Shown here: positions 1 to 64,000 of the stretch, piece after piece | Layout of the letters: the number at the start of each line of letters is the position of its first letter | Numbering within the stretch: position 1 is the stretch's first letter | Assembly (NCBI GenBank): GCA_028284155.1 | Contig: JANQSF010000098.1 | Span: 1-64,000 of the forward strand | Direction of reading: 5' to 3' | DNA length: 64,000 bases | Source: Phycisphaeraceae bacterium | GTDB taxonomy: Bacteria; Planctomycetota; Phycisphaerae; Phycisphaerales; Phycisphaeraceae | Notes under the pieces: generated by a model | Seen by the model: the letters and a program-made list of their open reading frames with translations, nothing else | What the model was told of the DNA's origin: nothing | Databases searched by the model: none | Position numbers and translations under genes: made by a program

Positions 1-1
1 C

Positions 2-604
2 ACCGCCGCGCGCGACGCGCAATCAACCACCACCGCCACCGCGCTGCAAGACACCCCCATCCCCGACCTCGTGTCCGAACTCCACGCCGGCCGGGTCAGC
101 GCCGCCGACCTGCCGGTCGAGTTGCGTCAGCAATGCGTCGGCCACCTCACGCACGACGGGTACACGAACACCGAGATCGCGCACCTGATGAGCCTGTCCG
201 AGCGCACCGTCCGCCGCGACCGGGCCGCGTTCCGCAAGGCCGACGCCTGCGCCCCCGATCGGCTGCTGGGCGACGAACTGCTGGGCGAGTACCACGCGTA
301 CACGCTGGGCGCGATCACCCGCCTGGTCCGCCTCGCCCGCGCCGCCGACACCCCGCACTACGCCCGCCTCTGGGCCGAGGAAGCCATCACCCGCATGTAC
401 GACCGCCTCATCCAGACCGCCCGCCGCATGGGCTACTTCCCGGCCGGCAAAGCCCGCCTCGAACAACAGGCCGCCACCGACCCGGCCGAACGACAACGCA
501 AACAAGCGTATCTCAAAGGGCTGATGGAACTGGCGCGCGAGGCGCTGCCGGGGGTGTGTCAGCCGGGGGCGAAAGGGGGGAAGGGGAAGAAGGGCAGATT
601 GTGA
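2..604 (+). CDS. Helix-turn-helix protein, 5' partial
   Basis: The frame is open from the window edge and stops with TGA at 602-604, so the true start is probably upstream; an in-frame GTG at 71 would give 177 residues. Counting from that GTG, residues about 30-56 contain a clear helix-turn-helix (NTEIAHLMSLSERTVRRDRA), like the first helices of sigma-70 region 4 or phage terminase small subunits. The rest is predicted helical, and the tail is Lys/Gly-rich (GGKGKKGRL), consistent with nucleic-acid binding. A DNA-binding role is likely; whether it is a terminase-like relic or a regulator cannot be decided without the missing N-terminus and upstream genes. Confidence 0.6.
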   Translation, partial: TAARDAQSTTTATALQDTPIPDLVSELHAGRVSAADLPVELRQQCVGHLTHDGYTNTEIAHLMSLSERTVRRDRAAFRKADACAPDRLLGDELLGEYHAYTLGAITRLVRLARAADTPHYARLWAEEAITRMYDRLIQTARRMGYFPAGKARLEQQAATDPAERQRKQAYLKGLMELAREALPGVCQPGAKGGKGKKGRL

Positions 605-618
605 ACGCGACGTTCGTC

Positions 619-685
619 GTAGGGTGGGCATTGCCCACCATCTGAACACCCTTGATGAACTGGAGGTGGGCAGTGCCCACCCTAC
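619..685. repeat. Twin inverted repeat, family A
   Basis: Two copies of the palindromic unit GTAGGGTGGGCATTGCCC (plus ACC) face each other across about 24 bp. The same unit recurs at 9192-9215 (single) and 43905-43975 (pair). It lies just after the HTH gene stop. There is no T-tract, so a plain terminator is unlikely. Confidence 0.85.
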
Positions 686-709
686 TTGCTCTGCCAAGCG
701 TTGGATGCC

Positions 710-779
710 GTAGGTCCGGGCCTGCCCGGACACGGTCGCGCGTGTTGGTTCCACATTGTCCGGGCAGGCCCGGACCTAC
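710..779. repeat. Twin inverted repeat, family B
   Basis: Arms GTAGGTCCGGGCCTGCCCGG and its reverse complement enclose about 27 bp. Each arm is itself a near-perfect palindrome (TCCGGGCCTGCCCGGA). A degraded single copy is visible at about 5407-5430. Confidence 0.85.
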
Positions 780-783
780 GGGG

Positions 784-1200
784 CTATTGGCTGGGCGAGC
801 CATCGGAATGCCTCTTGACGGGGTACAACGTGACAGCCAGTGAGCAGGATGCTTCAGCGACCAGCCGCACGACGTCTGCGGGGATCCGATGAACGTACGC
901 CCAAGTGTCGCCACAGTAAAAACCAACATTGAATTCGCGCAGGTCACACCTAGCCAGTTCCGACTTGGCGGTCTCCGAGAGATCTTCCAGTGCGCTGAGG
1001 ATCCACCGGATGTCCGCCGCCGCGTCATCCTCAGACGCAACCCGATTCGATTCCACACACGCATGCCAAGCATCGTCCTCATGCCAGTAGTTGAGAACGC
1101 AGCATGAGTCGTCGACTTCACTGTGAAGAGTGTCGAATGGTGTTGGCGACCTTAGGTCAAAGTCGGTGTTGACATATTCTGTCGGTATCTCGTTACTCAT
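784..1200 (-). CDS. Hypothetical acidic cytosolic protein (138 aa)
   Basis: I do not recognise a named family with confidence. The protein is soluble and acidic, with no signal peptide or membrane segment. It begins MSNEIPTEYVNTDFDLRSP and has a conserved-looking core with WHACVES, a helical segment (residues about 58-82) and LREFNVGFYCGDTWAY, followed by VTLYPVK. The layout of a short alpha/beta protein opening with EYVNTDFDL resembles small proteins found among immunity or accessory genes, but that is only an impression. It is the last of a minus-strand run of small genes and starts 7 bp after the gene before it, so the two are probably co-transcribed. Confidence 0.65.
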   Translation of the reverse strand: MSNEIPTEYVNTDFDLRSPTPFDTLHSEVDDSCCVLNYWHEDDAWHACVESNRVASEDDAAADIRWILSALEDLSETAKSELARCDLREFNVGFYCGDTWAYVHRIPADVVRLVAEASCSLAVTLYPVKRHSDGSPSQ

Positions 1201-1207
1201 GGTCTGC

Positions 1208-1390
1208 TCACTGCGATCGAATCTGCTTGACAGCAGTCAGGATTGCGTTCGCCAATGCTTCTGCCTCTGCGGCGGTCATCTCGATCTCACAGTTAGGGGT
1301 CACGTCCGAATCCGCGAGGACTTCTTCATCAACCCAATCGCAGTTATCAATTCCTTGCTCCGCTATGACTTCCCACGTTTCCAGATTCAC
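1208..1390 (-). CDS. Small acidic hypothetical protein (60 aa from GTG)
   Basis: A short acidic protein (theoretical start GTG at 1390) ending in a helical segment rich in Ala and Glu (MTAAEAEALANAILTAVKQI). The start is uncertain: the same frame stays open upstream back to the TAG at 1505-1507 that ends the preceding gene, and the upstream codons read like coding sequence (RIYTFRLKCSSVGYRKGFIE), but no ATG, GTG or TTG start lies among them. Either a non-canonical start is used, or the gene was once fused to its neighbour. It ends 7 bp before the next gene in the same direction. No function can be assigned. Confidence 0.5.
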   Translation of the reverse strand: MNLETWEVIAEQGIDNCDWVDEEVLADSDVTPNCEIEMTAAEAEALANAILTAVKQIRSQ

Positions 1391-1504
1391 GCAGCCTTCG
1401 TGGATTCCCGGCGTGACCTCGATGAACCCCTTACGGTAACCGACGGAACTGCACTTCAGCCGAAAGGTGTAGATTCTGGCATGGGCATGAGCTTTCGGAT
1501 CAGC

Positions 1505-2074
1505 CTATCGGATTGGTTTAGGACATTCCGCCCCGCACTCGGGGCATTCCCCCTCGCTACCCCGCATGTCGTACCCGCACGCCCCGCACAGACTCTTGGC
1601 GATTCGGCGGCGGGAGCGTCGCCACTTGAAAGTGACAAGCCAGGTGGCGGGGAGTGGGGCGAAGACGAGGGCGAGGAGCCACATTGAAACTTCGGCATGG
1701 TGCTGCGAGAAACGGCGGCGGACAGGCAATACCCAAGTTCTGTGTTCGTAGCGGTAGCCAGGATACTCTGTGCCAAATTCCTGTGGGATTACGAACGAGC
1801 CCCTCATGCGTACCGGTGAGACTTGGGCCTGAACACGTCGCTTTTTCACATGCCCATCATCGGACGATTGAGTCAAATACACAGACAGAGTGCCACGCTC
1901 GAACTCGACGTGTTGTCGCGCCCATTTCTCCTCTGTCACTGGATTAGCCTTCTGCATCGTCGCCACGATACCGACTTGAATGTGGCTCGCATGCGAACGT
2001 TCCCACAACACGCACGTCGCCACGAACAACAGCAACGAGAAACCTGCGGCAAGGTTGAACAGCCAGCGACGCAT
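1505..2074 (-). CDS. Planctomycete two-TM protein with C-terminal zinc ribbon
   Basis: 189 residues. An N-terminal hydrophobic segment (residues about 6-24, LFNLAAGFSLLLFVATCVLW) and a second one at about 130-152 flank an extracytoplasmic region. The C-terminus is a four-Cys zinc ribbon, CGACGYDMRG...CPECGAECP, the arrangement typical of many small planctomycete membrane proteins. The ribbon would lie in the cytoplasm. The start codon overlaps the stop of the upstream frame in a TAATG arrangement (2072-2076), which implies translational coupling. The ligand or partner is unknown; zinc binding is inferred from the Cys spacing. Confidence 0.75.
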   Translation of the reverse strand: MRRWLFNLAAGFSLLLFVATCVLWERSHASHIQVGIVATMQKANPVTEEKWARQHVEFERGTLSVYLTQSSDDGHVKKRRVQAQVSPVRMRGSFVIPQEFGTEYPGYRYEHRTWVLPVRRRFSQHHAEVSMWLLALVFAPLPATWLVTFKWRRSRRRIAKSLCGACGYDMRGSEGECPECGAECPKPIR

Positions 2075-2202
2075 TAGTTCTCTTCAACGAGGTCCAGAAC
2101 TGCAGCAAGTAGGAGCGCTGGATCAGCCGCCCATTGGATTGTCAGGTCGGCGGTGTTGAGTGGTACTTCAAGTTGGCACGCCTTTGCTATGACGTTGCCC
2201 AC
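2074..2202 (-). CDS. Short gene or 3' remnant coupled to the zinc-ribbon gene (42 aa)
   Basis: From GTG at 2202 the frame encodes 42 residues (VGNVIAKACQLEVPLNTADL onward) and ends ...LDLVEEN with TAA overlapping the ATG of the next gene. Upstream the frame continues for about 12 codons (RTQYGREAV) before a TGA that lies inside the twin repeat at 2226-2296. The coding-like sequence therefore runs right up to the repeat, as if the repeat replaced the 5' part of a longer gene. It may be a truncated relic or a true small gene. No function recognised. Confidence 0.4.
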   Translation of the reverse strand: MGNVIAKACQLEVPLNTADLTIQWAADPALLLAAVLDLVEEN

Positions 2203-2225
2203 CGCTTCACGACCGTATTGAGTCC

Positions 2226-2296
2226 GTAGGTCAGGTCATCGACCTGACACGGTTTCACACCTGTGCCGCGATTGTCAGGTCAATGACCTGACCTAC
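2226..2296. repeat. Twin inverted repeat, family C
   Basis: GTAGGTCAGGTCATCGACCT and the inverted copy ending GACCTGACCTAC enclose about 23 bp. Each arm contains the palindrome GGTCANTGACC. A second pair of the same family lies at 26668-26740, and both spacers end in a related gcgacgatt-like string. Confidence 0.85.
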
Positions 2297-2301
2297 TTCA
2301 A

Positions 2302-2511
2302 TCAACACGCCCCGACCCCGCCCAGCTTGATCTGTTTCTTCGGCCAACGGTCCTGACGCCGTGTCGGTGACAGGCGGTCTTCGGGCGGTTCGTCTGGGGC
2401 GATCCGTTCGCCGTTGGCCATGCGGGTCAGGGCGTCGACCAGCGCGTCGATGTCGGCCGAACCGTCGGCGTTACGGTCGTCCTGCCCGGGTTGGTTGGGG
2501 TTGTCGCGCAT
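2302..2511 (-). CDS. Small Arg/Asp-rich hypothetical protein (69 aa)
   Basis: I chose the ATG at 2511 (MRDNPNQPGQDD) because the frame further upstream is made of palindromic repeat sequence and would give a non-protein-like extension. The product is hydrophilic, with a short amphipathic helix (IDALVDALTRMANGERI) and a basic tail (RRQDRWPKKQIKLGG). There is no signal peptide or recognised domain. It stands alone between two repeat clusters, and function is unknown. Confidence 0.5.
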   Translation of the reverse strand: MRDNPNQPGQDDRNADGSADIDALVDALTRMANGERIAPDEPPEDRLSPTRRQDRWPKKQIKLGGVGAC

Positions 2512-2540
2512 CGATGAGGAATCATACCCGCGCGCGTCGC

Positions 2541-2614
2541 GTGCCACTGGCGGCTTGACCGCCAGTGCGACAACCGTGCGACAACGGCACTGGCGGACAA
2601 GCCGCCAGTGGCAC
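2541..2614. repeat. Twin inverted repeat, family D
   Basis: GTGCCACTGGCGGCTTGACC (continuing GCCAGTG) and its inverted partner ending GCCGCCAGTGGCAC. Each arm carries a CACTGGCGG / CCGCCAGTG palindrome. This is the first of three different pairs packed into 2541-2893. Confidence 0.85.
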
Positions 2615-2657
2615 CCAGCGATATGCGCTTTGGCACGCCGAGTCTTTGCCAAAGCCC

Positions 2658-2731
2658 GTAGGGTGCGCTTTAGCGCACCAAGGTCGCGGGGAAACGGTCC
2701 GTTCATCGTGGTGCGCTGAAGCGCACCCTAC
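2658..2731. repeat. Twin inverted repeat, family E
   Basis: GTAGGGTGCGCTTTAGCGCA (plus CC) faces GGTGCGCTGAAGCGCACCCTAC. The spacer (cggggaaacggtccgttcat) matches the reverse complement of the spacer in the 8192-8265 copy, so whole elements of about 74 bp are related. A third copy is at 62928-63001 with a different spacer. Confidence 0.9.
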
Positions 2732-2779
2732 TTTTCGGGCGAAGCCCAATACTCACCTTTTAAGGTGCGGTCGGGCAGC

Positions 2780-2893
2780 AGGGTGGGCCAAGGCTTGGCG
2801 CGGCCCACCAACGGGCGGTCCCTTCGCACCGTGCAGCGAACGATTCAGGCGGTCGTTAAGTGGTGGGCCGCGCCGAGCCTTGGCCCACCCTAC
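2780..2893. repeat. Twin inverted repeat, family F
   Basis: Left arm AGGGTGGGCCAAGGCTTGGC (plus gcggcccacc) and its reverse complement ending TTGGCCCACCCTAC are separated by about 55 bp. It abuts the 3' end of the FG-GAP gene at 2899. Confidence 0.85.
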
Positions 2894-2898
2894 CTCGT

Positions 2899-5235
2899 TC
2901 AACACCGGTGCCCAAACCCGCGGAACCATCGATGTGATCGTTTGTGCTCGGACTTGAGGGTGTCTTTCAGTCCGGTCACCATCGCATCGACGTGCGACTG
3001 CATCGTTGCATGGGCGGCGTCGTCGGTCTTGCCCTTGCGGTGCAGGCGGTCGATCTGGCGGTCGATCGATTTCACCAGGGCGAGGTTGGTGCGGTCGTTG
3101 CCCCAGCCGCGGTCGACGATGGCGATCGCGATGCCGACATGAACACGCAGGACACGGTCGGCCCGACGGCTCAGGTCCATGTCATCGATGACGCGATAGA
3201 GCTCGCGCAGGCGGGCTTCGAGTGTGTTGTCCAGTTCGGTTTGAACGTCGCCGCCGACCAGGTGGTTGCCTGCGGCGTCTTGCAAGCCGATGACGCCGTC
3301 GGTCGCGTCGTCGTCACCGTCCACTTCGAGCGTCAACTGCCGGTCGAAAAGCGATTCGTCGTAGTGCAGCGTGACCGTCGACTCGGCCGCGTCCCATGTC
3401 GCCGACGCCGCGACGAACTCCTGGCCTTCAGCGACATCGGTCAGCCGGTAGACACTGACGTTCTCGGCTGTGGCGGGGTCGATGTCGTCGCCGACGAGTC
3501 GCAGGACGATGCTGCGCGAGTCGGCGCCGAGTTCGAACGCATCGACGGCCGGGCCCTGCGTGTCGATCGTGACGTGCAGCGCAGCCGACGGCTCGCTGGT
3601 GTTGCCGTCGGCGTCGGTGGCTGTGACGGTGAGCGTGTGGTCGCCGTCGTTGAGCGCCGGCGTCGTGAACGACCAGTTCCCGTCGGCGTCGGCCGTCGTG
3701 CTGCCAAGATGCACGTCACCATTGAACACGTCGACCACCGCGCCTGGTTCGGTTTGGCCGGTCAGTGTTGGCGTGTTGTCGTTGGTCAGGCCGTCGTTGT
3801 CGGAGACGCCGGTGTCGCTGCCCGGGGCGAGCGCCGGGGCGTCGGGCGTGGCGGGGGGCGTGTCGTCGACCGGCGGGTCGTCCGGCGGTGTGTCATCCGG
3901 GGGCGCGCCGAGGTTCGCGATGTGCGCGGAGCCGGCCGCCAAACCCATGTCGCTGTCACCCGAAGCGCCGATCGCCAAGGCCGCGTCGCTCATCGCGACG
4001 GACGAGCCGAACGCGTCGCCGGCCGACGTGACGTCCGGTTGCAGCATCGTGCTCTGCGACCAGACGCCGGAGCTGTCGTCGAACAGGTACGCCGCGCCGC
4101 CCGTGCCCAAAGCGGTTGCGCCGACCACGACGCTTTGGCCGTTCGTCGCCACGGCCTGCCCGAATTGGTCGTTGGCAACGCCGTCGGACGCCGAAAGCTT
4201 GGCCTGCTGCTGCCAGGCGACGCCGTCGTGCGTGAAGACGTATGCCGCGCCGGGTTCGAACTTCATCTGCGCCTGCCCGACGACGAGCATGCCGTCTTCC
4301 ATGTCGACGGCCCACCCGAACGCGTCGCCCGGCGCGGCGTCGTCGGCGTTGATCTTCTGCTGCTGCGACCAGCCGCCGACATCGCGTGTAAAGACGTACG
4401 CAGCACCCATCACGTTCGCGCCGCCGTCGCGCGGCGCGGCGATGACGACGTTGTCACCGTCGGCGTCGACGGCCTGCCCGAACCGCGCTTGTGACGACGC
4501 GTCGTTGGCGACGAGCTTGGCGGTCTGGTTCCACGCGTCGTCGGTCGGGTCGTCGGGCGTGCCGGCGTCGTCGCGTTCAAAGATGTAGGCCGACCCCGAG
4601 TTGCTGCCCCCGTCGTCGTCCTGGAACGCGCCGACCACGATCACATCGCCGCTGACACCGACCGAATAGCCGAAGTTGTCGAACTGCGCGGCGTCGTTCG
4701 CGGTCAGCTTCGTCAGTTGCATCCAGCCGGCCCCGCTGCGGACGAAGACATACGCGGCGCCGGAGTCGAAACCCACGCCGTCGTGCTTCGGCGTGCCGAC
4801 CACAATCACGTCGCCGTCGGTATCGACGTCGAAGCCGAACTGATCGTCCGCCGCCGCGTCGTTCGCGGTGAGCTTGGCTGACTGCGACCAGCCGCCTCCG
4901 CCCGGCTCGAAGACGTACGCGCTGCCCGAGAGATGGCCCGATTGGTCGTCGAACGGTGACCCGGCCACGACGATCGTCCCCGCCGCCGCGATCGACCCGC
5001 CGAACGCGTCGCCCGATGCGGCGTCGTTGGCATAGACCTCCGCCAGGCTCAGCCCATCGCCCGACAACAGCGTGCGCGGCTCCAGCGGTTCCAGTCGGTT
5101 GTGAATGAAGGCTTGACCTGTCCGAGGGGATCGACCGCCGATGGCGCGCACGCTCATGGGAAGCACTCCGTGACTGCCTCCAACCAAAGCCCCGGCGGCT
5201 CGACTTTCTTGCTCCGAAGCAATGGAAAGATTCAA
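2899..5235 (-). CDS. FG-GAP repeat surface protein with LEPR-XLL sorting motif
   Basis: 778 residues. The N-terminus carries LEPRTLLS (residues 51-58), the planctomycete LEPR-XLL signal found near the start of large exported proteins. Residues about 62-440 are at least six FG-GAP-type repeats of about 58 residues with the recurring pattern ANDAA..DxFG..V...G..VVVG...D...G.AYVF, a beta-propeller-like fold. A Pro/Asp-rich linker (PPDDTPPDDPPVDDTPP) follows, then a bacterial Ig-like domain with the NDNTPTLTGQTEPGAVVDVF opening. The tail (about 660-778) is charged and helical. It is probably a cell-surface adhesion or matrix protein. MSVRAIGG at residue 27 is an alternative start. Confidence 0.85.
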   Translation of the reverse strand: MNLSIASEQESRAAGALVGGSHGVLPMSVRAIGGRSPRTGQAFIHNRLEPLEPRTLLSGDGLSLAEVYANDAASGDAFGGSIAAAGTIVVAGSPFDDQSGHLSGSAYVFEPGGGGWSQSAKLTANDAAADDQFGFDVDTDGDVIVVGTPKHDGVGFDSGAAYVFVRSGAGWMQLTKLTANDAAQFDNFGYSVGVSGDVIVVGAFQDDDGGSNSGSAYIFERDDAGTPDDPTDDAWNQTAKLVANDASSQARFGQAVDADGDNVVIAAPRDGGANVMGAAYVFTRDVGGWSQQQKINADDAAPGDAFGWAVDMEDGMLVVGQAQMKFEPGAAYVFTHDGVAWQQQAKLSASDGVANDQFGQAVATNGQSVVVGATALGTGGAAYLFDDSSGVWSQSTMLQPDVTSAGDAFGSSVAMSDAALAIGASGDSDMGLAAGSAHIANLGAPPDDTPPDDPPVDDTPPATPDAPALAPGSDTGVSDNDGLTNDNTPTLTGQTEPGAVVDVFNGDVHLGSTTADADGNWSFTTPALNDGDHTLTVTATDADGNTSEPSAALHVTIDTQGPAVDAFELGADSRSIVLRLVGDDIDPATAENVSVYRLTDVAEGQEFVAASATWDAAESTVTLHYDESLFDRQLTLEVDGDDDATDGVIGLQDAAGNHLVGGDVQTELDNTLEARLRELYRVIDDMDLSRRADRVLRVHVGIAIAIVDRGWGNDRTNLALVKSIDRQIDRLHRKGKTDDAAHATMQSHVDAMVTGLKDTLKSEHKRSHRWFRGFGHRC

Positions 5236-5493
5236 TCACGCCGCTTGCGAACGACAATCAGTCGGTTCGCTGCGCGCGGGCCCGGCCGTCAGCGGGGTTG
5301 CACGCCTGTACCGATTGCAACGTGGCAGCGCGTGAAGCTGGGGTGACCTGATTGACCGTTGTCGTGAACTCGTTGCGGACAAGCGCTTCTTTGGGTTGCA
5401 GAACTGTCCGGGCAGGCCGGGGCCCACGGCCTGCTTTATCTCGGAACTGACGGACGACTCAGGCGTCTCAGTGTTGAACACCGGAGTCACACC
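5236..5493. other. Intergenic region between divergent genes
   Basis: 258 bp between the divergent FG-GAP and WD40 genes, so it should hold both promoters. Nothing matches a clear -35/-10 pair. The only recognisable element is a degraded family B palindrome at about 5407-5430. Confidence 0.4.
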
Positions 5494-6537
5494 ATGTACA
5501 TGCGCGCCAATGTCGGGCTTGGGATCGCGGCCGTCTTGTTGAGCACGACGGCTGCTCACGCGGAGCTGGAACCAAGGTTGGTGATCGAAGAGGCGCACCC
5601 GGGGCTGGTCGTCGCGGTGACGTCCGACTCGGCCGGCAAGCGGTTGGCCTCATCCGCTTGGGAGCCGGGCAATGCGATCCGGCTTTGGGATGCACAGACC
5701 GGCAAGCCGATCACGACACTCAAGGGTCAGCACGAAGACTGGGTCGTCGCCTTGGCGTTCGACCCCAAGGCCGATCGGTTGGCTTCGGGCAGCCTCGACA
5801 AGACCGTGTGCGTTTGGGACGTCAAGTCGGGCAAGGTCGAGTTGGTGTTGCGGGGGCACACGCAACGCATCAACGACGTCGCGTTCAGCCCTGACGGCCA
5901 GCGGATCGTTTCATGCAGCACGGACGCGACGGTGCGCGTGTGGGATGCCAAGACGGGCAAGCCGATCCGTACGTTGGAAGGTCACGGGTCGCCTGTCAAC
6001 GCCGTGGCGTTCAGCCCTGATGGGAAACGCATCGCGTCGGCCAGCAAGGACAAGTCAGTCAAGATCTGGGACGCGCAGTCCGGCCAACTACAAGCGACAC
6101 TCACGGGACACACGAACACCGTCAGCACGGTAGCGTTCAGCCCGGACGGATCGACGCTCGCGTCGGGCGCATACGACCGGACCGTGCGTCTTTGGAATCT
6201 CAAGACGTTCAAACCCATCAAGACGTTGACGGGTCACGAGCACGTCGTCTTCCGTGTCTCGTTCAGCAGGGCCGGCCGAGTCCTGGCGTCCGCCGACGCC
6301 AAAGGCGTAATCAAGCTGTGGCAGGCCGCGTCGGCCAATCACATCATGGACTTGAAGGCGTATCCGTCAGCCGTTTTCGACCTCGAGTTCAGCCGCGATG
6401 GCCGGTCGCTCATCTCGTCGGGCAGAGACCGCAGCATCCGCGTGTGGGACGCCAAGCCGATCATCGCCGCCGCGACGCCGAACGAGCGCAGCCGGCGGCG
6501 CGTCGTGCGGTTCAGCCTCCCGCGGGGCGGTGGTTGA
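5494..6537 (+). CDS. Secreted WD40 repeat protein
   Basis: 347 residues. A signal peptide (MYMRANVGLGIAAVLLSTTAAHA) is followed directly by seven WD40 blades, each with the GH...V..VAFSPDG..I.S.S.D..VK/RIWD signature (for example INDVAFSPDGQRIVSCSTD near residues 127-145). Seven blades make a single closed beta-propeller, so the protein is essentially one periplasmic scaffold domain without an enzymatic part. The C-terminus is short and basic (NERSRRRVVRFSLPRGGG). Planctomycetes encode many such propellers; the partner cannot be deduced from context. ATG at 5500 is an alternative start. Confidence 0.88.
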   Translation: MYMRANVGLGIAAVLLSTTAAHAELEPRLVIEEAHPGLVVAVTSDSAGKRLASSAWEPGNAIRLWDAQTGKPITTLKGQHEDWVVALAFDPKADRLASGSLDKTVCVWDVKSGKVELVLRGHTQRINDVAFSPDGQRIVSCSTDATVRVWDAKTGKPIRTLEGHGSPVNAVAFSPDGKRIASASKDKSVKIWDAQSGQLQATLTGHTNTVSTVAFSPDGSTLASGAYDRTVRLWNLKTFKPIKTLTGHEHVVFRVSFSRAGRVLASADAKGVIKLWQAASANHIMDLKAYPSAVFDLEFSRDGRSLISSGRDRSIRVWDAKPIIAAATPNERSRRRVVRFSLPRGGG

Positions 6538-6599
6538 CTGTGTCTGGTCGGTAGTTCACACCGATTCGCACTCGGCTGTGACGAAGCGAATCCATGGCC

Positions 6600-7853
6600 T
6601 TATGGGTCCAATCTGCCCCACGTCGTCCGCAGCAGTTGCCACGACCTGTCTTCTTGCTTCGCCCGCGTGGTCGCGCGAACGATCTCTTGTTGGCTTCTGC
6701 GTTTTAGGGTCTTGAGCGTGCCGCGCGGGGCGACGAAGTCACCGAGCGACTTGATACCCACGCCGCCATGGCAGTTGGCGCACTGTTGAAGACGCGGTCG
6801 GACGGACTTCTTCGGGTCTCTCACCAGCTCCAAAACATCCTGCTTGCCGCCGTCGCTCCGGAGCGTCTTGAGGCGGATGTCGGTTGGGCTTACGGCGGCC
6901 ATCAACGTCTTGCCCCGAATGTAGTCTCGCGGTCGCGAGATGAACTCCGCGACGCATTGGGTGGCGGTGCCCGCTTCGCGTGCTGTCTGTTCGACGTTTC
7001 GAAAAGCCCGCAACTGAAGGCCGAGCGTCATCGGACTCAGGACCAGCTCGCCCTTGTCACTGATGAGGAACGCCTTTTCGATCAGGGCGACTTGCGTGCC
7101 AACGGGGAAGACGTCTTGCCCGTTCCAGCCGTCGATGTATTGAATGGTGTTGTCCCGCCCGCCGGGCAAACGAATGAACTGAAAGAAAGCGGACCGCCAC
7201 CTGCTGTCCCTCGCATGAAGATTGACGGGCGAACTGCCGCGGCTGTAGCAGACCCACGCCGACTTCTCTTGGCCGATATCGGGCGGCAGGAACGGGTGGG
7301 TGGGCTTGTCGAGATCGAACGCGGTGGCGTACTTCCCCGCCTTTGCGGTCGCGTGCAGGGCGTCCGGCAAGGATTCGATCTCAGCCCGAGTCAGCGCCAA
7401 CTGTCGGATCAAGGCAGCGATGCGCTGCCGTACGGCGTTCCGCCGCGCTTCGTGTGGGCGGCGTGACACGAAACGGCTGGGCGTGGTCGCATCAAACAGG
7501 GCCCACAACTGCCGCTGGAGCACGGCGCGTTGCACGGGGCTGTACGTTTGGTTTTTCGTGGGCGCAAGCGCATCGAGGGCCGCGCTCAGTCTGGGATACG
7601 TCTTGTCATCAAACGGGTATGCGGAGAACTTGAAGATCATCGGTGCGATCTCATTGCCGCCGTACACCACGCCGTTGAGGGCATGCCGCACCATCAATAC
7701 GTCATAAAGCTCGTCGTACGGATCGGGCGTGTCTTCCGCGGCGCGAACCTGACCGGGCGCCGCTTGGCCAACGAAGAGGATGAGCAGCAGCACACGTGTC
7801 ACGTGTTGAAGTCGGCCCGCGCGAGTCCGGGTGGTCGTCGTTTCATGCCGCAT
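6600..7853 (-). CDS. Secreted CxxCH (cytochrome c-like) protein
   Basis: 417 residues from ATG 7853, chosen because an AGGAG Shine-Dalgarno lies about 9 bp upstream, while the longer frame from 7883 lacks one. A signal peptide with a hydrophobic core (RVLLLILFVGQAAPGQVRA) precedes a mostly helical domain. Near the C-terminus QQCANCHGGVG provides a CxxCH heme c attachment site (Cys358, Cys361, His362). A single heme site late in a long secreted protein is typical of planctomycete cytochrome-like proteins of unknown role. Heme binding is inferred from the motif only; the remainder matches no family I can name. Confidence 0.75.
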   Translation of the reverse strand: MRHETTTTRTRAGRLQHVTRVLLLILFVGQAAPGQVRAAEDTPDPYDELYDVLMVRHALNGVVYGGNEIAPMIFKFSAYPFDDKTYPRLSAALDALAPTKNQTYSPVQRAVLQRQLWALFDATTPSRFVSRRPHEARRNAVRQRIAALIRQLALTRAEIESLPDALHATAKAGKYATAFDLDKPTHPFLPPDIGQEKSAWVCYSRGSSPVNLHARDSRWRSAFFQFIRLPGGRDNTIQYIDGWNGQDVFPVGTQVALIEKAFLISDKGELVLSPMTLGLQLRAFRNVEQTAREAGTATQCVAEFISRPRDYIRGKTLMAAVSPTDIRLKTLRSDGGKQDVLELVRDPKKSVRPRLQQCANCHGGVGIKSLGDFVAPRGTLKTLKRRSQQEIVRATTRAKQEDRSWQLLRTTWGRLDP

Positions 7854-8306
7854 CGTGCGCGTCTCCTGGGAAGTCACTGGCACCCCAAAGTGTCACAGTC
7901 GATCTCAACATCTAGCAACATATCAGGCTTGGGCAGCCGTCCTTGTTGGTTTTGATAAAACCGTTGATGTTTATCCGTGTGTGCCGATTGTCGGTCATGT
8001 CGAACCGGCTGGCGGCTTGAGGAGTCGTTAATGTGAGTCCCCGGTGATGGGTCCTCCCCAGACATCGACGTGATACTCATGCCTGCCAGCCGTCAGCCGA
8101 ACGCTCGCATTTCTCCAAAAACTCCAAGTTGCGTGCGATTGGGCAGGCCCGGTCGCATGCGGCCACGTGCTTGCTAGGCTTCGTCCGAAGAGTAGGGTGC
8201 GCTTGAGCGCACCACGATGAACGGACGGTGTCCCCGCGTACTTGGTGTGCTAAAGCGCACCCTACGGGTGGGCGGTGACACTTCGGACAAAGCCTAACAT
8301 CGTGAC
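7854..8306. other. Divergent intergenic region with a long imperfect palindrome
   Basis: About 450 bp without a convincing gene. The left half (7900-8110) shows no structure that I can name. The right half holds the family E repeat within a longer inverted repeat, ending 10 bp before the PhzF-like gene. Confidence 0.5.
8192..8265. repeat. Twin inverted repeat, family E, with outer arms
   Basis: GTAGGGTGCGCTTGAGCGCA faces GTGCTAAAGCGCACCCTAC. Outside this pair a further inverted repeat is present: CTAGGCTTCGTCCGAAG (about 8175-8191) against CTTCGGACAAAGCCTAA (about 8281-8297). The whole 8175-8297 segment could fold into one long hairpin. Confidence 0.88.
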
Positions 8307-9134
8307 ATGCCGATACCGATCTACCAAGCTGACTCGTTCACCGACCGTCCGTTCGCGGGCAACCCGGCGGCGGTGTGTGTGTTGGGCGGGCCGAGGGACG
8401 ACGTGTGGATGCAGGACGTCGCGGCGGAGATGAACCTGTCGGAGACGGCGTTCATTTGGCCGTTGCCTGACCGCGGCGAGCACGCCTGGTCGCTGCGGTG
8501 GTTCACGCCGAACCAGGAGGTCGACCTGTGCGGCCACGCGACGTTGGCGTCGGCCTTTGTACTTTGGGAGACGCGGCGTATTCCGATTGGCGACACGGTC
8601 CTGTTTGTCAGCCCGCGCTCGGGCGAGTTGCCGTGTGTGCCCAGAACGATCGACGGGGCCGAGTGGATCGAAACGGACTTCCCGCTCGACCCGCCGACGT
8701 CAGCCGACCCGCCGGCCGGGCTCATCGAGGCGTTGGGCGTTCAGCCGGTGTCGATGCACCGCGGCAAGTGGGACCCGCTGATCGAATTGGCCAACGAACA
8801 GGCGGTGCGCGACGCGTCGCCGAACTTTTATGCGATGCGCGACTGCGACATGCGCGGCGTGATGATCACCGCGCGTGCGGATGCATCGAACCGCGCCCGC
8901 TACGACTTCGTCAGCCGATTCTTCGCGCCGTCCTGCGATATTGACGAAGACCCGGTGACCGGTTCGGCGCACTGCCTGCTCGGGGCGTTCTGGTCCGGCA
9001 AACTCGGCAAGAACAACCTGACCGGCTACCAGGCCTCGCCGCGCGGCGGCGTGGTGCGCATCGGCATCAACGGCGACCGCGCGGCCATCATGGGGCAGGC
9101 CGTGCTGGTGATGTCGGGTGAGTTGGAGGATTGA
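8307..9134 (+). CDS. PhzF family isomerase-like protein
   Basis: 275 residues, the usual length for PhzF/diaminopimelate-epimerase-fold proteins. Diagnostic motifs are present in order: the N-terminal YQADSFTDRPFAGNPAAV, the SETAF segment carrying the general acid/base Glu (residue about 46), FTPNQEVDLCGHATLASAFV, and the C-terminal EDPVTGSAHC. The protein is cytosolic. Family members isomerise phenazine precursors or act on unknown small metabolites; no phenazine genes are present here, so the substrate is unknown. It is a solitary gene divergent from the cytochrome-like gene, preceded by a repeat element. Confidence 0.92.
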   Translation: MPIPIYQADSFTDRPFAGNPAAVCVLGGPRDDVWMQDVAAEMNLSETAFIWPLPDRGEHAWSLRWFTPNQEVDLCGHATLASAFVLWETRRIPIGDTVLFVSPRSGELPCVPRTIDGAEWIETDFPLDPPTSADPPAGLIEALGVQPVSMHRGKWDPLIELANEQAVRDASPNFYAMRDCDMRGVMITARADASNRARYDFVSRFFAPSCDIDEDPVTGSAHCLLGAFWSGKLGKNNLTGYQASPRGGVVRIGINGDRAAIMGQAVLVMSGELED

Positions 9135-9191
9135 AAGAGAGCCGCGATCAGGTCGCCCACCTGATATATCTACGCTTCGCTTTGTCGAAAT

Positions 9192-9215
9192 GTAGGGTGG
9201 GCAGTGCCCACCCTG
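9192..9215. repeat. Single palindrome, family A
   Basis: GTAGGGTGGGCAGTGCCCAC (plus CCTG): one unit of family A between convergent genes. It could act as a bidirectional hairpin, but no T-tract follows. Confidence 0.75.
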
Positions 9216-9257
9216 CGTCAGTCGGCCCCGCAATTCGCCCCGCCCGCATCGCCTCGA

Positions 9258-9848
9258 TCACTTCTTGATCACCGTCGCCTTGCCCTCCTGCCGGAACACC
9301 AGTTCGCCGTCGATGAACAGCGTCTCCGTCCAGACGACGGTTGTGTCCGTGAAGTGCTCCTGGCCGACCAGAAGAGTCCCCAGCCCCGCCGGGCCTTCGT
9401 CGGTCAGCGGGCCGCTCCAGGAGATCACCCGTTTGTCGCCGTGGCGGATACCGACCGAGCGGTGCACGTTGCCATCAGGGTCCATGACGAACTTGCGGTA
9501 GGTGTTCGTCTTCTTGTCAAACGTGACGACCATGTACAACGTCTTGTTGACGTCGGGCAGGGGGATGGTCGAGACGATGTACTTGCCGTCGACCCATTTC
9601 TCGGTGATGTCGAACGGCTTGGTTTCGGGCGCGTCACCCTCGGTCGGCATGTGCTTGACCTCGACGCGGAACCGTCGGCCGACGGGGTAGATGTCCAAAG
9701 CCTTGACCGTCAGCTTCGGCGAGTGCGGCTTGAGCACGATGGCACGGATGGCGTCGACATCGAGTTTCGTGTCGTCCGCCAACGTGGGCAGCGCGGCGAT
9801 GAACAGTGTCAAGCAAGTGATGAGGACGGTTAGTAATCGAGTTGGCAT
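9258..9848 (-). CDS. Secreted hypothetical protein
   Basis: 196 residues from ATG 9848. The signal peptide is clear (MPTRLLTVLITCLTLFIAAL, cleavage near TLADD). An in-frame ATG at 9881 (MSTPRQIVTRI) would give a longer n-region, and both starts have weak Shine-Dalgarno sequences. The mature part looks all-beta with no Cys pairs: alternating segments such as GRRFRVEVKHM, KTLYMVVTFDKKTNTYRKFV and GVIRHGD-like turns. A lipocalin-like or DUF1579-like barrel is possible, but no signature confirms it. It is divergent from the PEP-CTERM gene. Confidence 0.65.
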   Translation of the reverse strand: MPTRLLTVLITCLTLFIAALPTLADDTKLDVDAIRAIVLKPHSPKLTVKALDIYPVGRRFRVEVKHMPTEGDAPETKPFDITEKWVDGKYIVSTIPLPDVNKTLYMVVTFDKKTNTYRKFVMDPDGNVHRSVGIRHGDKRVISWSGPLTDEGPAGLGTLLVGQEHFTDTTVVWTETLFIDGELVFRQEGKATVIKK

Positions 9849-9993
9849 GATGCGTGTCACGATCTGTCTCGGGGTAGACATCGAGCGAGGAATGGTTTGA
9901 ATGACGAGAGTATGGTAACTTGTTGGCGGTTGTGAGTCGGTGAAAGTTTGGTGCCGCGGTCGTTCGGCCGCTCCGCTTGAATGAAAGGAACGG

Positions 9994-11247
9994 ATGATGG
10001 GTCTCACGCTTGACAGTGTCGCGCGCGTTGTGTCGCGTTTTCTTGCGGTTGGTTTCGTTCTGGCGGGTATGGGGCGCGTCCACGCGACGTTGCAGGTGGA
10101 TTTCGACGACAACGACGCGGGCATTGTGACGCAGCCGGGCTTTACCTCTGCGACTCAGGCGGGCGGGCCGATCGCCGCGCCGTTCGGCCAAGGCGGGTCG
10201 ATCTCGTTGTCCTTCGCTTCGGACGGCTCGATCGACGATCGCGACCGCGGGGCGATGAACGTGGCCCAGCCGCTTGGCGACGTGGGACGTGACTTCATTT
10301 TCGGTAATCGAAACGCCGGCGCGACGCGGCTGGATGTGGTGTTGGCCGACCTCGCCGCGGGCAACTACACCTTCACTGGTTACTACCACGACAACAACGG
10401 CTCGTCACCGTTCGACATCGATATCGACGCCAACACGGGAAGCGGTTTTGCGGACGCCACCACGGTCGCGCGGTCGTTCGGCACGAACCCGGCCGGCGGC
10501 ATCGCCAGCACGACGTTCGGCTTCGACGCCAACGGGGTGAACAGTGTCGTGCTGCGTCACGTCGCCGAGACGAACGGACACCTGATCAACGGGTTTGAAC
10601 TGGCCGCGAATCCTCTGCCCGCGCTCAATGTCGACATCGGTCTGAACAATCACGACGTGCAGCCGGGCTTCTTCTCGTTTGAACGCGGCTCGGCGGCCGG
10701 TGCCGACGATGAGACGCAACGCTTTCTGACCGACTTCGGCAACGACGGCACGGTCGACGTGACGTTGACCAACGCCAACGTGTTCCGTGATCGCGCGACC
10801 AGCGGCAACCCGGTCGGTGGGGCGTTCGGCGACCTGGCTGAGAGCTTCTTCGCGCACCAGGACGAACTGACCCTGACGCTGTCGAATCTCGTAGCCGGCG
10901 ACTACCGCATCACGACCTATCACCACGATAGTCAGACCGACCACGACATTATCGGCGTGCGAATCACCGACGCAGACCGCGACATGGCGGACCTCGGCCT
11001 GAGCCTCGACCCGACCACCGGCACATCGCCGCTTTCGATCGCGACGTTCGACCTCCTGTTCCGGTCGGACGGCATCAACGACGTGCAGTTGCAGTTCTTT
11101 GAGCAGACCGCGCCGGGGTCGATCATCCTTAACGGGTTCACGCTCGAACGGATCGACACCGTGCCGGAGCCGGCAACGGCAATATTGGCCCTGCTGGGCG
11201 GCGGCATGTTGCTAGCGCGTCGACGGCGGGCGTGTCGAACCGAGTGA
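9994..11247 (+). CDS. PEP-CTERM sorted exported protein, two tandem domains
   Basis: 417 residues. A signal peptide (hydrophobic stretch VVSRFLAVGFVLAGM) precedes two similar beta-sandwich domains: each opens with xVDI/FDxNxxxxQPGF (residues about 33 and 207) and contains LVAGDYxxTxYHHD-like strands, indicating an internal duplication. The C-terminus is a canonical PEP-CTERM tripartite signal: VPEPATA, a hydrophobic helix (ILALLGGGMLLA) and a basic tail (RRRRA). Such proteins are processed by an exosortase and usually delivered to the cell surface or matrix. No exosortase gene is in the window. Shine-Dalgarno-like AAAGGAA precedes the start. Confidence 0.88.
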   Translation: MMGLTLDSVARVVSRFLAVGFVLAGMGRVHATLQVDFDDNDAGIVTQPGFTSATQAGGPIAAPFGQGGSISLSFASDGSIDDRDRGAMNVAQPLGDVGRDFIFGNRNAGATRLDVVLADLAAGNYTFTGYYHDNNGSSPFDIDIDANTGSGFADATTVARSFGTNPAGGIASTTFGFDANGVNSVVLRHVAETNGHLINGFELAANPLPALNVDIGLNNHDVQPGFFSFERGSAAGADDETQRFLTDFGNDGTVDVTLTNANVFRDRATSGNPVGGAFGDLAESFFAHQDELTLTLSNLVAGDYRITTYHHDSQTDHDIIGVRITDADRDMADLGLSLDPTTGTSPLSIATFDLLFRSDGINDVQLQFFEQTAPGSIILNGFTLERIDTVPEPATAILALLGGGMLLARRRRACRTE

Positions 11248-11307
11248 ACAGGGTTCTGCCAACACCTCATTGCACGATGGCGTGACTGTCGTCTGGTGAC
11301 GCTGCGC

Positions 11308-11925
11308 TCACGCTTTGCGCATCAGCACCGTCGCGTCGTGGCCGTGCTCGAGGTAGTCCTGCCGGTAGGCGATGTACGGCGTGCGACGCAATGCCCAGTC
11401 GAGCAGACGCATTGTGTCGAACCGGCGGGCGGGGTCGCATTGTGGGGTCGCGCCGGGGCCGGCGCGGTCAGAAAGGAAGTTGAAGAGCAACGTTTCACCC
11501 GTCGCTTGCCATGCGGCTTCGAGTACCTGGTCGACGTGCTTGTCGCTCATCGTGTTGAGCGTGCCGCTGATGCAGACCACCTGCGGGTCGCCGATCGCCA
11601 TCAGCGACGCGTCGTTGACCAGGTCGCCCGCGTGAAACTCAGCGCGGTCGAGCCCGCGCCCCTGCGCGAATTCGATCACTTCACTCAGCGCATCGACACC
11701 GACGTAGTGGCGATGAGCGATGTGGTGTTCCAGCAGGTACGCAGCCAAGTCGCCCCGGCTGCAACCGGCGTCGAGCACGCGCTTGCCCGAAAACGAAGTC
11801 ATCTGCGTGAACACGGCGAACCGTTGCCGCTGCCATTGCGGGTTGTTCCACAACGTCACGCGGAAGTCGGTCCCGTGTTTCTGGAACGACTCGCGGTACG
11901 GGGTGAGGTAGGCGTCGCGCGACAT
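11308..11925 (-). CDS. Class I SAM-dependent methyltransferase
   Basis: 205 residues, cytosolic. The SAM-binding motif I is VLDAGCSRGDLAAYL (residues about 49-63), followed by YVGVDALSEVI, where the acidic residue at the end of strand 2 should contact the SAM ribose, and by a motif II/III region VVCISGTLN. The fold is the seven-strand Rossmann methyltransferase. The substrate is not predictable; the Trp-rich N-terminus (TLWNNPQWQRQRFAVFTQM) probably forms a lid. It is followed on the same strand order by an unrelated OB-fold gene about 80 bp away. Confidence 0.85.
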   Translation of the reverse strand: MSRDAYLTPYRESFQKHGTDFRVTLWNNPQWQRQRFAVFTQMTSFSGKRVLDAGCSRGDLAAYLLEHHIAHRHYVGVDALSEVIEFAQGRGLDRAEFHAGDLVNDASLMAIGDPQVVCISGTLNTMSDKHVDQVLEAAWQATGETLLFNFLSDRAGPGATPQCDPARRFDTMRLLDWALRRTPYIAYRQDYLEHGHDATVLMRKA

Positions 11926-12003
11926 GGCTTGCTCGATGCGTTTGCGATACGGCGATGCTTGCCGTGCGTCTAGTTAGATGCACGACCTGCCCGCGCGTCA
12001 CAC

Positions 12004-12624
12004 TCACTTCAGGCTCAACACCTGGTCTTTCTTGAGGATCTTGATCTGCGGCCGACCGCGGTGCAGTTCGACCTTGCCCTTGACGCGGATCGTTTTCTGG
12101 TCGAAGTGCCGCTCGGGCGGGGCGGGCCAGGCGTCGAACATGTCGGGGAACATCACGAGATAGAACCGGCTGCGGTCGGTGGCGTCGAAATTGAGAAAGC
12201 AGACGCTCGTGATGTTGTTCGTGCCGGCGATGCGCCCCTCGACGGTGATCGTTTGGCCGACGTACTTGTGCGCGTCGGTCCACGCGACGACGCCGTCCGG
12301 CGGGGGCGGCGGCGGGGCGGCGGGGTTGTCCGACACGATTTGGTAGCCGAACGGCTTGGTGATCGTCTCGCCGGGCTGCGCCAGCGGGCTGCGGGCGCCG
12401 GGTTGATAGTTCGGCTTGGCTTTGCCGGCCGACTTGTCAGCGACCTGATTGGATTGGTTGCCCGACGGTTGCGCCGCGGGGTCACCGGAATCGGGGTCCG
12501 GGGCTGACTGCGGGCCGCGCGTCAGCGCGGTGATGCCGACGCCCAGCGCCGCGAGCGTGAGGACGACGTTCAGCGCCAGCAGCGCGACGATCGTGCCCGA
12601 CCTGTCCTTGCCTGTGTCCGCCAT
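12004..12624 (-). CDS. Membrane-anchored OB-fold protein
   Basis: 206 residues. One N-terminal transmembrane helix (residues about 11-34, GTIVALLALNVVLTLAALGV), a Gly/Pro/Gln-rich linker with a PPPPPP run (residues about 102-108), and a C-terminal domain of about 90 residues with an OB-fold pattern: VGQTITVEGRIAGTNN ... FYLVMFPDMFDAW ... GKTIRVKGKVEL-like strands ... PQIKILKKDQV. Such domains bind nucleic acid or oligosaccharide. With the anchor, the OB domain should face the periplasm. It is divergent from the CapD-like gene. Confidence 0.7.
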   Translation of the reverse strand: MADTGKDRSGTIVALLALNVVLTLAALGVGITALTRGPQSAPDPDSGDPAAQPSGNQSNQVADKSAGKAKPNYQPGARSPLAQPGETITKPFGYQIVSDNPAAPPPPPPDGVVAWTDAHKYVGQTITVEGRIAGTNNITSVCFLNFDATDRSRFYLVMFPDMFDAWPAPPERHFDQKTIRVKGKVELHRGRPQIKILKKDQVLSLK

Positions 12625-12661
12625 GATTCGACCTCGCCGGTGGGAAGGGAGACATTATGTC

Positions 12662-12720
12662 AGATGGCGCGTCGCGCGTCAGGACACAGGAGACAGGGGA
12701 CAGGAAACAGGGGTGCGGTT
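12662..12720. repeat. Purine-rich short tandem-like tract
   Basis: Iterations of the unit GGACAGGA / GAGACAGG (aggacacaggagacagggga and onward) occupy the leader of the CapD-like gene. It is a low-complexity tract; no palindromic partner arm was seen. Confidence 0.5.
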
Positions 12721-12780
12721 TCACCGCTGGTGACCGCCTCCTGTACAGTCACCGCCCCAAACCGTCCGATACTCGTCGTG

Positions 12781-14322
12781 GTGGACACGCACAACCCTGC
12801 CCCCCAGCCCGAGGCGTTGTTGATCGGTACGCGCGCGACCGTTGCGCAGCTTGAGCACATGCTGCGCGCGACGGAGCGTCGGCCGAGCGTTGTCGGGTGC
12901 GTCTTGATCGAGCAGGACGGAGGCGGAAGCGGGCCGGCAGACGACGGACTGGCTCTGGCGAATAACGACACTCCGGGCCCTGCTGTGCTGGGTGACCTGC
13001 AGGCGCTGCCGGACGTGTTGGCCGCGCGACCGGTTGACCTGGTGCTGGTCAGCCTGCCTTTCGAGATGCAGTCGCACACGCGCTCAACGGCGCGCGTGCT
13101 CGACGACGCGCGCGTGACCTGGCGGATCGTGCCGACGATCGACGACCAGTTGTCAGGCCAGGCTGCGCAGATGAACACACCGCGCGCGACCCAGCCAGCC
13201 GTCGACCCCGTGCGACTGATCGGCCGACCGACTCGGCCGATCGATCACGACGCTATTAGGTGCGCCGTGCGCGACCGCGTTGTGCTGATCACCGGCGCGG
13301 GCGGGTCGATCGGCAGCGAGTTGGCCAACCGTGTCGCGTCGTTTTCGCCGAGTCGGCTGGTCTTGGTCGAGCGGTCGGAGAACGCGCTGTTCGAGGTCGA
13401 TCGCGCGATCGCGTCGTCGCATCCCGACTTACATCGCAGCGCTGAACTACACGACGTGACGGACGGGCCGCGGACGGCTGCGCTGTTGCAACGCGTTGGG
13501 CCGAACGTCGTGCTGCACGCGGCGGCGCACAAGCACGTGCCGATGATGGAAGACCACCCAGCCGAGGCGGTGGAGAACAACCTGTATGGCACGCGGTCGA
13601 TCGTCGAGGCAGCGCTCGACACCGGCGTCGATCGGCTGGTCATGGTGTCGACCAACAAGGCGGTCAACCCGCGCAGCGTCATGGGCGCGACGAAGCGGTT
13701 GGCTGAGATGTTCATTCAAGACGCCGCTGAACGCGTGGCGCACCGGACGGTCATGTGCATGGTGCGGTTCGGCAACGTGCTCGGCTCGGCGTGCAGCGTG
13801 CTGCCGATCTGGTCGCAACAATTGGCACAGGGCGGGGCGTTGACCGTGACGCACCCGCAGATGACGCGGTATTTCATGACGATCCCCGAGGCGGCCGACC
13901 TGCTGTTGCAGTCGGCCGCGATGGCGTCGGGCGGCGAGGTCTACGCGCTGGACATGGGCGACCCGATCCGAATCGTCGATTTGGCCAAGCGGTTCATCCA
14001 ACTGCACGACCTGACGCCCGGCGAGGATGTCGAGATCACGTTCACACAGCCGCGGCCGGGCGAGAAGCTGTCGGAGTCGCCCGGCTACGACACGCTGACC
14101 ACGCGCGTCACACAACACCCGGCCGTCCGCGTGTGCGACGCGCCGCCACCCAACGCACTGGCGCTGCGTCGCGCACTGTCGCGCTTCGATCAACTGCGCA
14201 CCGGCGGGCCGAACAGCCACCGCTGGCAGGGCGCGACCCCGGCGTCGATCCTCGACGCGCTCCGCGCCGCCGTGCCCGAGATGCAGCGCGACGACGAAGC
14301 GTCGCGCGCGGCGTGCGCGTGA
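12781..14322 (+). CDS. CapD/WbpM-like NDP-sugar 4,6-dehydratase without membrane anchor
   Basis: 513 residues from GTG 12781; the frame is open back to 12640, but that part is low-complexity and not protein-like. Residues about 8-120 form the Rossmann-like domain seen in WbpM/PglF (ALLIGTRATVAQLEHML... VDLVLVSLPF). The catalytic SDR domain starts at VVLITGAGGSIGSELANRV (NAD site) and contains STNKAVNPRSVMGATKR, the SMK-type catalytic motif of this family in place of SYK. The N-terminal transmembrane helices normal for full-length WbpM/CapD are absent. Probable role: first step to dideoxy-amino sugars for surface polysaccharide, from UDP-GlcNAc in known relatives. Confidence 0.85.
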   Translation: MDTHNPAPQPEALLIGTRATVAQLEHMLRATERRPSVVGCVLIEQDGGGSGPADDGLALANNDTPGPAVLGDLQALPDVLAARPVDLVLVSLPFEMQSHTRSTARVLDDARVTWRIVPTIDDQLSGQAAQMNTPRATQPAVDPVRLIGRPTRPIDHDAIRCAVRDRVVLITGAGGSIGSELANRVASFSPSRLVLVERSENALFEVDRAIASSHPDLHRSAELHDVTDGPRTAALLQRVGPNVVLHAAAHKHVPMMEDHPAEAVENNLYGTRSIVEAALDTGVDRLVMVSTNKAVNPRSVMGATKRLAEMFIQDAAERVAHRTVMCMVRFGNVLGSACSVLPIWSQQLAQGGALTVTHPQMTRYFMTIPEAADLLLQSAAMASGGEVYALDMGDPIRIVDLAKRFIQLHDLTPGEDVEITFTQPRPGEKLSESPGYDTLTTRVTQHPAVRVCDAPPPNALALRRALSRFDQLRTGGPNSHRWQGATPASILDALRAAVPEMQRDDEASRAACA

Positions 14323-14333
14323 CCCCAACATCG

Positions 14334-14409
14334 TTTAGCCGCGTCGCTTGCGACGCGCGTCAGACAGACGGTGACCCCCGGTATGCGCGTCGCGAGCGAC
14401 GGCGCTAAA
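14334..14409. repeat. Twin inverted repeat, family G
   Basis: TTTAGCCGCGTCGCTTGCGA (plus CGCG) faces CGTCGCGAGCGACGGCGCTAAA. Single units recur at 22177-22201, 24439-24466 and 44823-44848. It ends 8 bp before the rph start. Confidence 0.85.
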
Positions 14410-14417
14410 CTGGGGAC

Positions 14418-15152
14418 ATGAACACACGCGCCGACAACGAACTGCGCCCGACGACCATCGAGCCGATCGCCTCGGCGGCGGCGGGGCATGTCATGATTTC
14501 GCAGGGTCAGACGCGGGTCATCTGCACTGCCAGCCTTTCGACCGACCTGCCGCCGTGGATGCTGCCGCGCGACGGCGGGCCGGCGACGCGGGGGTGGGTG
14601 ACGGCTGAGTACGCGATGATGCCCGGCTCGACGCCGCAGCGCAAACGCCGTGGCGGCGATAGCAGAGGGACCGAGATCCAACGACTCATCGCGCGCGTGT
14701 TGCGCGCGGCGGTTGATCTGGAAAGAATGCCCGGCGTGCTGATTACGTGTGATTGCGACGTGCTCGTGGCGGACGGCGGGACACGCACGGCGTCGATCAC
14801 CGGCGCGTACGTCGCGTTGGCGCAGGCGTTGCTCACCGCACGGCACAAGGGCATGATCGAGAACGACCCGATCGACACGCCCGTCGCGGCGGTGAGTGTC
14901 GGCATCGTTGACGGTCGGCCGGTGCTCGACCTGGATTACCCGCTCGACGTGAACGCGGAGGTCGACATGAACGTCGCGATGAACGGCCGGGGCGAGTACG
15001 TCGAGGTGCAGGGCACGGCTGAGGGCGCGGCGTTCTGCCGCGACCGGCTCAACGCGTTATTGGACTTGGCGGAGGCGGGGATCGGGCGGTTGTTGGAGGT
15101 GCAGGAGGGGGCAATTCAAAATGCAAAATTCAAAATGCAAAATGCGGAGTAG
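14418..15152 (+). CDS. rph: Ribonuclease PH
   Basis: 244 residues, normal for RNase PH. This phosphorolytic 3'-5' exonuclease trims tRNA 3' ends, releasing nucleoside diphosphates, and works as a hexamer. Family signatures are clear: GQTRVICTASLS, RGWVTAEYAMMPGSTPQR, GTEIQRLIARVLRAAVDL, VLITCDCDVLVADGGTRTAS and DLDYPLDVNAEVDMNVAMN, ending in VEVQGTAEGAAF. The last 13 or so codons (from 15112) fall inside the left arm of a family H repeat, so the natural C-terminus has been replaced by the repeat-encoded tail IQNAKFKMQNAE. The tail is past the catalytic fold and should be tolerated. Confidence 0.95.
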   Translation: MNTRADNELRPTTIEPIASAAAGHVMISQGQTRVICTASLSTDLPPWMLPRDGGPATRGWVTAEYAMMPGSTPQRKRRGGDSRGTEIQRLIARVLRAAVDLERMPGVLITCDCDVLVADGGTRTASITGAYVALAQALLTARHKGMIENDPIDTPVAAVSVGIVDGRPVLDLDYPLDVNAEVDMNVAMNGRGEYVEVQGTAEGAAFCRDRLNALLDLAEAGIGRLLEVQEGAIQNAKFKMQNAE

Positions 15153-15224
15153 GGGAACAGCGGTCGGGAGCCGTCCCGGTATCGAGTCCGTCATTTTGCG
15201 TTTTGAATTTTGCATTTTGCATTG
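15112..15224. repeat. Twin inverted repeat, family H
   Basis: Left arm caattcaaaatgcaaaattc (continuing caaaatgcaaaatgc) and right arm from 15191 (cattttgcgttttgaatttt...) are reverse complements with a 40 bp spacer. The arms are AT-rich, in contrast to their surroundings. The same family occurs at 37211-37384. The left arm overlaps the rph 3' end. Confidence 0.9.
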
Positions 15225-15228
15225 ACCC

Positions 15229-15251
15229 GCGCGCTAAGCCGCAAGCGGCGG
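15229..15251. repeat. Single palindrome, family O
   Basis: gcgctaagccgcaagcggcg: a GCGCTAAGCCGCNAGCGGC unit also seen at 60021-60042 and as a pair at 47287-47340. Confidence 0.65.
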
Positions 15252-15301
15252 GGGGGCATCTCGAATACGATGTCGTCGTCGGGCGCGTTGGCGACAAACT
15301 C

Positions 15302-16999
15302 ATGCCCTGGACGCTTTACCGCTACATCCTGAAAGACCTGTTGAAGCTGATGGCGTTGTCCGGCGGGGCGTTGCTGGCGGTCATCTCGGTCGCGGTGGCG
15401 ATCAAGCCGTTGGCCGACGGGCTGCTTGAAGCGTCGGCTGTGCCGCGGTTCGTGTTCTACCTCATGCCGACCATGTTGCCGCTGGTGCTGCCGTTCGCCG
15501 GCGCGTTCGCCAGCGTGATGGTCTTTTCACGATTGACGACGGACAACGAGATTCTCGCGTGCTCGGCCGGCGGGATCAGCTATTGGCGGATCCTCATGCC
15601 GATCTACCTGCTCGGCGCGGTGCTGATGGTCACGTTGTTTGGCCTGAGCAACTGGGTCGTGCCGCAATTCTTCCGCAAGGCCGAGTTGATGATCCAGGAA
15701 GACATCACGCGTGTCGTGGTGACCAAGCTCAAGTCGGACCAGACGTTCACGTTCGACAAGTTCTCGCTCTGGGCTGACCAGGCGGAGCAACTCACGCCGA
15801 CGAAGGAGTTTCTCGCGAAGATCAGGAGCGAGGTGCCGCCTTACGCGGTGATCGCGGCGAAGGGCGTCGTCGTCGGTGAGACCGACCGCGACGGCAAGCC
15901 GGTACACGAGTTCACAGCCGAGTCGGCGACGATGCTGCTGTTTCGCGACCGCGGGCAAACAGCCGCGTCGCTCCGCTTGAGCAACGCGTTCGGCTACAAC
16001 GCCGTGAGCGACGAGGCGAGGGACGACGACAAGAAACACAACCCGTGGCAGGGTCGGGTCGGCGATGTGTCGTTCCCCCCCGTTCGGCTGCCGAGTCGTT
16101 TTCAGGACGACCCGGCATTCCTGAGTCGTGAAGAGTTGCAGGAGTTGAGTCGCAAGCCGCTCGAGTACGACCGCGTGCGTGTGCATTGGGAGAAGCTTTG
16201 CCAGGCCATGGCGGCCGAGGTGATGAAGCAGCTTTCGTATGAGACGATCCGCGACCCGGATGGCGATTGGCTGCGACTGCTGGGCGCGGTGCCGGATGAG
16301 ACGTACACGATCCGCGCGCCGCAGGTCGAGGTTCGGCCGAACGGTTTGTTGCTGACGTCGGCGGGTAACCGTCGGGTCGGGATCGATCGAAGACTCAACG
16401 GGACGTTGTCGCGACACTATTCAGCCAAGTCGGCGTGGGTGCGGTTCGAGCCGGGCGCGCCGGCCCCGGAGCCGCGGGCGGTGATCGAACTGACGGAGGC
16501 GGTGGTCGAAGACATCCGCATCGCCGGCGCGCCGCCGCGACACGCGGAGTTGACGCTCGACCCGATGCGCTGGCCGGAGCCGATGCTCGACAAGCAGCGG
16601 GTCAAGCCGCTGAACGACATCCTGGACGAAGCGGGCAAGTCGTTTCTGCACGTGCCGGAGATCGCCAAGCGGCACCGCATCGTGATCGAGCAGCGGGCCA
16701 AGCTCTGGCGGCGAATCGTTTCACAGACGCACGAGCGCGCGGCGCTCGCAATCATCAGCATGCTGGCGTTGTTCGTCTCGGCTGTGCTGGCGATGAGCCT
16801 GCGCGAGACGATGTCGTTGCAAGTTTTCCTGATCGCGTTCGCGCTGACGTTTCTGGCGATCATCGTCACGCACAGCGGTGAGAACCTGCTGATCGAACCG
16901 GACAACGCGATGCCCGTCGGCATCGCCGCGACATGGGCGGGCGTGGTGATCCTGATGGTTGCGTTGTTCGTGACATATCGAAAACTGGCGGATCATTGA
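15302..16999 (+). CDS. LptF/LptG family permease (YjgP/YjgQ), long form
   Basis: 565 residues from ATG 15302; the upstream part of the frame is repeat sequence. N-terminal helices (LYRYILKDLLKLMALSGGAL, then residues about 52-85 and 100-120) and C-terminal helices (about 470-560, ending GIAATWAGVVILMVALFVTY) flank a large periplasmic domain, the YjgP/YjgQ layout. LptF and LptG form the membrane part of the ABC exporter that extracts lipopolysaccharide and passes it to LptC/LptA. E. coli LptF has about 366 residues, so the periplasmic jelly-roll region here carries roughly 200 extra. It is followed by a second permease of the same family. Confidence 0.88.
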   Translation: MPWTLYRYILKDLLKLMALSGGALLAVISVAVAIKPLADGLLEASAVPRFVFYLMPTMLPLVLPFAGAFASVMVFSRLTTDNEILACSAGGISYWRILMPIYLLGAVLMVTLFGLSNWVVPQFFRKAELMIQEDITRVVVTKLKSDQTFTFDKFSLWADQAEQLTPTKEFLAKIRSEVPPYAVIAAKGVVVGETDRDGKPVHEFTAESATMLLFRDRGQTAASLRLSNAFGYNAVSDEARDDDKKHNPWQGRVGDVSFPPVRLPSRFQDDPAFLSREELQELSRKPLEYDRVRVHWEKLCQAMAAEVMKQLSYETIRDPDGDWLRLLGAVPDETYTIRAPQVEVRPNGLLLTSAGNRRVGIDRRLNGTLSRHYSAKSAWVRFEPGAPAPEPRAVIELTEAVVEDIRIAGAPPRHAELTLDPMRWPEPMLDKQRVKPLNDILDEAGKSFLHVPEIAKRHRIVIEQRAKLWRRIVSQTHERAALAIISMLALFVSAVLAMSLRETMSLQVFLIAFALTFLAIIVTHSGENLLIEPDNAMPVGIAATWAGVVILMVALFVTYRKLADH

Positions 17000-17015
17000 G
17001 TATGACGATTCACAC

Positions 17016-17132
17016 CTTCAGCCCCGGCCTTTGGCCGGGGATCGGTCACCGGCGGCGTCCGTCGCGCACGACGCGCCGGGAGTTCGATCGGTTCATGGCG
17101 CGCAGGTCCCCGGCCAGAGGCCAGGGCTGAAG
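17016..17132. repeat. Twin inverted repeat, family I
   Basis: CTTCAGCCCCGGCCTTTGGC (plus CGGGG) faces CCCCGGCCAGAGGCCAGGGCTGAAG across about 65 bp. It fills most of the gap between the two Lpt permease genes. Confidence 0.85.
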
Positions 17133-17167
17133 GGAATCGTGCTCGCTTCGACAGACACGCTTTCGTT

Positions 17168-18379
17168 ATGACCACGATCGACCGTTACATCATCCGTCAG
17201 TTCCTGATCAACTTTGTGATCCTCGCGGTCGTGTTGCTATCGTTCTTTGTGCTGGTCGACTTGGTGTTTGCGCTGGATGAGTTCGTCGAAGCGGGGCGGG
17301 TTTGGGCGGAGCGTTGGGCTGGTGGTGATGACGCGGATGAGCCCGGCCGATGGCAGCGTTTCCTGGGGACGCTCTGGGCGATCGCCGATTTCTATGGGCC
17401 GATGTTGCTGCTGATCATCTGTTGGTTGGCGGGCTTGCTCGTCTCGACGGCGATGGGGTTCACGCTCACGAACCTGTCGCGCAGCGGCGAGTTGATCGCG
17501 ATGGTCACCAGCGGGCTGAGCATGCACCGGTTGGCTGCGCCGATCGTTGTCACCAGCGCCCTGTTGATTGGGCTGACGCTGCTCGATCAGGAGTTGCTCA
17601 TCCCGAAGTTGGCGTCGAAATTGGCGCGCAAGCACTCGCAGGTCGCCGAGCCGATGGTCGACACGTGGGCTGTGCCTTACACGCCCGACTCCGGGCTGAA
17701 CCTGTTCCGCGCGGCGACGTTCGACCCGGACGACGGCGTGCTCCGCGACATCACCGTGCTCGTGCGCGGCAAGAACGGTCGGCTGTCTTGCCGCATCTCG
17801 GCTGAGCACGGCCAGTGGGATGCGCAGCGTGGCGGCTGGTCGCTGACGACCATGAAGGTGCGGGCCATGCAACAGGACCACGCGCAGCCGCGGCCAACTG
17901 CTGGCGCCGTTGAACAGGACTGCGCGACGTTGAAAGACGCCGACGCGCGGGCGGAATGCCTGTGCGGGCGGACGCGGCACACGGGCTTCATCACGACGGA
18001 CCTGTCGCCGCAGGTTTTGCGCGTGCGTCGCGCGGAGTTATTCACCGAGTTCTTGAGCCTGCGCGAGCTGGGCGAGTTGATGAACAACCCCGCAGCCGAG
18101 GCCGACCGCGTGCAGAAGATCATGCACAAGCGGTTCAGCCTGATCGTCGTCAACATCCTGATCGTCGTGATGGGCCTGCCGTTCTTCCTGACACGCGAGC
18201 CGACCAATGTGTTCCTGCAAACCGTCAAGGCCGGCGGCGTCTGCCTCGTCGCGTGGGGCGGCGGGTTCATGCTGTTGCATCTGAACCTGCCCGGCGTGTC
18301 GCCGGTCGTCGCCGCGTGGCTGCCGGTCGTGTTCCTGCTGCCGATCAGTGCGCTGTTGATGATGAGTGTGAAGACGTGA
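17168..18379 (+). CDS. LptF/LptG family permease, second copy
   Basis: 403 residues. The N-terminus IDRYIIRQFLINFVILAVVL followed by FFVLVDLVFALDEFVE is characteristic of LptG. Transmembrane segments lie near residues 15-38, 75-100, 120-145 and in a C-terminal group (about 320-400, including RFSLIVVNILIVVMGLPFFL). The periplasmic middle contains a Cys cluster (CATLKDADARAECLCG) not usual for LptG. With the preceding gene it should form the LptFG heterodimer of the lipopolysaccharide exporter. The LptB ATPase is not in the window. A twin repeat separates the two genes, but they probably share a transcript. Confidence 0.87.
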   Translation: MTTIDRYIIRQFLINFVILAVVLLSFFVLVDLVFALDEFVEAGRVWAERWAGGDDADEPGRWQRFLGTLWAIADFYGPMLLLIICWLAGLLVSTAMGFTLTNLSRSGELIAMVTSGLSMHRLAAPIVVTSALLIGLTLLDQELLIPKLASKLARKHSQVAEPMVDTWAVPYTPDSGLNLFRAATFDPDDGVLRDITVLVRGKNGRLSCRISAEHGQWDAQRGGWSLTTMKVRAMQQDHAQPRPTAGAVEQDCATLKDADARAECLCGRTRHTGFITTDLSPQVLRVRRAELFTEFLSLRELGELMNNPAAEADRVQKIMHKRFSLIVVNILIVVMGLPFFLTREPTNVFLQTVKAGGVCLVAWGGGFMLLHLNLPGVSPVVAAWLPVVFLLPISALLMMSVKT

Positions 18380-18386
18380 GGGGAAG

Positions 18387-18525
18387 GAGAGGCACGAAGG
18401 CACTTAGGCACGAAGGGGTTGTTGATTGGGCATCTGTTTAGCGGCGGCCCTGCGGGCACGTTGCAAAACGATCGCCCCGATCACGACCCTCCGTGCCTCT
18501 GTGCCTCCGTGCCTCCGTGCCTCTC
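18387..18525. repeat. Twin inverted repeat, family J
   Basis: gagaggcacgaaggcactta (ggcacgaagg) faces ccgtgcctctgtgcctccgt (gcctccgtgcctctc). Each arm is a short run of ggcacgNagg units, so this family is built from tandem heptamer-like units rather than a single palindrome. The right arm overlaps the 3' end of the CapK-like gene. Confidence 0.8.
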
Positions 18526-19914
18526 TTCTTCCAGCAGCGACACAAAGTCCTCATACTTCCCGCCCTTGCTGCGCGGGATCTCGTCGACGTAGGTCACGTC
18601 GATCGGGTGTGGGAAGCCCATGCGGTTCTGGATCGCTTCGACGAATCGGCCGCGCTCGTCGTCGGTGAATTCGCGGTCCATGACGATCTTCGCTTCGATG
18701 TGGTCGACGGCGTCCTGGACGAATTGCAGTTGTCGGATCGGGGCGATGTCCTTCCACAGCTTGGCGTGAAAGCCAGGCCAGTGCTTCGACCCGTCGGGCA
18801 GGGTGATCATGTTGCGCTGCCTGCCCATGATGCGGTTGAGCACGGGCAGGCCTCGGCCGCAATCGCACGGCTCGCCCACCTCGGCGTAGTCGCCGATCGC
18901 GTAGCGGATGACAGGCGTCGCGAAGTTGTGCAGCGCGCTGAGGACGACACGACCGACCTCGCCGGGTGCGCAGGGCTGATTGTTTTCATCGAGCACTTCG
19001 ACGAGCACGTTTTCGCTTTGGACGTGGTAGTGCGTGTGGCCTTCGACCGGGCATTGCAGCGCGATGTAGCCGACCTCTTCGCAACTGTACATGTCGGACG
19101 TCGGCACGCCCCACACGTCGCGCACCCAGTCGCGCAGGTCGTCGGGGATCATCTCGCCCATGCTGCGCACTTCGCGCAGGTTGGGGATGTCGTCGCCCGA
19201 CTTGCCGACCGCGTCGCAGTGCATGGCCAACGCGCGGAGGTTGCTCGGGTTGGAGAGCAGGTAGTGCGGGTTTTGCTCGATCAGGAATTCGAGTTGCGTG
19301 GGCATGTCTTCAAAGATGCTCTGCAACGCGGCCGGGCCGGTGTTGTAGAGCATGCGCGTCGCTTGACCCCAGTTCTTCGAGACCTCGCCCGTGCGCGGCA
19401 GGTCGTGCGGGTGGGCGCGGATGGCCGCGAGCTTGCCCGACAGGTCGCGCTTGTGCCAGAAGTGGTCGCGCAGCGTGAACGCCATCCACAACATGTAGCC
19501 CAACTCCGAACGTCGCACGGTGATGGGCGAGCCGGTCGAGCCGGAGGTCACGCGGTTCTCGACGTTGCCGTGTTCCTTAGGGACGGCCAGGGCGTTGAGC
19601 CGTTCGCCGGCGTCCCAGACGCGGTCGCGCGTCAGCAGCGGGAGGTTCGGCCAAAGGTCGCGGACGTCGCCGTCTGCCGGCGACACACCCGCTTCGTCCA
19701 GCAGGTCGCGGTACTCAGGGGAGTGCGTATAGCCATGTGCAACGACGTGCCGCAACTGCGCGAATTGAGCGTCCGCCAATCGTTCGGCGTCCCACCACTG
19801 CGTCTGTTCGAGTTGAAACATGACGGCCGCGAACATCGACGCGTGTTGCGTCGGCACGGCGGGCCATACCAGGCCGGGCACGGCGGAGATCGGAATGGAT
19901 TCTTGAGGCGTCAT
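18481..19914 (-). CDS. PaaK/CapK-type adenylate-forming enzyme
   Basis: 477 residues, cytosolic. ANL-superfamily features: the phosphate-binding loop TSGSTGSPITVRR (residues about 124-136), DMYSCEEVGYIALQCP in place of the YGxTE motif, and the C-terminal ATPVIRYAIGDYAE...CDCGRGLP segment typical of phenylacetate-CoA ligase/CapK relatives, with FHAKLWKDI and RSKGGKYEDFVS at the hinge and C-terminal lid. CapK relatives are common in polysaccharide clusters; the acid substrate is unknown. The last 13 residues (RHGGTEAQRHGGS) are encoded by the family J repeat and are not part of the fold. Confidence 0.87.
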   Translation of the reverse strand: MTPQESIPISAVPGLVWPAVPTQHASMFAAVMFQLEQTQWWDAERLADAQFAQLRHVVAHGYTHSPEYRDLLDEAGVSPADGDVRDLWPNLPLLTRDRVWDAGERLNALAVPKEHGNVENRVTSGSTGSPITVRRSELGYMLWMAFTLRDHFWHKRDLSGKLAAIRAHPHDLPRTGEVSKNWGQATRMLYNTGPAALQSIFEDMPTQLEFLIEQNPHYLLSNPSNLRALAMHCDAVGKSGDDIPNLREVRSMGEMIPDDLRDWVRDVWGVPTSDMYSCEEVGYIALQCPVEGHTHYHVQSENVLVEVLDENNQPCAPGEVGRVVLSALHNFATPVIRYAIGDYAEVGEPCDCGRGLPVLNRIMGRQRNMITLPDGSKHWPGFHAKLWKDIAPIRQLQFVQDAVDHIEAKIVMDREFTDDERGRFVEAIQNRMGFPHPIDVTYVDEIPRSKGGKYEDFVSLLEEERHGGTEAQRHGGS

Positions 19915-19979
19915 GAAGAGGCGTGAATCCAGAGCATATGACCGAGATGGAACGGGAAGGTCCGGTTTTGGCTGACCTA

Positions 19980-20008
19980 TTCGGCTTTCTGCGTCCGATA
20001 GATATAAT
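19980..20008 (+). promoter_or_regulatory. Candidate sigma-70 type promoter of the export cluster
   Basis: A perfect TATAAT at 20003-20008 is preceded at 17 bp by TTCGGC (19980-19985), a weak -35. The 5' leader to the GAF-HlyD gene would be about 135 nt and includes a CGCCCCGGGGCG palindrome near 20037. Inferred from sequence only. Confidence 0.45.
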
Positions 20009-20149
20009 CGTTGTCAACTGATGAAGGCCGGCAGCCCGCCCCGGGGCGAGTCCCATAGGGCTGGTCGGCATATTAACGTAGCATTGACAACGGCTTAGGG
20101 CGAGAGTGATCGCCGCCGTCGCATTGTTTTCCCCAGCGGGCAAGCCCCC

Positions 20150-22048
20150 ATGACACGCGTTCAATCGGCCGTGCCGCCGCAAGCCACGCAGCAGACGATG
20201 TCCGATCTGATCGATCGGCTGTCGCGGTATGAGGGCACGCCGGACCAGTTCCTCCTGCAACTGTTGGCGGTGCAATGCCATACGTCCGGGGCTGAGGGCG
20301 GGGCGATTGTCCACATGGATTCGGGCAAGCCGGAGTTGCTGGCCATCTACCCGCAGCTCGCGGAGAAAGCCGCGCCGCCGTGGTTGGCTGAGGCCGTCAA
20401 GAGCGTGCCCGGCATCATGAAGACCGGTCGCACATCCGTCGTCCCCCTCAATGACGCGAACCAGTTTTACGGCCAGGGCGCGTCGCACCACTTGATCCTC
20501 ATTGCCATCAAGCACGACACGGCGCAGGGCGTCGGCGTGCGCGGGGCAATGGTCTACCACCTGGCGACGGGCAATGCGACGCAACTCGCCCACGCGCAGG
20601 AACGGCTCGAACTGACAGCCAGCCTGCTCAGTCTTTATGAGTTGCGATTGAGCGTGCAGGCGCAGCGCAACGACATGGGTCGGCTGAAGGAAACGATCGA
20701 AGTGCACTCGGTCGTGAACGACTACGAGCGTTTTCAGCCCGCGGCGATGGCCATGTGTAACGAGTTGGCCACGCGGGCGAACGCCAGCCGGGTGTCGATC
20801 GGTTTCAAACGCGGTCGTTACATCCACCTGTTGGCGATGAGCCACACGGAGAACCTCACGCGCAAGACCGCGCTGTCGCAGGCGATCGAGTCGGTGATGG
20901 AAGAGTGCAGCGATCAGGACGTCGAAACCCTGCACCCCGCGCCGAATGAAGCTCCCTATGTGAGTCGCGCGGCCTCCGAACTTTCGCAACGACACGGGCC
21001 TTGCAACGTGCTCAGCCTGCCGCTGCGACGCGGCGGCGAACCGGTCGGCGTGGTCACGCTCGAGCGGCCGGCCGACCAGTCGTTCTCATTGACAGAGGTC
21101 GAAACGCTGCGTCTCGCGTGCGACCTGTGCGCACCCCGGCTGATCGACCTGCAGGAAACAGACCGTTGGGTCGGCGTCCGCGCCGTCAAGGCCACGCAAC
21201 GCGGGCTTGCGACGATCCTCGGCCCGAAGCACACGTGGGCAAAGCTGACCGTCCTGCTGCTGATCACCGCCATCGTCCTGCTGTCGGTCCTGAAGGGGCC
21301 GTACCGCGCCGACGCGTCGTTTGTTATCGAGTCACGCGACTACCGCGTCGTCGCCATGCCTTACGAGGCCGTGTTGGCCGAGGTGAACGTCGAACCCGGC
21401 GACGAGGTGCAAGCGGGGCAGGTGCTGGCCCGGCTCAAGACGTTTGAGTTGGAAAACCAGCGTGTGCAGGCTGTCACGACGTTGGCGCAACTACGACGCG
21501 AGCGCGACGTCCATATCGGCAACGACGAGCGGGCCGACGCGGATATCAAGAGTGCACAGATTCGATCGACCGAGGCGGAGATCGAACTGATCGATCACCA
21601 CCTCGAGCACGCCGAGATCAAGTCGCCGATCGCCGGCGTTGTGATCGAGGGCGACCTCAAACGCCAGATCGACAAGCCGATCGAACTGGGCACGACGTTG
21701 TTCCGCGTCGCGCCGTTGCAGGACCTTTACGGCGACCTGATGGTGCCGGAAGACCAGATCGCCGACGTGTACGAGTTGCAGAAGAAGGGTGAGGCCGGCG
21801 AAGGCACGCTCGCGTTGGCCAGCCACCCCGGCGACTACATCCCGTTCAAGATCGAGCGGATCAACCCGGTCGCCGAGTTGTACCAGCAGCGCAACGTCTT
21901 CCGCGTCCGCGTTCGGCTGGAAGAAACGCGCGACTGGATTCGGCCGGGCAACCAGGGCGTCGCCAAGATCGACCTGGCAGAGAAACACTACGTCTGGATC
22001 TGGACGCGTCCGTTTACGAACTGGGTGCGCATGACGTTCTGGATTTGA
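20150..22048 (+). CDS. GAF-GAF-TM-HlyD membrane fusion protein
   Basis: 632 residues with an unusual architecture. Residues about 10-165 and 195-345 look like two GAF-type sensor domains; the second has NVLSLPLRRGGEPVGVVTLE and ends FSLTEVETLRLACDLCAPRL. One transmembrane helix follows (residues about 364-383, LTVLLLITAIVLLSVLKG). The rest is an HlyD/RND adaptor: a barrel-sandwich half-motif VNVEPGDEVQAGQVLARLKT, a short helical hairpin, the second half AEIKSPIAGVVIEGDL, and beta-barrel strands to the C-terminus. The GAF part is cytosolic and the adaptor part periplasmic. It is first in a three-gene cluster with the M50/HlyD and SecA-like genes. Confidence 0.85.
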   Translation: MTRVQSAVPPQATQQTMSDLIDRLSRYEGTPDQFLLQLLAVQCHTSGAEGGAIVHMDSGKPELLAIYPQLAEKAAPPWLAEAVKSVPGIMKTGRTSVVPLNDANQFYGQGASHHLILIAIKHDTAQGVGVRGAMVYHLATGNATQLAHAQERLELTASLLSLYELRLSVQAQRNDMGRLKETIEVHSVVNDYERFQPAAMAMCNELATRANASRVSIGFKRGRYIHLLAMSHTENLTRKTALSQAIESVMEECSDQDVETLHPAPNEAPYVSRAASELSQRHGPCNVLSLPLRRGGEPVGVVTLERPADQSFSLTEVETLRLACDLCAPRLIDLQETDRWVGVRAVKATQRGLATILGPKHTWAKLTVLLLITAIVLLSVLKGPYRADASFVIESRDYRVVAMPYEAVLAEVNVEPGDEVQAGQVLARLKTFELENQRVQAVTTLAQLRRERDVHIGNDERADADIKSAQIRSTEAEIELIDHHLEHAEIKSPIAGVVIEGDLKRQIDKPIELGTTLFRVAPLQDLYGDLMVPEDQIADVYELQKKGEAGEGTLALASHPGDYIPFKIERINPVAELYQQRNVFRVRVRLEETRDWIRPGNQGVAKIDLAEKHYVWIWTRPFTNWVRMTFWI

Positions 22049-22073
22049 GTCGGACTCGAGGCGTCGTTCCTTT

Positions 22074-22151
22074 GGGTGGCTGTGAATAAGCGAAGCGTTT
22101 CACAGGACAGCGGCCCGTGCCGTGAAACGCTTCGCTTATTCACAGACACCC
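22074..22151. repeat. Twin inverted repeat, family K
   Basis: GGGTGGCTGTGAATAAGCGA (AGCGTTTCAC) faces GTGAAACGCTTCGCTTATTCACAGACACCC across about 17 bp. Another pair lies at 51521-51597 and a single arm at 44883-44913. It sits between the first two genes of the export cluster. Confidence 0.9.
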
Positions 22152-22176
22152 GGTGCATGTGAATGAACGCCCCAAC

Positions 22177-22201
22177 ACGCGTCGCAAGCGACGCGGCTAA
22201 A
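22177..22201. repeat. Single palindrome, family G
   Basis: acgcgtcgcaagcgacgcgg followed by ctaaa, ending 9 bp before the ATG of the M50/HlyD gene, so it lies where the ribosome binding site should be. Confidence 0.7.
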
Positions 22202-22209
22202 TACCAATC

Positions 22210-24402
22210 ATGGCCGTTGACCGACCCACATTTTCCGAGTCCTGGTACCGCGTCGCGGGGATGCGGCCGCGCGTGCGCACGTCGTTGCGGACGTACCGCC
22301 AACACTTTCGCGGGCAGACGTTTCACGTCGTGGAAGACCCGGGCACGAACGACTTCTATCGGCTGAACGAACATACGTATCAGTTCGTCGGCCTGCTTGA
22401 CGGCAAGCGGAAGATCGCCGACGCGTGGGCGATCTGCAACGACACGATGGGCGACCTGGCGCCGACGCAGCCCGAGGTCATCCAGGTGCTCGCCAACCTT
22501 TACCAGATGAACCTGCTCGAGGCCGAGATCACGCCCGACGTGGCCGGCATGTTCGATCGTTTCCGCAAACGCCGTGCGCAGGAGGCGCGCGGCAAGTTGA
22601 TGAACATCCTGTTCCTGCGCATCCCGCTGATCAACCCGAATCGGTTCCTGGACCGTTGGATCAACGCGTTCGGTTGGCTGTTCAGCAAGTGGGGCGTCGG
22701 GCTTTGGCTGGTGCTGTTGGCCGTGGCGTTCAGCCGACTGGTCGGCCACGGCGAGGCGTTGTTTGAATCGACGATGGGCGTGCTGTCGCCGGCCAACCTG
22801 CCGATCCTCGGCGTCTGCTTCGCGATCACCAAGATCATTCACGAGTTCGGCCACGCGTTCGCCTGTAAGAAGTTCGGGCGTGACGCCGGCACGGGCGGGC
22901 AGGTGCACACGATGGGCATCATGTTCCTCGTGCTCATGCCGTTCCCGTACATCGACGCGACCAGCGCCTGGGGCTACCGCAACAAGTGGCACCGCGCGTT
23001 CGTCGGCGCGGCCGGCATGTACGTCGAGATCGGCTTCGCCGCCATCGCCGCCATCTGCTGGTCGTTCACCACGACGGGCACGTTCTTCAACGCCGTCTGT
23101 TACAACGTCATGTTCATCGCGTCGGTCGCGACGATCCTGTTCAATGCCAACCCGCTGATCCGGTTCGACGGCTACTTCATCCTCTGCGACATCCTCGAAC
23201 TGCCCAACCTGATGCAGCAGGCGCAGGGCTACCTCAAGTACCTGTTCAAGCGTTACGCGTACGGCATCAAGCGGGCGCACAACACGGCCACGACGTTCGG
23301 CCAACGCTTCTGGTACTTCGTGTACGGCCACGCGTCGATTGTCTACCGGTTTTTCATCATCACGAGCATCAGTCTGTTCGTGGCCGACCAGTTGTTCTTC
23401 ATCGGCCCGATTTTGGCGGTGATGACGATGACGGGCTTCATCGTCGCGCCGGTGTTCAAGTTCGCCAAGTACCTGTTCACGGCGGGCGAGTTGCAGCGAC
23501 ACCGCGTGCGCGCGATGTCGGTGACGGCCATGATGATCGGCGCCGTGCTCGTCTTCATCGCGGGGCTGAACATGCCCGATTACGTCCGCAGCGAGGGCGT
23601 CGTCGATTCGATCGAGCCGCAGGTCGTCCGTGTACAGGAAGGTGGATTCGTCGTATTCACGATGTCGAGCGGCCAATCGGTCGGGCCGAACGGCCAACAT
23701 GCGTTGATTCAATGTGAAAACGTCCCGCTGGTGCAGTACCACAAGCGGTTGCTGGCCAAGGCCGACGAACTCGAAGCGCACATCCGTCTGGCCCGCACGC
23801 AGGACCCGACATCGCTGGCTAACTACAAAGAGATGTACACTTCGGTCCTGAAAGAGTTGGCGCACGTCGAACGCCGGCTCGCGGAATTGACGCTTTACCC
23901 CACGGTCAACGGCACTTGGGTTTCGCCCAACGTCGATCAGTTCAGGGGTCAGTACGTCCAGCCCGGCGACCCGCTGGGCATGGTGGCCGACCTGAAAAAC
24001 CTGCGCGTCCGTGTCGCGGCCGACCAGTACGTCGCCGCACGGCTGCGCGAAGAGGTCGCCATCGGCAGCGAGGTCGAGATGCGCGTCAAGGGTCGGCCGG
24101 ACCTGCTGGTCAAAGGCCGCGTCGAGCGCATCGGCGAATCGGCCATGACGCACCTGCTCACGCCCGCGCTCGGCTACGCCGGCGGCGGCGAGATGCCCAT
24201 CGACCCCACCGATCCCGAAGGACTGAAAACCTCAGAACCTTATTTCGAGGTGGTCATCGTCCCCGGCGAAGACGGCGAAGGCTGGGAAAACCTGCGTAAC
24301 GGCCAGGTCGTCGTCGCCCGTTTCGCGACGAAGGAAAAACGCCTGGTCGTGCAGTGGTATCGGTCGGTGCGCCAACTGCTGCAGCAACGTTTCCAAATCT
24401 GA
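22210..24402 (+). CDS. PqqD-like / M50 metalloprotease / HlyD fusion membrane protein
   Basis: 730 residues. Residues about 40-105 (YRLNEHTYQFVGLLDGKRKI...LANLYQMNLLEAE) resemble a PqqD-type peptide-binding domain. Membrane segments start near 155. The zinc-protease motif HEFGH is at residues 211-215 and the third-ligand motif NPLIRFDGYF near 313-322, the pattern of site-2 proteases (M50). After the last helix (about 436-455) comes an HlyD-like part: VVDSIEPQVVRVQEGGFVVF, a coiled-coil hairpin (about 505-565), NGTWVSPNVDQFRGQYVQPG and beta-barrel strands. Similar M50-plus-HlyD proteins occur in peptide maturation and export loci. It probably cleaves or guides an exported substrate. Confidence 0.87.
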   Translation: MAVDRPTFSESWYRVAGMRPRVRTSLRTYRQHFRGQTFHVVEDPGTNDFYRLNEHTYQFVGLLDGKRKIADAWAICNDTMGDLAPTQPEVIQVLANLYQMNLLEAEITPDVAGMFDRFRKRRAQEARGKLMNILFLRIPLINPNRFLDRWINAFGWLFSKWGVGLWLVLLAVAFSRLVGHGEALFESTMGVLSPANLPILGVCFAITKIIHEFGHAFACKKFGRDAGTGGQVHTMGIMFLVLMPFPYIDATSAWGYRNKWHRAFVGAAGMYVEIGFAAIAAICWSFTTTGTFFNAVCYNVMFIASVATILFNANPLIRFDGYFILCDILELPNLMQQAQGYLKYLFKRYAYGIKRAHNTATTFGQRFWYFVYGHASIVYRFFIITSISLFVADQLFFIGPILAVMTMTGFIVAPVFKFAKYLFTAGELQRHRVRAMSVTAMMIGAVLVFIAGLNMPDYVRSEGVVDSIEPQVVRVQEGGFVVFTMSSGQSVGPNGQHALIQCENVPLVQYHKRLLAKADELEAHIRLARTQDPTSLANYKEMYTSVLKELAHVERRLAELTLYPTVNGTWVSPNVDQFRGQYVQPGDPLGMVADLKNLRVRVAADQYVAARLREEVAIGSEVEMRVKGRPDLLVKGRVERIGESAMTHLLTPALGYAGGGEMPIDPTDPEGLKTSEPYFEVVIVPGEDGEGWENLRNGQVVVARFATKEKRLVVQWYRSVRQLLQQRFQI

Positions 24403-24438
24403 TCGACACGTGGCGCGTCCGTTGCTCCGACACCCGCC

Positions 24439-24466
24439 GTTTAGCCGCGGAGCTTGCTCCGCACGT
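24439..24466. repeat. Single palindrome, family G-like
   Basis: tttagccgcggagcttgctc (cgcac): the TTTAGCCGCG start of family G with a different palindromic core (GGAGCTTGCTCC). Confidence 0.6.
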
Positions 24467-24518
24467 CCCTTGTCAACCATCGCCGCGCACCAACTCGCCC
24501 AACCTAAACTCACCCAAC

Positions 24519-26654
24519 ATGGTCACGCCTACGACCGAACAACCCGCGTCACCAACGAGCCCGCCGGCGCAGCCCAAAGGTACGACCGTCGCGCTCGACA
24601 CGACGCCGCGCAACGGCTCCTGCCCCAAGCCCACGCCGCCCGTGCCCAGCGGCATGTGGCGGACGCTGGCGCACCGCGGCAAGACGTCGTCGAAGTTGCC
24701 CAAAGGGCTCGACGCGATGTGGAACGCGGGGGCGGGATACGTCCGCCAGTTCGCCCCGCGCCGACGACGGTATCTCGCGCGGGCCGCGCGCGTGCTCAAA
24801 CTCGAAGCGACGTACAACGATATCAGCGACGCCCGCTTGCGCGAACGCGCGGCTGAGCTGCGCGAGCTGTTCCGCCTCGGCAGGCAGACACGCGAAGACG
24901 TCGAACACGCGTTCGCCGTCGTCCGCGAGGTCGCCTGGCGGAAGGTCGAGATGCGGCCTTACAAAGTGCAGGTCGCCGCGGCGTTGGCGATGTACGACGG
25001 CTGCATCGCCGAACTCGCCACCGGCGAGGGCAAGACGCTGTCCGCCTCGATGCCCGCGACCGTCGCCGGCTGGCGCGGACGCGGCGTGCACGTCATCACC
25101 GTCAACGACTACCTCGCCGCGCGCGACGCCGAACTCATGCGGCCGATCTACGAGTTCTGTGGCCTGACCGTCAGCTCGATCGTCGGCGACACGCCGCCGC
25201 CCTCGCGGCGCGAGCTTTACCTGGCCGACATCACCTACACGACGAACAAAGAGGTCGCGGCCGACTTCCTGCGCGACCGTCTGGCCCTCGGCGACACCCG
25301 CGGCCTGACGAGCGCGCTGGTGCGCAAGGTCGCCGGCGGCGCGGGCGAGGGCGTCGACCGCGTCGTGCAACGCGGCCTCGAGTTCGCCATCATCGACGAG
25401 GCCGACTCGATCATGATCGACGAGGCTGTCACCCCGCTGATCATCTCCGGTGAGTCGCCGAACGCCGCGCGCGTCGAGGCGTTCAAGCAGGCGTCCGACC
25501 TGGCGGATCAACTCGAAAAGGGTAAGGACTACAAGGTCGACCACGAATACCGCGATGTCGAGTTCACCAACGCCGGCCGACGCCGCCTGGCTGAATTGGC
25601 GAGCGACATCGGCGGCATCTTCGCCGGGGCACGCCGACGCGAGGAGATGGTGCACCAGGCCATCACCGCACGCGAGTTGTACACGCTCGAAAAGCAGTAC
25701 GTCATTCAGGACGACGAGGTCGTGATCGTCGACGAGTTCACCGGCCGACTCATGCCCGACCGCGAGTGGCGGGACGGACTGCACCAGGCGGTCAGCGCCA
25801 AGGAAGGCGTCGAGGTCAAGAACCCCAAGGAAACGCTCTCGCGCATCAGCTTTCAAAACTTCTACCGCATGTACAAACGGCTCTCGGGCATGACCGCCAC
25901 CGCGTGGGAGGCGAGGCATGAGCTTTGGCAGATCTACGGCCTGCCGGTCGTCCGCATCCCGACGAACCGCCCGTGCATCCGCATCCAGAAGCGCGACCGC
26001 ATGTTCGTCAACGCCGAGGCCAAGTGGAATGCCATCGCCGAACACGTGCGCGAAGTGCACGCGACCGGCCAACCGCTGCTCGTCGGCACGCGCAGCGTCC
26101 GCGCCAGCGAGTTGCTCAGCATGATGCTCGGCGGCGAAGACGGCAGCGAGGCGACCGAAGGCCAAACGCCGATTGTCCACCGCGTGCTCAACGCCGTGCG
26201 TCACAAGGAAGAGGCCGAGGTCGTCGCCGTCGCCGGCCAACCCGACAAGGTCACCGTCGCGACGAACATGGCCGGCCGCGGCACCGACATCAAGCTCGGC
26301 CCCGGCGTGCCCGAAAAAGGCGGACTCTACGTGCTGGCCACCGAACGACACGAAAACACAAGAGTCGACCGCCAACTCTACGGCCGATCCGCACGACAGG
26401 GCGACCCCGGCGAGGCCGTCACCATGATCAGTCTCGACGACGAAATCCTGCAACGCTATTCAAGTGTGTGGTGGCGCTGGTTCCTCTCACTGGCCACCAA
26501 CAGCCGCGGCGAGGTCATCAACCCCCTGCGCAACTGGGTCGTCCGCCGCGCCCAGGCCAGGGCTGAACGCAACGCCCTGCGTTCGAGAAAGAGCGTGCTC
26601 AAGACAGACGACTGGCTCGACGAGGCGCTCGGCTTTGCGGCGGGTGAGACGTGA
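24519..26654 (+). CDS. SecA-type ATPase lacking the C-terminal helical half
   Basis: 711 residues from ATG 24519. The two RecA-like motor domains of SecA are intact: Walker A ATGEGKTLSAS (from residue 167), HVITVNDYLAARDAELMRPI, Walker B IIDEADSIMIDEAVTPLIIS (D293), the preprotein-cross-linking region (about 300-420), IVDEFTGRLMPDREWRDGLH, SGMTATA, VPTNRP-like IPTNRP, NMAGRGTDIKLG (from 583) and TERHENTRVDRQLYGRSARQ. After SLDDEILQRYSS only about 65 residues remain, so the helical scaffold, two-helix finger, wing domain and Cys-rich tail of canonical SecA (about 900 aa) are missing. It is an accessory motor, probably serving the adjacent adaptor genes; this link is inference. Confidence 0.9.
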   Translation: MVTPTTEQPASPTSPPAQPKGTTVALDTTPRNGSCPKPTPPVPSGMWRTLAHRGKTSSKLPKGLDAMWNAGAGYVRQFAPRRRRYLARAARVLKLEATYNDISDARLRERAAELRELFRLGRQTREDVEHAFAVVREVAWRKVEMRPYKVQVAAALAMYDGCIAELATGEGKTLSASMPATVAGWRGRGVHVITVNDYLAARDAELMRPIYEFCGLTVSSIVGDTPPPSRRELYLADITYTTNKEVAADFLRDRLALGDTRGLTSALVRKVAGGAGEGVDRVVQRGLEFAIIDEADSIMIDEAVTPLIISGESPNAARVEAFKQASDLADQLEKGKDYKVDHEYRDVEFTNAGRRRLAELASDIGGIFAGARRREEMVHQAITARELYTLEKQYVIQDDEVVIVDEFTGRLMPDREWRDGLHQAVSAKEGVEVKNPKETLSRISFQNFYRMYKRLSGMTATAWEARHELWQIYGLPVVRIPTNRPCIRIQKRDRMFVNAEAKWNAIAEHVREVHATGQPLLVGTRSVRASELLSMMLGGEDGSEATEGQTPIVHRVLNAVRHKEEAEVVAVAGQPDKVTVATNMAGRGTDIKLGPGVPEKGGLYVLATERHENTRVDRQLYGRSARQGDPGEAVTMISLDDEILQRYSSVWWRWFLSLATNSRGEVINPLRNWVVRRAQARAERNALRSRKSVLKTDDWLDEALGFAAGET

Positions 26655-26667
26655 TGGAAGCGATCCT

Positions 26668-26740
26668 GTAGGTCAGGTCATTGACCTGACAACCAATGAT
26701 CAATTCGCGACGATTGTCAGGTTGAATGACCTGACCTGTG
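26668..26740. repeat. Twin inverted repeat, family C
   Basis: GTAGGTCAGGTCATTGACCT (GAC) faces GTCAGGTTGAATGACCTGACCT across about 25 bp. It begins 14 bp after the SecA-like stop and separates it from the GNAT gene. Confidence 0.88.
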
Positions 26741-26757
26741 AACTAACGACGCACGTG

Positions 26758-27231
26758 ATGTCAATCACTCTCGAACAGGTCGATGCCCCGACAGATGATG
26801 TCCGCATGCTCATCGGCAAACTCGACGCGGAGTTGGGCGCCGCCTATTCGCCAGAGCAGCAGCACGGCCTGAAGTTGGATCAGCTCTTTCAGCCTGACGT
26901 CCTGTTCTTCATTGCTCGTGTGAACAGCGAGCCGGTGGGCTGCGGCGGGGTCGCGTTCGCCGACGACATCGCCGAGGTCAAGCGGATGTACGTTCAGCCG
27001 AACGCGCGCGGGCGGGGCGTCGCGCGGGCGATCCTGAACCGTTTGGAAGACGAGGCACGGGCGCGCGGGTTCCGCCGCATCGCCCTGGAAACCGGCGACG
27101 CGCAACACGCGGCGATCCAGTTCTATGAACGCTGTGGCTTCGCACGTGGCGACGCGTTCGGTGCGTACGCAGCCATGCCGCCCGCCGCGATCGAACGCAG
27201 CGTGTTTTATGCGAAAGACTTGTTCGGTTGA
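26758..27231 (+). CDS. GNAT family N-acetyltransferase
   Basis: 157 residues from ATG 26758, directly after the family C repeat. GNAT fold: strands GCGGVAFADDIAEVKRMYV lead into the acetyl-CoA pyrophosphate loop QPNARGRGVARAILNRLEDE (the RGRGVA match to R/Q-x-x-G-x-G/A), then GFRRIALETGDAQHAAIQFY and ERCGF at the C-terminal end. It should transfer an acetyl group from acetyl-CoA to an amine; the acceptor is unknown. It lies 100 bp after the SecA-like gene on the same strand, but the repeat between them makes co-transcription uncertain. Confidence 0.88.
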   Translation: MSITLEQVDAPTDDVRMLIGKLDAELGAAYSPEQQHGLKLDQLFQPDVLFFIARVNSEPVGCGGVAFADDIAEVKRMYVQPNARGRGVARAILNRLEDEARARGFRRIALETGDAQHAAIQFYERCGFARGDAFGAYAAMPPAAIERSVFYAKDLFG

Positions 27232-27469
27232 GCTGTGCCATCAGCGGGCGGGCCATTCGACCTGACCTAAGTAGCGAGCACCCCATCCCATGACCGCCCA
27301 CGCCGCGTGCCCAGCAGCAGGCCGAGCAGCGTGCCGCTGCCGAACACTCAGGGCTGCGCCCTGGGCTTTCATCGGGTCGGCCCGTTGGGCTTGTATCCAT
27401 TCGCCAAGGCATGTGTTTGACAGGGGACATCTGACTTGAACGACGGACCGCCCTACGAATGGTGTGCAC
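27232..27469. other. Intergenic region, no supported gene
   Basis: About 240 bp with a hairpin-like agggctgcgccctgggct near 27347-27365. The minus strand contains a stretch (GTLLGLLLGTRRGR) that looks like the last part of a surface-sorting tail, possibly a gene relic, but no upstream gene body is present. Confidence 0.3.
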
Positions 27470-28222
27470 ATGATTACGCGTGCCTATCTTGCACAACGTG
27501 AAAGCGGCCAATACGGTCACGAGGAACGACTCGTTGCCGCCGTGCTAGAGGCGCGCGGTCTGCCTTATAAGCCATATACCCTCAAGCGAATTCATCGACG
27601 TCAGTTGCCGTTGAGACCGGATACGTTGGTCGTTGGCGATATGGATTGTGTCCATGGCGCGCTTAAGCAACTCGGCATTGAGCTACCAGAGGCGGAGTCA
27701 TATCCCACTTCAATCCGCGATCACCTCCATCGTCAGGTATGGCAAACAACGCTCGGTGCGGTTGCGGAGCGTTTTGCACATGGAGCGGCCGCGCCTGTCT
27801 TCGTTAAACCGAGAGGGCGTCAGAAGTGCTTCACCGGGTTCATCTGCGATTCAGAACACTCATTGTCACGGGCGGGCGGTGTGTCTCGTCACGAGCCGGT
27901 CTATTGCTCTGAATTGGTCGCGTGGCAGAGCGAGTACCGAGTGTACGTCGTTGAGGGCCAGATTCGAGCCATTGACCACTACGACGGCGATGCCGGTTTC
28001 AAACTCGACGAGTCTGTCGCCGAAGAGGCGGTCGCCGCGCTTCATGCCGCTGGCCAAGCGTATGCAGGTTTTGGTATCGATTTCGGTGTGCTGAGTAATG
28101 GACAAACTGCCCTCGTAGAAATGAACGATGGGTTTGCCCTCGGGGCGTATGACATCACGGGCGGAGATTACACTGATCTCCTGATCGCACGTTGGGAGGA
28201 ATTGACCGGGCCACCCAGTTGA
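27470..28222 (+). CDS. ATP-grasp domain protein (R2K-like)
   Basis: 250 residues from ATG 27470. The N-terminal region (MITRAYLAQRESGQYGHEER) leads to a short pre-ATP-grasp part. The ATP-grasp core is recognisable: AAPVFVKPRGRQKCFTGFIC (ATP-contacting Lys and the following loop), VYCSELVAWQSEYRVYVVEG, and the metal-binding end FGIDFGVLSNGQTALVEMND with GFALGAYDITGGDYTDLLIA. The sequence recalls the R2K clade of ATP-grasp enzymes, which lack one of the usual ligand residues and are often found in accessory or phage-linked loci as peptide-bond-forming enzymes. The substrate is unknown. GC content is lower than in the flanking genes, consistent with transfer. Convergent with the next gene. Confidence 0.75.
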   Translation: MITRAYLAQRESGQYGHEERLVAAVLEARGLPYKPYTLKRIHRRQLPLRPDTLVVGDMDCVHGALKQLGIELPEAESYPTSIRDHLHRQVWQTTLGAVAERFAHGAAAPVFVKPRGRQKCFTGFICDSEHSLSRAGGVSRHEPVYCSELVAWQSEYRVYVVEGQIRAIDHYDGDAGFKLDESVAEEAVAALHAAGQAYAGFGIDFGVLSNGQTALVEMNDGFALGAYDITGGDYTDLLIARWEELTGPPS

Positions 28223-28270
28223 CAGCCGCGCAATTCGCATCATCCGCGGTCAAGTTTTCACGTCTCCCCC

Positions 28271-30199
28271 TCACCCCTTATGAATAAACCGCGACGCATA
28301 GCTGCGCACCTCGCGGCCGTTCAACACGTGGAACACGCGCAACTGCTCCACCGTCGATTGGCTGAAGTGTGACAGCGGCAGGTGGACGAGCTTTCGGCTG
28401 AACCGGCGTGCGATGCGTCGCCACATGGCCGTCGGCGGGACGGGGCTGAGCAGGGCGACGTGTCGCGCTCGGCTGTATAAACAACCCGCGGCGATGAGGC
28501 GGTCTTCGAGGGTGTCGGCGAAGTCGAGCTGGCGGTTGGTCCACACCTCGGGGATGGCGACGGGCGGGTAGAGGAACATCGCGCCGCCGTACGTCGCCTG
28601 GCCGATGCCCGGGCCGATCATGTTGCCCAGGAAGTCGGTGCCGTACAGGGCGAGGGTCGATTCGTTGCCGTGCTCGGCGTACCACGTCATGCGGAACGGG
28701 TAGTCGCGCGGGTCGGCCGGCGTGTCGAACAGCATGATCACGCAGTCCAGCCCGCCCGTGCGCGGCGGGAAACTCTTGACGTAGATGTCGCCCGTGTGCC
28801 AATTGCGCACGGTTTCGCGCACGTCGAGCCCGTCCAGAAAACTCGTCGTGAACTTCTCGCTGTGCGCCAGGTCCGCGTTGATGATCTGCTCCGCCTTCTG
28901 AAAACAGTGCGTGCGGAATCGTTCGACCGACTCATCTTCCGGCGGCCACGACACGCTGCTGTACGGGTTCCAACGTTGCAGCCACTGGTCCTGCTCGATG
29001 CGCTCGGGCTTCGGTTTGAGGTTCAGGCTCCGCCAGGTCATCGGTTGGCCGGGCAGTCGGTTGACGGTCTGCACGACCGTGCCGTTCGGCAGGCGGGCGC
29101 GGTCGATGCCGAGCGTGACGCGTTGCCGCCCAGTCGGCTCGGTGTGGAGGTATTCGCGGGCCTGCTCGACGAGGTTGATCGCGAACCGGTCGCCCGCGCA
29201 CTGCTGCGCCGCGACGACCAGCGTGTACAGGTCAGGCGTCAGCCGGCGTTTGATCAGGCTGAGGTTGCGGATGTACTTGAGGCACAACGCCAGCAGCTTC
29301 GGGCTGATGTGTCGGGCCTGCTTGCCCGCCTCGACCTTGTACCGCTGCCGCGTCGCGATGAGCAGTTCCTTCACGCCGTCGACCGACAGGTTCTCGTCGT
29401 CGTCCAGCGACGCGCGGGCCTGCTCGTACAGGCCGGTGATGTAAGGCAACTCGCCGAGCATGAACACGAGCGTGTTGTCGTCCGGCTGATACACGGCCGT
29501 GTCTTCAACGTCCTCGTCGTCAGCCGGCGGCGCGTCGTTGCGGTACGCGTCGCGCACCCAAGGCCAATCGGTCATCGCGCAGACGAACAGGACCGACTCG
29601 TGCTGCTGCTCGAGCATGTGCAGCCGATGCGCCATCGTCGCGATGCGGTCGGCCGGCTGATTGTCGTGCGTTTGAGGCGGAGCGGGGATGAACGGCAGCA
29701 AGGCCGAGGCGAACCGCGACATCGGCACGCGCTTCATCGCGTACGGGTCGGGCAGCGTCAGGGCGTAAGGCTGAAACCGTGTCGTCTCCAGGTCGATAAA
29801 CGCCCGCACCATCCGCTCACCCATCGCCACCCGCAACGCGGCGATCACCGGCTGACAAGGGTCGATTGGCACGAACGACATCTCGAGCGTCGGCTCGTCG
29901 TCGGATTCATCGTCATCGTCCGATGCGCTCGGATCGAAGGCCGACACTTCCGGGGGCGGCGACCACCCGGATTCGTAGATCGAATGCTCCAACTGCCCGA
30001 CCATCGTGACAGCCGGCAGGTGATCGATCGCCGCCTCGACGTCACGCTTGAACGACCGCGGCAACGGCACAGCCAGACAATCAAACTTGTGCTCCAACAT
30101 GACCCGCCGAACTTCCACGGCAAAGTCACCACTGCCGTGCAGGACAGGCAGCACGGTGATCCGCGGGCTGAGTTGGAAGACGCCGGTGTTCACGACCAA
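28271..30199 (-). CDS. Large cytosolic protein of unknown function (642 aa)
   Basis: I do not recognise the family. There is no signal peptide and no membrane segment. The N-terminus alternates strand and helix (TVLPVLHGSGDFAVEVRRVM, then HKFDCLAVPLPRSFKRDVEA), recalling the TraB/ChaN-like idea of a protein acting on host metabolites, but the catalytic residues cannot be placed. An acidic low-complexity stretch lies at residues about 88-104 (SASDDDDESDDEP). The middle is helical and Arg-rich; the C-terminal part has NWHTGDIYVKSFPPRTGGLD and a Tyr/Trp-rich region. It ends in convergent orientation 49 bp from the ATP-grasp gene. Confidence 0.6.
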   Translation of the reverse strand: MVVNTGVFQLSPRITVLPVLHGSGDFAVEVRRVMLEHKFDCLAVPLPRSFKRDVEAAIDHLPAVTMVGQLEHSIYESGWSPPPEVSAFDPSASDDDDESDDEPTLEMSFVPIDPCQPVIAALRVAMGERMVRAFIDLETTRFQPYALTLPDPYAMKRVPMSRFASALLPFIPAPPQTHDNQPADRIATMAHRLHMLEQQHESVLFVCAMTDWPWVRDAYRNDAPPADDEDVEDTAVYQPDDNTLVFMLGELPYITGLYEQARASLDDDENLSVDGVKELLIATRQRYKVEAGKQARHISPKLLALCLKYIRNLSLIKRRLTPDLYTLVVAAQQCAGDRFAINLVEQAREYLHTEPTGRQRVTLGIDRARLPNGTVVQTVNRLPGQPMTWRSLNLKPKPERIEQDQWLQRWNPYSSVSWPPEDESVERFRTHCFQKAEQIINADLAHSEKFTTSFLDGLDVRETVRNWHTGDIYVKSFPPRTGGLDCVIMLFDTPADPRDYPFRMTWYAEHGNESTLALYGTDFLGNMIGPGIGQATYGGAMFLYPPVAIPEVWTNRQLDFADTLEDRLIAAGCLYSRARHVALLSPVPPTAMWRRIARRFSRKLVHLPLSHFSQSTVEQLRVFHVLNGREVRSYASRFIHKG

Positions 30200-30235
30200 A
30201 GGGTAGCACGTGAGACGAATAGCGCGCTGCCCAAA

Positions 30236-30345
30236 GCCCCCGGCTCTGCCGGGGGATCGGTTTACCGAATGCGTAAGTTGCGTTGTTGACGTCGAGTAGT
30301 CGGGTGATGAGTTGCGCGACCGATCCCACGCCAGAGGCGTGGGCT
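30236..30345. repeat. Twin inverted repeat, family L
   Basis: GCCCCCGGCTCTGCCGGGGG (ATCGGT) faces ACCGATCCCACGCCAGAGGCGTGGGC. Here the two arms differ in the stem sequence but keep the loop and flanks, as if the stem had co-varied. Confidence 0.75.
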
Positions 30346-30354
30346 ATATTGGGT

Positions 30355-30384
30355 GCCACACTTTGGCTTTGCAAAGTGTGGCGT
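30355..30384. repeat. Single palindrome next to family L
   Basis: gccacactttggctttgcaa (agtgtggc): an isolated 28 bp hairpin-forming sequence with stem CCACACTTT / AAAGTGTGG. Confidence 0.7.
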
Positions 30385-30439
30385 TTCAGGATACGGATCA
30401 GTTGTGCCGCATCGACACACTTTGTCTTTCGGGTCCAGG

Positions 30440-30840
30440 CGTGACAGCCGATCCAGTCAACATTGAGGGGAATCGAAGAAGGCGGTGCCCTGCCGGGCGG
30501 GCCTGCTCACCCCCGGGGGCGCCGCAGCGGATTGGCGCTACGCTTCGGCGGAACGGCCGCGCCGTGAAGACCACATGAGTTGGGGGAACGCTCGCCGCCG
30601 CTTCCCCCAAACTCCCTTCGGCTCCCCCGCGGAAGCGCGGGCCAAGTCAGTCGCGTCGACAGCACGTCGCACCTTCCGGGGGCGGCCGGGGGTTATCCGG
30701 GGTGGGGCTGGCCGCGGAAGGCCCCAATCGCCCGCGCCTTATGTGCGCGCGCCAACGGGTTGGTCATCGAGGGCGAAACGCGGTTGTCAACGGGCGTCAA
30801 GTCCGAGCCCCTGTGGCGATTGAACAGGCCCGCACAGAGT
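30440..30840. ncRNA. GC-rich structured non-coding stretch, candidate RNA
   Basis: About 400 bp with no protein-like frame and dense potential stems: tgggggaacgc...gcttccccca (30580-30608), cccgcggaagcgcggg, gggggcggcc...ggccgcgg (30677-30717) and gcgcgccttatgtgcgcgc-like (30733-30752). A segment at 30797-30812 (gtcaagtccgagcccc) is faintly like the RNase P core but the other conserved regions are absent. Strand and limits are unknown; it may instead be a cluster of degraded repeats. Confidence 0.3.
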
Positions 30841-30986
30841 GTGAGAATCTTTCCAGGGGGCGATTACTGAGATTGTGAAAAGTTGTGGTCAGACTCAGAT
30901 GCAGAACAACTTGAGAAGCGACAGCGGGGGTCCAGCGACCCGTTCTAGCAACCGTTTGTTGAGGGGTAGAAAAGTTCTCACACTCA
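30838..30986. repeat. Imperfect terminal inverted repeat, about 149 bp
   Basis: agtgtgagaatcttt (30838-30852) and aaaagttctcacact (30972-30986) are inverted copies; inside, aagttgt / acaactt and cgggggtccagcgacccg form further stems. It marks the edge of the lower-GC segment that contains the two YcxB-like genes. Confidence 0.55.
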
Positions 30987-31056
30987 CGGTGAGTGCATTG
31001 CCCTCTTGGTTTCCTCAAGAGCACTCTTGTTGGGCCGATAGACTCTGTAAATATTG

Positions 31057-31602
31057 TCAGAGTGCGGCACTCGGCACCCGAGAGTTCATAACGTGCCGGG
31101 CAATGATCTGAATAAATCGTTGTCGGTCAGTAGAAGACTCAAAAGCGTCGTCCGGTATCACCAACGGCAGACGATTTGCCCCGATTCCAATCATCAAGAC
31201 GCCTTCCATTTCTTGATACGCCACAACGATGTCCAGTGGCCACTCATGTCGCTGCTGTTCATTGACAAATGATATGGATGGCGGATTGATCTCCACCGTA
31301 CAAGACCCGGTTTCGTACAATCCGACCAAGAGAGTGAGTCGTTGGTTCGGTGACAGTAATGTAACCACCAAGTTCAGAAAGAATAGAGCTATGATCGCAG
31401 CGGGCGCGACCAGCCAACACCAGTGGCTGGAGTCTGTCATCAACAGATACGTCAACGACAATAGCAATATCAGGCTCGCACAAACAGGTAACCCTATCAG
31501 AGCGGCTACAACCGAACGTCGCCAAAGCTTCGCAGAAGAATAAGATTGTTTATCGAATTGTCGAACGGTTTGTGGATCGATCTGAAATGGTCGCGTCTTC
31601 AC
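31057..31602 (-). CDS. YcxB-like membrane protein, copy 1
   Basis: 181 residues. Two adjacent transmembrane helices (residues about 30-53 and 63-84) are followed by a soluble YcxB-like domain: a PH-like arrangement of strands with ISFVNEQQRHEWPLDIVVAY, MEGVLMIGIGANRLPLVIPD and a final helix STDRQRFIQIIARHV. Its start overlaps the stop of the upstream gene by 4 bp (ATGA), so the two are translationally coupled. The base composition is clearly lower in GC than the surroundings, suggesting transfer. Function of the family is unknown. Confidence 0.7.
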   Translation of the reverse strand: MKTRPFQIDPQTVRQFDKQSYSSAKLWRRSVVAALIGLPVCASLILLLSLTYLLMTDSSHWCWLVAPAAIIALFFLNLVVTLLSPNQRLTLLVGLYETGSCTVEINPPSISFVNEQQRHEWPLDIVVAYQEMEGVLMIGIGANRLPLVIPDDAFESSTDRQRFIQIIARHVMNSRVPSAAL

Positions 31603-32213
31603 TGGAACGCTTCCCCGTGGATTCTGTTGGTTAACTCGTCAGAGAATACATCGAGTTCGTCGTCAGAGAATGCCCGCTTGGGCACTAGCCAGATCAGGTT
31701 AGCCGCGACGACACCAAATGCGTCTTCGGACTCCAGATATGTATCGCACGATGTCCAGAAGACAGTCATGCGCTCACTGTCACGACAATAGACAATTCCT
31801 TCCTCGTTCAATTCAACGAACGTCGCGTACTCCGGTTTCTCATCGACTCGTGCACGAGTACGAATGAGCCGCTTCAACCATAATCCGTAACCGATCAGGA
31901 TCAAGAAGGATGCCGCTGAGGCCACTAGTGCCGCATTCTTGTACTGGGTCGGCAGGATAGGCACACTGCCGTTTGAGCCAGACTCAGGCACAAAAAGCCA
32001 GTAGGCAATTGCCACAAAACTTCCCAGTAGAATCAAGTTCGCAATGATGCGGGCTCTTTGCAGCCTTGTACGCGCGGGCCGCTCGTTCGAGGTGTCTGAC
32101 GCGTCGCGTTGTTCACGTAATGTATTGTGACGCTGTCTGTGAAACTCAGACAGCGTCTTCCGATCGTCGGCGGTGATGTGATACGGTCGACTTCGGCAGA
32201 TTGCTCTTATCAT
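31599..32213 (-). CDS. YcxB-like membrane protein, copy 2
   Basis: 204 residues. A charged N-terminal cytosolic part (KTLSEFHRQRHNTLREQRDA) precedes two transmembrane helices (about 55-75 and 92-112) and the same kind of soluble domain as its neighbour: TFVELNEEGIVYCRDSERMT, TVFWTSCDTYLESEDAFGVV, LIWLVPKRAFSDDELDVFSD. The pair look like tandem paralogues that have diverged strongly. Overlaps the next gene by 4 bp. Low GC, as for its partner. Confidence 0.65.
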   Translation of the reverse strand: MIRAICRSRPYHITADDRKTLSEFHRQRHNTLREQRDASDTSNERPARTRLQRARIIANLILLGSFVAIAYWLFVPESGSNGSVPILPTQYKNAALVASAASFLILIGYGLWLKRLIRTRARVDEKPEYATFVELNEEGIVYCRDSERMTVFWTSCDTYLESEDAFGVVAANLIWLVPKRAFSDDELDVFSDELTNRIHGEAFQ

Positions 32214-32292
32214 CGCGCTCAGCCCCCAATCAATTGCCGCAGTCCAGCCAACAATGTTACCGCTTGTTATGTCGGCGTGCCTACTTCCACAC

Positions 32293-33621
32293 CTACCCCA
32301 TCAACTCCTTAATCACCGTCGGATCACTCACCAGATGCGTCGGCCGACCCTCCGGCGTGTACGCGATCTTGTTCGGGTCGATGCCGAGTTTGGTGTAGAT
32401 GGTGGAGACGAAGTTCTCCGGGCTGAGCACGCGTTCGACGGCCGAGTAGCCCTGGCGGTCGGTCGCGCCGATGACTTGGCCACCCGGTGTGTGGCCGCCG
32501 GCGAACAGGACGCTCATGGCGTTCGACCAGTGGTCGCGGCCGCCGCGCGAGTTGATCTTGGGTGTTCGGCCGAACTCGCCGAGCACGACGACCATGACGT
32601 CGTCGAGCATGCCGCGTGCTTCGAGGTCTTCAATGAGCGCGGCGATCGTGTGTTCGTGCGGCGGGAGTTTGCTGTCCAGGGCGTTGAAGATGTCGCGGTG
32701 GTGGTCCCAGCCGCCCTCGTAGAGCGTGATGAACGGCACGCCCGCTTCGACCAGCCGGCGGGCGAGCAGGGCGCGTTGGCCGAAGGACGTTCGGCCGTAC
32801 TTGTCGCGCGTCTCTTTGGGTTCGCTGTGGATGTCGAACGCCTGCTGCGCTTCCTTCGACGTGATGATGCGGTGGCCCTGCTTGTAGAACTCGTCGAGCG
32901 CCACGGCCGGGTCGCCGGCGGCCTTGTCGTTGATGCGCTGGAGGCGGTCGATGTTCTTGCGGATGTCCTGCCTGCTCTTGTAGAGGTCGCCGGTCAGGCC
33001 GGCCGGCAGCGCGACGTCGCGGACGCGGAAGCTCGAGCTGTTGGGGTTGTCGGATACGACGAATGGGGCGTAGCGGGCGCCCAGGAAGTGCGGCCCGCCA
33101 CTGCGCGACATGGTGGGCATCGAGAAGTAGGCGGGCATGCCGTGCGGCGCGCCGATCTCGCGGGCGGCGACGCTGCCGAGGCTCGGATGGAACGACACGA
33201 ACGCGCCGCAGCCGACGGGGATGCGCGGCGGGGCGCCGGTCATCATGTAATGATTGCCCGCGCCGTGGTTGCCCTGGTTGTGGCGGATCGAGCGGATGAC
33301 CGTGTACTTGTCGTTGAGCTTCGCAAGCCGCTTCATGTGCTGGCTGAAGTGCACGCCGGGCACGGCCGTCTTGATCGTGTCGTACTTGCCGCGGATTTCG
33401 TACGGCGCGTCGGGCTTGGGGTCGAACGTTTCGTAGTGCGACGGCCCGCCGTCCTGCCAGACGAGGATGCACGCCTTGGCCTGCTTTTTGATGGCAGTCG
33501 TGGGGGCAGCAGTTGCTTGTGTGCGCAGCGCACCGACCAGCCCGCCGCCGAGCAGGCCGGCCAATCCGAGTTGCAGGCAGTCGCGTCGTGTCGCGCCTTC
33601 GCAGTTGCGTGTGATCGACAT
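32293..33621 (-). CDS. DUF1501 domain protein with Tat signal
   Basis: 442 residues. The N-terminus has a twin-arginine signal (TRRDCLQLGLAGLLGGGLVG). The body is the DUF1501 domain, which belongs to the alkaline-phosphatase/sulfatase-like fold: ACILVWQDGGPSHYETFDPK, SIRHNQGNHGAGNHYMMTG, VPFITLYEGGWDHH and VVVLGEFGRTPKINSRGGRD-HW carry the conserved His/Asp residues. In planctomycetes this gene is nearly always paired with a DUF1549/DUF1553 gene, as here (7 bp spacing, same strand). The pair is thought to act on an extracytoplasmic polymer, but no activity has been proven. Confidence 0.93.
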   Translation of the reverse strand: MSITRNCEGATRRDCLQLGLAGLLGGGLVGALRTQATAAPTTAIKKQAKACILVWQDGGPSHYETFDPKPDAPYEIRGKYDTIKTAVPGVHFSQHMKRLAKLNDKYTVIRSIRHNQGNHGAGNHYMMTGAPPRIPVGCGAFVSFHPSLGSVAAREIGAPHGMPAYFSMPTMSRSGGPHFLGARYAPFVVSDNPNSSSFRVRDVALPAGLTGDLYKSRQDIRKNIDRLQRINDKAAGDPAVALDEFYKQGHRIITSKEAQQAFDIHSEPKETRDKYGRTSFGQRALLARRLVEAGVPFITLYEGGWDHHRDIFNALDSKLPPHEHTIAALIEDLEARGMLDDVMVVVLGEFGRTPKINSRGGRDHWSNAMSVLFAGGHTPGGQVIGATDRQGYSAVERVLSPENFVSTIYTKLGIDPNKIAYTPEGRPTHLVSDPTVIKELMG

Positions 33622-33627
33622 AATGAG

Positions 33628-35856
33628 TCAGTCCTTGAACAGGAACTCGGGCGTGTTGAGCATCGCCCAGAGAAGCCCTTCGGTCGCCCGCCGGCGGTCG
33701 ACGCTATCGCCCTGATAGAGCGATTCGGTGTACGCCCGCTCGTCGGCGGTGGGGTAACGATTATAGACGGTCAGGTAGAGCGTCTGGATGATGGCGGTCG
33801 TCGTCGCGTCGGACTTGGCCAATCGGGCGGCCAGGCCCTTGTCGCTGGTGACCTTGCCGAAGACGCGGGGGCTGTTCATCAGGTGCAACGCCTGCGTCAC
33901 CGTCGAGTCGGGCGTCCGCTCGCAGGGCGGGTTCTCGTTCTCGTTGGGTCGGCCGAACGTGTCGAGGAAGACCGAGTCGATCCGGCGGGTCCAAAGCTGC
34001 GTCGCGCGCGAGCCGGCCGGCATCGCGCTGAACGACGTCGGCACGCCGGTCACGTCGTCGATCGCGTCGAGCAACACCTCGGCCCGCATGCGCTGACGGT
34101 AGTGGCGTGAATAGTTGCGCGTGTCGGCCGCGTTGCGCTCCGTTGGGATCGAGCTGAGGCTGTACGCTCGCGAAAGGACGATCGCGCGGATCAGCGCCTT
34201 GTTGTCGTACCGGTACTTGCGGAAGTGTTCAGCCAACGCGCGCAGCAGCGGCTCGTTCGTGGCCGGGTTCGTCGCACGGAAGTCGTCGATCGGGTCGACC
34301 AGTCCCCGCCCCATCAGGTCGGCCCAGATGCGGTTGGCGGCGACCATCGCGAACGCGTCGTTATTGTCCGACGTGATCCAGTCGGCCAGCGCGTCGCGCA
34401 GGTCTTGTTCAGCTTCGACTTTCGGCGTGTCGCCGAACAGCGGGCGGGGCGGCAGCACCTCGTCGGTGCGCGGGTGGCGGACCTCGCCTTTCGTCGCGGT
34501 GTAGATCATCTCCTCGCTGCCGGAGATCGGCGGCGACAGGCCGCGGCCCTTGCGCGCGATCTTCGAGAAGTACGCGGCGAAGCTGTAGAAGTCGTCCTGC
34601 CCCCACTTCTCGAACGGGTGCTGGTGGCACTTGGCGCACTCGAGACGGATGCCCAAAAAGAGTTGGCTCACCATCGTGCCGATCTCGTCCGGCGAACGCC
34701 GATCGCGGAACAGCACGGTCGCGCCGTTCCGCCAGGTGCTGCCGCGGGCGGTGACCAGCTCGCGCACGAATTGGTCGTGCGGCTTGTTGTCGCGGAACGA
34801 TTGGCGGATCCAGTTGTCGTAGGTCATCGTCGCCTTGATGCCCACGCGGTACGGGTTCGGCAGCAGCAGGTCGGCCCACTTGTTCGCCCAGAAGTCGGCG
34901 TACTCGGGTCGACCGAGCAGCGCATCGACAAGGCGGGCGCGTTTGTCGGGTCGTTTGTCAGCCAGGAACGCGCGCGTCTCGTCGGCCGTCGGCAGTCGGC
35001 CGATGATGTCCTGATGCACGCGACGTAAGAACTTGGCGTCGTCGATCGGCGGCGAGGGGGTGATACCTAGCGACTTGAGCTTCGCCCACACGTGGTCGTC
35101 GATGAAGTTGTTACGCGGCAGTTGGGCGTACAGCGCATCGGGCACGCCGCCTTGCAATGGGATCGCGACACTGCACGTCACAATCCGACCCGAGTATCGC
35201 GCCATGATCGCCGCTTCACCGGGGATGGGGCCGGCCTTAATCAGCCCGTCGTCCGACACGGCCACGACTGCGGCTTCGTTCGACTGAAACGACGACCGCG
35301 CCGTCACGTCGCGCGTCGAGCCGTCTGAGTAATGGGCTGTGACTTTGAGTTGCTGCGTATCGCCCGGCTTCATGAACCGTTCGTTCGGCGTGACGGTCAC
35401 GCGCTGCAACGTCGGCTCGTTCGGCGCGCGGCGTGGCATGCCCTGTTCGATCCATTTTCGAATCGTTCGGTAGTCCTCACTTCCGGGGGCGATGCGCTTG
35501 CCGCCGCCGTGCGGCACAGCGGCGGTCGCCTTGAGCAGCAGCAGGCTCTGGTCGGGCGCGCCCGGAAAGACACGTCGCCCGCGTCCCTCTTTCGTCACGG
35601 CCGCGTAGTCGAAGTCGGAGTCGAACCCGAGCAGCGACAGGGCGAACCCGTTCTGCCCGTTCTGCTTGCCGTGACACGCGCCGGCGCTGCAACCTTGGGC
35701 AGCGAAGATGGGTTGGACGTCGAGGTCGAAGCTGACGGTCCCATCAACTGAACCACGTTCATTGAGCTTGTCCTGACCGTGCGCAACGACCGCCAGCCCG
35801 CCCAGCACAAGGGTGACGACAGCACAAGAGCACATGATTCGATTCAGGTCACGCAT
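33628..35856 (-). CDS. DUF1549/DUF1553 secreted protein with heme-type motifs and Ig-like domain
   Basis: 742 residues from ATG 35856 (MRDLNRIMCSCAVV); ATG 35871 is an alternative. After a signal peptide, DVQPIFAAQGCSAGACHGKQ gives a Cx4CH motif and the PSCyt1-like region continues with GFALSLLGFDSDFDYAAVTK. A bacterial Ig-like domain (VTVTPNERFMKPGDTQQLKV...YSDGSTRDVT) sits at about 155-235. Then come DUF1549 (FIDDHVWAKLKSLGITPSPP; LRRVHQDIIGRLPTADE) with a canonical CxxCH (LECAKCHQHPFEKW), and DUF1553 to the C-terminus (FAMVAANRIWADLMGRGLVD; ENPPCERTPDSTVTQALHLM). It forms an operon with the DUF1501 gene. Confidence 0.92.
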   Translation of the reverse strand: MRDLNRIMCSCAVVTLVLGGLAVVAHGQDKLNERGSVDGTVSFDLDVQPIFAAQGCSAGACHGKQNGQNGFALSLLGFDSDFDYAAVTKEGRGRRVFPGAPDQSLLLLKATAAVPHGGGKRIAPGSEDYRTIRKWIEQGMPRRAPNEPTLQRVTVTPNERFMKPGDTQQLKVTAHYSDGSTRDVTARSSFQSNEAAVVAVSDDGLIKAGPIPGEAAIMARYSGRIVTCSVAIPLQGGVPDALYAQLPRNNFIDDHVWAKLKSLGITPSPPIDDAKFLRRVHQDIIGRLPTADETRAFLADKRPDKRARLVDALLGRPEYADFWANKWADLLLPNPYRVGIKATMTYDNWIRQSFRDNKPHDQFVRELVTARGSTWRNGATVLFRDRRSPDEIGTMVSQLFLGIRLECAKCHQHPFEKWGQDDFYSFAAYFSKIARKGRGLSPPISGSEEMIYTATKGEVRHPRTDEVLPPRPLFGDTPKVEAEQDLRDALADWITSDNNDAFAMVAANRIWADLMGRGLVDPIDDFRATNPATNEPLLRALAEHFRKYRYDNKALIRAIVLSRAYSLSSIPTERNAADTRNYSRHYRQRMRAEVLLDAIDDVTGVPTSFSAMPAGSRATQLWTRRIDSVFLDTFGRPNENENPPCERTPDSTVTQALHLMNSPRVFGKVTSDKGLAARLAKSDATTTAIIQTLYLTVYNRYPTADERAYTESLYQGDSVDRRRATEGLLWAMLNTPEFLFKD

Positions 35857-35885
35857 AGCGGCAACCGGCATTGTATGACCGGCTA

Positions 35886-36263
35886 TCAAGGTACTACTGC
35901 TTGAACGATGACGGTTTCCGGCAAGCCCCAAGACTGCTGGCCGCCGTACTGCCCGGTGTTTGTGTGGTCATGATTCGAATAGACCTTGTGACTTCCCGCC
36001 GGGATGTGGCCTGACCAATTGTCCAGCCTGAGCAGCAAGGGTTTGTCGGTTTCAATCTCGATCCACCACGCGTCACCTTGCCAGAGGAAATCGGGCGTGT
36101 GTGTGGCGGACGCCTTGACGCCGTCGATGGGTAGACCGTTGATCGGTAGTGCCGTTGTGTGGGTCTGTCGAAGCCATGTCTCGCCGAATGCCGCCGTGAT
36201 GAAGAGTCCAGCCGCGAGCAGCGCGGTCAGAACGCATCGGATTGGCGTCACGGGTCGGGTCAT
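35886..36263 (-). CDS. Small secreted hypothetical protein
   Basis: 125 residues with a signal peptide (CVLTALLAAGLFITAAFG). The mature part is a small beta-rich domain with WLRQTHTTALPINGLPI, DAWWIEIETDKPLLLRLDNW and GSHKVYSNHDHTNTGQYGGQ. No catalytic signature or known family recognised. It is transcribed towards the DUF1549 gene but 30 bp separate them, so it may be the first gene of that operon. Confidence 0.6.
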   Translation of the reverse strand: MTRPVTPIRCVLTALLAAGLFITAAFGETWLRQTHTTALPINGLPIDGVKASATHTPDFLWQGDAWWIEIETDKPLLLRLDNWSGHIPAGSHKVYSNHDHTNTGQYGGQQSWGLPETVIVQAVVP

Positions 36264-36382
36264 GAGCGATCTATATCTTAGCTATCGGTTCGATCTGCCC
36301 AGCCCGCCCTGCGGGCGACCGCGAAGCGGCGATTCTCGAACACTCAAGCCCGTTCCTGGCTTCCTGCCCTCCTGGATTCCTG

Positions 36383-36413
36383 TTGAATCATTGCCCTTAG
36401 AGCGCGCTAAGAT
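36383..36413 (+). promoter_or_regulatory. Weak candidate promoter of yebC
   Basis: TTGAAT (36383-36388) and TAAGAT (36408-36413) with a 19 bp spacer, longer than optimal. A GGAG Shine-Dalgarno (36441-36444) lies 7 bp before the yebC ATG. Confidence 0.3.
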
Positions 36414-36451
36414 AGCCTCTGTTCACGCAGAAACGACCTCGGAGTACAGGC

Positions 36452-37198
36452 ATGGCCGGTCACAGCAAATGGGCGAATATCAAGCACCGCAAGGGGCGTC
36501 AGGACGCCAAGCGTTCCAAGGTCTGGAGCAAGTGCTCCCGCGCGATCATCGTCGCGGCCAAGAACGGCGGCGGCGACCCGACCATGAACCTGACGCTGCG
36601 GTACGCCATCGACGAGGCTAAATCCGAGAACATGCCCAAGGACACGATCGAGAACGCGATCAAAAAGGGCACCGGCGACCTCGAAGGCATCAACTATGAA
36701 GAGGTCGTCTACGAGGGGTACGGGCCGAACGGCGTGGCGATCCTGCTGGACATCCTGACCGACAACCGCAACCGCACAGCCGGCGAGGTGCGCAAGATCT
36801 TCGAACGTGGCAACGGCAATCTCGGCACGACCGGCTGCGTCGCGTACATCTTCTCGAGCAAAGGCCAAATCTACATCGACAGGGCCAACGTCGAGGAGGA
36901 GAAGCTCATGGACCTGGCGCTCGAGGCCGGCGCGGAAGACGTGGTCGATGAGGGCGAAGCCTGGCAGGTCGTTTGCGAGCCCGGCGCGTTCATCGCCGTG
37001 CGCGAAGCGATCGAGGGCGCGGGCATCGAGGTCGCTTCGGCTGGGGTAACGATGATCCCCAACAACACCGTCGAATGCACCGGCGACGACGCCCGCAAGG
37101 TCTTGACGTTGATTGATAACCTCGAAGACCACGACGACGTGCAGAAAGTCCACACCAACGCCGACATCCCGGACGAGGAGTTGGCGGCGATTGAATGA
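36452..37198 (+). CDS. yebC: YebC/PmpR family protein (TACO1-like)
   Basis: 248 residues, the standard length. The N-terminal MAGHSKWANIKHRKGRQDAK signature is intact, followed by the three-domain YebC fold (NMPKDTIENAIKKGTGDLEG; YEGYGPNGVAILLDILTDNR; GNGNLGTTGCVAYIFSSKGQ). YebC proteins were described as DNA-binding regulators, and more recent work ties the family (YebC2/TACO1) to translation of difficult proline stretches on the ribosome. Often near ruvC; no ruvC here. A good Shine-Dalgarno supports this start. A family H repeat begins 13 bp after its stop. Confidence 0.96.
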   Translation: MAGHSKWANIKHRKGRQDAKRSKVWSKCSRAIIVAAKNGGGDPTMNLTLRYAIDEAKSENMPKDTIENAIKKGTGDLEGINYEEVVYEGYGPNGVAILLDILTDNRNRTAGEVRKIFERGNGNLGTTGCVAYIFSSKGQIYIDRANVEEEKLMDLALEAGAEDVVDEGEAWQVVCEPGAFIAVREAIEGAGIEVASAGVTMIPNNTVECTGDDARKVLTLIDNLEDHDDVQKVHTNADIPDEELAAIE

Positions 37199-37210
37199 CC
37201 CGCGGGGCGG

Positions 37211-37384
37211 GTCAATGCAAAATGCAAGATTCAAAATGCAAAATGCGGAGTTGTGGGTTGGGCGAACAAGCCGTCGGTGGTGCCGCAACGTGGGGCGTGG
37301 CGTGTGAGAGTGCGTCCGATTCATCATCCGATGCCCAATTCTAATCCGCCGCATTTTGAGTTTTGCATTTTGAATTTTGCATTC
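37211..37384. repeat. Twin inverted repeat, family H
   Basis: Left arm tcaatgcaaaatgcaagatt (caaaatgcaaaatgcgga) and right arm from 37349 (ccgcattttgagttttgcat...) enclose about 98 bp. The right arm ends 2 bp before the acylphosphatase ATG, leaving no room for a normal ribosome binding site. Confidence 0.88.
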
Positions 37385-37386
37385 CC

Positions 37387-37671
37387 ATGACCCGCTACAC
37401 CGTCCATTTCACCGGCCGAGTCCAGGGCGTCGGCTTCCGCTGGACGACCTGCCGGGTCGCGCGCGATCACGAGGCTATTGGCACGGTACGCAATCTGCCC
37501 GACGGGCGGGTCGAACTGATCGTGGAGGGTGAGCCCGCGAAACTGGACGGCCTGATCGCCGCGATTCAGCAGCGCATGTCGCGCAACATCACAGGCACCG
37601 CCGTCGAACAATCGCCCGCGACGGGTGAGTTTGGCCAACCGACGTTTGGTGGCGTGTCCGTCGCCCGCTGA
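37387..37671 (+). CDS. acyP: Acylphosphatase
   Basis: 94 residues, the standard size. Hydrolyses acyl phosphates such as carbamoyl or 1,3-bisphosphoglyceryl phosphate. Both signatures are visible: RVQGVGFRWTTCRVA with the phosphate-binding Arg (GxxxRxxxx), and GTVRNLPDGRVELIVEG with the catalytic Asn. The C-terminus ends FGGVSVAR rather than the usual F-x-x-R/Y ending but keeps that pattern roughly. The start lies 2 bp after the right arm of a family H repeat, so the original leader was replaced by repeat sequence. Confidence 0.92.
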   Translation: MTRYTVHFTGRVQGVGFRWTTCRVARDHEAIGTVRNLPDGRVELIVEGEPAKLDGLIAAIQQRMSRNITGTAVEQSPATGEFGQPTFGGVSVAR

Positions 37672-37774
37672 CCGATAAAACCATCGCCGCGCCGCAACGT
37701 GACGGCCCCCAGAACGGACCCCGCGCGCGTCGGCTGGTGGATCGCTCAATCAACTCCCACGGGTAAGGACACCC

Positions 37775-38377
37775 ATGCGTCGAATCCCTGTCGCGTTGCT
37801 GGTCGTGTTCGGTCTGGCTTTGTCGGCTTGCGATGACGGCGGGCCGACGTCGAAGAATTCGACGAACGGCGGATCGAGAGATGCGGCGACGCCGACGAAG
37901 CGCATCGCGTTGCCCGACCCGTTGGCGAACGTCGCGCCGGTGGAGCGGGACGATCGAGCGCCGTCAACGTCGGCCGATCGGCCGACGGCTGACGCGCATG
38001 GGGTCGCGCCACGTGACGCGGGCGGCGAAGCCGGCTCACAAGCCAACACCCCGCCCGACATCGCGGAACGTCACAAGGCCGTTGTTCGCCAGATCATCGC
38101 CGCGATCGACGCCAATACCATCATCCTCAAGACGGTGGTCGATCCCGACTCGGCCCGCGCGGCTGCGCCCCGCCTCAAAGCCGCACGGCTGCACATGGAA
38201 GCGGTCAGCGAACGCGCCACCGCGCTCGGTGCCGTCCCGCGTCACGCCAACGCGCTGCTCACCACGCCACTCGGCCAGGAAGTGATCGACGCGACCCGCC
38301 GAATGACCACGCAGTTGCAGCGCATCACCAACGACCCGGCCACGACCGAGGCGCTGCGCGACGCGATGGCGCGGTAG
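37775..38377 (+). CDS. Lipoprotein of unknown function
   Basis: 200 residues. A lipoprotein signal peptide (RRIPVALLVVFGLALSAC) ends in a lipobox LSAC with Cys19 as the acylation site and DD after it, a combination that in E. coli favours inner-membrane retention. A long Ser/Thr/Pro-rich disordered linker (residues about 22-90) precedes a helical C-terminal domain (DIAERHKAVVRQIIAAIDAN to the end). No family recognised. It follows acyP on the same strand after about 100 bp. Confidence 0.7.
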   Translation: MRRIPVALLVVFGLALSACDDGGPTSKNSTNGGSRDAATPTKRIALPDPLANVAPVERDDRAPSTSADRPTADAHGVAPRDAGGEAGSQANTPPDIAERHKAVVRQIIAAIDANTIILKTVVDPDSARAAAPRLKAARLHMEAVSERATALGAVPRHANALLTTPLGQEVIDATRRMTTQLQRITNDPATTEALRDAMAR

Positions 38378-38532
38378 GTGATTCACATCAAACAGTGCTT
38401 TGCCTTATCCGAACCGGGCTCTGCGAGTCCGATCCGTCCAAGCGGCTCCTCGCCGCACGGTCGTTACACTGGTGTTCCTCGCGCCGAGTTTCAAGCTGCG
38501 CGCGATATCCCGACAACCGCTAGGAGACAAAG

Positions 38533-39987
38533 ATGCCCCGATACGAAGCAAACCAGTTCGGCCTGCGACTCACCCCATTTGTCTTACTGATGTTCGCGCT
38601 GTCCTTCTGCTCGGTCCTCTGGTCGGCCGAGCGCGCCGCCGCGCAGGACCGTCCACCCAATGTCGTGATCATCTTCTGCGATGACCTGGGGTACGGAGAC
38701 CTCGCGTGCTTCGGCAGCCCGAACATCCGCACGCCGCACTTGGACCGCATGGCCGCTGAGGGTCAGAAGTGGACGTCGTTCTACGTGGCGTCGCCCGTCT
38801 GCACGCCAAGCCGGGCCGCACTCATGACCGGCCGATACCCGATCCGCAACGGCATGATGAGCGCCCGCCGCGTCGTGCTGTTCCCCAACTCCGGCGGCGG
38901 CCTGCCGCAAAGCGAGGTGACGCTCGCCGAGTTGCTCAAGCAGAAGGGCTACGCGACCGGCGCGTTCGGCAAGTGGCACTTGGGTCACCTGCCCCAGTTC
39001 CTGCCGACCGCGCACGGCTTCGACACGTACTACGGCATCCCGTATTCGAACGACATGGACGGCACGCGGCCCGCGCGCGAGTACCACCAGCGCAGCCGAA
39101 CGGAGGCCAACTTCCACCCGCCCAGCGCATGGTGGAACGTCCCGATCATCCGCGACACCAAGGTCGTCGAACGACCGGCCGACCAGCGCACGATCACCAA
39201 ACGCTTCGCCGACGAGGCGATCAATTTCATCAAGTCGAACAAGCAGAAGCCGTTCTTCGTCTATCTTGCCAATAGCATGCCGCACATCCCGCTGCTCGCG
39301 TCGGATCAATTCCGCGGCAACAGCCCGCGCGGGCTATACGGCGACGTGATCGAAGAGATCGACCACAACGTCGGGCGCGTGTTGCAGACGCTGCGCGAGG
39401 AGGGCCTGGACAAGAACACGCTGGTCGTGTTCAGCTCGGACAACGGGCCGTGGCTGAGCTTCAAACTGCACGGCGGGTCGGCCGGCCCGCTCCGTGCGGG
39501 CAAGGGCACGACGTTTGAAGGCGGGCAGCGCGTGCCCACCATCTTCTGGTGGCCGGGCAAGGTCAAGGCCGGCTCGACCGTCACGCAGATGGGCTCGACG
39601 CTCGACATGATGGCCACGCTCGCCAAGCTGACCGGCACGAAAGCCCCGACCGACCGCAAGCTCGACAGTTACGACCTGTCCCCCGCGCTGCTGGGCACGG
39701 GCGACAGCCCGCGCAAGTCGTTTTACTTTTGGACACGCGCCAAGCTGCACGCCGTACGCGTCGGCCCGTACAAACTGCACGTCACGCAACGCGAGCCGGT
39801 CAACTACGGCCGAGAGGTCAAGCTCGACAAGCCGGAGCTTTACCACCTCGACTTCGACGTGGCTGAGCAGTTCGACATCGCCGGCAAGCACGAAGACGTC
39901 GTTGAACGCCTGCTCAAAGCGATGACCGACCACGAGGCCGACATCGACCCCGTGCCGGACCAGTTGGTGATCCCCCTGCGGAAGTGA
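38533..39987 (+). CDS. Secreted sulfatase, type I (formylglycine)
   Basis: 484 residues with an N-terminal export signal (LTPFVLLMFALSFCSVLW) and the alkaline-phosphatase fold. NVVIIFCDDLGYGDLACFGS supplies the metal-binding Asp pair; Cys90 in VCTPSRAALMTGRY is the CxPSR site converted to formylglycine; GKWHLGH gives the Lys/His pair of the active site; VVFSSDNGP gives the C-terminal Asp-Asn metal ligands. Such enzymes strip sulfate from algal or animal polysaccharides, and planctomycetes have many of them. An AGGAG Shine-Dalgarno precedes the ATG. The sulfated substrate cannot be told; no maturase is present in the window. Confidence 0.94.
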   Translation: MPRYEANQFGLRLTPFVLLMFALSFCSVLWSAERAAAQDRPPNVVIIFCDDLGYGDLACFGSPNIRTPHLDRMAAEGQKWTSFYVASPVCTPSRAALMTGRYPIRNGMMSARRVVLFPNSGGGLPQSEVTLAELLKQKGYATGAFGKWHLGHLPQFLPTAHGFDTYYGIPYSNDMDGTRPAREYHQRSRTEANFHPPSAWWNVPIIRDTKVVERPADQRTITKRFADEAINFIKSNKQKPFFVYLANSMPHIPLLASDQFRGNSPRGLYGDVIEEIDHNVGRVLQTLREEGLDKNTLVVFSSDNGPWLSFKLHGGSAGPLRAGKGTTFEGGQRVPTIFWWPGKVKAGSTVTQMGSTLDMMATLAKLTGTKAPTDRKLDSYDLSPALLGTGDSPRKSFYFWTRAKLHAVRVGPYKLHVTQREPVNYGREVKLDKPELYHLDFDVAEQFDIAGKHEDVVERLLKAMTDHEADIDPVPDQLVIPLRK

Positions 39988-39996
39988 GCTTTGGGA

Positions 39997-40022
39997 AGCC
40001 CACGGATTGCAATCCGTGGGCT
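39997..40022. repeat. Palindrome, family M, copy 1
   Basis: AGCCCACGGATTGCAATCCG (TGGGCT), a perfect 26 bp palindrome ending at the stop of the SRPBCC gene. Its near-identical partner lies on the other side of that gene. Confidence 0.85.
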
Positions 40023-40486
40023 TATGCAGCCTCACCCGCGTGCTCGGCTTCACACAACCGCTTGAGCGTTGCCAGGTCGTCGTCGGCCTGCTTGCGGGCT
40101 TTCCCTTTCATCATCCAGCCAAACAGGAAGCCGAACACTTTCCAGATGCCCTTCATGGTGATGTCGCCCTCCTGCGTGACGCGGTGTCGGCCGTCTTCGA
40201 TCGCGTCGATCGTCATGCACAGTTCCATGTCGAACATGGAACTGGTCATGCGGACGGCGCACAGGCGGTCTTGTTCCCACTGCAGAACTTCACCTTCCAT
40301 TTCGAACTCGCGCCCGTTCTCGTTGTATCGTTGCCGGAAGCGCGTGCCGACGTGGCCTTCTTTCTCTTCGATGACCTCGTCGGACACGAGGACGGTGACC
40401 CATTGTGGGATACGGTCGCCCTCGGTGATCCACGTGAAGATGATGGGGGCCGGCGCGTCGATGTCGACAGTGGTGTGGGTGTGCAT
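40022..40486 (-). CDS. SRPBCC (START-like) domain protein
   Basis: 154 residues from ATG 40486, preceded by a GGGAG Shine-Dalgarno; the longer frame to 40537 runs into the family M palindrome. The SRPBCC fold is indicated by the N-terminal HTTVDIDAPAPIIFTWITEG followed by DRIPQWVTVLVSDEV, alternating strands (TRFRQRYNENGREFEMEGEV) and a long C-terminal helix (GKARKQADDDLATLKRLCEA). Such proteins bind or act on hydrophobic ligands in a deep cavity. No clue to the ligand. The gene is bracketed by two copies of the family M palindrome. Confidence 0.82.
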   Translation of the reverse strand: MHTHTTVDIDAPAPIIFTWITEGDRIPQWVTVLVSDEVIEEKEGHVGTRFRQRYNENGREFEMEGEVLQWEQDRLCAVRMTSSMFDMELCMTIDAIEDGRHRVTQEGDITMKGIWKVFGFLFGWMMKGKARKQADDDLATLKRLCEAEHAGEAA

Positions 40487-40530
40487 GGGCGAGACTCCCA
40501 GGCGGGGGTGGAAATGAACGACACAAGAAA

Positions 40531-40556
40531 AGCCCACGGATTGTAATCCGTGGGCT
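40531..40556. repeat. Palindrome, family M, copy 2
   Basis: AGCCCACGGATTGTAATCCG (TGGGCT), differing from copy 1 at one centre base. It is followed by ctcttttg, so it might also terminate transcription in the plus direction. Confidence 0.85.
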
Positions 40557-40588
40557 CTTTTGATGCTTGAATTGTCTGCCCTGGCAGC

Positions 40589-42001
40589 TCAGATGTCGTA
40601 GTACATCGAGAACTCGTACGGGTGCGGCCGCAGTTTGAGGGCGTTGACCTCGTTTTCCATTTTGTAGTCGATCCACGTGTCGACGACGTCCTGCGTGAAC
40701 ACGTCGCCCTTGAGCAGGAAGGCGTGGTCGTCTTGCAGGGCGGTCAGCGCCTCTTCGAGCGTGCCCGGCGTCTTGGGGATGCCGGCCGCGGTCTCGGGGT
40801 CGAGGTCGTAGATGTTCACGTCCAGCGGCTTGCCCGGGTCGATCTTGTTCTGGATGCCGTCGAGGGCGGCCATAAGCAGCGCGCTGAACGCCAGGTAGCC
40901 GTTGGCTGACGGGTCGGGGCAGCGGAACTCGAACCGCTTGGCCTTGGGCGACGGCGAGTAAACCGGGATGCGGACCGAGGCTGAGCGGTTGCGCTGGCTC
41001 ATCGCCAGGTTGACCGGCGCTTCGAAGCCAGGGACTAAGCGCTTGTAAGAGTTGGTCGACGGGTTGGTGAAGGCGCACACGGCGCGGGCGTGCTTGAGGA
41101 CGCCGCCGATCGCGTGCAGAGCGGTCTCGGACAGGCCCGCGTAGCCGTCGCCGGCAAACAGCGGTTGGCCGTCCTTCCACAGGGACATGTGCGTGTGCAT
41201 GCCGGAGCCGTTGTCGTTCCAGATCGGCTTGGGCATGAAGGTCGCGCTCTTGCCGTGCTGCGCGGCGACGTTCTTGATGATGTACTTGTACTTCATCAGC
41301 TTGTCGCCCATTTCGACCAGCGGGCTGAAGCGCATGTCGATCTCACACTGACCGCCGGTTGATACCTCGTGGTGGTGGCATTCGACGTCGATGCCGGCCT
41401 CGATCATGCGTAGGACCATCTCGGTCCGGATGTCCATGAGCGTGTCGGACGGCGAGCAGGGGAAGTAGCCTTCCTTGTAGCGCAGCTTGTGGCCGAGGTT
41501 CGGCTCCTCGTACGTGCCGGTGTTCCACGCGCCCTCGATCGAGTCGACGTGGTAGAACGCCTCGTGTTCGTTCGAGTCGTAGCGCACGTCGTCGAAGACG
41601 AAGAACTCAGCCTCGGGGCCGCAGAAGCAGGTGTCGGCGATGCCGGTCGACTGGAGGTAGGCGATCGACTTCTTGGCGATGTTGCGCGGGTCGCGGGTGT
41701 AGTCGCTGCCGGTCACCGGGTCCTGAATATTGCAGATCAGGCAGAGCGTGGGCACCGCGCGGAACGGGTCCATGAACGCCGTGTCGGCCTGCGGCATCAG
41801 CAGCATGTCCGACTCGTTGATCGCCTGCCAGCCGCGGATCGACGAGCCGTCGAACCCGAAGCCTTCTTTGAAGCAGTCTTCGGTCAGCTCGCTGATCGGG
41901 TAGCTTGTGTGTTGCCAGATGCCGGGGAAGTCGAGGAAGCGCAGGTCGAGGATCTTGGCGCCGTTCTCTTTAGCCAGGGCAATCACTTCTTTCGGTGTCA
42001 C
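40589..42001 (-). CDS. glnA: Glutamine synthetase type I
   Basis: 470 residues, typical for GSI dodecamers, from GTG 42001. Makes glutamine from glutamate and ammonia using ATP. Visible signatures: [19 protein letters not shown] (N-terminal, Asp50 loop region), [17 protein letters not shown] (metal site), [20 protein letters not shown] (ATP and glutamate site) and [19 protein letters not shown] carries Tyr at about 398, the position adenylylated in enzymes of the GSI-beta type, so covalent control by an adenylyltransferase is possible. A sigma-54 type promoter lies upstream (42136-42151), matching nitrogen-limited induction. Confidence 0.97.
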
Positions 42002-42135
42002 GATGCGTCCCTTTCAAGTAGGGGGTAACGGGGCGTGGAATCGCTGTGATTCGTCGTTGGAATGGAGCCGCGCGGGCGTGCTGAGTGGAACCGGTGCGCG
42101 ACGTGAGCAAACCGATAGCTTCGGGTTTGATCCTT

Positions 42136-42151
42136 GGCAATGGGCGTGCCA
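42136..42151 (-). promoter_or_regulatory. Sigma-54 promoter of glnA
   Basis: On the minus strand TGGCACGCCCATTGCC matches the -24/-12 consensus (TGGCACG-N4-TTGCW), with the invariant GG and GC separated by exactly 10 bp. Transcription would start near 42125, about 124 nt before the GTG. Activation by an NtrC-like enhancer protein is expected from family knowledge. Confidence 0.75.
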
Positions 42152-42182
42152 GTTGAGGGTCGCGTGGGCGTCCGGTGATTAA

Positions 42183-42199
42183 GCCTTGTTTCACAAGGC
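42183..42199. promoter_or_regulatory. Palindrome upstream of the sigma-54 promoter
   Basis: gccttgtttcacaaggc, a 7+3+7 palindrome centred about 65 bp upstream of the predicted start. It is a candidate activator binding site; its match to a known NtrC box is poor. Confidence 0.4.
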
Positions 42200-42258
42200 C
42201 TTGCGATCAGACGACCATTCCCTGCCCGACTCGGTTCCGCCGATCCGTGCCTGTTTTG

Positions 42259-42335
42259 TTGGCATCCTGCCCAAGAGTGTGCGACGCGATGCCTATTAAA
42301 CAGGCAAGGCGAGGCCCTTTGATCAAGGGCTTGCC
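42259..42335. promoter_or_regulatory. Distal palindromes upstream of glnA
   Basis: gccctttgatcaagggc (42314-42330) is nested within ggcaag...cttgcc (42303-42335); also gcctgtttt (about 42259) pairs with aaacaggc (about 42297-42304). These could be enhancer sites or the terminator of rmuC, which ends at 42436 and points into this region. Confidence 0.3.
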
Positions 42336-42435
42336 GCGACGCGGGGCGACAGGGTAGTGTTTTGATTACCGCATTGCAAATGGGAGGTGACCGCGCCGCT
42401 TACCGCAGTTGTGCGATTGTGAGCGGGCGATCGAG

Positions 42436-43824
42436 TCAATCCTCATCGACGCCGTCGGCCGGCGCGAGGTGGGCGACGGGGCGAACGGTGTCCTGCACGA
42501 TCCGGACTTCACCCTCGGCGGGCAGTTCCTTTTTCGAGTCAGCCCCCAGCGCGCGGAACTGGCGGGCCGTCACGAGGAATCGCGACTCCAGCGAGCCGAC
42601 GAAGTCGTTGTACGACCCGATCGCGTTGTCCAGGTGTTTGCCCAGCCGATCGGCCTTGTCCACAAGGATGGCCAATCGCTCGTGCAACTGCACGCCCAAG
42701 TCGCGCACCTGCTCCGCCGACTCAGCCAACCGCTCTTCCCGCCAGCCCATTTCGACCGCCTTGAGCAGCGCGATCAAGGTCGTCGGCGAGGCAATCACGA
42801 CGTTCAGGTTCATCGCCCGCTCGATCAGGTCAGGACGAAGCTGCACCGCCGCCTGCAGGAACGCTTCGCCCGGGATGAACAGCACGACGAAGTCCGGGCT
42901 GCGGTCGAACTGCCGCTGATACGCCTTGGCGGAAAGCTGTTTGATCTTGTCATCGACCTGCTGCGCATGTCGTTCCAGGCAACGCATGCGGTCGGACTCG
43001 CTCTCGCATTCAAGCGCCTCGATGTACGCGTTGATCGGCGTCTTGGCGTCGATCACGATCGTGCGACCCGCAGGCAGGTTCACGACCATGTCCGGCTGAA
43101 GGCGACCCTCATCGGTCTCGACGTTCTGCTGCTCGGTAAAGTCGCAGTGCGGGATCATGCCGGCCAATTCGGCCACGCGACGCAACTGCACCTCGCCCCA
43201 TCGGCCGCGCACCTCGGGGCGACGCAACGCCTTGCCCAGCTTGGCCGTTTCGTTGCGCAGCTTGTCCTGCGCGTCGAATAGTTGCAGCAGCCGTTCGCCC
43301 AAACCACCGTGCGCTTCGCGGTGACGCTTGTCCATTTCGACGAACGCCTGTTCCTGCTTGGCCAACGCCTCGCGCAACGGTTTGACCAGTGATTCGATCG
43401 CCTGCTTGCGCTGTTCGAGTTGCTGCTTGGCGTCTTTCTGATCGCTCTCGAATGTTTTCTTGGCCAATTGCAGGAACTGCTGGTTCGCCTCGCGCAGTGT
43501 CTTGCCCGCCAGCGCGTCGAACGTCTCACGGGCCTGCTTCTGCGCCGCTTCGAACTGTTCGACCCGGTCCTGAAGTCGTTTCTTTTGAGCGTCGATCTCG
43601 CCCCGCAGCGCGGTCAGGTCGATGTCGCGGGCGTGGATCGTTTCCTGAAACGACGCGGCCTGCTGCTCAGCCGACTCGAGTTCCGCCCGCGCGTCGCGCA
43701 GGTTGGCCTCGGCCTGCTCACGCTGCGCACGCCACGACTTGCGGTCGGCGAGCAACCAGACACACAGGCCGGCCGCGACGGCGGAGAGAGTCCCGAAAAC
43801 GATGGCGAGGATCGTTGGCAGCAC
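42436..43824 (-). CDS. rmuC: RmuC family protein
   Basis: 462 residues. An N-terminal transmembrane helix (LPTILAIVFGTLSAVAAGLC) is followed by a long coiled coil (residues about 30-170, heptad-rich with many Gln/Glu) and the RmuC domain: LGKALRRPEVRGRWGEVQLR, MVVNLPAGRTIVIDAKTPIN (nuclease-like Asp/Lys), FVVLFIPGEAFLQAAVQLRP and MNLNVVIASPTTLIALLKAV. RmuC limits inversion of DNA at short inverted repeats and was proposed to be a nuclease. The presence of many inverted repeats in this genome makes its role of interest. Transcribed towards glnA. Confidence 0.94.
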   Translation of the reverse strand: MLPTILAIVFGTLSAVAAGLCVWLLADRKSWRAQREQAEANLRDARAELESAEQQAASFQETIHARDIDLTALRGEIDAQKKRLQDRVEQFEAAQKQARETFDALAGKTLREANQQFLQLAKKTFESDQKDAKQQLEQRKQAIESLVKPLREALAKQEQAFVEMDKRHREAHGGLGERLLQLFDAQDKLRNETAKLGKALRRPEVRGRWGEVQLRRVAELAGMIPHCDFTEQQNVETDEGRLQPDMVVNLPAGRTIVIDAKTPINAYIEALECESESDRMRCLERHAQQVDDKIKQLSAKAYQRQFDRSPDFVVLFIPGEAFLQAAVQLRPDLIERAMNLNVVIASPTTLIALLKAVEMGWREERLAESAEQVRDLGVQLHERLAILVDKADRLGKHLDNAIGSYNDFVGSLESRFLVTARQFRALGADSKKELPAEGEVRIVQDTVRPVAHLAPADGVDED

Positions 43825-43904
43825 GTGACGATTCTATACGGTGAACCGTCGGGGCGCTTCGGCGTGAACCGGGTCTGCGGACAGACCCGACTTGGGGTTC
43901 ATCA

Positions 43905-43975
43905 GTAGGGTGGGCACTGCCCACCACAGAGCACGACCACGCAACGACAATCGATGGTGGGCAGTGCCCACCCTA
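43905..43975. repeat. Twin inverted repeat, family A
   Basis: GTAGGGTGGGCACTGCCCAC (C) faces GGTGGGCAGTGCCCACCCTAC across about 26 bp. A small stem gggtctgcggacagaccc lies just upstream (43871-43888). Confidence 0.9.
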
Positions 43976-44011
43976 CGCGTGAATCGAATCCACACCGTGG
44001 TCCGAGCTTGC

Positions 44012-44806
44012 TTACGCAAACGCGTCGATCAGTTTTGGCTCGCGGCGTTCGAGTCGGCCGGCGAGCAGATGTTCAGCCATACGGTCGTCGAACAGGTCGT
44101 AGTTGACGCGCAGGTGGTGGGCTTTGAAGTCGGTCGAGACGAACAGCTTGCCGCTGCCGCGTTGGCGGTGCCGTTGCCAGCCGCCGCGCGTGTCGAACTG
44201 TTCGAGCAGGCGGACAGCACTGTCGACACCGGCGTGTACGGCCTTGCATGCGATGTCGTGGATGCCGTCGTCGACGTGCAGTTGCGGCGTTGCCTGATGC
44301 ACGATGTCACCCGCGTCCGGCTCAGCGACCAGGTCGTGCAGCGTCATGCCGGCGCAGAGCGGCTCAAGGAAGTAGAACGGCCAGAACAGGGTTGCGACAC
44401 CGCGGTAGCGCGGTGACAGGCCGCCGTGCATGTTCAGCGTGTCACGCGGCAGCGCGTCGAGCAGCGGCGGCTTGATGAGTCCCGTGCCGTAGACCAGCGC
44501 GACGTCAGGTTTCGTGTCACGGACGAACGTGGCGGTCGCGTCGCTGTTCAGGCCATCCTTGTCCGTGCGATGCGTCGGGCATGCCGGGGGCGGGTCGTCG
44601 GTGAAGTGCCGAAGCTCCGCTTCGTCGCGCGCGGCGAAGTGGCGCATCCAGTTGCGCGCGTCGTGTTCGTTGACCCCCTCCGGCGGGGGCGGCGTCATCG
44701 TCTCGCGTGTTTCGAGCACGAGGCCACACAGGCCGAACGCTTCGTGCACGGCCCGTGCGTAGTGACGGTGGCGACGGTGGTCACCGGTGATCATGAGGGT
44801 GCGCAT
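44012..44806 (-). CDS. Formyltransferase family protein
   Basis: 264 residues. The formyl-transferase core (PF00551-like) is recognisable: KPDVALVYGTGLIKPPLLDA, then LNMHGGLSPRYRGVATLFWP, which holds the catalytic Asn and His plus the conserved S/LSPRYRG, and TLHDLVAEPDAGDIVHQATP with the catalytic Asp. Members use N10-formyltetrahydrofolate, for example on amino sugars of surface polysaccharides or on tRNA; the neighbouring DUF4910 gene favours a glycan role. The order on the same strand is DUF4910 gene, repeat fragments, then this gene. Confidence 0.85.
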   Translation of the reverse strand: MRTLMITGDHRRHRHYARAVHEAFGLCGLVLETRETMTPPPPEGVNEHDARNWMRHFAARDEAELRHFTDDPPPACPTHRTDKDGLNSDATATFVRDTKPDVALVYGTGLIKPPLLDALPRDTLNMHGGLSPRYRGVATLFWPFYFLEPLCAGMTLHDLVAEPDAGDIVHQATPQLHVDDGIHDIACKAVHAGVDSAVRLLEQFDTRGGWQRHRQRGSGKLFVSTDFKAHHLRVNYDLFDDRMAEHLLAGRLERREPKLIDAFA

Positions 44807-44822
44807 TCACTACTCGCTGCTA

Positions 44823-44848
44823 TTTAGCCGCGTCGCTTGCGACGCGTA
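44823..44848. repeat. Single palindrome, family G
   Basis: tttagccgcgtcgcttgcga (cgcg), identical in its first 24 bases to the left arm at 14334. Confidence 0.75.
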
Positions 44849-44882
44849 CGGGCGCGTACACGTTTTGAGGTAGTGGGGCAGA

Positions 44883-44913
44883 CCGTGAAACGCTGCGCTT
44901 ATTCACAGGCACC
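44883..44913. repeat. Single arm, family K
   Basis: ccgtgaaacgctgcgcttat (tcacaggcaccc): one arm of family K without its partner; the partner was lost or never formed. Confidence 0.75.
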
Positions 44914-44923
44914 CATGGCGGCG

Positions 44924-46510
44924 TTAAACCTCAGTATCTCCGACCACCTCCAACAACCCGTGTTCACACAGCACGCGGGCCGCGTCGTGCAGTTGCGTCA
45001 TGGGCAGGCCGGTCTTCTCGACGATGTCGGTCAGCGAATGCGAGCCGTCGCTGTAGAACATCACCCAGCGCAGGGCGTCCAGTTCGTCGCCGCGGACGGT
45101 GACCGGCTCGCGCAGGCCATACACGCGTTGTTGGTGCGACGCGCCCAGCGACGACGCCGGTTGCAGGATCGCGCCGCCCAGCGACGGGTACAGGCCGCGC
45201 TTGCCCAGCATCGGCTCGCACTGCGGGCACAGCGAGCGGTACGTGTCGTCCTGTTCGAGCTTCTCGATCGCGCCGAGATACAGTTCGAGCGTCACCACCA
45301 GTTGTTCAGCCGTCGCGAACGTCAGGTCGTCCATCGACGTGTGGTACTCGTCGTACTCGAAGTACTTGTCTTTGCAGATCGTGCCGACGGGGATGCGCCA
45401 CGCGGGTTGCGAGTATTGGCGTTCGTCGCTGCCGTTGATGTCGAACGGGTAATCGATGGCGTGCACGCCGCGTTCGGCGAAGGTCAGTCGCACAGCCCGG
45501 TCGATTGCGTGGTCGCCGAGGAACGTCGGCTTGTAGCCGATGTCTCCTCGCCCGGCGACGGTCGTTATGACAAACCCGCCGTCGAGTTGGCGCATCGCGT
45601 CGGCGTGTTCGTGTAGGTAGACGATCGCGCCAATTGTCTCGGGGACGAACACGAACCGGTACATGTGCCGCGTGCCCCGCCGTTGCAGTTCGCGCGCCAG
45701 CAACGTCGCAAGCACGACCCCCGACAGGTTGTCATTCACCATCGACGGGTGGCAGCAGTAGGTCGAGATGAGGTATTGCCTGGCGTCTGATGCCCCACTT
45801 TCAGCGTGGGCTCGCGTCGCACGCCCCGGAACGACCATGTCTGCGTATGTCAGACTTCCGGGTTCAAGTGTCGAGTCGATGTAGACGTGGTACCTCGCCG
45901 CGCGGTTCAACGTCTCCAGCTTGCGTTGCGTCAGGCAGAAGCCCCAGTCGCGCTTGTAGTAGCTCGTGCGGTACGGCACGGCGGTCGGCCGATCGGGCAG
46001 CGTGTGCAGGCGCGGTCGCAGGTCGTTGTATGACATCACGGCGTCGACCGGCTCGCTGTAGCCGACGACGTGCAGGTTGCTCCGCTGGAAGTCGATGACC
46101 TTCCGCCCAGTCTCGTCTTTGACCCACGCGTTGCGGATGTTCCACTCGTCGGGCACGGTCCAGTCGAAGCAGGTCGTGCCGGAGGCGATTTCGTGTGTGT
46201 CGATCGGCACGACACGCTTGAGGATGTCGAACGTCTGGCGGACGCCGTCGCCCGTGAGGCTTCGGCAGATCGGGAACAGCTCGCGCAGCAGGGCGTCAGC
46301 CTCGGCAATGAGGTCGGCCCGGGCGGCATCGTGTGACGTGCGGTGCGAGTTGGTGGCGAGCGTGCTCAATGCAACAAACCCGAGGCCCCGTGGGTCGATC
46401 GGCTGGATGGCGGGGTGCGCTGAAGCGGCTGCCGATAACCGGCCGGATCGAACTTGCCCGCCTCGGGTCGCTCCGTACAATGCGGCCCGAATCGCGTTAC
46501 ACGTCGACAT
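44924..46510 (-). CDS. DUF4910-type aminopeptidase-like protein with winged-helix tail
   Basis: 528 residues from ATG 46510; family members are nearer 430-480, and a TTG at 46369 would give 481, which fits better and also clears the tpx promoter. The core is a Zn-aminopeptidase fold: LFPICRSLTGDGVRQTFDIL, YLISTYCCHPSMVNDNLSGV with His and Asp metal ligands, FVFVPETIGAIVYLHEHADA with a catalytic-type Glu, and YDEYHTSMDDLTFA. The C-terminal 80 residues resemble a winged helix (LTDIVEKTGLPMTQLHDAAR). Proteins of this kind recur in polysaccharide clusters beside formyltransferases, as here, but their substrate is unknown. Confidence 0.82.
   Translation of the reverse strand: MSTCNAIRAALYGATRGGQVRSGRLSAAASAHPAIQPIDPRGLGFVALSTLATNSHRTSHDAARADLIAEADALLRELFPICRSLTGDGVRQTFDILKRVVPIDTHEIASGTTCFDWTVPDEWNIRNAWVKDETGRKVIDFQRSNLHVVGYSEPVDAVMSYNDLRPRLHTLPDRPTAVPYRTSYYKRDWGFCLTQRKLETLNRAARYHVYIDSTLEPGSLTYADMVVPGRATRAHAESGASDARQYLISTYCCHPSMVNDNLSGVVLATLLARELQRRGTRHMYRFVFVPETIGAIVYLHEHADAMRQLDGGFVITTVAGRGDIGYKPTFLGDHAIDRAVRLTFAERGVHAIDYPFDINGSDERQYSQPAWRIPVGTICKDKYFEYDEYHTSMDDLTFATAEQLVVTLELYLGAIEKLEQDDTYRSLCPQCEPMLGKRGLYPSLGGAILQPASSLGASHQQRVYGLREPVTVRGDELDALRWVMFYSDGSHSLTDIVEKTGLPMTQLHDAARVLCEHGLLEVVGDTEV
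46454..46481 (+). promoter_or_regulatory. Candidate promoter of tpx
   Basis: TTGCCC (46454-46459) and TACAAT (46476-46481) with 16 bp spacing. The tpx leader would be about 47 nt, with GGAG at 46524-46527 as Shine-Dalgarno. Confidence 0.45.
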
Positions 46511-46534
46511 TCACCCGATTTACGGAGCCAGACC

Positions 46535-47059
46535 ATGCCGCAGCGCTCAGGACTTGTCACTCTCAAGGGCAACCCGCTTACCCTCACCGGCGATGAAGTG
46601 GGCAACGGCCAATCAGCCCCGGACTTCAAGGGCGTGGCCCAAGACCTGTCGGAAAAGACGTTGGCCGATTTCGCCGGCAAGGTCGTGGTGATTAACGCCA
46701 TGCCGTCGCTGGACACGCCCGTCTGCGACTTGCAGACCAAGCGGTTTAACGAAGAGGCGGGCAAACTCGGCGACGCCGTGGCCGTGTTGGCCGTGACGCG
46801 CGACCTGCCGTTCGCCCAGAAGCGATGGTGCGGGGCGACGGGTTCGGACAACGTCTCGACGCTCAGCGACTTCCGCGACGGGTCGTTCGGCCAGTCGTAC
46901 GGGGTTGAGGTGGCGGACGGCCCATTGGCCGGCCTGCTGGCGCGGGCGGTGTTCGTCATCGGCAAAGACGGCAACGTCGCGTACCACGAGATCGTGCCCG
47001 AGATCGCGCAGGAGCCGAACTACGACGCGGCGCTGGAAGCGGTGCAGGCGGCGTTGTGA
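46535..47059 (+). CDS. tpx: Thiol peroxidase (Tpx, atypical 2-Cys peroxiredoxin)
   Basis: 174 residues, the usual size. Reduces hydrogen peroxide and alkyl hydroperoxides with electrons from thioredoxin. The peroxidatic Cys64 lies in PSLDTPVCDLQTKRFNEEAG and the resolving Cys99 in KRWCGATGSDNVSTLSDFRD, with the 34-residue spacing of the Tpx family (Cys61/Cys95 in E. coli). Start chosen by GGAG 7 bp upstream. Divergent from the DUF4910 gene and followed by a hairpin repeat and an intrinsic terminator. Confidence 0.96.
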   Translation: MPQRSGLVTLKGNPLTLTGDEVGNGQSAPDFKGVAQDLSEKTLADFAGKVVVINAMPSLDTPVCDLQTKRFNEEAGKLGDAVAVLAVTRDLPFAQKRWCGATGSDNVSTLSDFRDGSFGQSYGVEVADGPLAGLLARAVFVIGKDGNVAYHEIVPEIAQEPNYDAALEAVQAAL

Positions 47060-47068
47060 ATCTCGAAA

Positions 47069-47179
47069 GGTCACGGCTACGCCGTGGGGTGGTGCGTCCG
47101 CGTGTGTCGCGACTGTTGTGTTGCGACCCGTGAACAACGCGCGCCAATCCGAACCGACCCCACGGCAGAGCCGTGGGAT
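47069..47179. repeat. Twin inverted repeat, family L
   Basis: GGTCACGGCTACGCCGTGGG (GT) faces ACCCCACGGCAGAGCCGTGGGAT across about 66 bp. It lies between tpx and its terminator. Confidence 0.8.
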
Positions 47180-47192
47180 ACAACGAACCAAT

Positions 47193-47233
47193 GCAAAGAA
47201 AACGCCTCGACGCATGTCGAGGCGTTCTTTCTT
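47193..47233. terminator. Bidirectional intrinsic terminator
   Basis: AACGCCTCGAC - gcat - GTCGAGGCGTT forms an 11 bp perfect stem, flanked by aaagaaa on the left and ctttctt on the right, so it can stop transcription from tpx and from the opposite strand. Confidence 0.85.
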
Positions 47234-47286
47234 GATTGAGCGTTTGGGTCGATCGGTCACCCCGGACATGCGTCACATCCCATCTT

Positions 47287-47340
47287 CAGCCGCTCGCGGC
47301 TTAGCGCTCCAATCATCACACGCTAAGCCGCGAGTAGCCT
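47287..47340. repeat. Twin inverted repeat, family O
   Basis: gctcgcggcttagcgct faces acgctaagccgcgagtagc with an 11 bp spacer, so it is essentially one long hairpin. It sits just after the stop of the PA14 gene. Confidence 0.8.
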
Positions 47341-47352
47341 GACGGACACACC

Positions 47353-50301
47353 TCACTCGACCTTGTGCACCGTGTTGTAGATCGGCCCGCGGATATCCCG
47401 GCCGCCGGTCGACTTGATGTTGAACTGGATCGCCATCAGGTGGGCCGGCTGAATGTCGAGCACTTCGAGGAACACCGTCTTGCCGTCGTCGCCGAGCGTG
47501 ACGCTTTCGATATCCAACTCGGTCCATCCCTTCTTGAGTCGGCTGCTGCCGCGTTGGCCGAGTTCGTATTCGCTCGACCCGTAGCCGTGCGACCAGCGGA
47601 TGTCCGCGCCTTTGAGGCCCCAGCGTTCCGCGTCGCCCGCGGTCTTCGGGTCGAGCTTGCAGGTGAAGCCGATCACGATGCCGTCCGGTTTGATCTTCAA
47701 CGTTCGCGGCAGGCGCACCGGCTGGCCGGTGTAGCGCACGCGGTCGAACCCGCCTTCCTTCGCGGCATTGCTCTGCCAGCCGCGCAGGCCGGCCACGTAA
47801 AGCTGCCCGTCCATCGGGTTGACCCGCGCCCGCATCGCGCTCGACGTGAACCGCTGCGGCAGCGGCATCGCCACCACGCCTCCCTGCATCACGCCCAGAT
47901 TGTCGTCCTTGAGCACGAGGTACAGCGCGCTTCGGCCGTACGACATGTGCAGCAACACGCCGTTGAGCGGCCCCCACTTGTCCGACGTCGCCCACACCTG
48001 CCCGCCGCCGGAATTGTCGACGTGCTTCGGCAGCCAGGCGAGCGGCAGCGGCGCTTCCGATGGGTCTAGCTTCCGGGGTCGGCCGTCGCTCAGTTGTGAG
48101 ACAGTCGGCGTCGTGTTCAGCTTCTTGCGGATTGCCGGCTCGGCCGAATCGACCACGCCCAGGAACTCACCCTGATCTATCCAGTGAATCGGGCAACGCG
48201 GCACAAACGTGCCCTCGTTGTCGCCGCTGGTCACACGACCGTCGGGCCCGACGCCGATGCCGTTCGGGGCGCGCAGACCGGTAGCGTAACGCTCAAGCTT
48301 CTTCCCGTCCGGGCTGACCCGCAGGATCGACCCGTGGTGCTCCCCGATCCGCTGAAACGACCCGCCGCCCGGCCGAACCGGCGACCCGAACGCGAAGTAG
48401 AAGTTGCCCGCCTTGTCCGTGTGCAGGTCGAAACAGAACGCGTGGAACCCGCTGGTGAGTTGCCAGTCGGAGTTGAAGTTGACGTAGTAGTCAGCCTCGC
48501 CGTTCTTGTCGATGTCACGCAAGTGGGTGATCTGCGCGTCGTCCACAACGTAGACTTCATCGTCAACAATCTTCAGGCCCAGCGGTTCGTGCAAGCCGGT
48601 CGCAAAGCGTTTCCATTTGAGTGTGGACATCTGCTTGCCGGGCGCGAGGCCTGAGACGATCCATACGTCGCCATCCCAGGTCGATACGGCTGCGCGCTTG
48701 CCGTCCTTGAAGAAGTCCATGCCGCCGATGCGCATGCGCGACTCGTACTTGTTTTTGAAGGGCACGGTCACACGGTCGACGACATATGCATTCTCCTTCG
48801 ACTCCTTGTCAGACGCGAGTTCGGCTTGTGTTTCGATGACGTCCGGCCAGATCGGCGGGATCGCCTTTTTCAAGGGGGCGTATGGGTCGAACTGCGCGGG
48901 TGTGTTGAGGACAGCCAACAATTTGTCTGGTGGGCCGTCCTTGGGCGTCGGGCCGCGCCATGCGTTGATGGCGAAACGACCCTTGCCTGATACGTCGGGC
49001 AGCACCGCGACGAGCGACTTATTCACCAACTTCAAGTGAGCGCCGGACGGCGCGTCAGCTAATCCGATCATCGTCGTCGCGGCGCCGTCGGGTGATGGCA
49101 CGGTCGCGTATCGACCTTTGGCATCGATCGTCGCGCCTGGTGCATCAGCCAATACAAGCGTCAGCGTCGGTGCGCGCAGCGCGTTGTAATGGACAGTACG
49201 GTTGAGCACCTGATACCCGTCGCGTGCCACGAGCGTCGGCGTTTCCATGATCGACGCTGATCGGCCGACGACGTAAAGCAGATTGACACGCCAACCGCTT
49301 TTGACGATTCCCAGAAAGCGCGCCCAATCCTTCGGCAGATTCCCAAGCGGCGGGTACTCGCCTTCACGCGGGTCGTCTAACTTGCCGTTAGGCCCCGCCC
49401 ACCCCGGCGTCGCGTGCAGGCTGAACACCTTGTCGCCGTCGAGTCGCGGGAACGCGCCGTGCCCGCCGGTGAACGGCAGGCCGTTGAGCACGAGTTGTGC
49501 GTCGCCGTTCGTCCAGCCCGCGGCCATGCGCATCGTGTCGGCGTCGAACACCACGCCGGCCGACGCGTCCTCGTTCAGCGGGATGACGATGCCGCGATAA
49601 ACGACGTTCGGCCCGTGCTCGTCGTTGCCCAAGTGGATGGCCGTGCGGACGACCGGCCCCATGGTCGGGCGGTATGCGACGCCGCCACCGCCGCCGGCCG
49701 ACTGCTTCTTCGGCGGCGCTTTGAACTTGACCCACGCGTCCTTGTCCCACACCGCCAGCGCCGCTTTGGCCGTCGCGCTGTCGTGCAGCAGGACGTTGGC
49801 GGGCAGTGGCTGTTCCTTAATGCCAAGCGCCGGCGACGACCAGCCGGCGATGCAGCCCGCGCCGCCGCCGCCTTCCTGGTACGTGATCAGGATGTCGTGG
49901 TCGCCCGCCGCCAGCTCGACGTTGCCCGTCTTCTTGGTCATCGAGTGCGGGCCCCAGTTCTCGACGACGAGTTTGCCGTTGATGTAAAGACGCGAGCCGT
50001 CGTCGCTGTGTGTGTAGAACGTGTACGCCCCCGCCTTCGCGACGCGCAGCACACCCGACCAGCGGACCATAAACCCGTCCGCGAGTTTCGAGCCGTAAAA
50101 CTCGCCGCCCGCTTCCTTGAAATTGACCTGCTTGTCGACGCGTACGAGAAACGGCTTGACCTTGGCCGGCGCGGCGTCGGTCTTGCCGTTGTGCTTGTAG
50201 TAATGGCCGATCAGGCCCGGCTGAAGCGACTGGGCAGACGCGGCGCTGTTCACGCAGCTTAGCAGGGCGGTTAAGGCAAGTAAGGTGACGATTGGACGCA
50301 T
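47353..50301 (-). CDS. Secreted PA14 / DUF6797-like / beta-propeller protein
   Basis: 982 residues. A signal peptide (TLLALTALLSCVNSAASA) leads to a PA14 domain at about 27-165 (GLIGHYYKHNGKTD; FMVRWSGVLRVAKAGAYTFY; DDGSRLYINGKLV), a beta-sandwich that often binds carbohydrate. The middle (about 210-520) resembles DUF6797 (VYRGIVIPLNEDASAGVVFD; GVVFDADTMRMAAGWTNGDA). The C-terminal half contains NHL/sorbosone-dehydrogenase-like propeller strands (FATGLHEPLGLKIVDDEVYV; LRDIDKNGEADYYVNFNSDW; GLRAPNGIGVGPDGRVTSGD). Probably cell-surface and involved in glycan binding or oxidation. Cys pairs and a heme site of related cytochrome-fused versions are absent. Confidence 0.85.
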   Translation of the reverse strand: MRPIVTLLALTALLSCVNSAASAQSLQPGLIGHYYKHNGKTDAAPAKVKPFLVRVDKQVNFKEAGGEFYGSKLADGFMVRWSGVLRVAKAGAYTFYTHSDDGSRLYINGKLVVENWGPHSMTKKTGNVELAAGDHDILITYQEGGGGAGCIAGWSSPALGIKEQPLPANVLLHDSATAKAALAVWDKDAWVKFKAPPKKQSAGGGGGVAYRPTMGPVVRTAIHLGNDEHGPNVVYRGIVIPLNEDASAGVVFDADTMRMAAGWTNGDAQLVLNGLPFTGGHGAFPRLDGDKVFSLHATPGWAGPNGKLDDPREGEYPPLGNLPKDWARFLGIVKSGWRVNLLYVVGRSASIMETPTLVARDGYQVLNRTVHYNALRAPTLTLVLADAPGATIDAKGRYATVPSPDGAATTMIGLADAPSGAHLKLVNKSLVAVLPDVSGKGRFAINAWRGPTPKDGPPDKLLAVLNTPAQFDPYAPLKKAIPPIWPDVIETQAELASDKESKENAYVVDRVTVPFKNKYESRMRIGGMDFFKDGKRAAVSTWDGDVWIVSGLAPGKQMSTLKWKRFATGLHEPLGLKIVDDEVYVVDDAQITHLRDIDKNGEADYYVNFNSDWQLTSGFHAFCFDLHTDKAGNFYFAFGSPVRPGGGSFQRIGEHHGSILRVSPDGKKLERYATGLRAPNGIGVGPDGRVTSGDNEGTFVPRCPIHWIDQGEFLGVVDSAEPAIRKKLNTTPTVSQLSDGRPRKLDPSEAPLPLAWLPKHVDNSGGGQVWATSDKWGPLNGVLLHMSYGRSALYLVLKDDNLGVMQGGVVAMPLPQRFTSSAMRARVNPMDGQLYVAGLRGWQSNAAKEGGFDRVRYTGQPVRLPRTLKIKPDGIVIGFTCKLDPKTAGDAERWGLKGADIRWSHGYGSSEYELGQRGSSRLKKGWTELDIESVTLGDDGKTVFLEVLDIQPAHLMAIQFNIKSTGGRDIRGPIYNTVHKVE

Positions 50302-50370
50302 GTCCGATTCTCCGATTCAAGACGCGGGTCGATTCTTTCGGTGGTGGTTCACGCAGTACGATGCACCTAC

Positions 50371-50443
50371 CTCGTGCCACGGCCGTGTCGGCCGTGTGGT
50401 GCATCAATGGTTTTCAGCACGGCCGACACGGCCGTGGCACGAG
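50371..50443. repeat. Twin inverted repeat, family P
   Basis: CTCGTGCCACGGCCGTGTCG (GCCGTGTGGTGCATC) faces CACGGCCGACACGGCCGTGGCACGAG. The left arm is identical over 35 bp to that at 60072. Confidence 0.9.
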
Positions 50444-50596
50444 TCTGGGGACGAATGTAAACCGGCGCGATTCTTTCCCAGTTTGACACGCCGTGCGCGG
50501 GGCTGCATCGGCTGCATCGTTCGGCTGGACGGTATTGCCGACGGCGACGTGAGGTTACGACCGGTAGCGAAGAGTCGCCTATGTCGCCTTGATGCA

Positions 50597-50624
50597 GTGG
50601 GGCAGACATTCCTGTCTGCCCCAC
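50597..50624. repeat. Single hairpin palindrome
   Basis: gtggggcagacattcctgtc (tgccccac): a 28 bp palindrome, 60 bp before the start of the lipoprotein gene. Confidence 0.7.
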
Positions 50625-50683
50625 CAACTTTAAGGTCGCCAAGCCGCGCGGACTGCCGGGCCGGTGGCGGGTATCCTTTAAAC

Positions 50684-51472
50684 ATGCGGACGAAAGCAGT
50701 GGTGGTTGTTTGTCTGGTTGCGTCATTGGTCGCGCTGCCCGGGTGCATTGACACGCACCAGGACGTGATCGAGGAATACGCGGCCCGTTACCGCGACGTA
50801 CGGCAGAAGTTGGCTGCGCTGGCCGGTGAACTGCCCAGGAAAGGGTCGGTTAAAGACGCAACGACCTGCCCGACGCTCGACCCGCCGCTGGTCCTGAACC
50901 CGGGCGACACGTCGTGCAACACGGCCTTTCTCATGTCCCAGCACCTGGTCGATCCCGACAACTACCCCGACACGGTGATCGACAAAGGTTGTTGGCTGCT
51001 CGAAGCGTTGCGCTGGACGGGGCCGAAGAACCCGATGAGCGAGATGGAACGCGATTACTACGCGACCTCGGAGTTCAAAACGCAACTCGACAAGGCTTTG
51101 ACGTACCGGTACGCGGTGGTCGTTCGCACGGTGAAGATCGATTGGCCGACGTACGAGAAGTTTCAGGAATCGCTCGACGTCGACCCGCTGGCCACGGCCG
51201 GTGTCGAGGCCGAGTCGCGGCCGAAGGGTTACGCGCTGTTCGAGGTCTTCGTCTTCGACATCGAAAAGGGCGAACTGCTCGGTTCGAACCGTTTGCAGGC
51301 CATCACGCCGGACGAACTGGAAGAGACGCGGCAGACCTTCACGTACGAAAACCGCCAGGCCTTCAACGACCACGCGGGCAACCTCTTGATGATGGACATC
51401 GACACGCAACTGTCCCCCATGCTGCGCGAGCTGACCGGCGGCGAGGTCGTGTTGAAGCCGTTGGTGCAGTGA
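50684..51472 (+). CDS. Lipoprotein of unknown function
   Basis: 262 residues from ATG 50684; the frame upstream is repeat-derived. The signal peptide ends in a lipobox (VASLVALPGC, Cys about 21). The mature protein is soluble and mixed alpha/beta, with helical DVIEEYAARYRDVRQKLAAL near the start and TYRYAVVVRTVKIDWPTYEK, YALFEVFVFDIEKGELLGSN in the middle, a pattern of a small domain that faces the periplasm. No family recognised. A Cys pair (CPTLDPP...TSCNTAF) could form a disulfide. It stands alone, convergent with the VWA gene. Confidence 0.7.
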   Translation: MRTKAVVVVCLVASLVALPGCIDTHQDVIEEYAARYRDVRQKLAALAGELPRKGSVKDATTCPTLDPPLVLNPGDTSCNTAFLMSQHLVDPDNYPDTVIDKGCWLLEALRWTGPKNPMSEMERDYYATSEFKTQLDKALTYRYAVVVRTVKIDWPTYEKFQESLDVDPLATAGVEAESRPKGYALFEVFVFDIEKGELLGSNRLQAITPDELEETRQTFTYENRQAFNDHAGNLLMMDIDTQLSPMLRELTGGEVVLKPLVQ

Positions 51473-51520
51473 GGGGTGAGGCGGCCGACACGCGATTTGC
51501 AGAAGCGTTGTGTGGCGTGC

Positions 51521-51597
51521 CTGTGAACAAGCGAAGCGTTTTTACAGATAGGGACACACCCTTCCGTGAAACGCTTCGCTTATTCACAGACACCCAA
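51521..51597. repeat. Twin inverted repeat, family K
   Basis: CTGTGAACAAGCGAAGCGTT (TTTACAG) faces CGTGAAACGCTTCGCTTATTCACAGACACCC. The right arm is identical to that at 22074-22151 over 30 bases; the left arm has diverged. Confidence 0.88.
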
Positions 51598-51606
51598 GTG
51601 CCACAC

Positions 51607-53553
51607 TCAATACAACGTCTTGAGCTTGAACTGATCGCGTAGCTGGTCGATCGCTTTGCGGATGGCGGGCGTTTCGCCGCTGCGGATCATCTCGCTGTAC
51701 AGGTGGTGCAGTTTCCAGAAGCCCCAGTCCCGCGGGATCGTCGGTTGGCCGAGCGGGGCCTGGGTCAGGTCGCGGGTGAAGGTGAAGTCGACCTTCGTGC
51801 CGGCGCTCGTGCCGGCCAGCCGGGCGGTGAACGGTTCGGCGGCGGCGAATCGGCCGAACAGAGAGAACGTTTCGCCCTGGTGGATGTTCGGCACATCGTG
51901 CGGGAAGACTTCGTTCTTGTCCAGGCCGATCAATTCGAGTTGCACGTCTTTGATGATCGGGTATCGCAGTCGTGAGGCGAGGTTGCGGATGACGCTGCCC
52001 GCCTCCTGCGGCTGCTCCGCGAACACGCTGAATCCCTTGTTGCGGTACGAGAGGAAGTTGAGCAGTTCGCGGTTCTGGCGTCGGCCGATGCCGACGGTGT
52101 AGATGCTCGACTTCAGGTCGTTGTCGCGGGTGATGAGATTGATCAGCTCGCGGGTGTTCATCACGCCGCGTGTCGGCACGCCGTCGCTGACGAAGATCAG
52201 GTAGTACGCCCGTTCCGCGGCCAGGTCGCGGACGAGCAGGCGGGACAGGGCGCGGTTCACGTCGGTGAAGCCTTGCGATTTGGCGTTGCCCAGAAAGGTC
52301 TGCGCCCGGGCGAGCGTCGCGTCGTCGGCAAGCTGAACGCCGGTCGTCGAAAAGAAGGCGGGCGACTCGTTAAAGAACACGATGTTGAACCGGTCGCCTT
52401 CGTTCAATGATCCGAGTGAATCGCGCACGCCGCGGACCGCGCCGTTGACCCACGTCTGGTCGATGCTGCCGGACGTGTCGATCAGGTAGACAACGTCTTT
52501 GGGCATCGTCTTGAGCTTGCTCAGCGAACGACGTGCACGGATGTCGACGCGGAAGTAGGAAAACGGGTCCTGCTTTTCGTCGCCGAGGCCGAACAGGCCT
52601 GTCTTCTGCGGCGGTGGTCGGAACTTGGTGACGAAATAGTCGAAGTCGTTGTCCAGGTGCTCGGGCAGTTTGAGCCGCTTGGCGTCGTCGAGCGCCAGCG
52701 CGGTGAAGTCGATTTCCGTGCGGGCCAGGTCGGGTCGCCCCACCGCCAGGTCGGGCGCTGCTTCGACGAGGTTGACGTCGATCTTGGGCGCTTCCAGCGG
52801 CGGCGGGCGGGTGTCGATCGGGTCGAGGAATCCCGCCTCGTCGAGCGCCGCGCGGGCTTTTTGAGGGCCTTCGCGGAAGGGCACGATCGGTTTGGCGCCG
52901 GGGTTGCTCGGTGAAAACGTACCACCGCCGTTGCCACCGTCACTGCTGTTGTTCGGCCCGCCGCCTTCGTTGGGTTTGGCCAACACCGACGGTGTCGCGA
53001 CAAACGGCAGGTCCACCGACGGGCCGGTGCGCAGCGCATCGAGCACGTCGTCGGGCAGTTTGTTGGCGATGTCGGGTCGGCTGTTGCCGGTCTTGTCGGG
53101 CGCGGTCTCGGGCGGCGCGTCGGGGAGCTTTTGATCGAGCTGTGTCAGGTCCGGGTCGATCGGCGGTGGAGCGTCGCCGTCGAGCAGGATCTTGCTCAAC
53201 TCGGCCAGGCTTTGCGTACTGGCGCTGTCCGCGATCGAGGGGTGTTGTTGCTGAAATCCGTTTTCGCCCTTGGACGGGTCGCCGGCGTTGTCTTCGATGA
53301 TCAGGTCGGCGCTGGCGCGGCTGACGCGGAAGCGTTGCTCCGGCTCGAGCAGTGACGGGTCGATGGTGCCGATGGGCTTTTTGAAGATCGCCCACGCGAC
53401 GCCGACGTGCAGCAGCACGCTCACCGCGACGGCGAGCATCAGCGGGCCACGGGTGTCGATCGGCTCGGCGGCGCGCAGTTGCGAGCCGAGCGCCGGCGCT
53501 TTGGGCGCGGCGGGTTTCACCGGACGTCGGCGCGATTGGGGTTTGCCGCTCAT
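51607..53553 (-). CDS. Membrane-anchored VWA protein with TonB-like SxxxH helix
   Basis: 648 residues. A basic, proline-rich N-terminus is followed by one transmembrane helix (about 37-57, LMLAVAVSVLLHVGVAWAIF) that contains Ser45 and His49, the S-x-x-x-H pair needed by TonB and TolA to couple to ExbB/ExbD or TolQ/TolR. A long Pro/Asn/Gly-rich periplasmic region (about 60-310) leads to a VWA domain with an intact MIDAS (VVYLIDTSGSIDQ, then DVNRALSRLL and FVSDGVPTRG). The C-terminal 60 residues are helical. It is the last gene of the ExbB-ExbD-TPR-VWA operon, so it may be a TonB-like transducer whose tip is a VWA adhesion domain. Confidence 0.85.
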   Translation of the reverse strand: MSGKPQSRRRPVKPAAPKAPALGSQLRAAEPIDTRGPLMLAVAVSVLLHVGVAWAIFKKPIGTIDPSLLEPEQRFRVSRASADLIIEDNAGDPSKGENGFQQQHPSIADSASTQSLAELSKILLDGDAPPPIDPDLTQLDQKLPDAPPETAPDKTGNSRPDIANKLPDDVLDALRTGPSVDLPFVATPSVLAKPNEGGGPNNSSDGGNGGGTFSPSNPGAKPIVPFREGPQKARAALDEAGFLDPIDTRPPPLEAPKIDVNLVEAAPDLAVGRPDLARTEIDFTALALDDAKRLKLPEHLDNDFDYFVTKFRPPPQKTGLFGLGDEKQDPFSYFRVDIRARRSLSKLKTMPKDVVYLIDTSGSIDQTWVNGAVRGVRDSLGSLNEGDRFNIVFFNESPAFFSTTGVQLADDATLARAQTFLGNAKSQGFTDVNRALSRLLVRDLAAERAYYLIFVSDGVPTRGVMNTRELINLITRDNDLKSSIYTVGIGRRQNRELLNFLSYRNKGFSVFAEQPQEAGSVIRNLASRLRYPIIKDVQLELIGLDKNEVFPHDVPNIHQGETFSLFGRFAAAEPFTARLAGTSAGTKVDFTFTRDLTQAPLGQPTIPRDWGFWKLHHLYSEMIRSGETPAIRKAIDQLRDQFKLKTLY

Positions 53554-53625
53554 ACGCGGGGCCTCATGGTGATGAGGGTGATCAATAAAGTCTAGGACGG
53601 ACCGTCGCTCGGCCTTGCCTGCTGT

Positions 53626-56148
53626 TTAGCCGGCGCTTTCCAACCGCTTCAGCGCGTCGCGGACGCGGGCGGTCAGGTCTTTATCCATCTCCTGCTCGCG
53701 CAGCTTGCGCAGCAGGAACACGGCGTCGCCGCGGCGGTTGTCCAGGGCGGCCGCCATGGCCTTGCCGTACGTGCCGTAAACCTCTTTTTCGAACTTCTCG
53801 CTCAACTCGGTGTACCACTTGGCCGCGTCCTTGGCCCGGTCCAGCAGCAGGTCAACCTCGGCCAATTCGATCAGGCCCTTTTGAAGCAGCGGCGAGAGTT
53901 TGTCCTTGTGCTCGATGTGCAGCACGACCAGCGGGACGAGCAACTCGCGGGCCTTTCCGTTGGCTTCCTTGGCTTTGACCGGGTCGCTGGCGTCGGCCCA
54001 TTGCCGGGCGACGTCCCGCCACATGACGGCGCTTTCGAACATCGATGCGGCGACGATCGGTGTCGGCGTGTTGTTCGCGCGGTAGAGCGACTCGAACGCC
54101 GCGTGCGCTTCTTCGAACCGTTTCGATTCGACCAGCGTCCGCGCCAGTTCGAGCTGCGCTTCCTTCTCGCCGCCGCCGCCGATCGCGATGACCTCCTGGT
54201 AGAGCGTGATCGCGCTGGGCAGGTCACCCAACTCGCGCGTCGCGTTGGCGCTGAGCAGCACGGCCTCGGACTTGACCGGCTTGGGCGCGGTCGCAGACTT
54301 GATCAACGGGCGGACGTAATGCAACGTTTGCCGCGGCGCGCCCGCACGCAGGTGATACCGGCCCAGCCAGATCATCTCCTTGGTTGTCAACTCGTTGACG
54401 CCGATGAGCTTTTCGAGTTCCGCCAGCGCAGCCGCGGCGCGTTTGTCGTCGTGCGTCTGCCGTTGGCGCAGCGCGATCATCCGCCAAACCTTCGCGCCCA
54501 GCGAGGCGTCGAGCGCGCCGGACTGCGCCGCCTTGGTCAGGTCGGGCACGGCCGCGTCCGGCCGATTCTTGGCCATGAGCAGCAGGCCGCGCCACGCCAG
54601 CGCGCGGTTGGCGTGCTTGTTCTGCGGGTACTTCTTCAGCAGCGCGTCGTACGCGTCGTACGCCTCGTCGTATTGCTTCGTCTCACGCAACGCGCCGGCC
54701 AAGCGGAACATCGCTTCCTGCTCGACGGCCGGGTCGAGGTTCTCCTGCGCGAGCAATTGGCGCGCGGCCTCGACGGCTTCCTTGAAGCCGCTGAGCCTTG
54801 AACGCAGCTCGGTCAGTCGAAGGGCCGCGACGGCCACGCCCGGGTCTTTGGTCTCGCCGAACAGTTTGAGGTAGAGGGTGTAGTCGGCCGCGGCCTGCTC
54901 GAGCAGCTTCTCGTTTTCTCGGACCTTGGCGCGCTGGAGCAGGGCCTTGCTGTAATAAGGATGCGATTGACCCTTGGTGATGACCTCGCTCAGCCTGGCG
55001 TCGGCCTCGCTGTTCTTGCCGCGGATGGCCAACGACGACGCACGCAGGTACTCGACCTCGGCCAGGTACCGCGATTTGGCGTGCCGCGTGTTCAGCTCCT
55101 GCACGGTCTTGGACATGTCGTCGAACTGCTCCAGGTGATACTGCCCGCGAGCCAACCGCCAGAGCACCAACTCGTCCAGCGACGTGTTGCGGGCGCTCAG
55201 TTGAATCGACTTCAGCAACGTGACGGCCTCTTCGTTTTGGCCCTGTTGCTGGTGGGCCGCGGCGGCGACGTAGACAGCCGTGACACGGTCGCCGCCCGTC
55301 AGCGCGTCGTTGAACTGACGGCGGGATTGGATGACGTCCTGGTACTGCTTCGACGCGAGCTGCGCCCACATGATGCCGGTGGCCGCCTGGCCGAACCGCC
55401 GCGAACTCTGGTACTTCGTGACGACCGTTCGGAACAGGGCGATCGCCTGCGCGTGCTTACCCGACTTGTAGCTCAACTCGCCGGCCAGGAACGCGGCCTC
55501 GGGCGAGACCGACGCGTTGTTCATCTCAGCCGCCTTCTTGAACGACGCGACCGCTTCGTCGTTCTTCTTCAGGACCTTGCGCACCTGCCCCAGCGCCAGC
55601 AGCGCGTGGCCCTGGATCGCCGACGTCGGCTTCGCGGCCTGGTCGAAGTTTGTCTCGGCGGCCGCGAAGTTTTGCAGGGCGTAGTACGTCGAGCCGCGAC
55701 GGTACAACACGCGGGCGCGCATGTCGTCGCCCAGTTTGTCGACGGCGATCTGTTCGAGCGACTTGATAGCCTCTTTGGGTTGTTTCAGCCCGAGGCGGAT
55801 CTCAGCCTTGAGCAGGTGCACCATGTGGTCGGGCACGATCGCCGTGTCGCCCGCGGCGTCGAGGTGTCGTGACGCCGCGACGGGGTCGCCTTTTTGATAA
55901 GCGATCAGCGCGCGATAGTACAGCGCGTCCGCCTTCTTCTCGTCGTTCGGCCAACGGTTCAGGAACGTCTCGAAGGCCTTGTCCGCCTCGGCGTCCTGCT
56001 TGCGTTGCAACAGGCGGTAAGCGAGGACGTACTGACGCTGCGCGGCGTCGTTCGCTTGCGCGAGCAAAGCCGGCGCGGCGAGTGTGAGCAGAACAGCCGC
56101 CAAAAGGCAGGCGATCGCGGGGCGACGGCATCGGTCCGTGCGTGTCAT
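53626..56148 (-). CDS. Periplasmic TPR repeat protein (840 aa)
   Basis: A signal peptide (AIACLLAAVLLTLAAPALLA) precedes about 20 TPR-like helix pairs spanning nearly the whole protein, with the TPR pattern W/L..G/A.....A...F......P at many places (for example AYQKGDPVAASRHLDAAGDT and ALLKKYPQNKHANRALAWRG). Such long superhelical scaffolds are typical of envelope complexes in planctomycetes and delta-proteobacteria. It sits between exbD and the VWA gene on the same strand, with spacings of about 70-110 bp, so it should belong to the same machine, likely on the periplasmic side. Confidence 0.87.
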   Translation of the reverse strand: MTRTDRCRRPAIACLLAAVLLTLAAPALLAQANDAAQRQYVLAYRLLQRKQDAEADKAFETFLNRWPNDEKKADALYYRALIAYQKGDPVAASRHLDAAGDTAIVPDHMVHLLKAEIRLGLKQPKEAIKSLEQIAVDKLGDDMRARVLYRRGSTYYALQNFAAAETNFDQAAKPTSAIQGHALLALGQVRKVLKKNDEAVASFKKAAEMNNASVSPEAAFLAGELSYKSGKHAQAIALFRTVVTKYQSSRRFGQAATGIMWAQLASKQYQDVIQSRRQFNDALTGGDRVTAVYVAAAAHQQQGQNEEAVTLLKSIQLSARNTSLDELVLWRLARGQYHLEQFDDMSKTVQELNTRHAKSRYLAEVEYLRASSLAIRGKNSEADARLSEVITKGQSHPYYSKALLQRAKVRENEKLLEQAAADYTLYLKLFGETKDPGVAVAALRLTELRSRLSGFKEAVEAARQLLAQENLDPAVEQEAMFRLAGALRETKQYDEAYDAYDALLKKYPQNKHANRALAWRGLLLMAKNRPDAAVPDLTKAAQSGALDASLGAKVWRMIALRQRQTHDDKRAAAALAELEKLIGVNELTTKEMIWLGRYHLRAGAPRQTLHYVRPLIKSATAPKPVKSEAVLLSANATRELGDLPSAITLYQEVIAIGGGGEKEAQLELARTLVESKRFEEAHAAFESLYRANNTPTPIVAASMFESAVMWRDVARQWADASDPVKAKEANGKARELLVPLVVLHIEHKDKLSPLLQKGLIELAEVDLLLDRAKDAAKWYTELSEKFEKEVYGTYGKAMAAALDNRRGDAVFLLRKLREQEMDKDLTARVRDALKRLESAG

Positions 56149-56257
56149 GGATCGGGTCCCGATCGTGTGTCAACAAGGTTGTACGCGGCGGGCGGGCGGG
56201 TCGTTCAAGGTGAGCGTTGATGCAGCACGCGGGACGGCTGCAAGCGTGCATTGAACG

Positions 56258-56680
56258 TCACAACTTCTTGGACGACTTGGTCGTCGCCAGGCTCACGTCG
56301 CGGATGCCGGCCTTGCGGCAGATATCCAGCACCTGCACGGTTCGCCCGAGGTCGCTGGTCTGGTCGCCGCGGATGACCACGCTCTCATCGTCGAGTTGCG
56401 CGGCTAACTCGCTGAGCGTCGCGTACAGACTCTCGAGCGTGTACTTGCCTTCTCCCACATAGATCGAACCGTCGGCCTTGACGGTGATGATGATCGGCGC
56501 CTTGCCCGCCTGCGGCTCGTCGGTCTCCGTGGCCGGCAGCGATACGTCGATCAACTGGTCCTGCTCGCGGTAGTACGAGGCCGTCATGAACACGACCAAC
56601 AACAGGAACATGATGTCAACCATCGCCGCCAGGGGGACGACAGGTCGTGCACGGTCACGGGATTCGCTGGCGAAGCTCAT
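56258..56680 (-). CDS. exbD: ExbD/TolR family protein
   Basis: 140 residues, the usual size. One transmembrane helix (about 15-36, PLAAMVDIMFLLLVVFMTAS) contains Asp22, the equivalent of the essential ExbD Asp25 in the proton path. The periplasmic domain follows (IDVSLPATE; IIITVKADGSIYVGEGKYTL; ESVVIRGDQTSDLGRTVQVL). With ExbB it should transmit proton-motive force to a transducer. The assignment ExbD rather than TolR is by context, since a Tol-Pal cluster is not present. Confidence 0.92.
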   Translation of the reverse strand: MSFASESRDRARPVVPLAAMVDIMFLLLVVFMTASYYREQDQLIDVSLPATETDEPQAGKAPIIITVKADGSIYVGEGKYTLESLYATLSELAAQLDDESVVIRGDQTSDLGRTVQVLDICRKAGIRDVSLATTKSSKKL

Positions 56681-56744
56681 GGGTCAGTTCGTCTGCGACG
56701 CGTGTTGCGCGTCGGTTGCTGTTGTCCCGCTCAAGGGGAAGTCT

Positions 56745-57572
56745 TTACGCCTCGTTCCGTTTGATGTGGTCGGCGATCGTGTGCACGGTGTGTTCGATTT
56801 CCGAGAGCACTTTCGTCGCTCGGCTCTTGACGATGGAATAGAACGCCAGGGCGAGGATGGCGACGGCCAAGCCAAACAGCGTCGTGGACATCGCCTGCGC
56901 CACGCCCTCGGTCAGCGCGCCGCTCGACGCGGACAGCGAGGTGAACCGTGCGGCCGCGAACGTCCGCATCATGCCGTAAACCGTGCCGAACAGGCCGAGC
57001 ATCGGGGCGACGTTCGAGATATCAGCCAGGTAGCTGATCCGGTTCCACAGGATGTCCGCCCGGCGTTTGCCCTCGGTGTCGAGGATGTCGAGGATGACCG
57101 AGTGCTGCTTGTCGGCGTTCTCGACGCAGCGTTGAACGATGCTGGCGATAAACACGCCCGGCCGAGACCGGCACAGGTCGGTCGCCTCGCGGAACTGTTG
57201 ATTGATGACCAGCTTGGTCACGTCGTCGACGAAGCCCGGCGGCGCCATTGCGGCTGTGTTGACGGTGGTGAGAAAGAAGAGGAACAGGAACAGGGCGACC
57301 ACACTGAGCGCGATGATGATCGAGTTGATCACCGGGCTCTTCATAAAGACTTGGCCGAAGTTCCGCATCTCGCCCGTTTCGGGGTCGATGCCGGACTCGT
57401 CGGCACTGGGCTTCTCGTCGGCCTGCTGCTTGTTGGCCGACGCTGCGTCGTCCTGGGCGGTGGCCGGCGTCGTGACCGCCAGGTGCAGGGCCGATAAGGC
57501 CAACACCGCGACGCACGACAGCGCCATCAGGCCAATCGGTCGCCGGCGACCCCCATGATCGTTAGACCTCAT
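56745..57572 (-). CDS. exbB: MotA/TolQ/ExbB proton channel family protein with N-terminal extension
   Basis: 275 residues from ATG 57572 (ATG 57590 possible). The N-terminus has a hydrophobic export-like segment (IGLMALSCVAVLALSALHLA) and an Asp/Glu-rich periplasmic stretch before the three ExbB helices: about 86-108 (SIIIALSVVALFLFLFFLTT), about 175-205 around ISNVAPMLGLFGTVYGMMRT, and about 225-245 (TTLFGLAVAILALAFYSIVK). TolQ/ExbB residues such as the conserved Thr-Val region and Gly-rich helix 2 are visible. The N-terminal extension is longer than in E. coli ExbB but is common in planctomycetes. Confidence 0.92.
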   Translation of the reverse strand: MRSNDHGGRRRPIGLMALSCVAVLALSALHLAVTTPATAQDDAASANKQQADEKPSADESGIDPETGEMRNFGQVFMKSPVINSIIIALSVVALFLFLFFLTTVNTAAMAPPGFVDDVTKLVINQQFREATDLCRSRPGVFIASIVQRCVENADKQHSVILDILDTEGKRRADILWNRISYLADISNVAPMLGLFGTVYGMMRTFAAARFTSLSASSGALTEGVAQAMSTTLFGLAVAILALAFYSIVKSRATKVLSEIEHTVHTIADHIKRNEA

Positions 57573-57915
57573 CTGTCGGTGCTCCTGCATCCATGCTCGT
57601 TTCACGCCGGAAAGCGTGAGCGCGGGCATTCTAGGTGTGGCCGACTCCCAGCCACGGGCCCGCTCCGGCCGACAGTACAACTTATCGGCGGCGGTCGGCT
57701 TTTTTTATGTCGGTCGAATCAACGCCTCGGCGTGACGCGACAAGCCAGATTCGGGTCTGCGCCCCGCGTTTTGAACCGCCCGCACGCGTCACAGGCCGAA
57801 CGACCGGCCGAAACCCTGGTTTTTCAGGGGTTTTGCCGCACTTGGCGAGCTTGGCGCACGTCGAGTGAAGTCCTGTCGAACCCAGATACCCATGAATCCG
57901 GCGGTAGATTACGCC

Positions 57916-57924
57916 TGTGGATAA
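57916..57924 (-). promoter_or_regulatory. DnaA box, perfect match
   Basis: TGTGGATAA on the plus strand is the exact reverse complement of the consensus TTATCCACA. It is followed by an AT-rich tcttttttc. Confidence 0.6.
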
Positions 57925-58054
57925 TCTTTTTTCAGCCGGTCGCCTGACCGATCTCACTCCGGTTTTGCCAGGCGCAAGTGCCTAAAAAACAAGCAGATGT
58001 GTCCTGAAAAGGCTGGGAGGACCGATGCGGGTTGCCGCCAGAACGGCCTGTGGG

Positions 58055-58063
58055 TTATCCACA
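58055..58063 (+). promoter_or_regulatory. DnaA box, perfect match
   Basis: TTATCCACA, 130 bp from the first box and in inverted orientation. It ends 5 bp before the -35 of a porin promoter, so it could regulate that promoter or belong to an origin-like element. Confidence 0.6.
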
Positions 58064-58067
58064 TCAC

Positions 58068-58097
58068 TTGACACAACTTCTCACGTAAGTCAATAAT
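58068..58097 (+). promoter_or_regulatory. Porin promoter P1
   Basis: Perfect TTGACA (58068-58073), 18 bp spacer, AATAAT (58092-58097). The leader to the porin ATG would be about 320 nt. Confidence 0.6.
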
Positions 58098-58167
58098 GCG
58101 GCCCGATTGTGACTGGGTCCCGGCGATAGCCGTGCCCCCACGACGGAGTCTGCGTAACTTTTTGTTG

Positions 58168-58197
58168 TTGACACGTATCCAGGGAATGGCTTCTAAC
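58168..58197 (+). promoter_or_regulatory. Porin promoter P2
   Basis: Perfect TTGACA (58168-58173), 18 bp spacer, TCTAAC (58192-58197). A second start about 100 bp downstream of P1. Confidence 0.5.
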
Positions 58198-58423
58198 GAC
58201 GAGTTCTTGAAGTCTTGATGCGGCTGGAACCGACTGGATTCTCAAGCGTTCAGCCCGCATGACCCGAGTCAAGTGATTATCAGACGCTGCTACGGAAATG
58301 ACACGGCGTTGATGCATCCAGTCGATGACACCACTCCAATGTAAAAGGCCACGCGGGTGAGGTGACTCGCGAATCAACAGTGCCTGCAGTCCAAGGGTTC
58401 CTTCTTTACCGGAGATTTTGTCC

Positions 58424-59902
58424 ATGAAGAGTCGCACACGCCTGATCGCCCTGAGCGGCGCGATGGTCATCGGGATGATGCTGAGCACGGTCCACGCTCA
58501 GCAGGATTCCGATACCGAGCAACTGCTCCAAGAGGTCCAACGGCTTCGCGCTGAGGTTGCTCAGATGCGTGCCGGGGACGAAAACGCCAATTGGCTGAAC
58601 GAACGCCGCCGCGCTGAAGTCACCGCGCTCGTGCAGGAAGTCCTGCAAGACGCCGACACCCGCGCCAGCCTCGAAAGCCATGGCCACAGCGCCGGCCACA
58701 ACGGCAAGAACTTCTTCCTGGCCGCTGAAGACGGTTCGTTCTCGATGACCATTTCGGGTCAGATCCAGATCCGATACATCTACAACAACCGTGACCAGGA
58801 CAACAGCGACCTCGACCTCGACGGTGTGCCCGACTTCCCGGACATCGACGAGAACGAAGCCGGCTTCCAGATCCGCCGCACGAAGCTCACCTTCGCCGGC
58901 CACATCGGTAGCCCCCGCCTCAGCTACAAGGTCCGCCTGTCCGCCCACCGTGGCGACGGTGACATCTTCGCTGAAGACGTCGTCATCGGCTACAAGCTGG
59001 CCGACGGCCTGCACCTCGCGGCCGGTCGCAAGAAGCTCCCGTTCCTCCGCGAGGAATTGGTCAGCTCGAAGCACCAGCTCGCCGTTGAACGCTCTGCCGT
59101 CAACGAGTTCTTCACGCTCAACCGCTCGGAAGGCGTTTGGGTGAAGTGGATGCCCATGGACAACGTCAGGGTCACCGCCGCCCTCAGCGACGGTGGCAAC
59201 GCCAGCCCGACCGACTTCCACGTCGATCGCACCGAGGCCCCCGCGATCACCGCCCGCATCGACGTGGCGTTGGCCGGCAGCCTCGACTCGGCCAATGACT
59301 TCACCGCGTGGGAAGGCGACCCGTTCGCCCTCGTCGTCGGTGGTGCCATCCACTACGAAGCCGGCGAAGCCGGTGACTCGCTCGCCGTCAACGACGCGGA
59401 CCAGTTCGCCTGGACGATCGACGGCTCGCTCGACCTGTACCCCTTCAACGTGTACGCCGCCTTCATCGGCTCGCACGTGCAGGACGCCCGATTCTTCGAC
59501 CCGCTCGCTCTGACGACCAGCGAAGAAGACTTTGACAACTTCGGCGCCATCGTGCAGGCCGGCGTTCACCTCGTGCCCAACAAGCTCGAGATCTTCGGCC
59601 GCTTCGAGTGGATCGAAGTTGACGCCCACGTGGTCGGCGATGTTGACGGCGACGGCGTAGACGACTCGGAAGACGAAGACGCGATCCTCCTCACCTTCGG
59701 TGCCAACTACTACTTCAACAAGCACAACGCCAAGTTGACGGTTGACGTGGTCTGGGCGCTCGACTCGCTCAGCATCAACACCGCGGATTCGAAGGGTCCC
59801 TTCGGTGCGTCGGCTGAAAGCAGCGGCCTCGGCCTCCTGCCCGACAGCGGCGACGAAGAAGATCAGATCGCTATCCGTGCCCAGTTCCAGCTCCTGTTCT
59901 AA
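58424..59902 (+). CDS. OprO/OprP-like porin with N-terminal coiled coil
   Basis: 492 residues from ATG 58424, with GGAG 10 bp upstream. A signal peptide (LIALSGAMVIGMMLSTVHAQ) leads to a short coiled coil (residues about 26-55, TEQLLQEVQRLRAEVAQMRA), which may anchor or trimerise the protein, and then a 16-18 strand beta-barrel: amphipathic strands such as MTISGQIQIRYIYNN, AGFQIRRTKLTFAGHIGSPR, LHLAAGRKKLPFLREEL and ILLTFGANYYFNKHNAKLTV, with C-terminal FQLLF as the outer-membrane signal. It resembles phosphate-selective porins O/P. Codons are strongly biased to C-ending forms, suggesting high expression. Confidence 0.88.
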   Translation: MKSRTRLIALSGAMVIGMMLSTVHAQQDSDTEQLLQEVQRLRAEVAQMRAGDENANWLNERRRAEVTALVQEVLQDADTRASLESHGHSAGHNGKNFFLAAEDGSFSMTISGQIQIRYIYNNRDQDNSDLDLDGVPDFPDIDENEAGFQIRRTKLTFAGHIGSPRLSYKVRLSAHRGDGDIFAEDVVIGYKLADGLHLAAGRKKLPFLREELVSSKHQLAVERSAVNEFFTLNRSEGVWVKWMPMDNVRVTAALSDGGNASPTDFHVDRTEAPAITARIDVALAGSLDSANDFTAWEGDPFALVVGGAIHYEAGEAGDSLAVNDADQFAWTIDGSLDLYPFNVYAAFIGSHVQDARFFDPLALTTSEEDFDNFGAIVQAGVHLVPNKLEIFGRFEWIEVDAHVVGDVDGDGVDDSEDEDAILLTFGANYYFNKHNAKLTVDVVWALDSLSINTADSKGPFGASAESSGLGLLPDSGDEEDQIAIRAQFQLLF

Positions 59903-59961
59903 AACGGACGCTGGCAAGCAAGCGAACCCGCCCAGGTCGGTTAACCGACTTCGGGTCTGAG

Positions 59962-60000
59962 CCGGGCGTTCCCCAAAAGGGAACGGCCGGTTTTCTTTTC
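59962..60000 (+). terminator. Intrinsic terminator of the porin gene
   Basis: CCGGGCGTTCCC and GGGAACGGCCGG form a 12 bp stem with one bulge on a small caaaa loop, followed by TTTTCTTTTC. Strong and positioned 60 bp after the porin stop. Confidence 0.9.
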
Positions 60001-60020
60001 CCGAGGCCCCTTCTTCCCTC

Positions 60021-60042
60021 AGGCCGCTTGCGGCTTAGCGCT
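60021..60042. repeat. Single palindrome, family O
   Basis: aggccgcttgcggcttagcg (ct), the unit seen at 15229-15251 in the opposite orientation. Confidence 0.65.
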
Positions 60043-60071
60043 TCTGCCCAGTCAATGAGTGATGCATCTGT

Positions 60072-60143
60072 CTCGTGCCACGGCCGTGTCGGCCGTGTGG
60101 TGCATCACCGCCGTTCCACACGGCCGACACGGCCGTGGCACGA
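60072..60143. repeat. Twin inverted repeat, family P
   Basis: CTCGTGCCACGGCCGTGTCG (GCCGTGTGGTGCATC) faces CCACACGGCCGACACGGCCGTGGCACGA. The spacer is 8-9 bp; it is very close to the 50371-50443 copy, 10 kb away. Confidence 0.9.
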
Positions 60144-60222
60144 ATCTGGTCGGCCAAAGTGAACCAGCACTCGTTAATCATTCACGCCGCGCATCAACCA
60201 AACATCAACGTACAATCACCCC

Positions 60223-60663
60223 ATGCGCTCGATCCGCCGAAACGACCACAGCCCCCGCGTCGAAATGATGCCCCTCATCGACGTGGTCTTTCTGCTGCTG
60301 ACGTTCTTCATCTACAGCCTGATCGTAATGAACTACACATCGACCCTCAATGTGCGGTTCACCCCCGCCGCGCAAAGCGCGCAAGCCGCACAGCAACCGC
60401 AGGTCCACGCCATCACGATCGACAAGTCCGGCCGGCTCTATTACAACCGTCAGCCGATTGAACCCGACGCCCTCTCCAAGCGTCTGGAATTGTTGGCCAA
60501 GGACCCCGATCAGCCGCCGATCTACGTCGCCATGGAAGGTCAGGGCGATGGCACGGTCGATCGTGGGCCGGTCTACGTGGACGTGCTCGAACGCATCCGC
60601 TCAGCGGGTATTACCAAGTGGGTGATGGTCGGTCAGCCCAACGAGTCAAATCGTGCTCCGTAA
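60223..60663 (+). CDS. ExbD/TolR family protein, second copy
   Basis: 146 residues. The transmembrane helix PLIDVVFLLLTFFIYSLIVM holds Asp20, the proton-path residue. The periplasmic domain follows (HAITIDKSGRLYYNRQPIEP; PIYVAMEGQGDGTVDRGPVY; VLERIRSAGITKWVMVGQPN). It lies 63 bp before the CARDB/TonB-like gene. No second ExbB is adjacent; the ExbB at 56745 could serve both, or another one outside the window. Confidence 0.9.
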   Translation: MRSIRRNDHSPRVEMMPLIDVVFLLLTFFIYSLIVMNYTSTLNVRFTPAAQSAQAAQQPQVHAITIDKSGRLYYNRQPIEPDALSKRLELLAKDPDQPPIYVAMEGQGDGTVDRGPVYVDVLERIRSAGITKWVMVGQPNESNRAP

Positions 60664-60725
60664 CGCCTGCTCTGTGCGGTGGCGAATCTAGGGGGTCAAA
60701 ACGCTGGCCGCTATCATGAAGACTC

Positions 60726-62897
60726 ATGCTCGAGCGTGAAACCATCCTGCCGCTGGTCATCGGCGCCGTCATCGCGGTGCTGTTGCACCTGATTGTCCTG
60801 CCGCTGGCGGGTCAGGTCGCGCAACGGTCTGCGGAGCGACCGGCGCTCACCGTGACGATCGACGACGCCTCGCAGCAAGCCGACGCCGGCGCGACCGTCA
60901 GCGTCGCGTACACGGTGCGCAACCTCGGGCCGGGACGACCCGCGTTCGCATGGGTCGAGCGGGTTTACCTCTCGGACGACGACCAACTCAGCGGCGACGA
61001 CCGCGTGATGACGTCGCGGGACGCGCCGCGTCGCCTTGAGCAAGGCGAACACGAAGACGTGAGAGTCTCCATCGACCTGCCGCCGCGCACGCACGGCGAT
61101 ATGTTTCTGATCGTCAAGGCCGACGCCGACGACCTCGTCGCCGTCACCGAACCGGTCACGTCATCCACGACGACCGCTGAACAATCGCCCGGCAAGATCG
61201 CTGTCCACCCGATCCGCATCACGTTGCCGCCGCGCCCCGACCTGGTCGCCGTGGGATACGAAGGCCCGCGCCACGTCAAGCCCGACCATGTATTCGGCGG
61301 TCGCATCGAAACGACGCTCGCCGGCAAGCCGCTGCCGTCTGACGCGCAGTGGTCGAACCACCTCTACCTGTCAAACGATGACCAACTCAGTGGCGACGAC
61401 GCGCCGGTGTTGACGCAGCGCGTCGGCACAGTTCATTCCGATACGGATGTCGAGACGTCGCCAATCCCGGATCGTTACGGCGGCAAGGTCTACGTCATCG
61501 CCAAAGTTGACGCCGACGACGCGATCGAAGAGTACCCCAACGAAGACAACAACACGCTCGTCCTCCCGATCTACATCGAACGCGACAGGGACGACCCGAA
61601 GCCCAAGCCACGTGAGGTGACGCACCACCGCCCACGCCCCAAGCCGGAGCGGCGACCGAAGCCCAAGGTCGAGCCCGATGTGCGCCTCGGCAAGGACGAC
61701 GCACCGGAAACACTCACCGCGTCGTGGATCGCGTACGAAGACTTCCAGAAACTGCTCGCGCCGAAAAGCCGGGTCGAGCAGCCGGCCTTGCAACGGCAGG
61801 TCGACCCCGCGCCGGTCCAGCGCATGCCCGACCGCCCGACGCCGCCGGCCACACCGTCGCAAATCGCGTCGGTCGCCAGGTCGATGACGCGCGTCACGCA
61901 GCGGTCCGATGCGCCGCAATTGGCTCGGCAGGTCGAAGCGGTATCCGTTGTCCCCACGCCCGCGCCGCCGCTGCGCCGTTTGCCGGCCGACGCGCCGATG
62001 CTACAACGGACGACGCCGGCCCGGCAGGCCGAGTCCGCGGCTGACATCAAGGTGGACCGCGCCAAGCCGCTGAACCAGGACGCGTCAAGAGCGACCGAGT
62101 CGGTCGTCGGCCAACCGACCATCCAGTTCAACCCGCCGCCGATCGATGAACTCAAACTCGAGTTGCCCGATCTGACCACGCGCAAGTCGTATGACGTCGG
62201 TCTCGCGCCTCAACTCGCATCGGACGCCGACGTGAGGAGCGAAGTGCCGCCGACCGAGCAGGCCGCGTCGCGCACGGACGAACCCGATCCCGACGGCGAG
62301 CCGACGAGACAGGACAAGGCCGACACCCCCAAACCGCGTGACGACGGCGCGCCGACCAAACAGATCGCGGCGCAAACGCCCAAGCCCGACCCAGACGGTC
62401 GGCCGGCCACCGCCAAGCCGATCCCCACACCCGCGCCGCCCAAGCCTGACCCGAAAGACGTCCCGGCCAAGACCGCACCCAAACCCACGCCGACCGACGA
62501 CGCCAAGGCAAACACCCGCCCCAGCCCGCAGCCACGCAAAGCCAACCCGACGGCCGCGCCGCGCGACAAGAAAGAAGCGCCGGCCGCGGCGCTGAAAGAC
62601 TCGACCGTCGTCCGCCCCGGCAAGGTCGCCACCATGCGCGGCGTCGAAGTCCGAACCGTCCGCCCCAAGTTCGGCGTCGTCACCTTACTCAGCACATTCC
62701 CGACGAACCCGATCGCCGAGATCACCTTCAACGGCGATGGCAAAGTCATCAAAGCCAGGCTGCTCCGCTCCACCGGCTACGCCGACCTCGACAGCCCGAT
62801 CCTTGTTAGCCTCTACCAGTGGCGGGCCGTCGGCAAGGAACTCAAGAAGTATCCCAACGGGTTCAAGGTCAAGATGAATCTGCTATTGAGTGATTAG
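60726..62897 (+). CDS. CARDB-domain TonB-like energy transducer
   Basis: 723 residues. An N-terminal helix (about 8-29, LPLVIGAVIAVLLHLIVLPL) carries His21 at the place of the TonB/TolA His, but Ala17 replaces the usual Ser four residues before. Two CARDB-like domains follow (ALTVTIDDASQQADAGATVS; VERVYLSDDDQLSGDDRVMT; repeated at about 175-290 with HLYLSNDDQLSGDDAPVLTQ). Residues about 295-640 are Pro/Lys/Arg-rich and disordered, long enough to span the periplasm. The last 75 residues are TonB_C-like (AEITFNGDGKVIKARLLRST; YADLDSPILVSLYQWRAVGK). It forms a pair with the second ExbD. Confidence 0.87.
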   Translation: MLERETILPLVIGAVIAVLLHLIVLPLAGQVAQRSAERPALTVTIDDASQQADAGATVSVAYTVRNLGPGRPAFAWVERVYLSDDDQLSGDDRVMTSRDAPRRLEQGEHEDVRVSIDLPPRTHGDMFLIVKADADDLVAVTEPVTSSTTTAEQSPGKIAVHPIRITLPPRPDLVAVGYEGPRHVKPDHVFGGRIETTLAGKPLPSDAQWSNHLYLSNDDQLSGDDAPVLTQRVGTVHSDTDVETSPIPDRYGGKVYVIAKVDADDAIEEYPNEDNNTLVLPIYIERDRDDPKPKPREVTHHRPRPKPERRPKPKVEPDVRLGKDDAPETLTASWIAYEDFQKLLAPKSRVEQPALQRQVDPAPVQRMPDRPTPPATPSQIASVARSMTRVTQRSDAPQLARQVEAVSVVPTPAPPLRRLPADAPMLQRTTPARQAESAADIKVDRAKPLNQDASRATESVVGQPTIQFNPPPIDELKLELPDLTTRKSYDVGLAPQLASDADVRSEVPPTEQAASRTDEPDPDGEPTRQDKADTPKPRDDGAPTKQIAAQTPKPDPDGRPATAKPIPTPAPPKPDPKDVPAKTAPKPTPTDDAKANTRPSPQPRKANPTAAPRDKKEAPAAALKDSTVVRPGKVATMRGVEVRTVRPKFGVVTLLSTFPTNPIAEITFNGDGKVIKARLLRSTGYADLDSPILVSLYQWRAVGKELKKYPNGFKVKMNLLLSD

Positions 62898-62927
62898 TCT
62901 GAGTCGAACAGGTAGCACGTGTCACAT

Positions 62928-63001
62928 GTAGGGTGCGCTTCAGCGCACCACGCTCGTACAGAAACCGGCCAGTATGTCTGGTGCGCTGAAGCGCACCCTA
63001 C
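62928..63001. repeat. Twin inverted repeat, family E
   Basis: GTAGGGTGCGCTTCAGCGCA (CC) faces GGTGCGCTGAAGCGCACCCTAC. The arms match the copies at 2658 and 8192; the spacer does not. It lies between convergent genes. Confidence 0.9.
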
Positions 63002-63020
63002 TTTTCAGACGAATCCCGTC

Positions 63021-64000
63021 CTACACGTGCATCCGCCGCGTGTAAACGACCCATTCGATCACGAGCACACCCAACGCAATCAACACAAACCACCGCCAGA
63101 CCTCGCGGCGCGGCGGGTCGTTGCTGGTCACGACGGTGACCGCGCCGCTGCGCACGACCAGTTCCGGCGCGGGGCGCAGGTCGCTTTCGAGCGGGTCGGT
63201 CAGGTTGACGGCCATCGTGTTCCACGGCGGGGGGGCGAGGTTGTCGTCGTCGAGCCGGTAGACGCCCGCGCGTTGGAAGGCGGGCATGACGGCGCGACCT
63301 GACAGGGCGTCGGCTTTCAGATCGACCGGCCCGCGGTAAGTCACGTCGTCGCCGTCGTCGTCGAGCGTCTGCACGGCCGCGGCGTCGCCGGGCGCGAAAC
63401 TCAGCGCATCGTTTTCACTGCCGGTCGATGCGAGTGCGGCGATCACGTTGTCCACGAACACCGCGAAGCTGATCTCCATCGGCCAGGTGCTCCGCAGCAC
63501 GGACAACGCCGCCACAACGTGCGGCACATCGTCGACCACGACCTGCGCCATGATCGGCCCGGATTGACCGGTCGCCAGCACGCGGGCGCCCGTCGGCAGG
63601 ACGAGTCGGCCGGGGTGTTCGACCAGCACGTTGTCGAGCGTGACGTAGCGCATCACCGGGTCGTCCCGCCGCCAATCGAGCAGGTACTGCACGCCCGAGT
63701 TCGGTTGCTTGATCAGTTCAAGCCCTTCGATCGGCGGCGCGGCGTCAAACGACAGCGACGCGATCGGGGGCACGGTTTGCGGCGCGTGGCCGTCGAACAC
63801 GATCAGATCGACACCGCCCAACGCTGCGTTGGGTAAGGTCGATGGTTGACCAGCCGAGTCGTCCGGCCTGAACGTCGCGGTCAGGTCGGCCGGGTCGAGC
63901 GCGTCGAATTGTTGGGGCGTGACCGTCTCGATCCGCTTCGCCCCGGCCGCCTGGATCGCGCGCAGCAGGAATGGGTTGCCCTTGGTCACGAGCATGACCG
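63021..64000 (-). CDS. Membrane protein, C-terminal part only (BatA-like)
   Basis: The frame runs off the right edge of the window, so the N-terminal part is missing. The visible 325 or so residues form an extracytoplasmic region (IQAAGAKRIETVTPQQFDAL; VDLIVFDGHAPQTVPPIASL; LLDWRRDDPVMRYVTLDNVL; VVAALSVLRSTWPMEISFAV) followed by one transmembrane helix at the end (WFVLIALGVLVIEWVVYTRR). This layout matches planctomycete BatA-like proteins that carry N-terminal helices and a VWA domain; the VWA part would lie outside the window. The gene is convergent with the CARDB/TonB-like gene. Confidence 0.75.
   Translation of the reverse strand, partial: VMLVTKGNPFLLRAIQAAGAKRIETVTPQQFDALDPADLTATFRPDDSAGQPSTLPNAALGGVDLIVFDGHAPQTVPPIASLSFDAAPPIEGLELIKQPNSGVQYLLDWRRDDPVMRYVTLDNVLVEHPGRLVLPTGARVLATGQSGPIMAQVVVDDVPHVVAALSVLRSTWPMEISFAVFVDNVIAALASTGSENDALSFAPGDAAAVQTLDDDGDDVTYRGPVDLKADALSGRAVMPAFQRAGVYRLDDDNLAPPPWNTMAVNLTDPLESDLRPAPELVVRSGAVTVVTSNDPPRREVWRWFVLIALGVLVIEWVVYTRRMHV

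Follow-up and report, generated by a model that had tools for sequence, protein, structure and literature searches.

A Conserved Neighborhood of GAF-HlyD, RRE-M50-HlyD, and Short SecA Genes as a Candidate Exporter of LEPR-XLL Giant Proteins

INTRODUCTION

The gene neighborhood analyzed here was first reported by Kamneva, Poudel, and Ward in 2015 as a secondary SecA_DEAD or type I secretion system (T1SS)-related locus (PLoS ONE, PMC4452313). In their proposal, SecA acts as the ATPase and the M50 protein as the membrane part, and the broader role of the locus was described as "completely unknown"; the text names no substrate and mentions neither LEPR, nor PqqD/RRE, nor giant proteins (PMC4452313). 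Because this neighborhood had been described, the novelty of the gene combination falls, and with it the claim of the original prediction, made from the DNA alone, that no such combination was on record. A four-gene operon of this type is described there for Methylobacterium extorquens AM1 (META1p2399-2402; PMC4452313). A second point of comparison is daptide biosynthesis, in which an RRE is fused to a site-2 protease and the leaders of the precursors share the motif ELExMEAP (PMC10036551, PMC12338566). The leader of the daptide precursor MpaA1 has L at −7, M at −4, and E at −3, and an alanine at −7 or −4 abolishes processing by the RRE-bearing MpaB (PMC10036551). The leader is removed by the RRE-dependent peptidase MpaP, which cuts after the motif (PMC10036551, PMC12338566).

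Neither a paper linking LEPR-XLL proteins with this locus nor a described export route for LEPR-XLL giants was found in the literature searched, with preprints lying largely, and the NCBIfam entry text wholly, beyond the reach of that search.

RESULTS

Layout of the locus

Three consecutive genes lie on the plus strand of the 64-kb stretch of DNA that we analyzed (here called the window), at positions 20150 to 22048, 22210 to 24402, and 24519 to 26654; the reading frame of the third is open from 24354. The spacer between genes 1 and 2 measures 161 bp and contains a dispersed palindromic repeat, that between genes 2 and 3 measures about 117 bp, and given these distances the three genes likely form a single operon. 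A TATAAT promoter had been proposed upstream of gene 1. The TATAAT string is indeed present near 20003, but a sigma-70 scan found no promoter there, so the promoter is unsupported; the one match of the scan in 7 kb lies elsewhere, and shuffled sequences give 1.1. Rfam RNAs and tRNAs were both searched for, and none were found. The repeat between genes 1 and 2 is an inverted pair of the 24-bp element GTGAAACGCTTCGCTTATTCACAG (window positions 22080 to 22145), further copies of which occur at 44885 to 44908 and 51566 to 51589 of the window and, elsewhere in the genome, at 15753 to 15819 of locus L041. The element is REP-like, and its expected number of copies in shuffled sequences is zero.

Gene 1 encodes a 632-aa GAF-GAF-TM-HlyD protein, a predicted inner-membrane adaptor. 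It comprises a GAF domain recognized by Pfam (residues 203 to 328), one transmembrane segment (residues 361 to 387), and an HlyD domain (residues 392 to 600), with a predicted topology that places the GAF domains in the cytosol and the HlyD part in the periplasm. Its structural model (pLDDT, 90.5) matches MacA/AcrA-type adaptors as well as tandem-GAF proteins, including PDE6C. The predicted architecture therefore stands for the second GAF domain, the transmembrane segment, and HlyD, whereas the evidence for the first GAF domain is the model.

Gene 2 encodes a 730-aa protein that appears to unite a leader-binding domain, an intramembrane metalloprotease, and a periplasmic adaptor. Its AlphaFold model (mean pLDDT, 88) shows three known folds in series, all with structure-match Z scores above 8, the value below which a match may reflect merely a common arrangement: an RRE/PqqD-like domain (residues 18 to 105, positions 22261 to 22524; residues 18 to 108 in the model match) that matches leader-bound RRE structures (6jx3, Z 9.8; 5v1v, Z 9.7) and, with Z scores as high, other winged-helix proteins; an M50/site-2 protease core (residues 193 to 391; 22786 to 23382) that matches RseP (7w6x, Z 9.0); and an adaptor domain (residues 454 to 720; 23569 to 24369), recognized by the Pfam models HlyD_D23/HlyD_3, that matches MacA/AcrA/MexA (Z 13 to 15.7). 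The protease core is polytopic and holds the HExxH and C-terminal Asp motifs of the M50/site-2 family as HEFGH (residues 211 to 215) and NANPLIRFD (residues 312 to 320), in which H211, E212, H215, N312, N314, and D320 are invariant among 43 relatives. Since other winged-helix proteins score equally, the RRE-like fold alone is no proof of leader binding. The Pfam PqqD match in gene 2 itself is weak (E value, 0.099), and the domain is found in 27 of the 43 relatives (best E value, 1e-7); from fold and family matches, we take the N-terminal domain to be a probable RRE with predicted leader binding. The predicted union of a PqqD-like domain, a HEFGH-type M50 protease, and HlyD in one protein is thus borne out by Pfam matches in relatives and by the model folds, as is the fusion of the PqqD/RRE part to the protease within an export-type module.

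Across its RRE and M50 parts, gene 2 also matches the daptide peptidase model NF041824 (E value, 2e-46), as do all 43 relatives. This homology could point to a maturation route of the RiPP kind, in which the RRE-M50 protein clips a small leader-bearing peptide that is then exported through HlyD and TolC. However, gene 2 scores 158.8 bits, below the equivalog cutoff of 300, no RiPP tailoring enzymes were noticed among the listed ORFs around the loci, and the leader-like proteins linked to the loci are giant repeat proteins; we consider such a route very improbable. In place of the small precursor gene that the original prediction had proposed to look for, the giant LEPR-XLL proteins described below emerged as the best substrate candidates.

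Gene 3 encodes a truncated SecA-type ATPase of 711 aa, identified by Pfam and alignment, that consists of NBD1, PPXD, and NBD2. The SecA motor motifs are retained; no wing is present, little is left of the scaffold, whose two-helix finger is missing, and the alignment to Bacillus subtilis SecA stops at about residue 604. A truncated SecA had been predicted correctly, but not its reduction to the two motor domains, as the preprotein cross-linking domain is also kept (SecA_PP_bind; E value, 3.5e-28). All 34 short-SecA relatives keep NBD1, PPXD, and NBD2; no wing-scaffold domain could be detected in 32 of them, the other 2 showing a trace of SecA_SW. In a tree of these 34 truncated and 20 full-length SecAs, the two kinds are split with a support of 1.0, the short SecAs forming their own clade. 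Planctomycete and gammaproteobacterial members are intermixed within it, which suggests horizontal transfer. The housekeeping SecA of the source genome (L156, 1027 to 5169) is about 1,380 aa long, in agreement with the planctomycete SecA rearrangement reported previously (PMC4452313).

Conservation of the neighborhood

That the three genes form a real group of neighbors, as predicted, follows from their order, which is kept across three phyla and places the trio far beyond chance. Close relatives of gene 2 (M50-HlyD) were found in Planctomycetota, one Opitutaceae MAG, and one Marinobacter MAG, and the 36 close M50-HlyD loci span Planctomycetota, Verrucomicrobiota (a sample of one MAG), and Gammaproteobacteria. 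GAF-HlyD lies directly upstream of M50-HlyD in 33 of these 36 loci and a short SecA directly downstream in 31, so that the three families are regular neighbors in other genomes too; a small HlyD is found near 25 and TolC near 9. In a broader sampling, M50-HlyD was detected in 55 of the 244 Planctomycetota and in 33 of the 275 genomes drawn from the class to which the Marinobacter MAG belongs (here called the gammaproteobacterial sample). In one MAG, the M50-HlyD frame is broken by two stop codons and adjoins a LEPR match (L064; G211, C366), reflecting either a pseudogene or an assembly error.

The expectation that no dedicated ABC or RND transporter accompanies the locus held as well. ABC/RND genes are nearly absent, an ABC ATPase ORF having been detected near 1 of the 36 loci by a motif scan of imperfect sensitivity (it missed a PstB-like gene in L099). 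The window itself holds no TolC, but TolC homologues on two other contigs of the source genome (C7 and C11) match the family model, and another contig (C143) carries a second set of small HlyD, GAF-HlyD, and M50-HlyD. A SapC-like gene, recognized by eye, recurs beside the locus in gammaproteobacterial genomes (L045, 3824 to 4573; L120, 13096 to 13875; L127, 13797 to 14516) and is possibly an accessory part.

LEPR-XLL giants as candidate cargo

The source genome contains 34 matches over the cutoff to the NCBIfam LEPR-XLL model (NF012209), in frames of up to 13,139 aa. One of them lies in the window, on the minus strand at 2902 to 5235: a 778-aa protein with LEPLEPRTLLSG near its N terminus and with FG-GAP and Ig-like repeats, which is a candidate substrate. 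Given that the genome carries dozens of such proteins, its proximity to the locus is not significant, and we rejected it as evidence of linkage. The second short SecA of the source genome (C55) lies 1.1 kb upstream of a LEPR giant, on the same strand. Two LEPR-XLL frames reach about 14,112 aa (G475, C84, near 83224) and 13,139 aa (G000, C49, near 40781), very large sizes for bacterial proteins.

Comparing genomes with and without LEPR proteins, M50-HlyD was found in 22 of 23 LEPR-positive versus 33 of 221 LEPR-negative Planctomycetota (Fisher P = 2e-15), an association that involves 13 planctomycete families, and in 21 of 27 LEPR-positive versus 12 of 248 other genomes of the gammaproteobacterial sample (Fisher P = 5e-18); both significances are overstated, because the tests take genomes as independent irrespective of relatedness. 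LEPR is a short motif, and many of the linked genomes are MAGs. Physical linkage points in the same direction: a LEPR giant and M50-HlyD are no more than 15 kb apart in 14 of 37 genomes, against an expectation of 1.0 (P = 3e-14), in a test on fragmented assemblies that leaves out genomes with very many LEPR matches. From association and linkage, LEPR-XLL giants are quite probably the substrate of this machine.

It could be argued that the locus is instead a general type I-like exporter, with SecA as ATPase, M50 as membrane part, and an unspecified cargo to which LEPR proteins are secondary or of which they are one part. This logic has been published for the same gene set (PMC4452313), and many genomes with M50-HlyD, including 33 Planctomycetota, lack an NF012209 match. 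Nevertheless, giants with near-miss motifs adjoin the locus in some of these apparent exceptions (VEPRLLFSA in G499, LEQRIMLDA in G083, and the LEPRMMFDGA variant described below), which indicates that NF012209 undercounts, and co-occurrence and linkage greatly exceed chance in two groups that are unrelated. We therefore regard an unspecified cargo as improbable. As for the converse exceptions, three genomes (G153, G318, and G450) encode clear LEPR-XLL proteins without M50-HlyD, a wider profile yielding only matches to the HlyD part. HlyB-type ABC exporters occur in 3 of the 6 LEPR-positive gammaproteobacterial genomes that lack M50-HlyD. As general exporters of LEPR proteins, HlyB-type systems were rejected, being only weakly associated (6 of 27 LEPR-positive genomes of the gammaproteobacterial sample; P = 0.02). 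In L119 (12911 to 18584), DUF4347 follows closely on the motif of the LEPR giant that adjoins the locus, and giants with DUF4347 may therefore share the same export route.

The 75 LEPR N termini that we examined, from the source genome and others (one or two rows look like chance matches), display the motif hydrophobic(−7)-[E/D](−6)-x-[L/M](−4)-E(−3)-P/Q(−2)-R(−1)-[V/I/L]-L-L-S-A. In simplified form, the signal is a basic stretch, with about 25% Arg/Lys, followed by [hydrophobic]-[E/D]-x-L-E-P-R-x-L-L-S-A. A hydrophobic residue at −7 and an acidic one at −6 occur together in 89% of the N termini, compared with about 1.5% expected from the upstream composition; the two positions lie outside the search pattern but inside the NF012209 model, which found many of the sequences. 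A Sec-like h-region is absent from these N termini, the median best 12-residue hydropathy being 1.3 versus 2.45 in HlyD/TolC controls. The likeness to the daptide motif is partial, since −2/−1 is PR and not AP. The homologous RRE-protease architecture, together with the similar leader motif, is our chief ground for proposing that LEPR leaders are recognized and cleaved by the gene 2 protein. Its RRE domain probably recognizes the LEPR leader, a step that we infer by analogy, as the essential −7 and −4 positions concern the RRE of MpaB rather than that of MpaP.

A short SecA is encoded in 31 of 47 LEPR-positive versus 1 of 16 LEPR-negative control genomes. The SecA of one LEPR-negative control (G003), considered as a truncated form, turned out to be near full length and to fall in the canonical clade. 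Several LEPR-positive genomes with M50-HlyD lack a truncated SecA, and several related loci with M50-HlyD, HlyD, and a giant protein have none nearby, with none found elsewhere in some of those genomes either. Six gammaproteobacterial loci without SecA (L136, L137, L138, L141, L142, and L145) otherwise keep HlyD partners, M50-HlyD, and a giant protein, the latter with motif variants such as LEPRMMFDGA, LEQRVVLDAA, and LEERVVLDAA, and some include a TolC-like lipoprotein, recognized by eye. Hence, the short SecA cannot be the universal motor, and we rejected it as an obligatory part.

DISCUSSION

The conserved machine is real and its neighborhood was known; what is new, as a hypothesis, is a dedicated exporter of LEPR giants that combines T1SS-like, RiPP-like, and SecA-like parts. 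In our reading, the three genes are likely to encode the inner-membrane core of a TolC-type exporter devoted to LEPR-XLL giant repeat proteins. This model draws on the parts, their gene order, the catalytic residues, the predicted folds, the co-occurrence and linkage with LEPR, and the motif, from which every step of the following cycle is inferred. The RRE/PqqD domain of M50-HlyD would recognize the N terminus of the substrate, with its basic tail and LEPR motif, in the cytosol. The truncated SecA, docked at the complex, would feed in the unfolded chain through ATP hydrolysis, and the M50 intramembrane protease would free the chain of its leader by a cut at LEPR or beyond it. The adaptor to a TolC-family outer-membrane duct would be built from GAF-HlyD, M50-HlyD, and the small periplasmic HlyD, and the GAF domains might gate or sense. 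The path across the inner membrane could be provided by the M50 helices, by SecYEG, or by other means.

The motor is the least settled part of this model. The original prediction that SecA drives export gains from the enrichment of the short SecA in LEPR-positive genomes and loses from the related loci that do without it; we lean slightly toward the short SecA as the driver, and where it is missing, housekeeping SecA with SecYEG or another energy source may serve. Alternatively, SecYEG might carry LEPR-XLL proteins across the inner membrane, assisted by the short SecA as a SecA2-like accessory motor or, in the absence of the short form, by the housekeeping SecA, while M50-HlyD and TolC provide processing and outer-membrane passage. 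The preprotein-binding domain kept in the short SecA, the SecA-less loci, where a housekeeping SecA could serve, and the separate full-length SecA in most examined genomes all fit this route. Yet short SecAs throughout the family lack the wing and, with the two-helix finger, the bulk of the scaffold, and the substrates have no Sec h-region, for which reasons we find passage through SecYEG rather unlikely. The confidences attached to this alternative and to the dedicated exporter overlap, since both share the substrate claim and differ in the motor and the inner-membrane path. Only tentatively do we put forward the dedicated exporter in its fullest form: a distinct system in which megadalton proteins are chosen by their LEPR tag through RiPP-style leader recognition (RRE) and cleaved by the intramembrane M50 protease, and in which a stripped SecA, without SecYEG or ABC proteins, drives their export through HlyD and TolC.

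The proposed exporter shares features with several known systems. With giant-adhesin type I secretion (HlyB/D-TolC, e.g., SiiE) it has in common HlyD adaptors, a TolC-family duct, and giant repetitive substrates. In contrast to these systems, the locus comes without the ABC transporter that serves as their inner-membrane motor, as far as the imperfectly sensitive scan of the 36 loci tells, and holds a SecA-type ATPase and an M50 protease instead. Classical T1SS substrates, furthermore, bear a C-terminal signal, whereas the putative signal of LEPR-XLL proteins is N-terminal. PCAT (C39) ABC exporters likewise include a leader peptidase as an integral part of the exporter; here, however, the protease is of the intramembrane M50 type and RRE-linked, not C39, and ABC domains are absent. 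The daptide peptidases MpaP/DapP (NF041824) share with gene 2 the N-terminal RRE and the site-2 protease, and their motif ELExMEAP resembles xLExLEPR, but gene 2 adds an HlyD domain, falls below the equivalog cutoff, and has giant candidate substrates. SecA2 accessory motors are similarly second, divergent SecAs with dedicated substrates (here, candidate ones); unlike them, the short SecA retains no wing and little of the scaffold and is partnered by HlyD, M50, and TolC, with no SecY2 or Asp proteins noticed.

The closest match is the secondary SecA_DEAD locus itself (PMC4452313), with which our locus shares a SecA_DEAD protein without SecA_SW, in a clade apart from housekeeping SecA, next to M50-HlyD and GAF-HlyD, a further HlyD, and, in some loci, an outer-membrane efflux protein (OEP). 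To that description we add the candidate substrate, PqqD/RRE, LEPR, and the giant proteins, so that a locus of "completely unknown" role in 2015 acquires a candidate cargo, signal, and recognition domain. If the model holds, proteins as large as about 14,000 residues would be exported by a pathway built on leader biology taken from peptide natural products and on a cut-down SecA.
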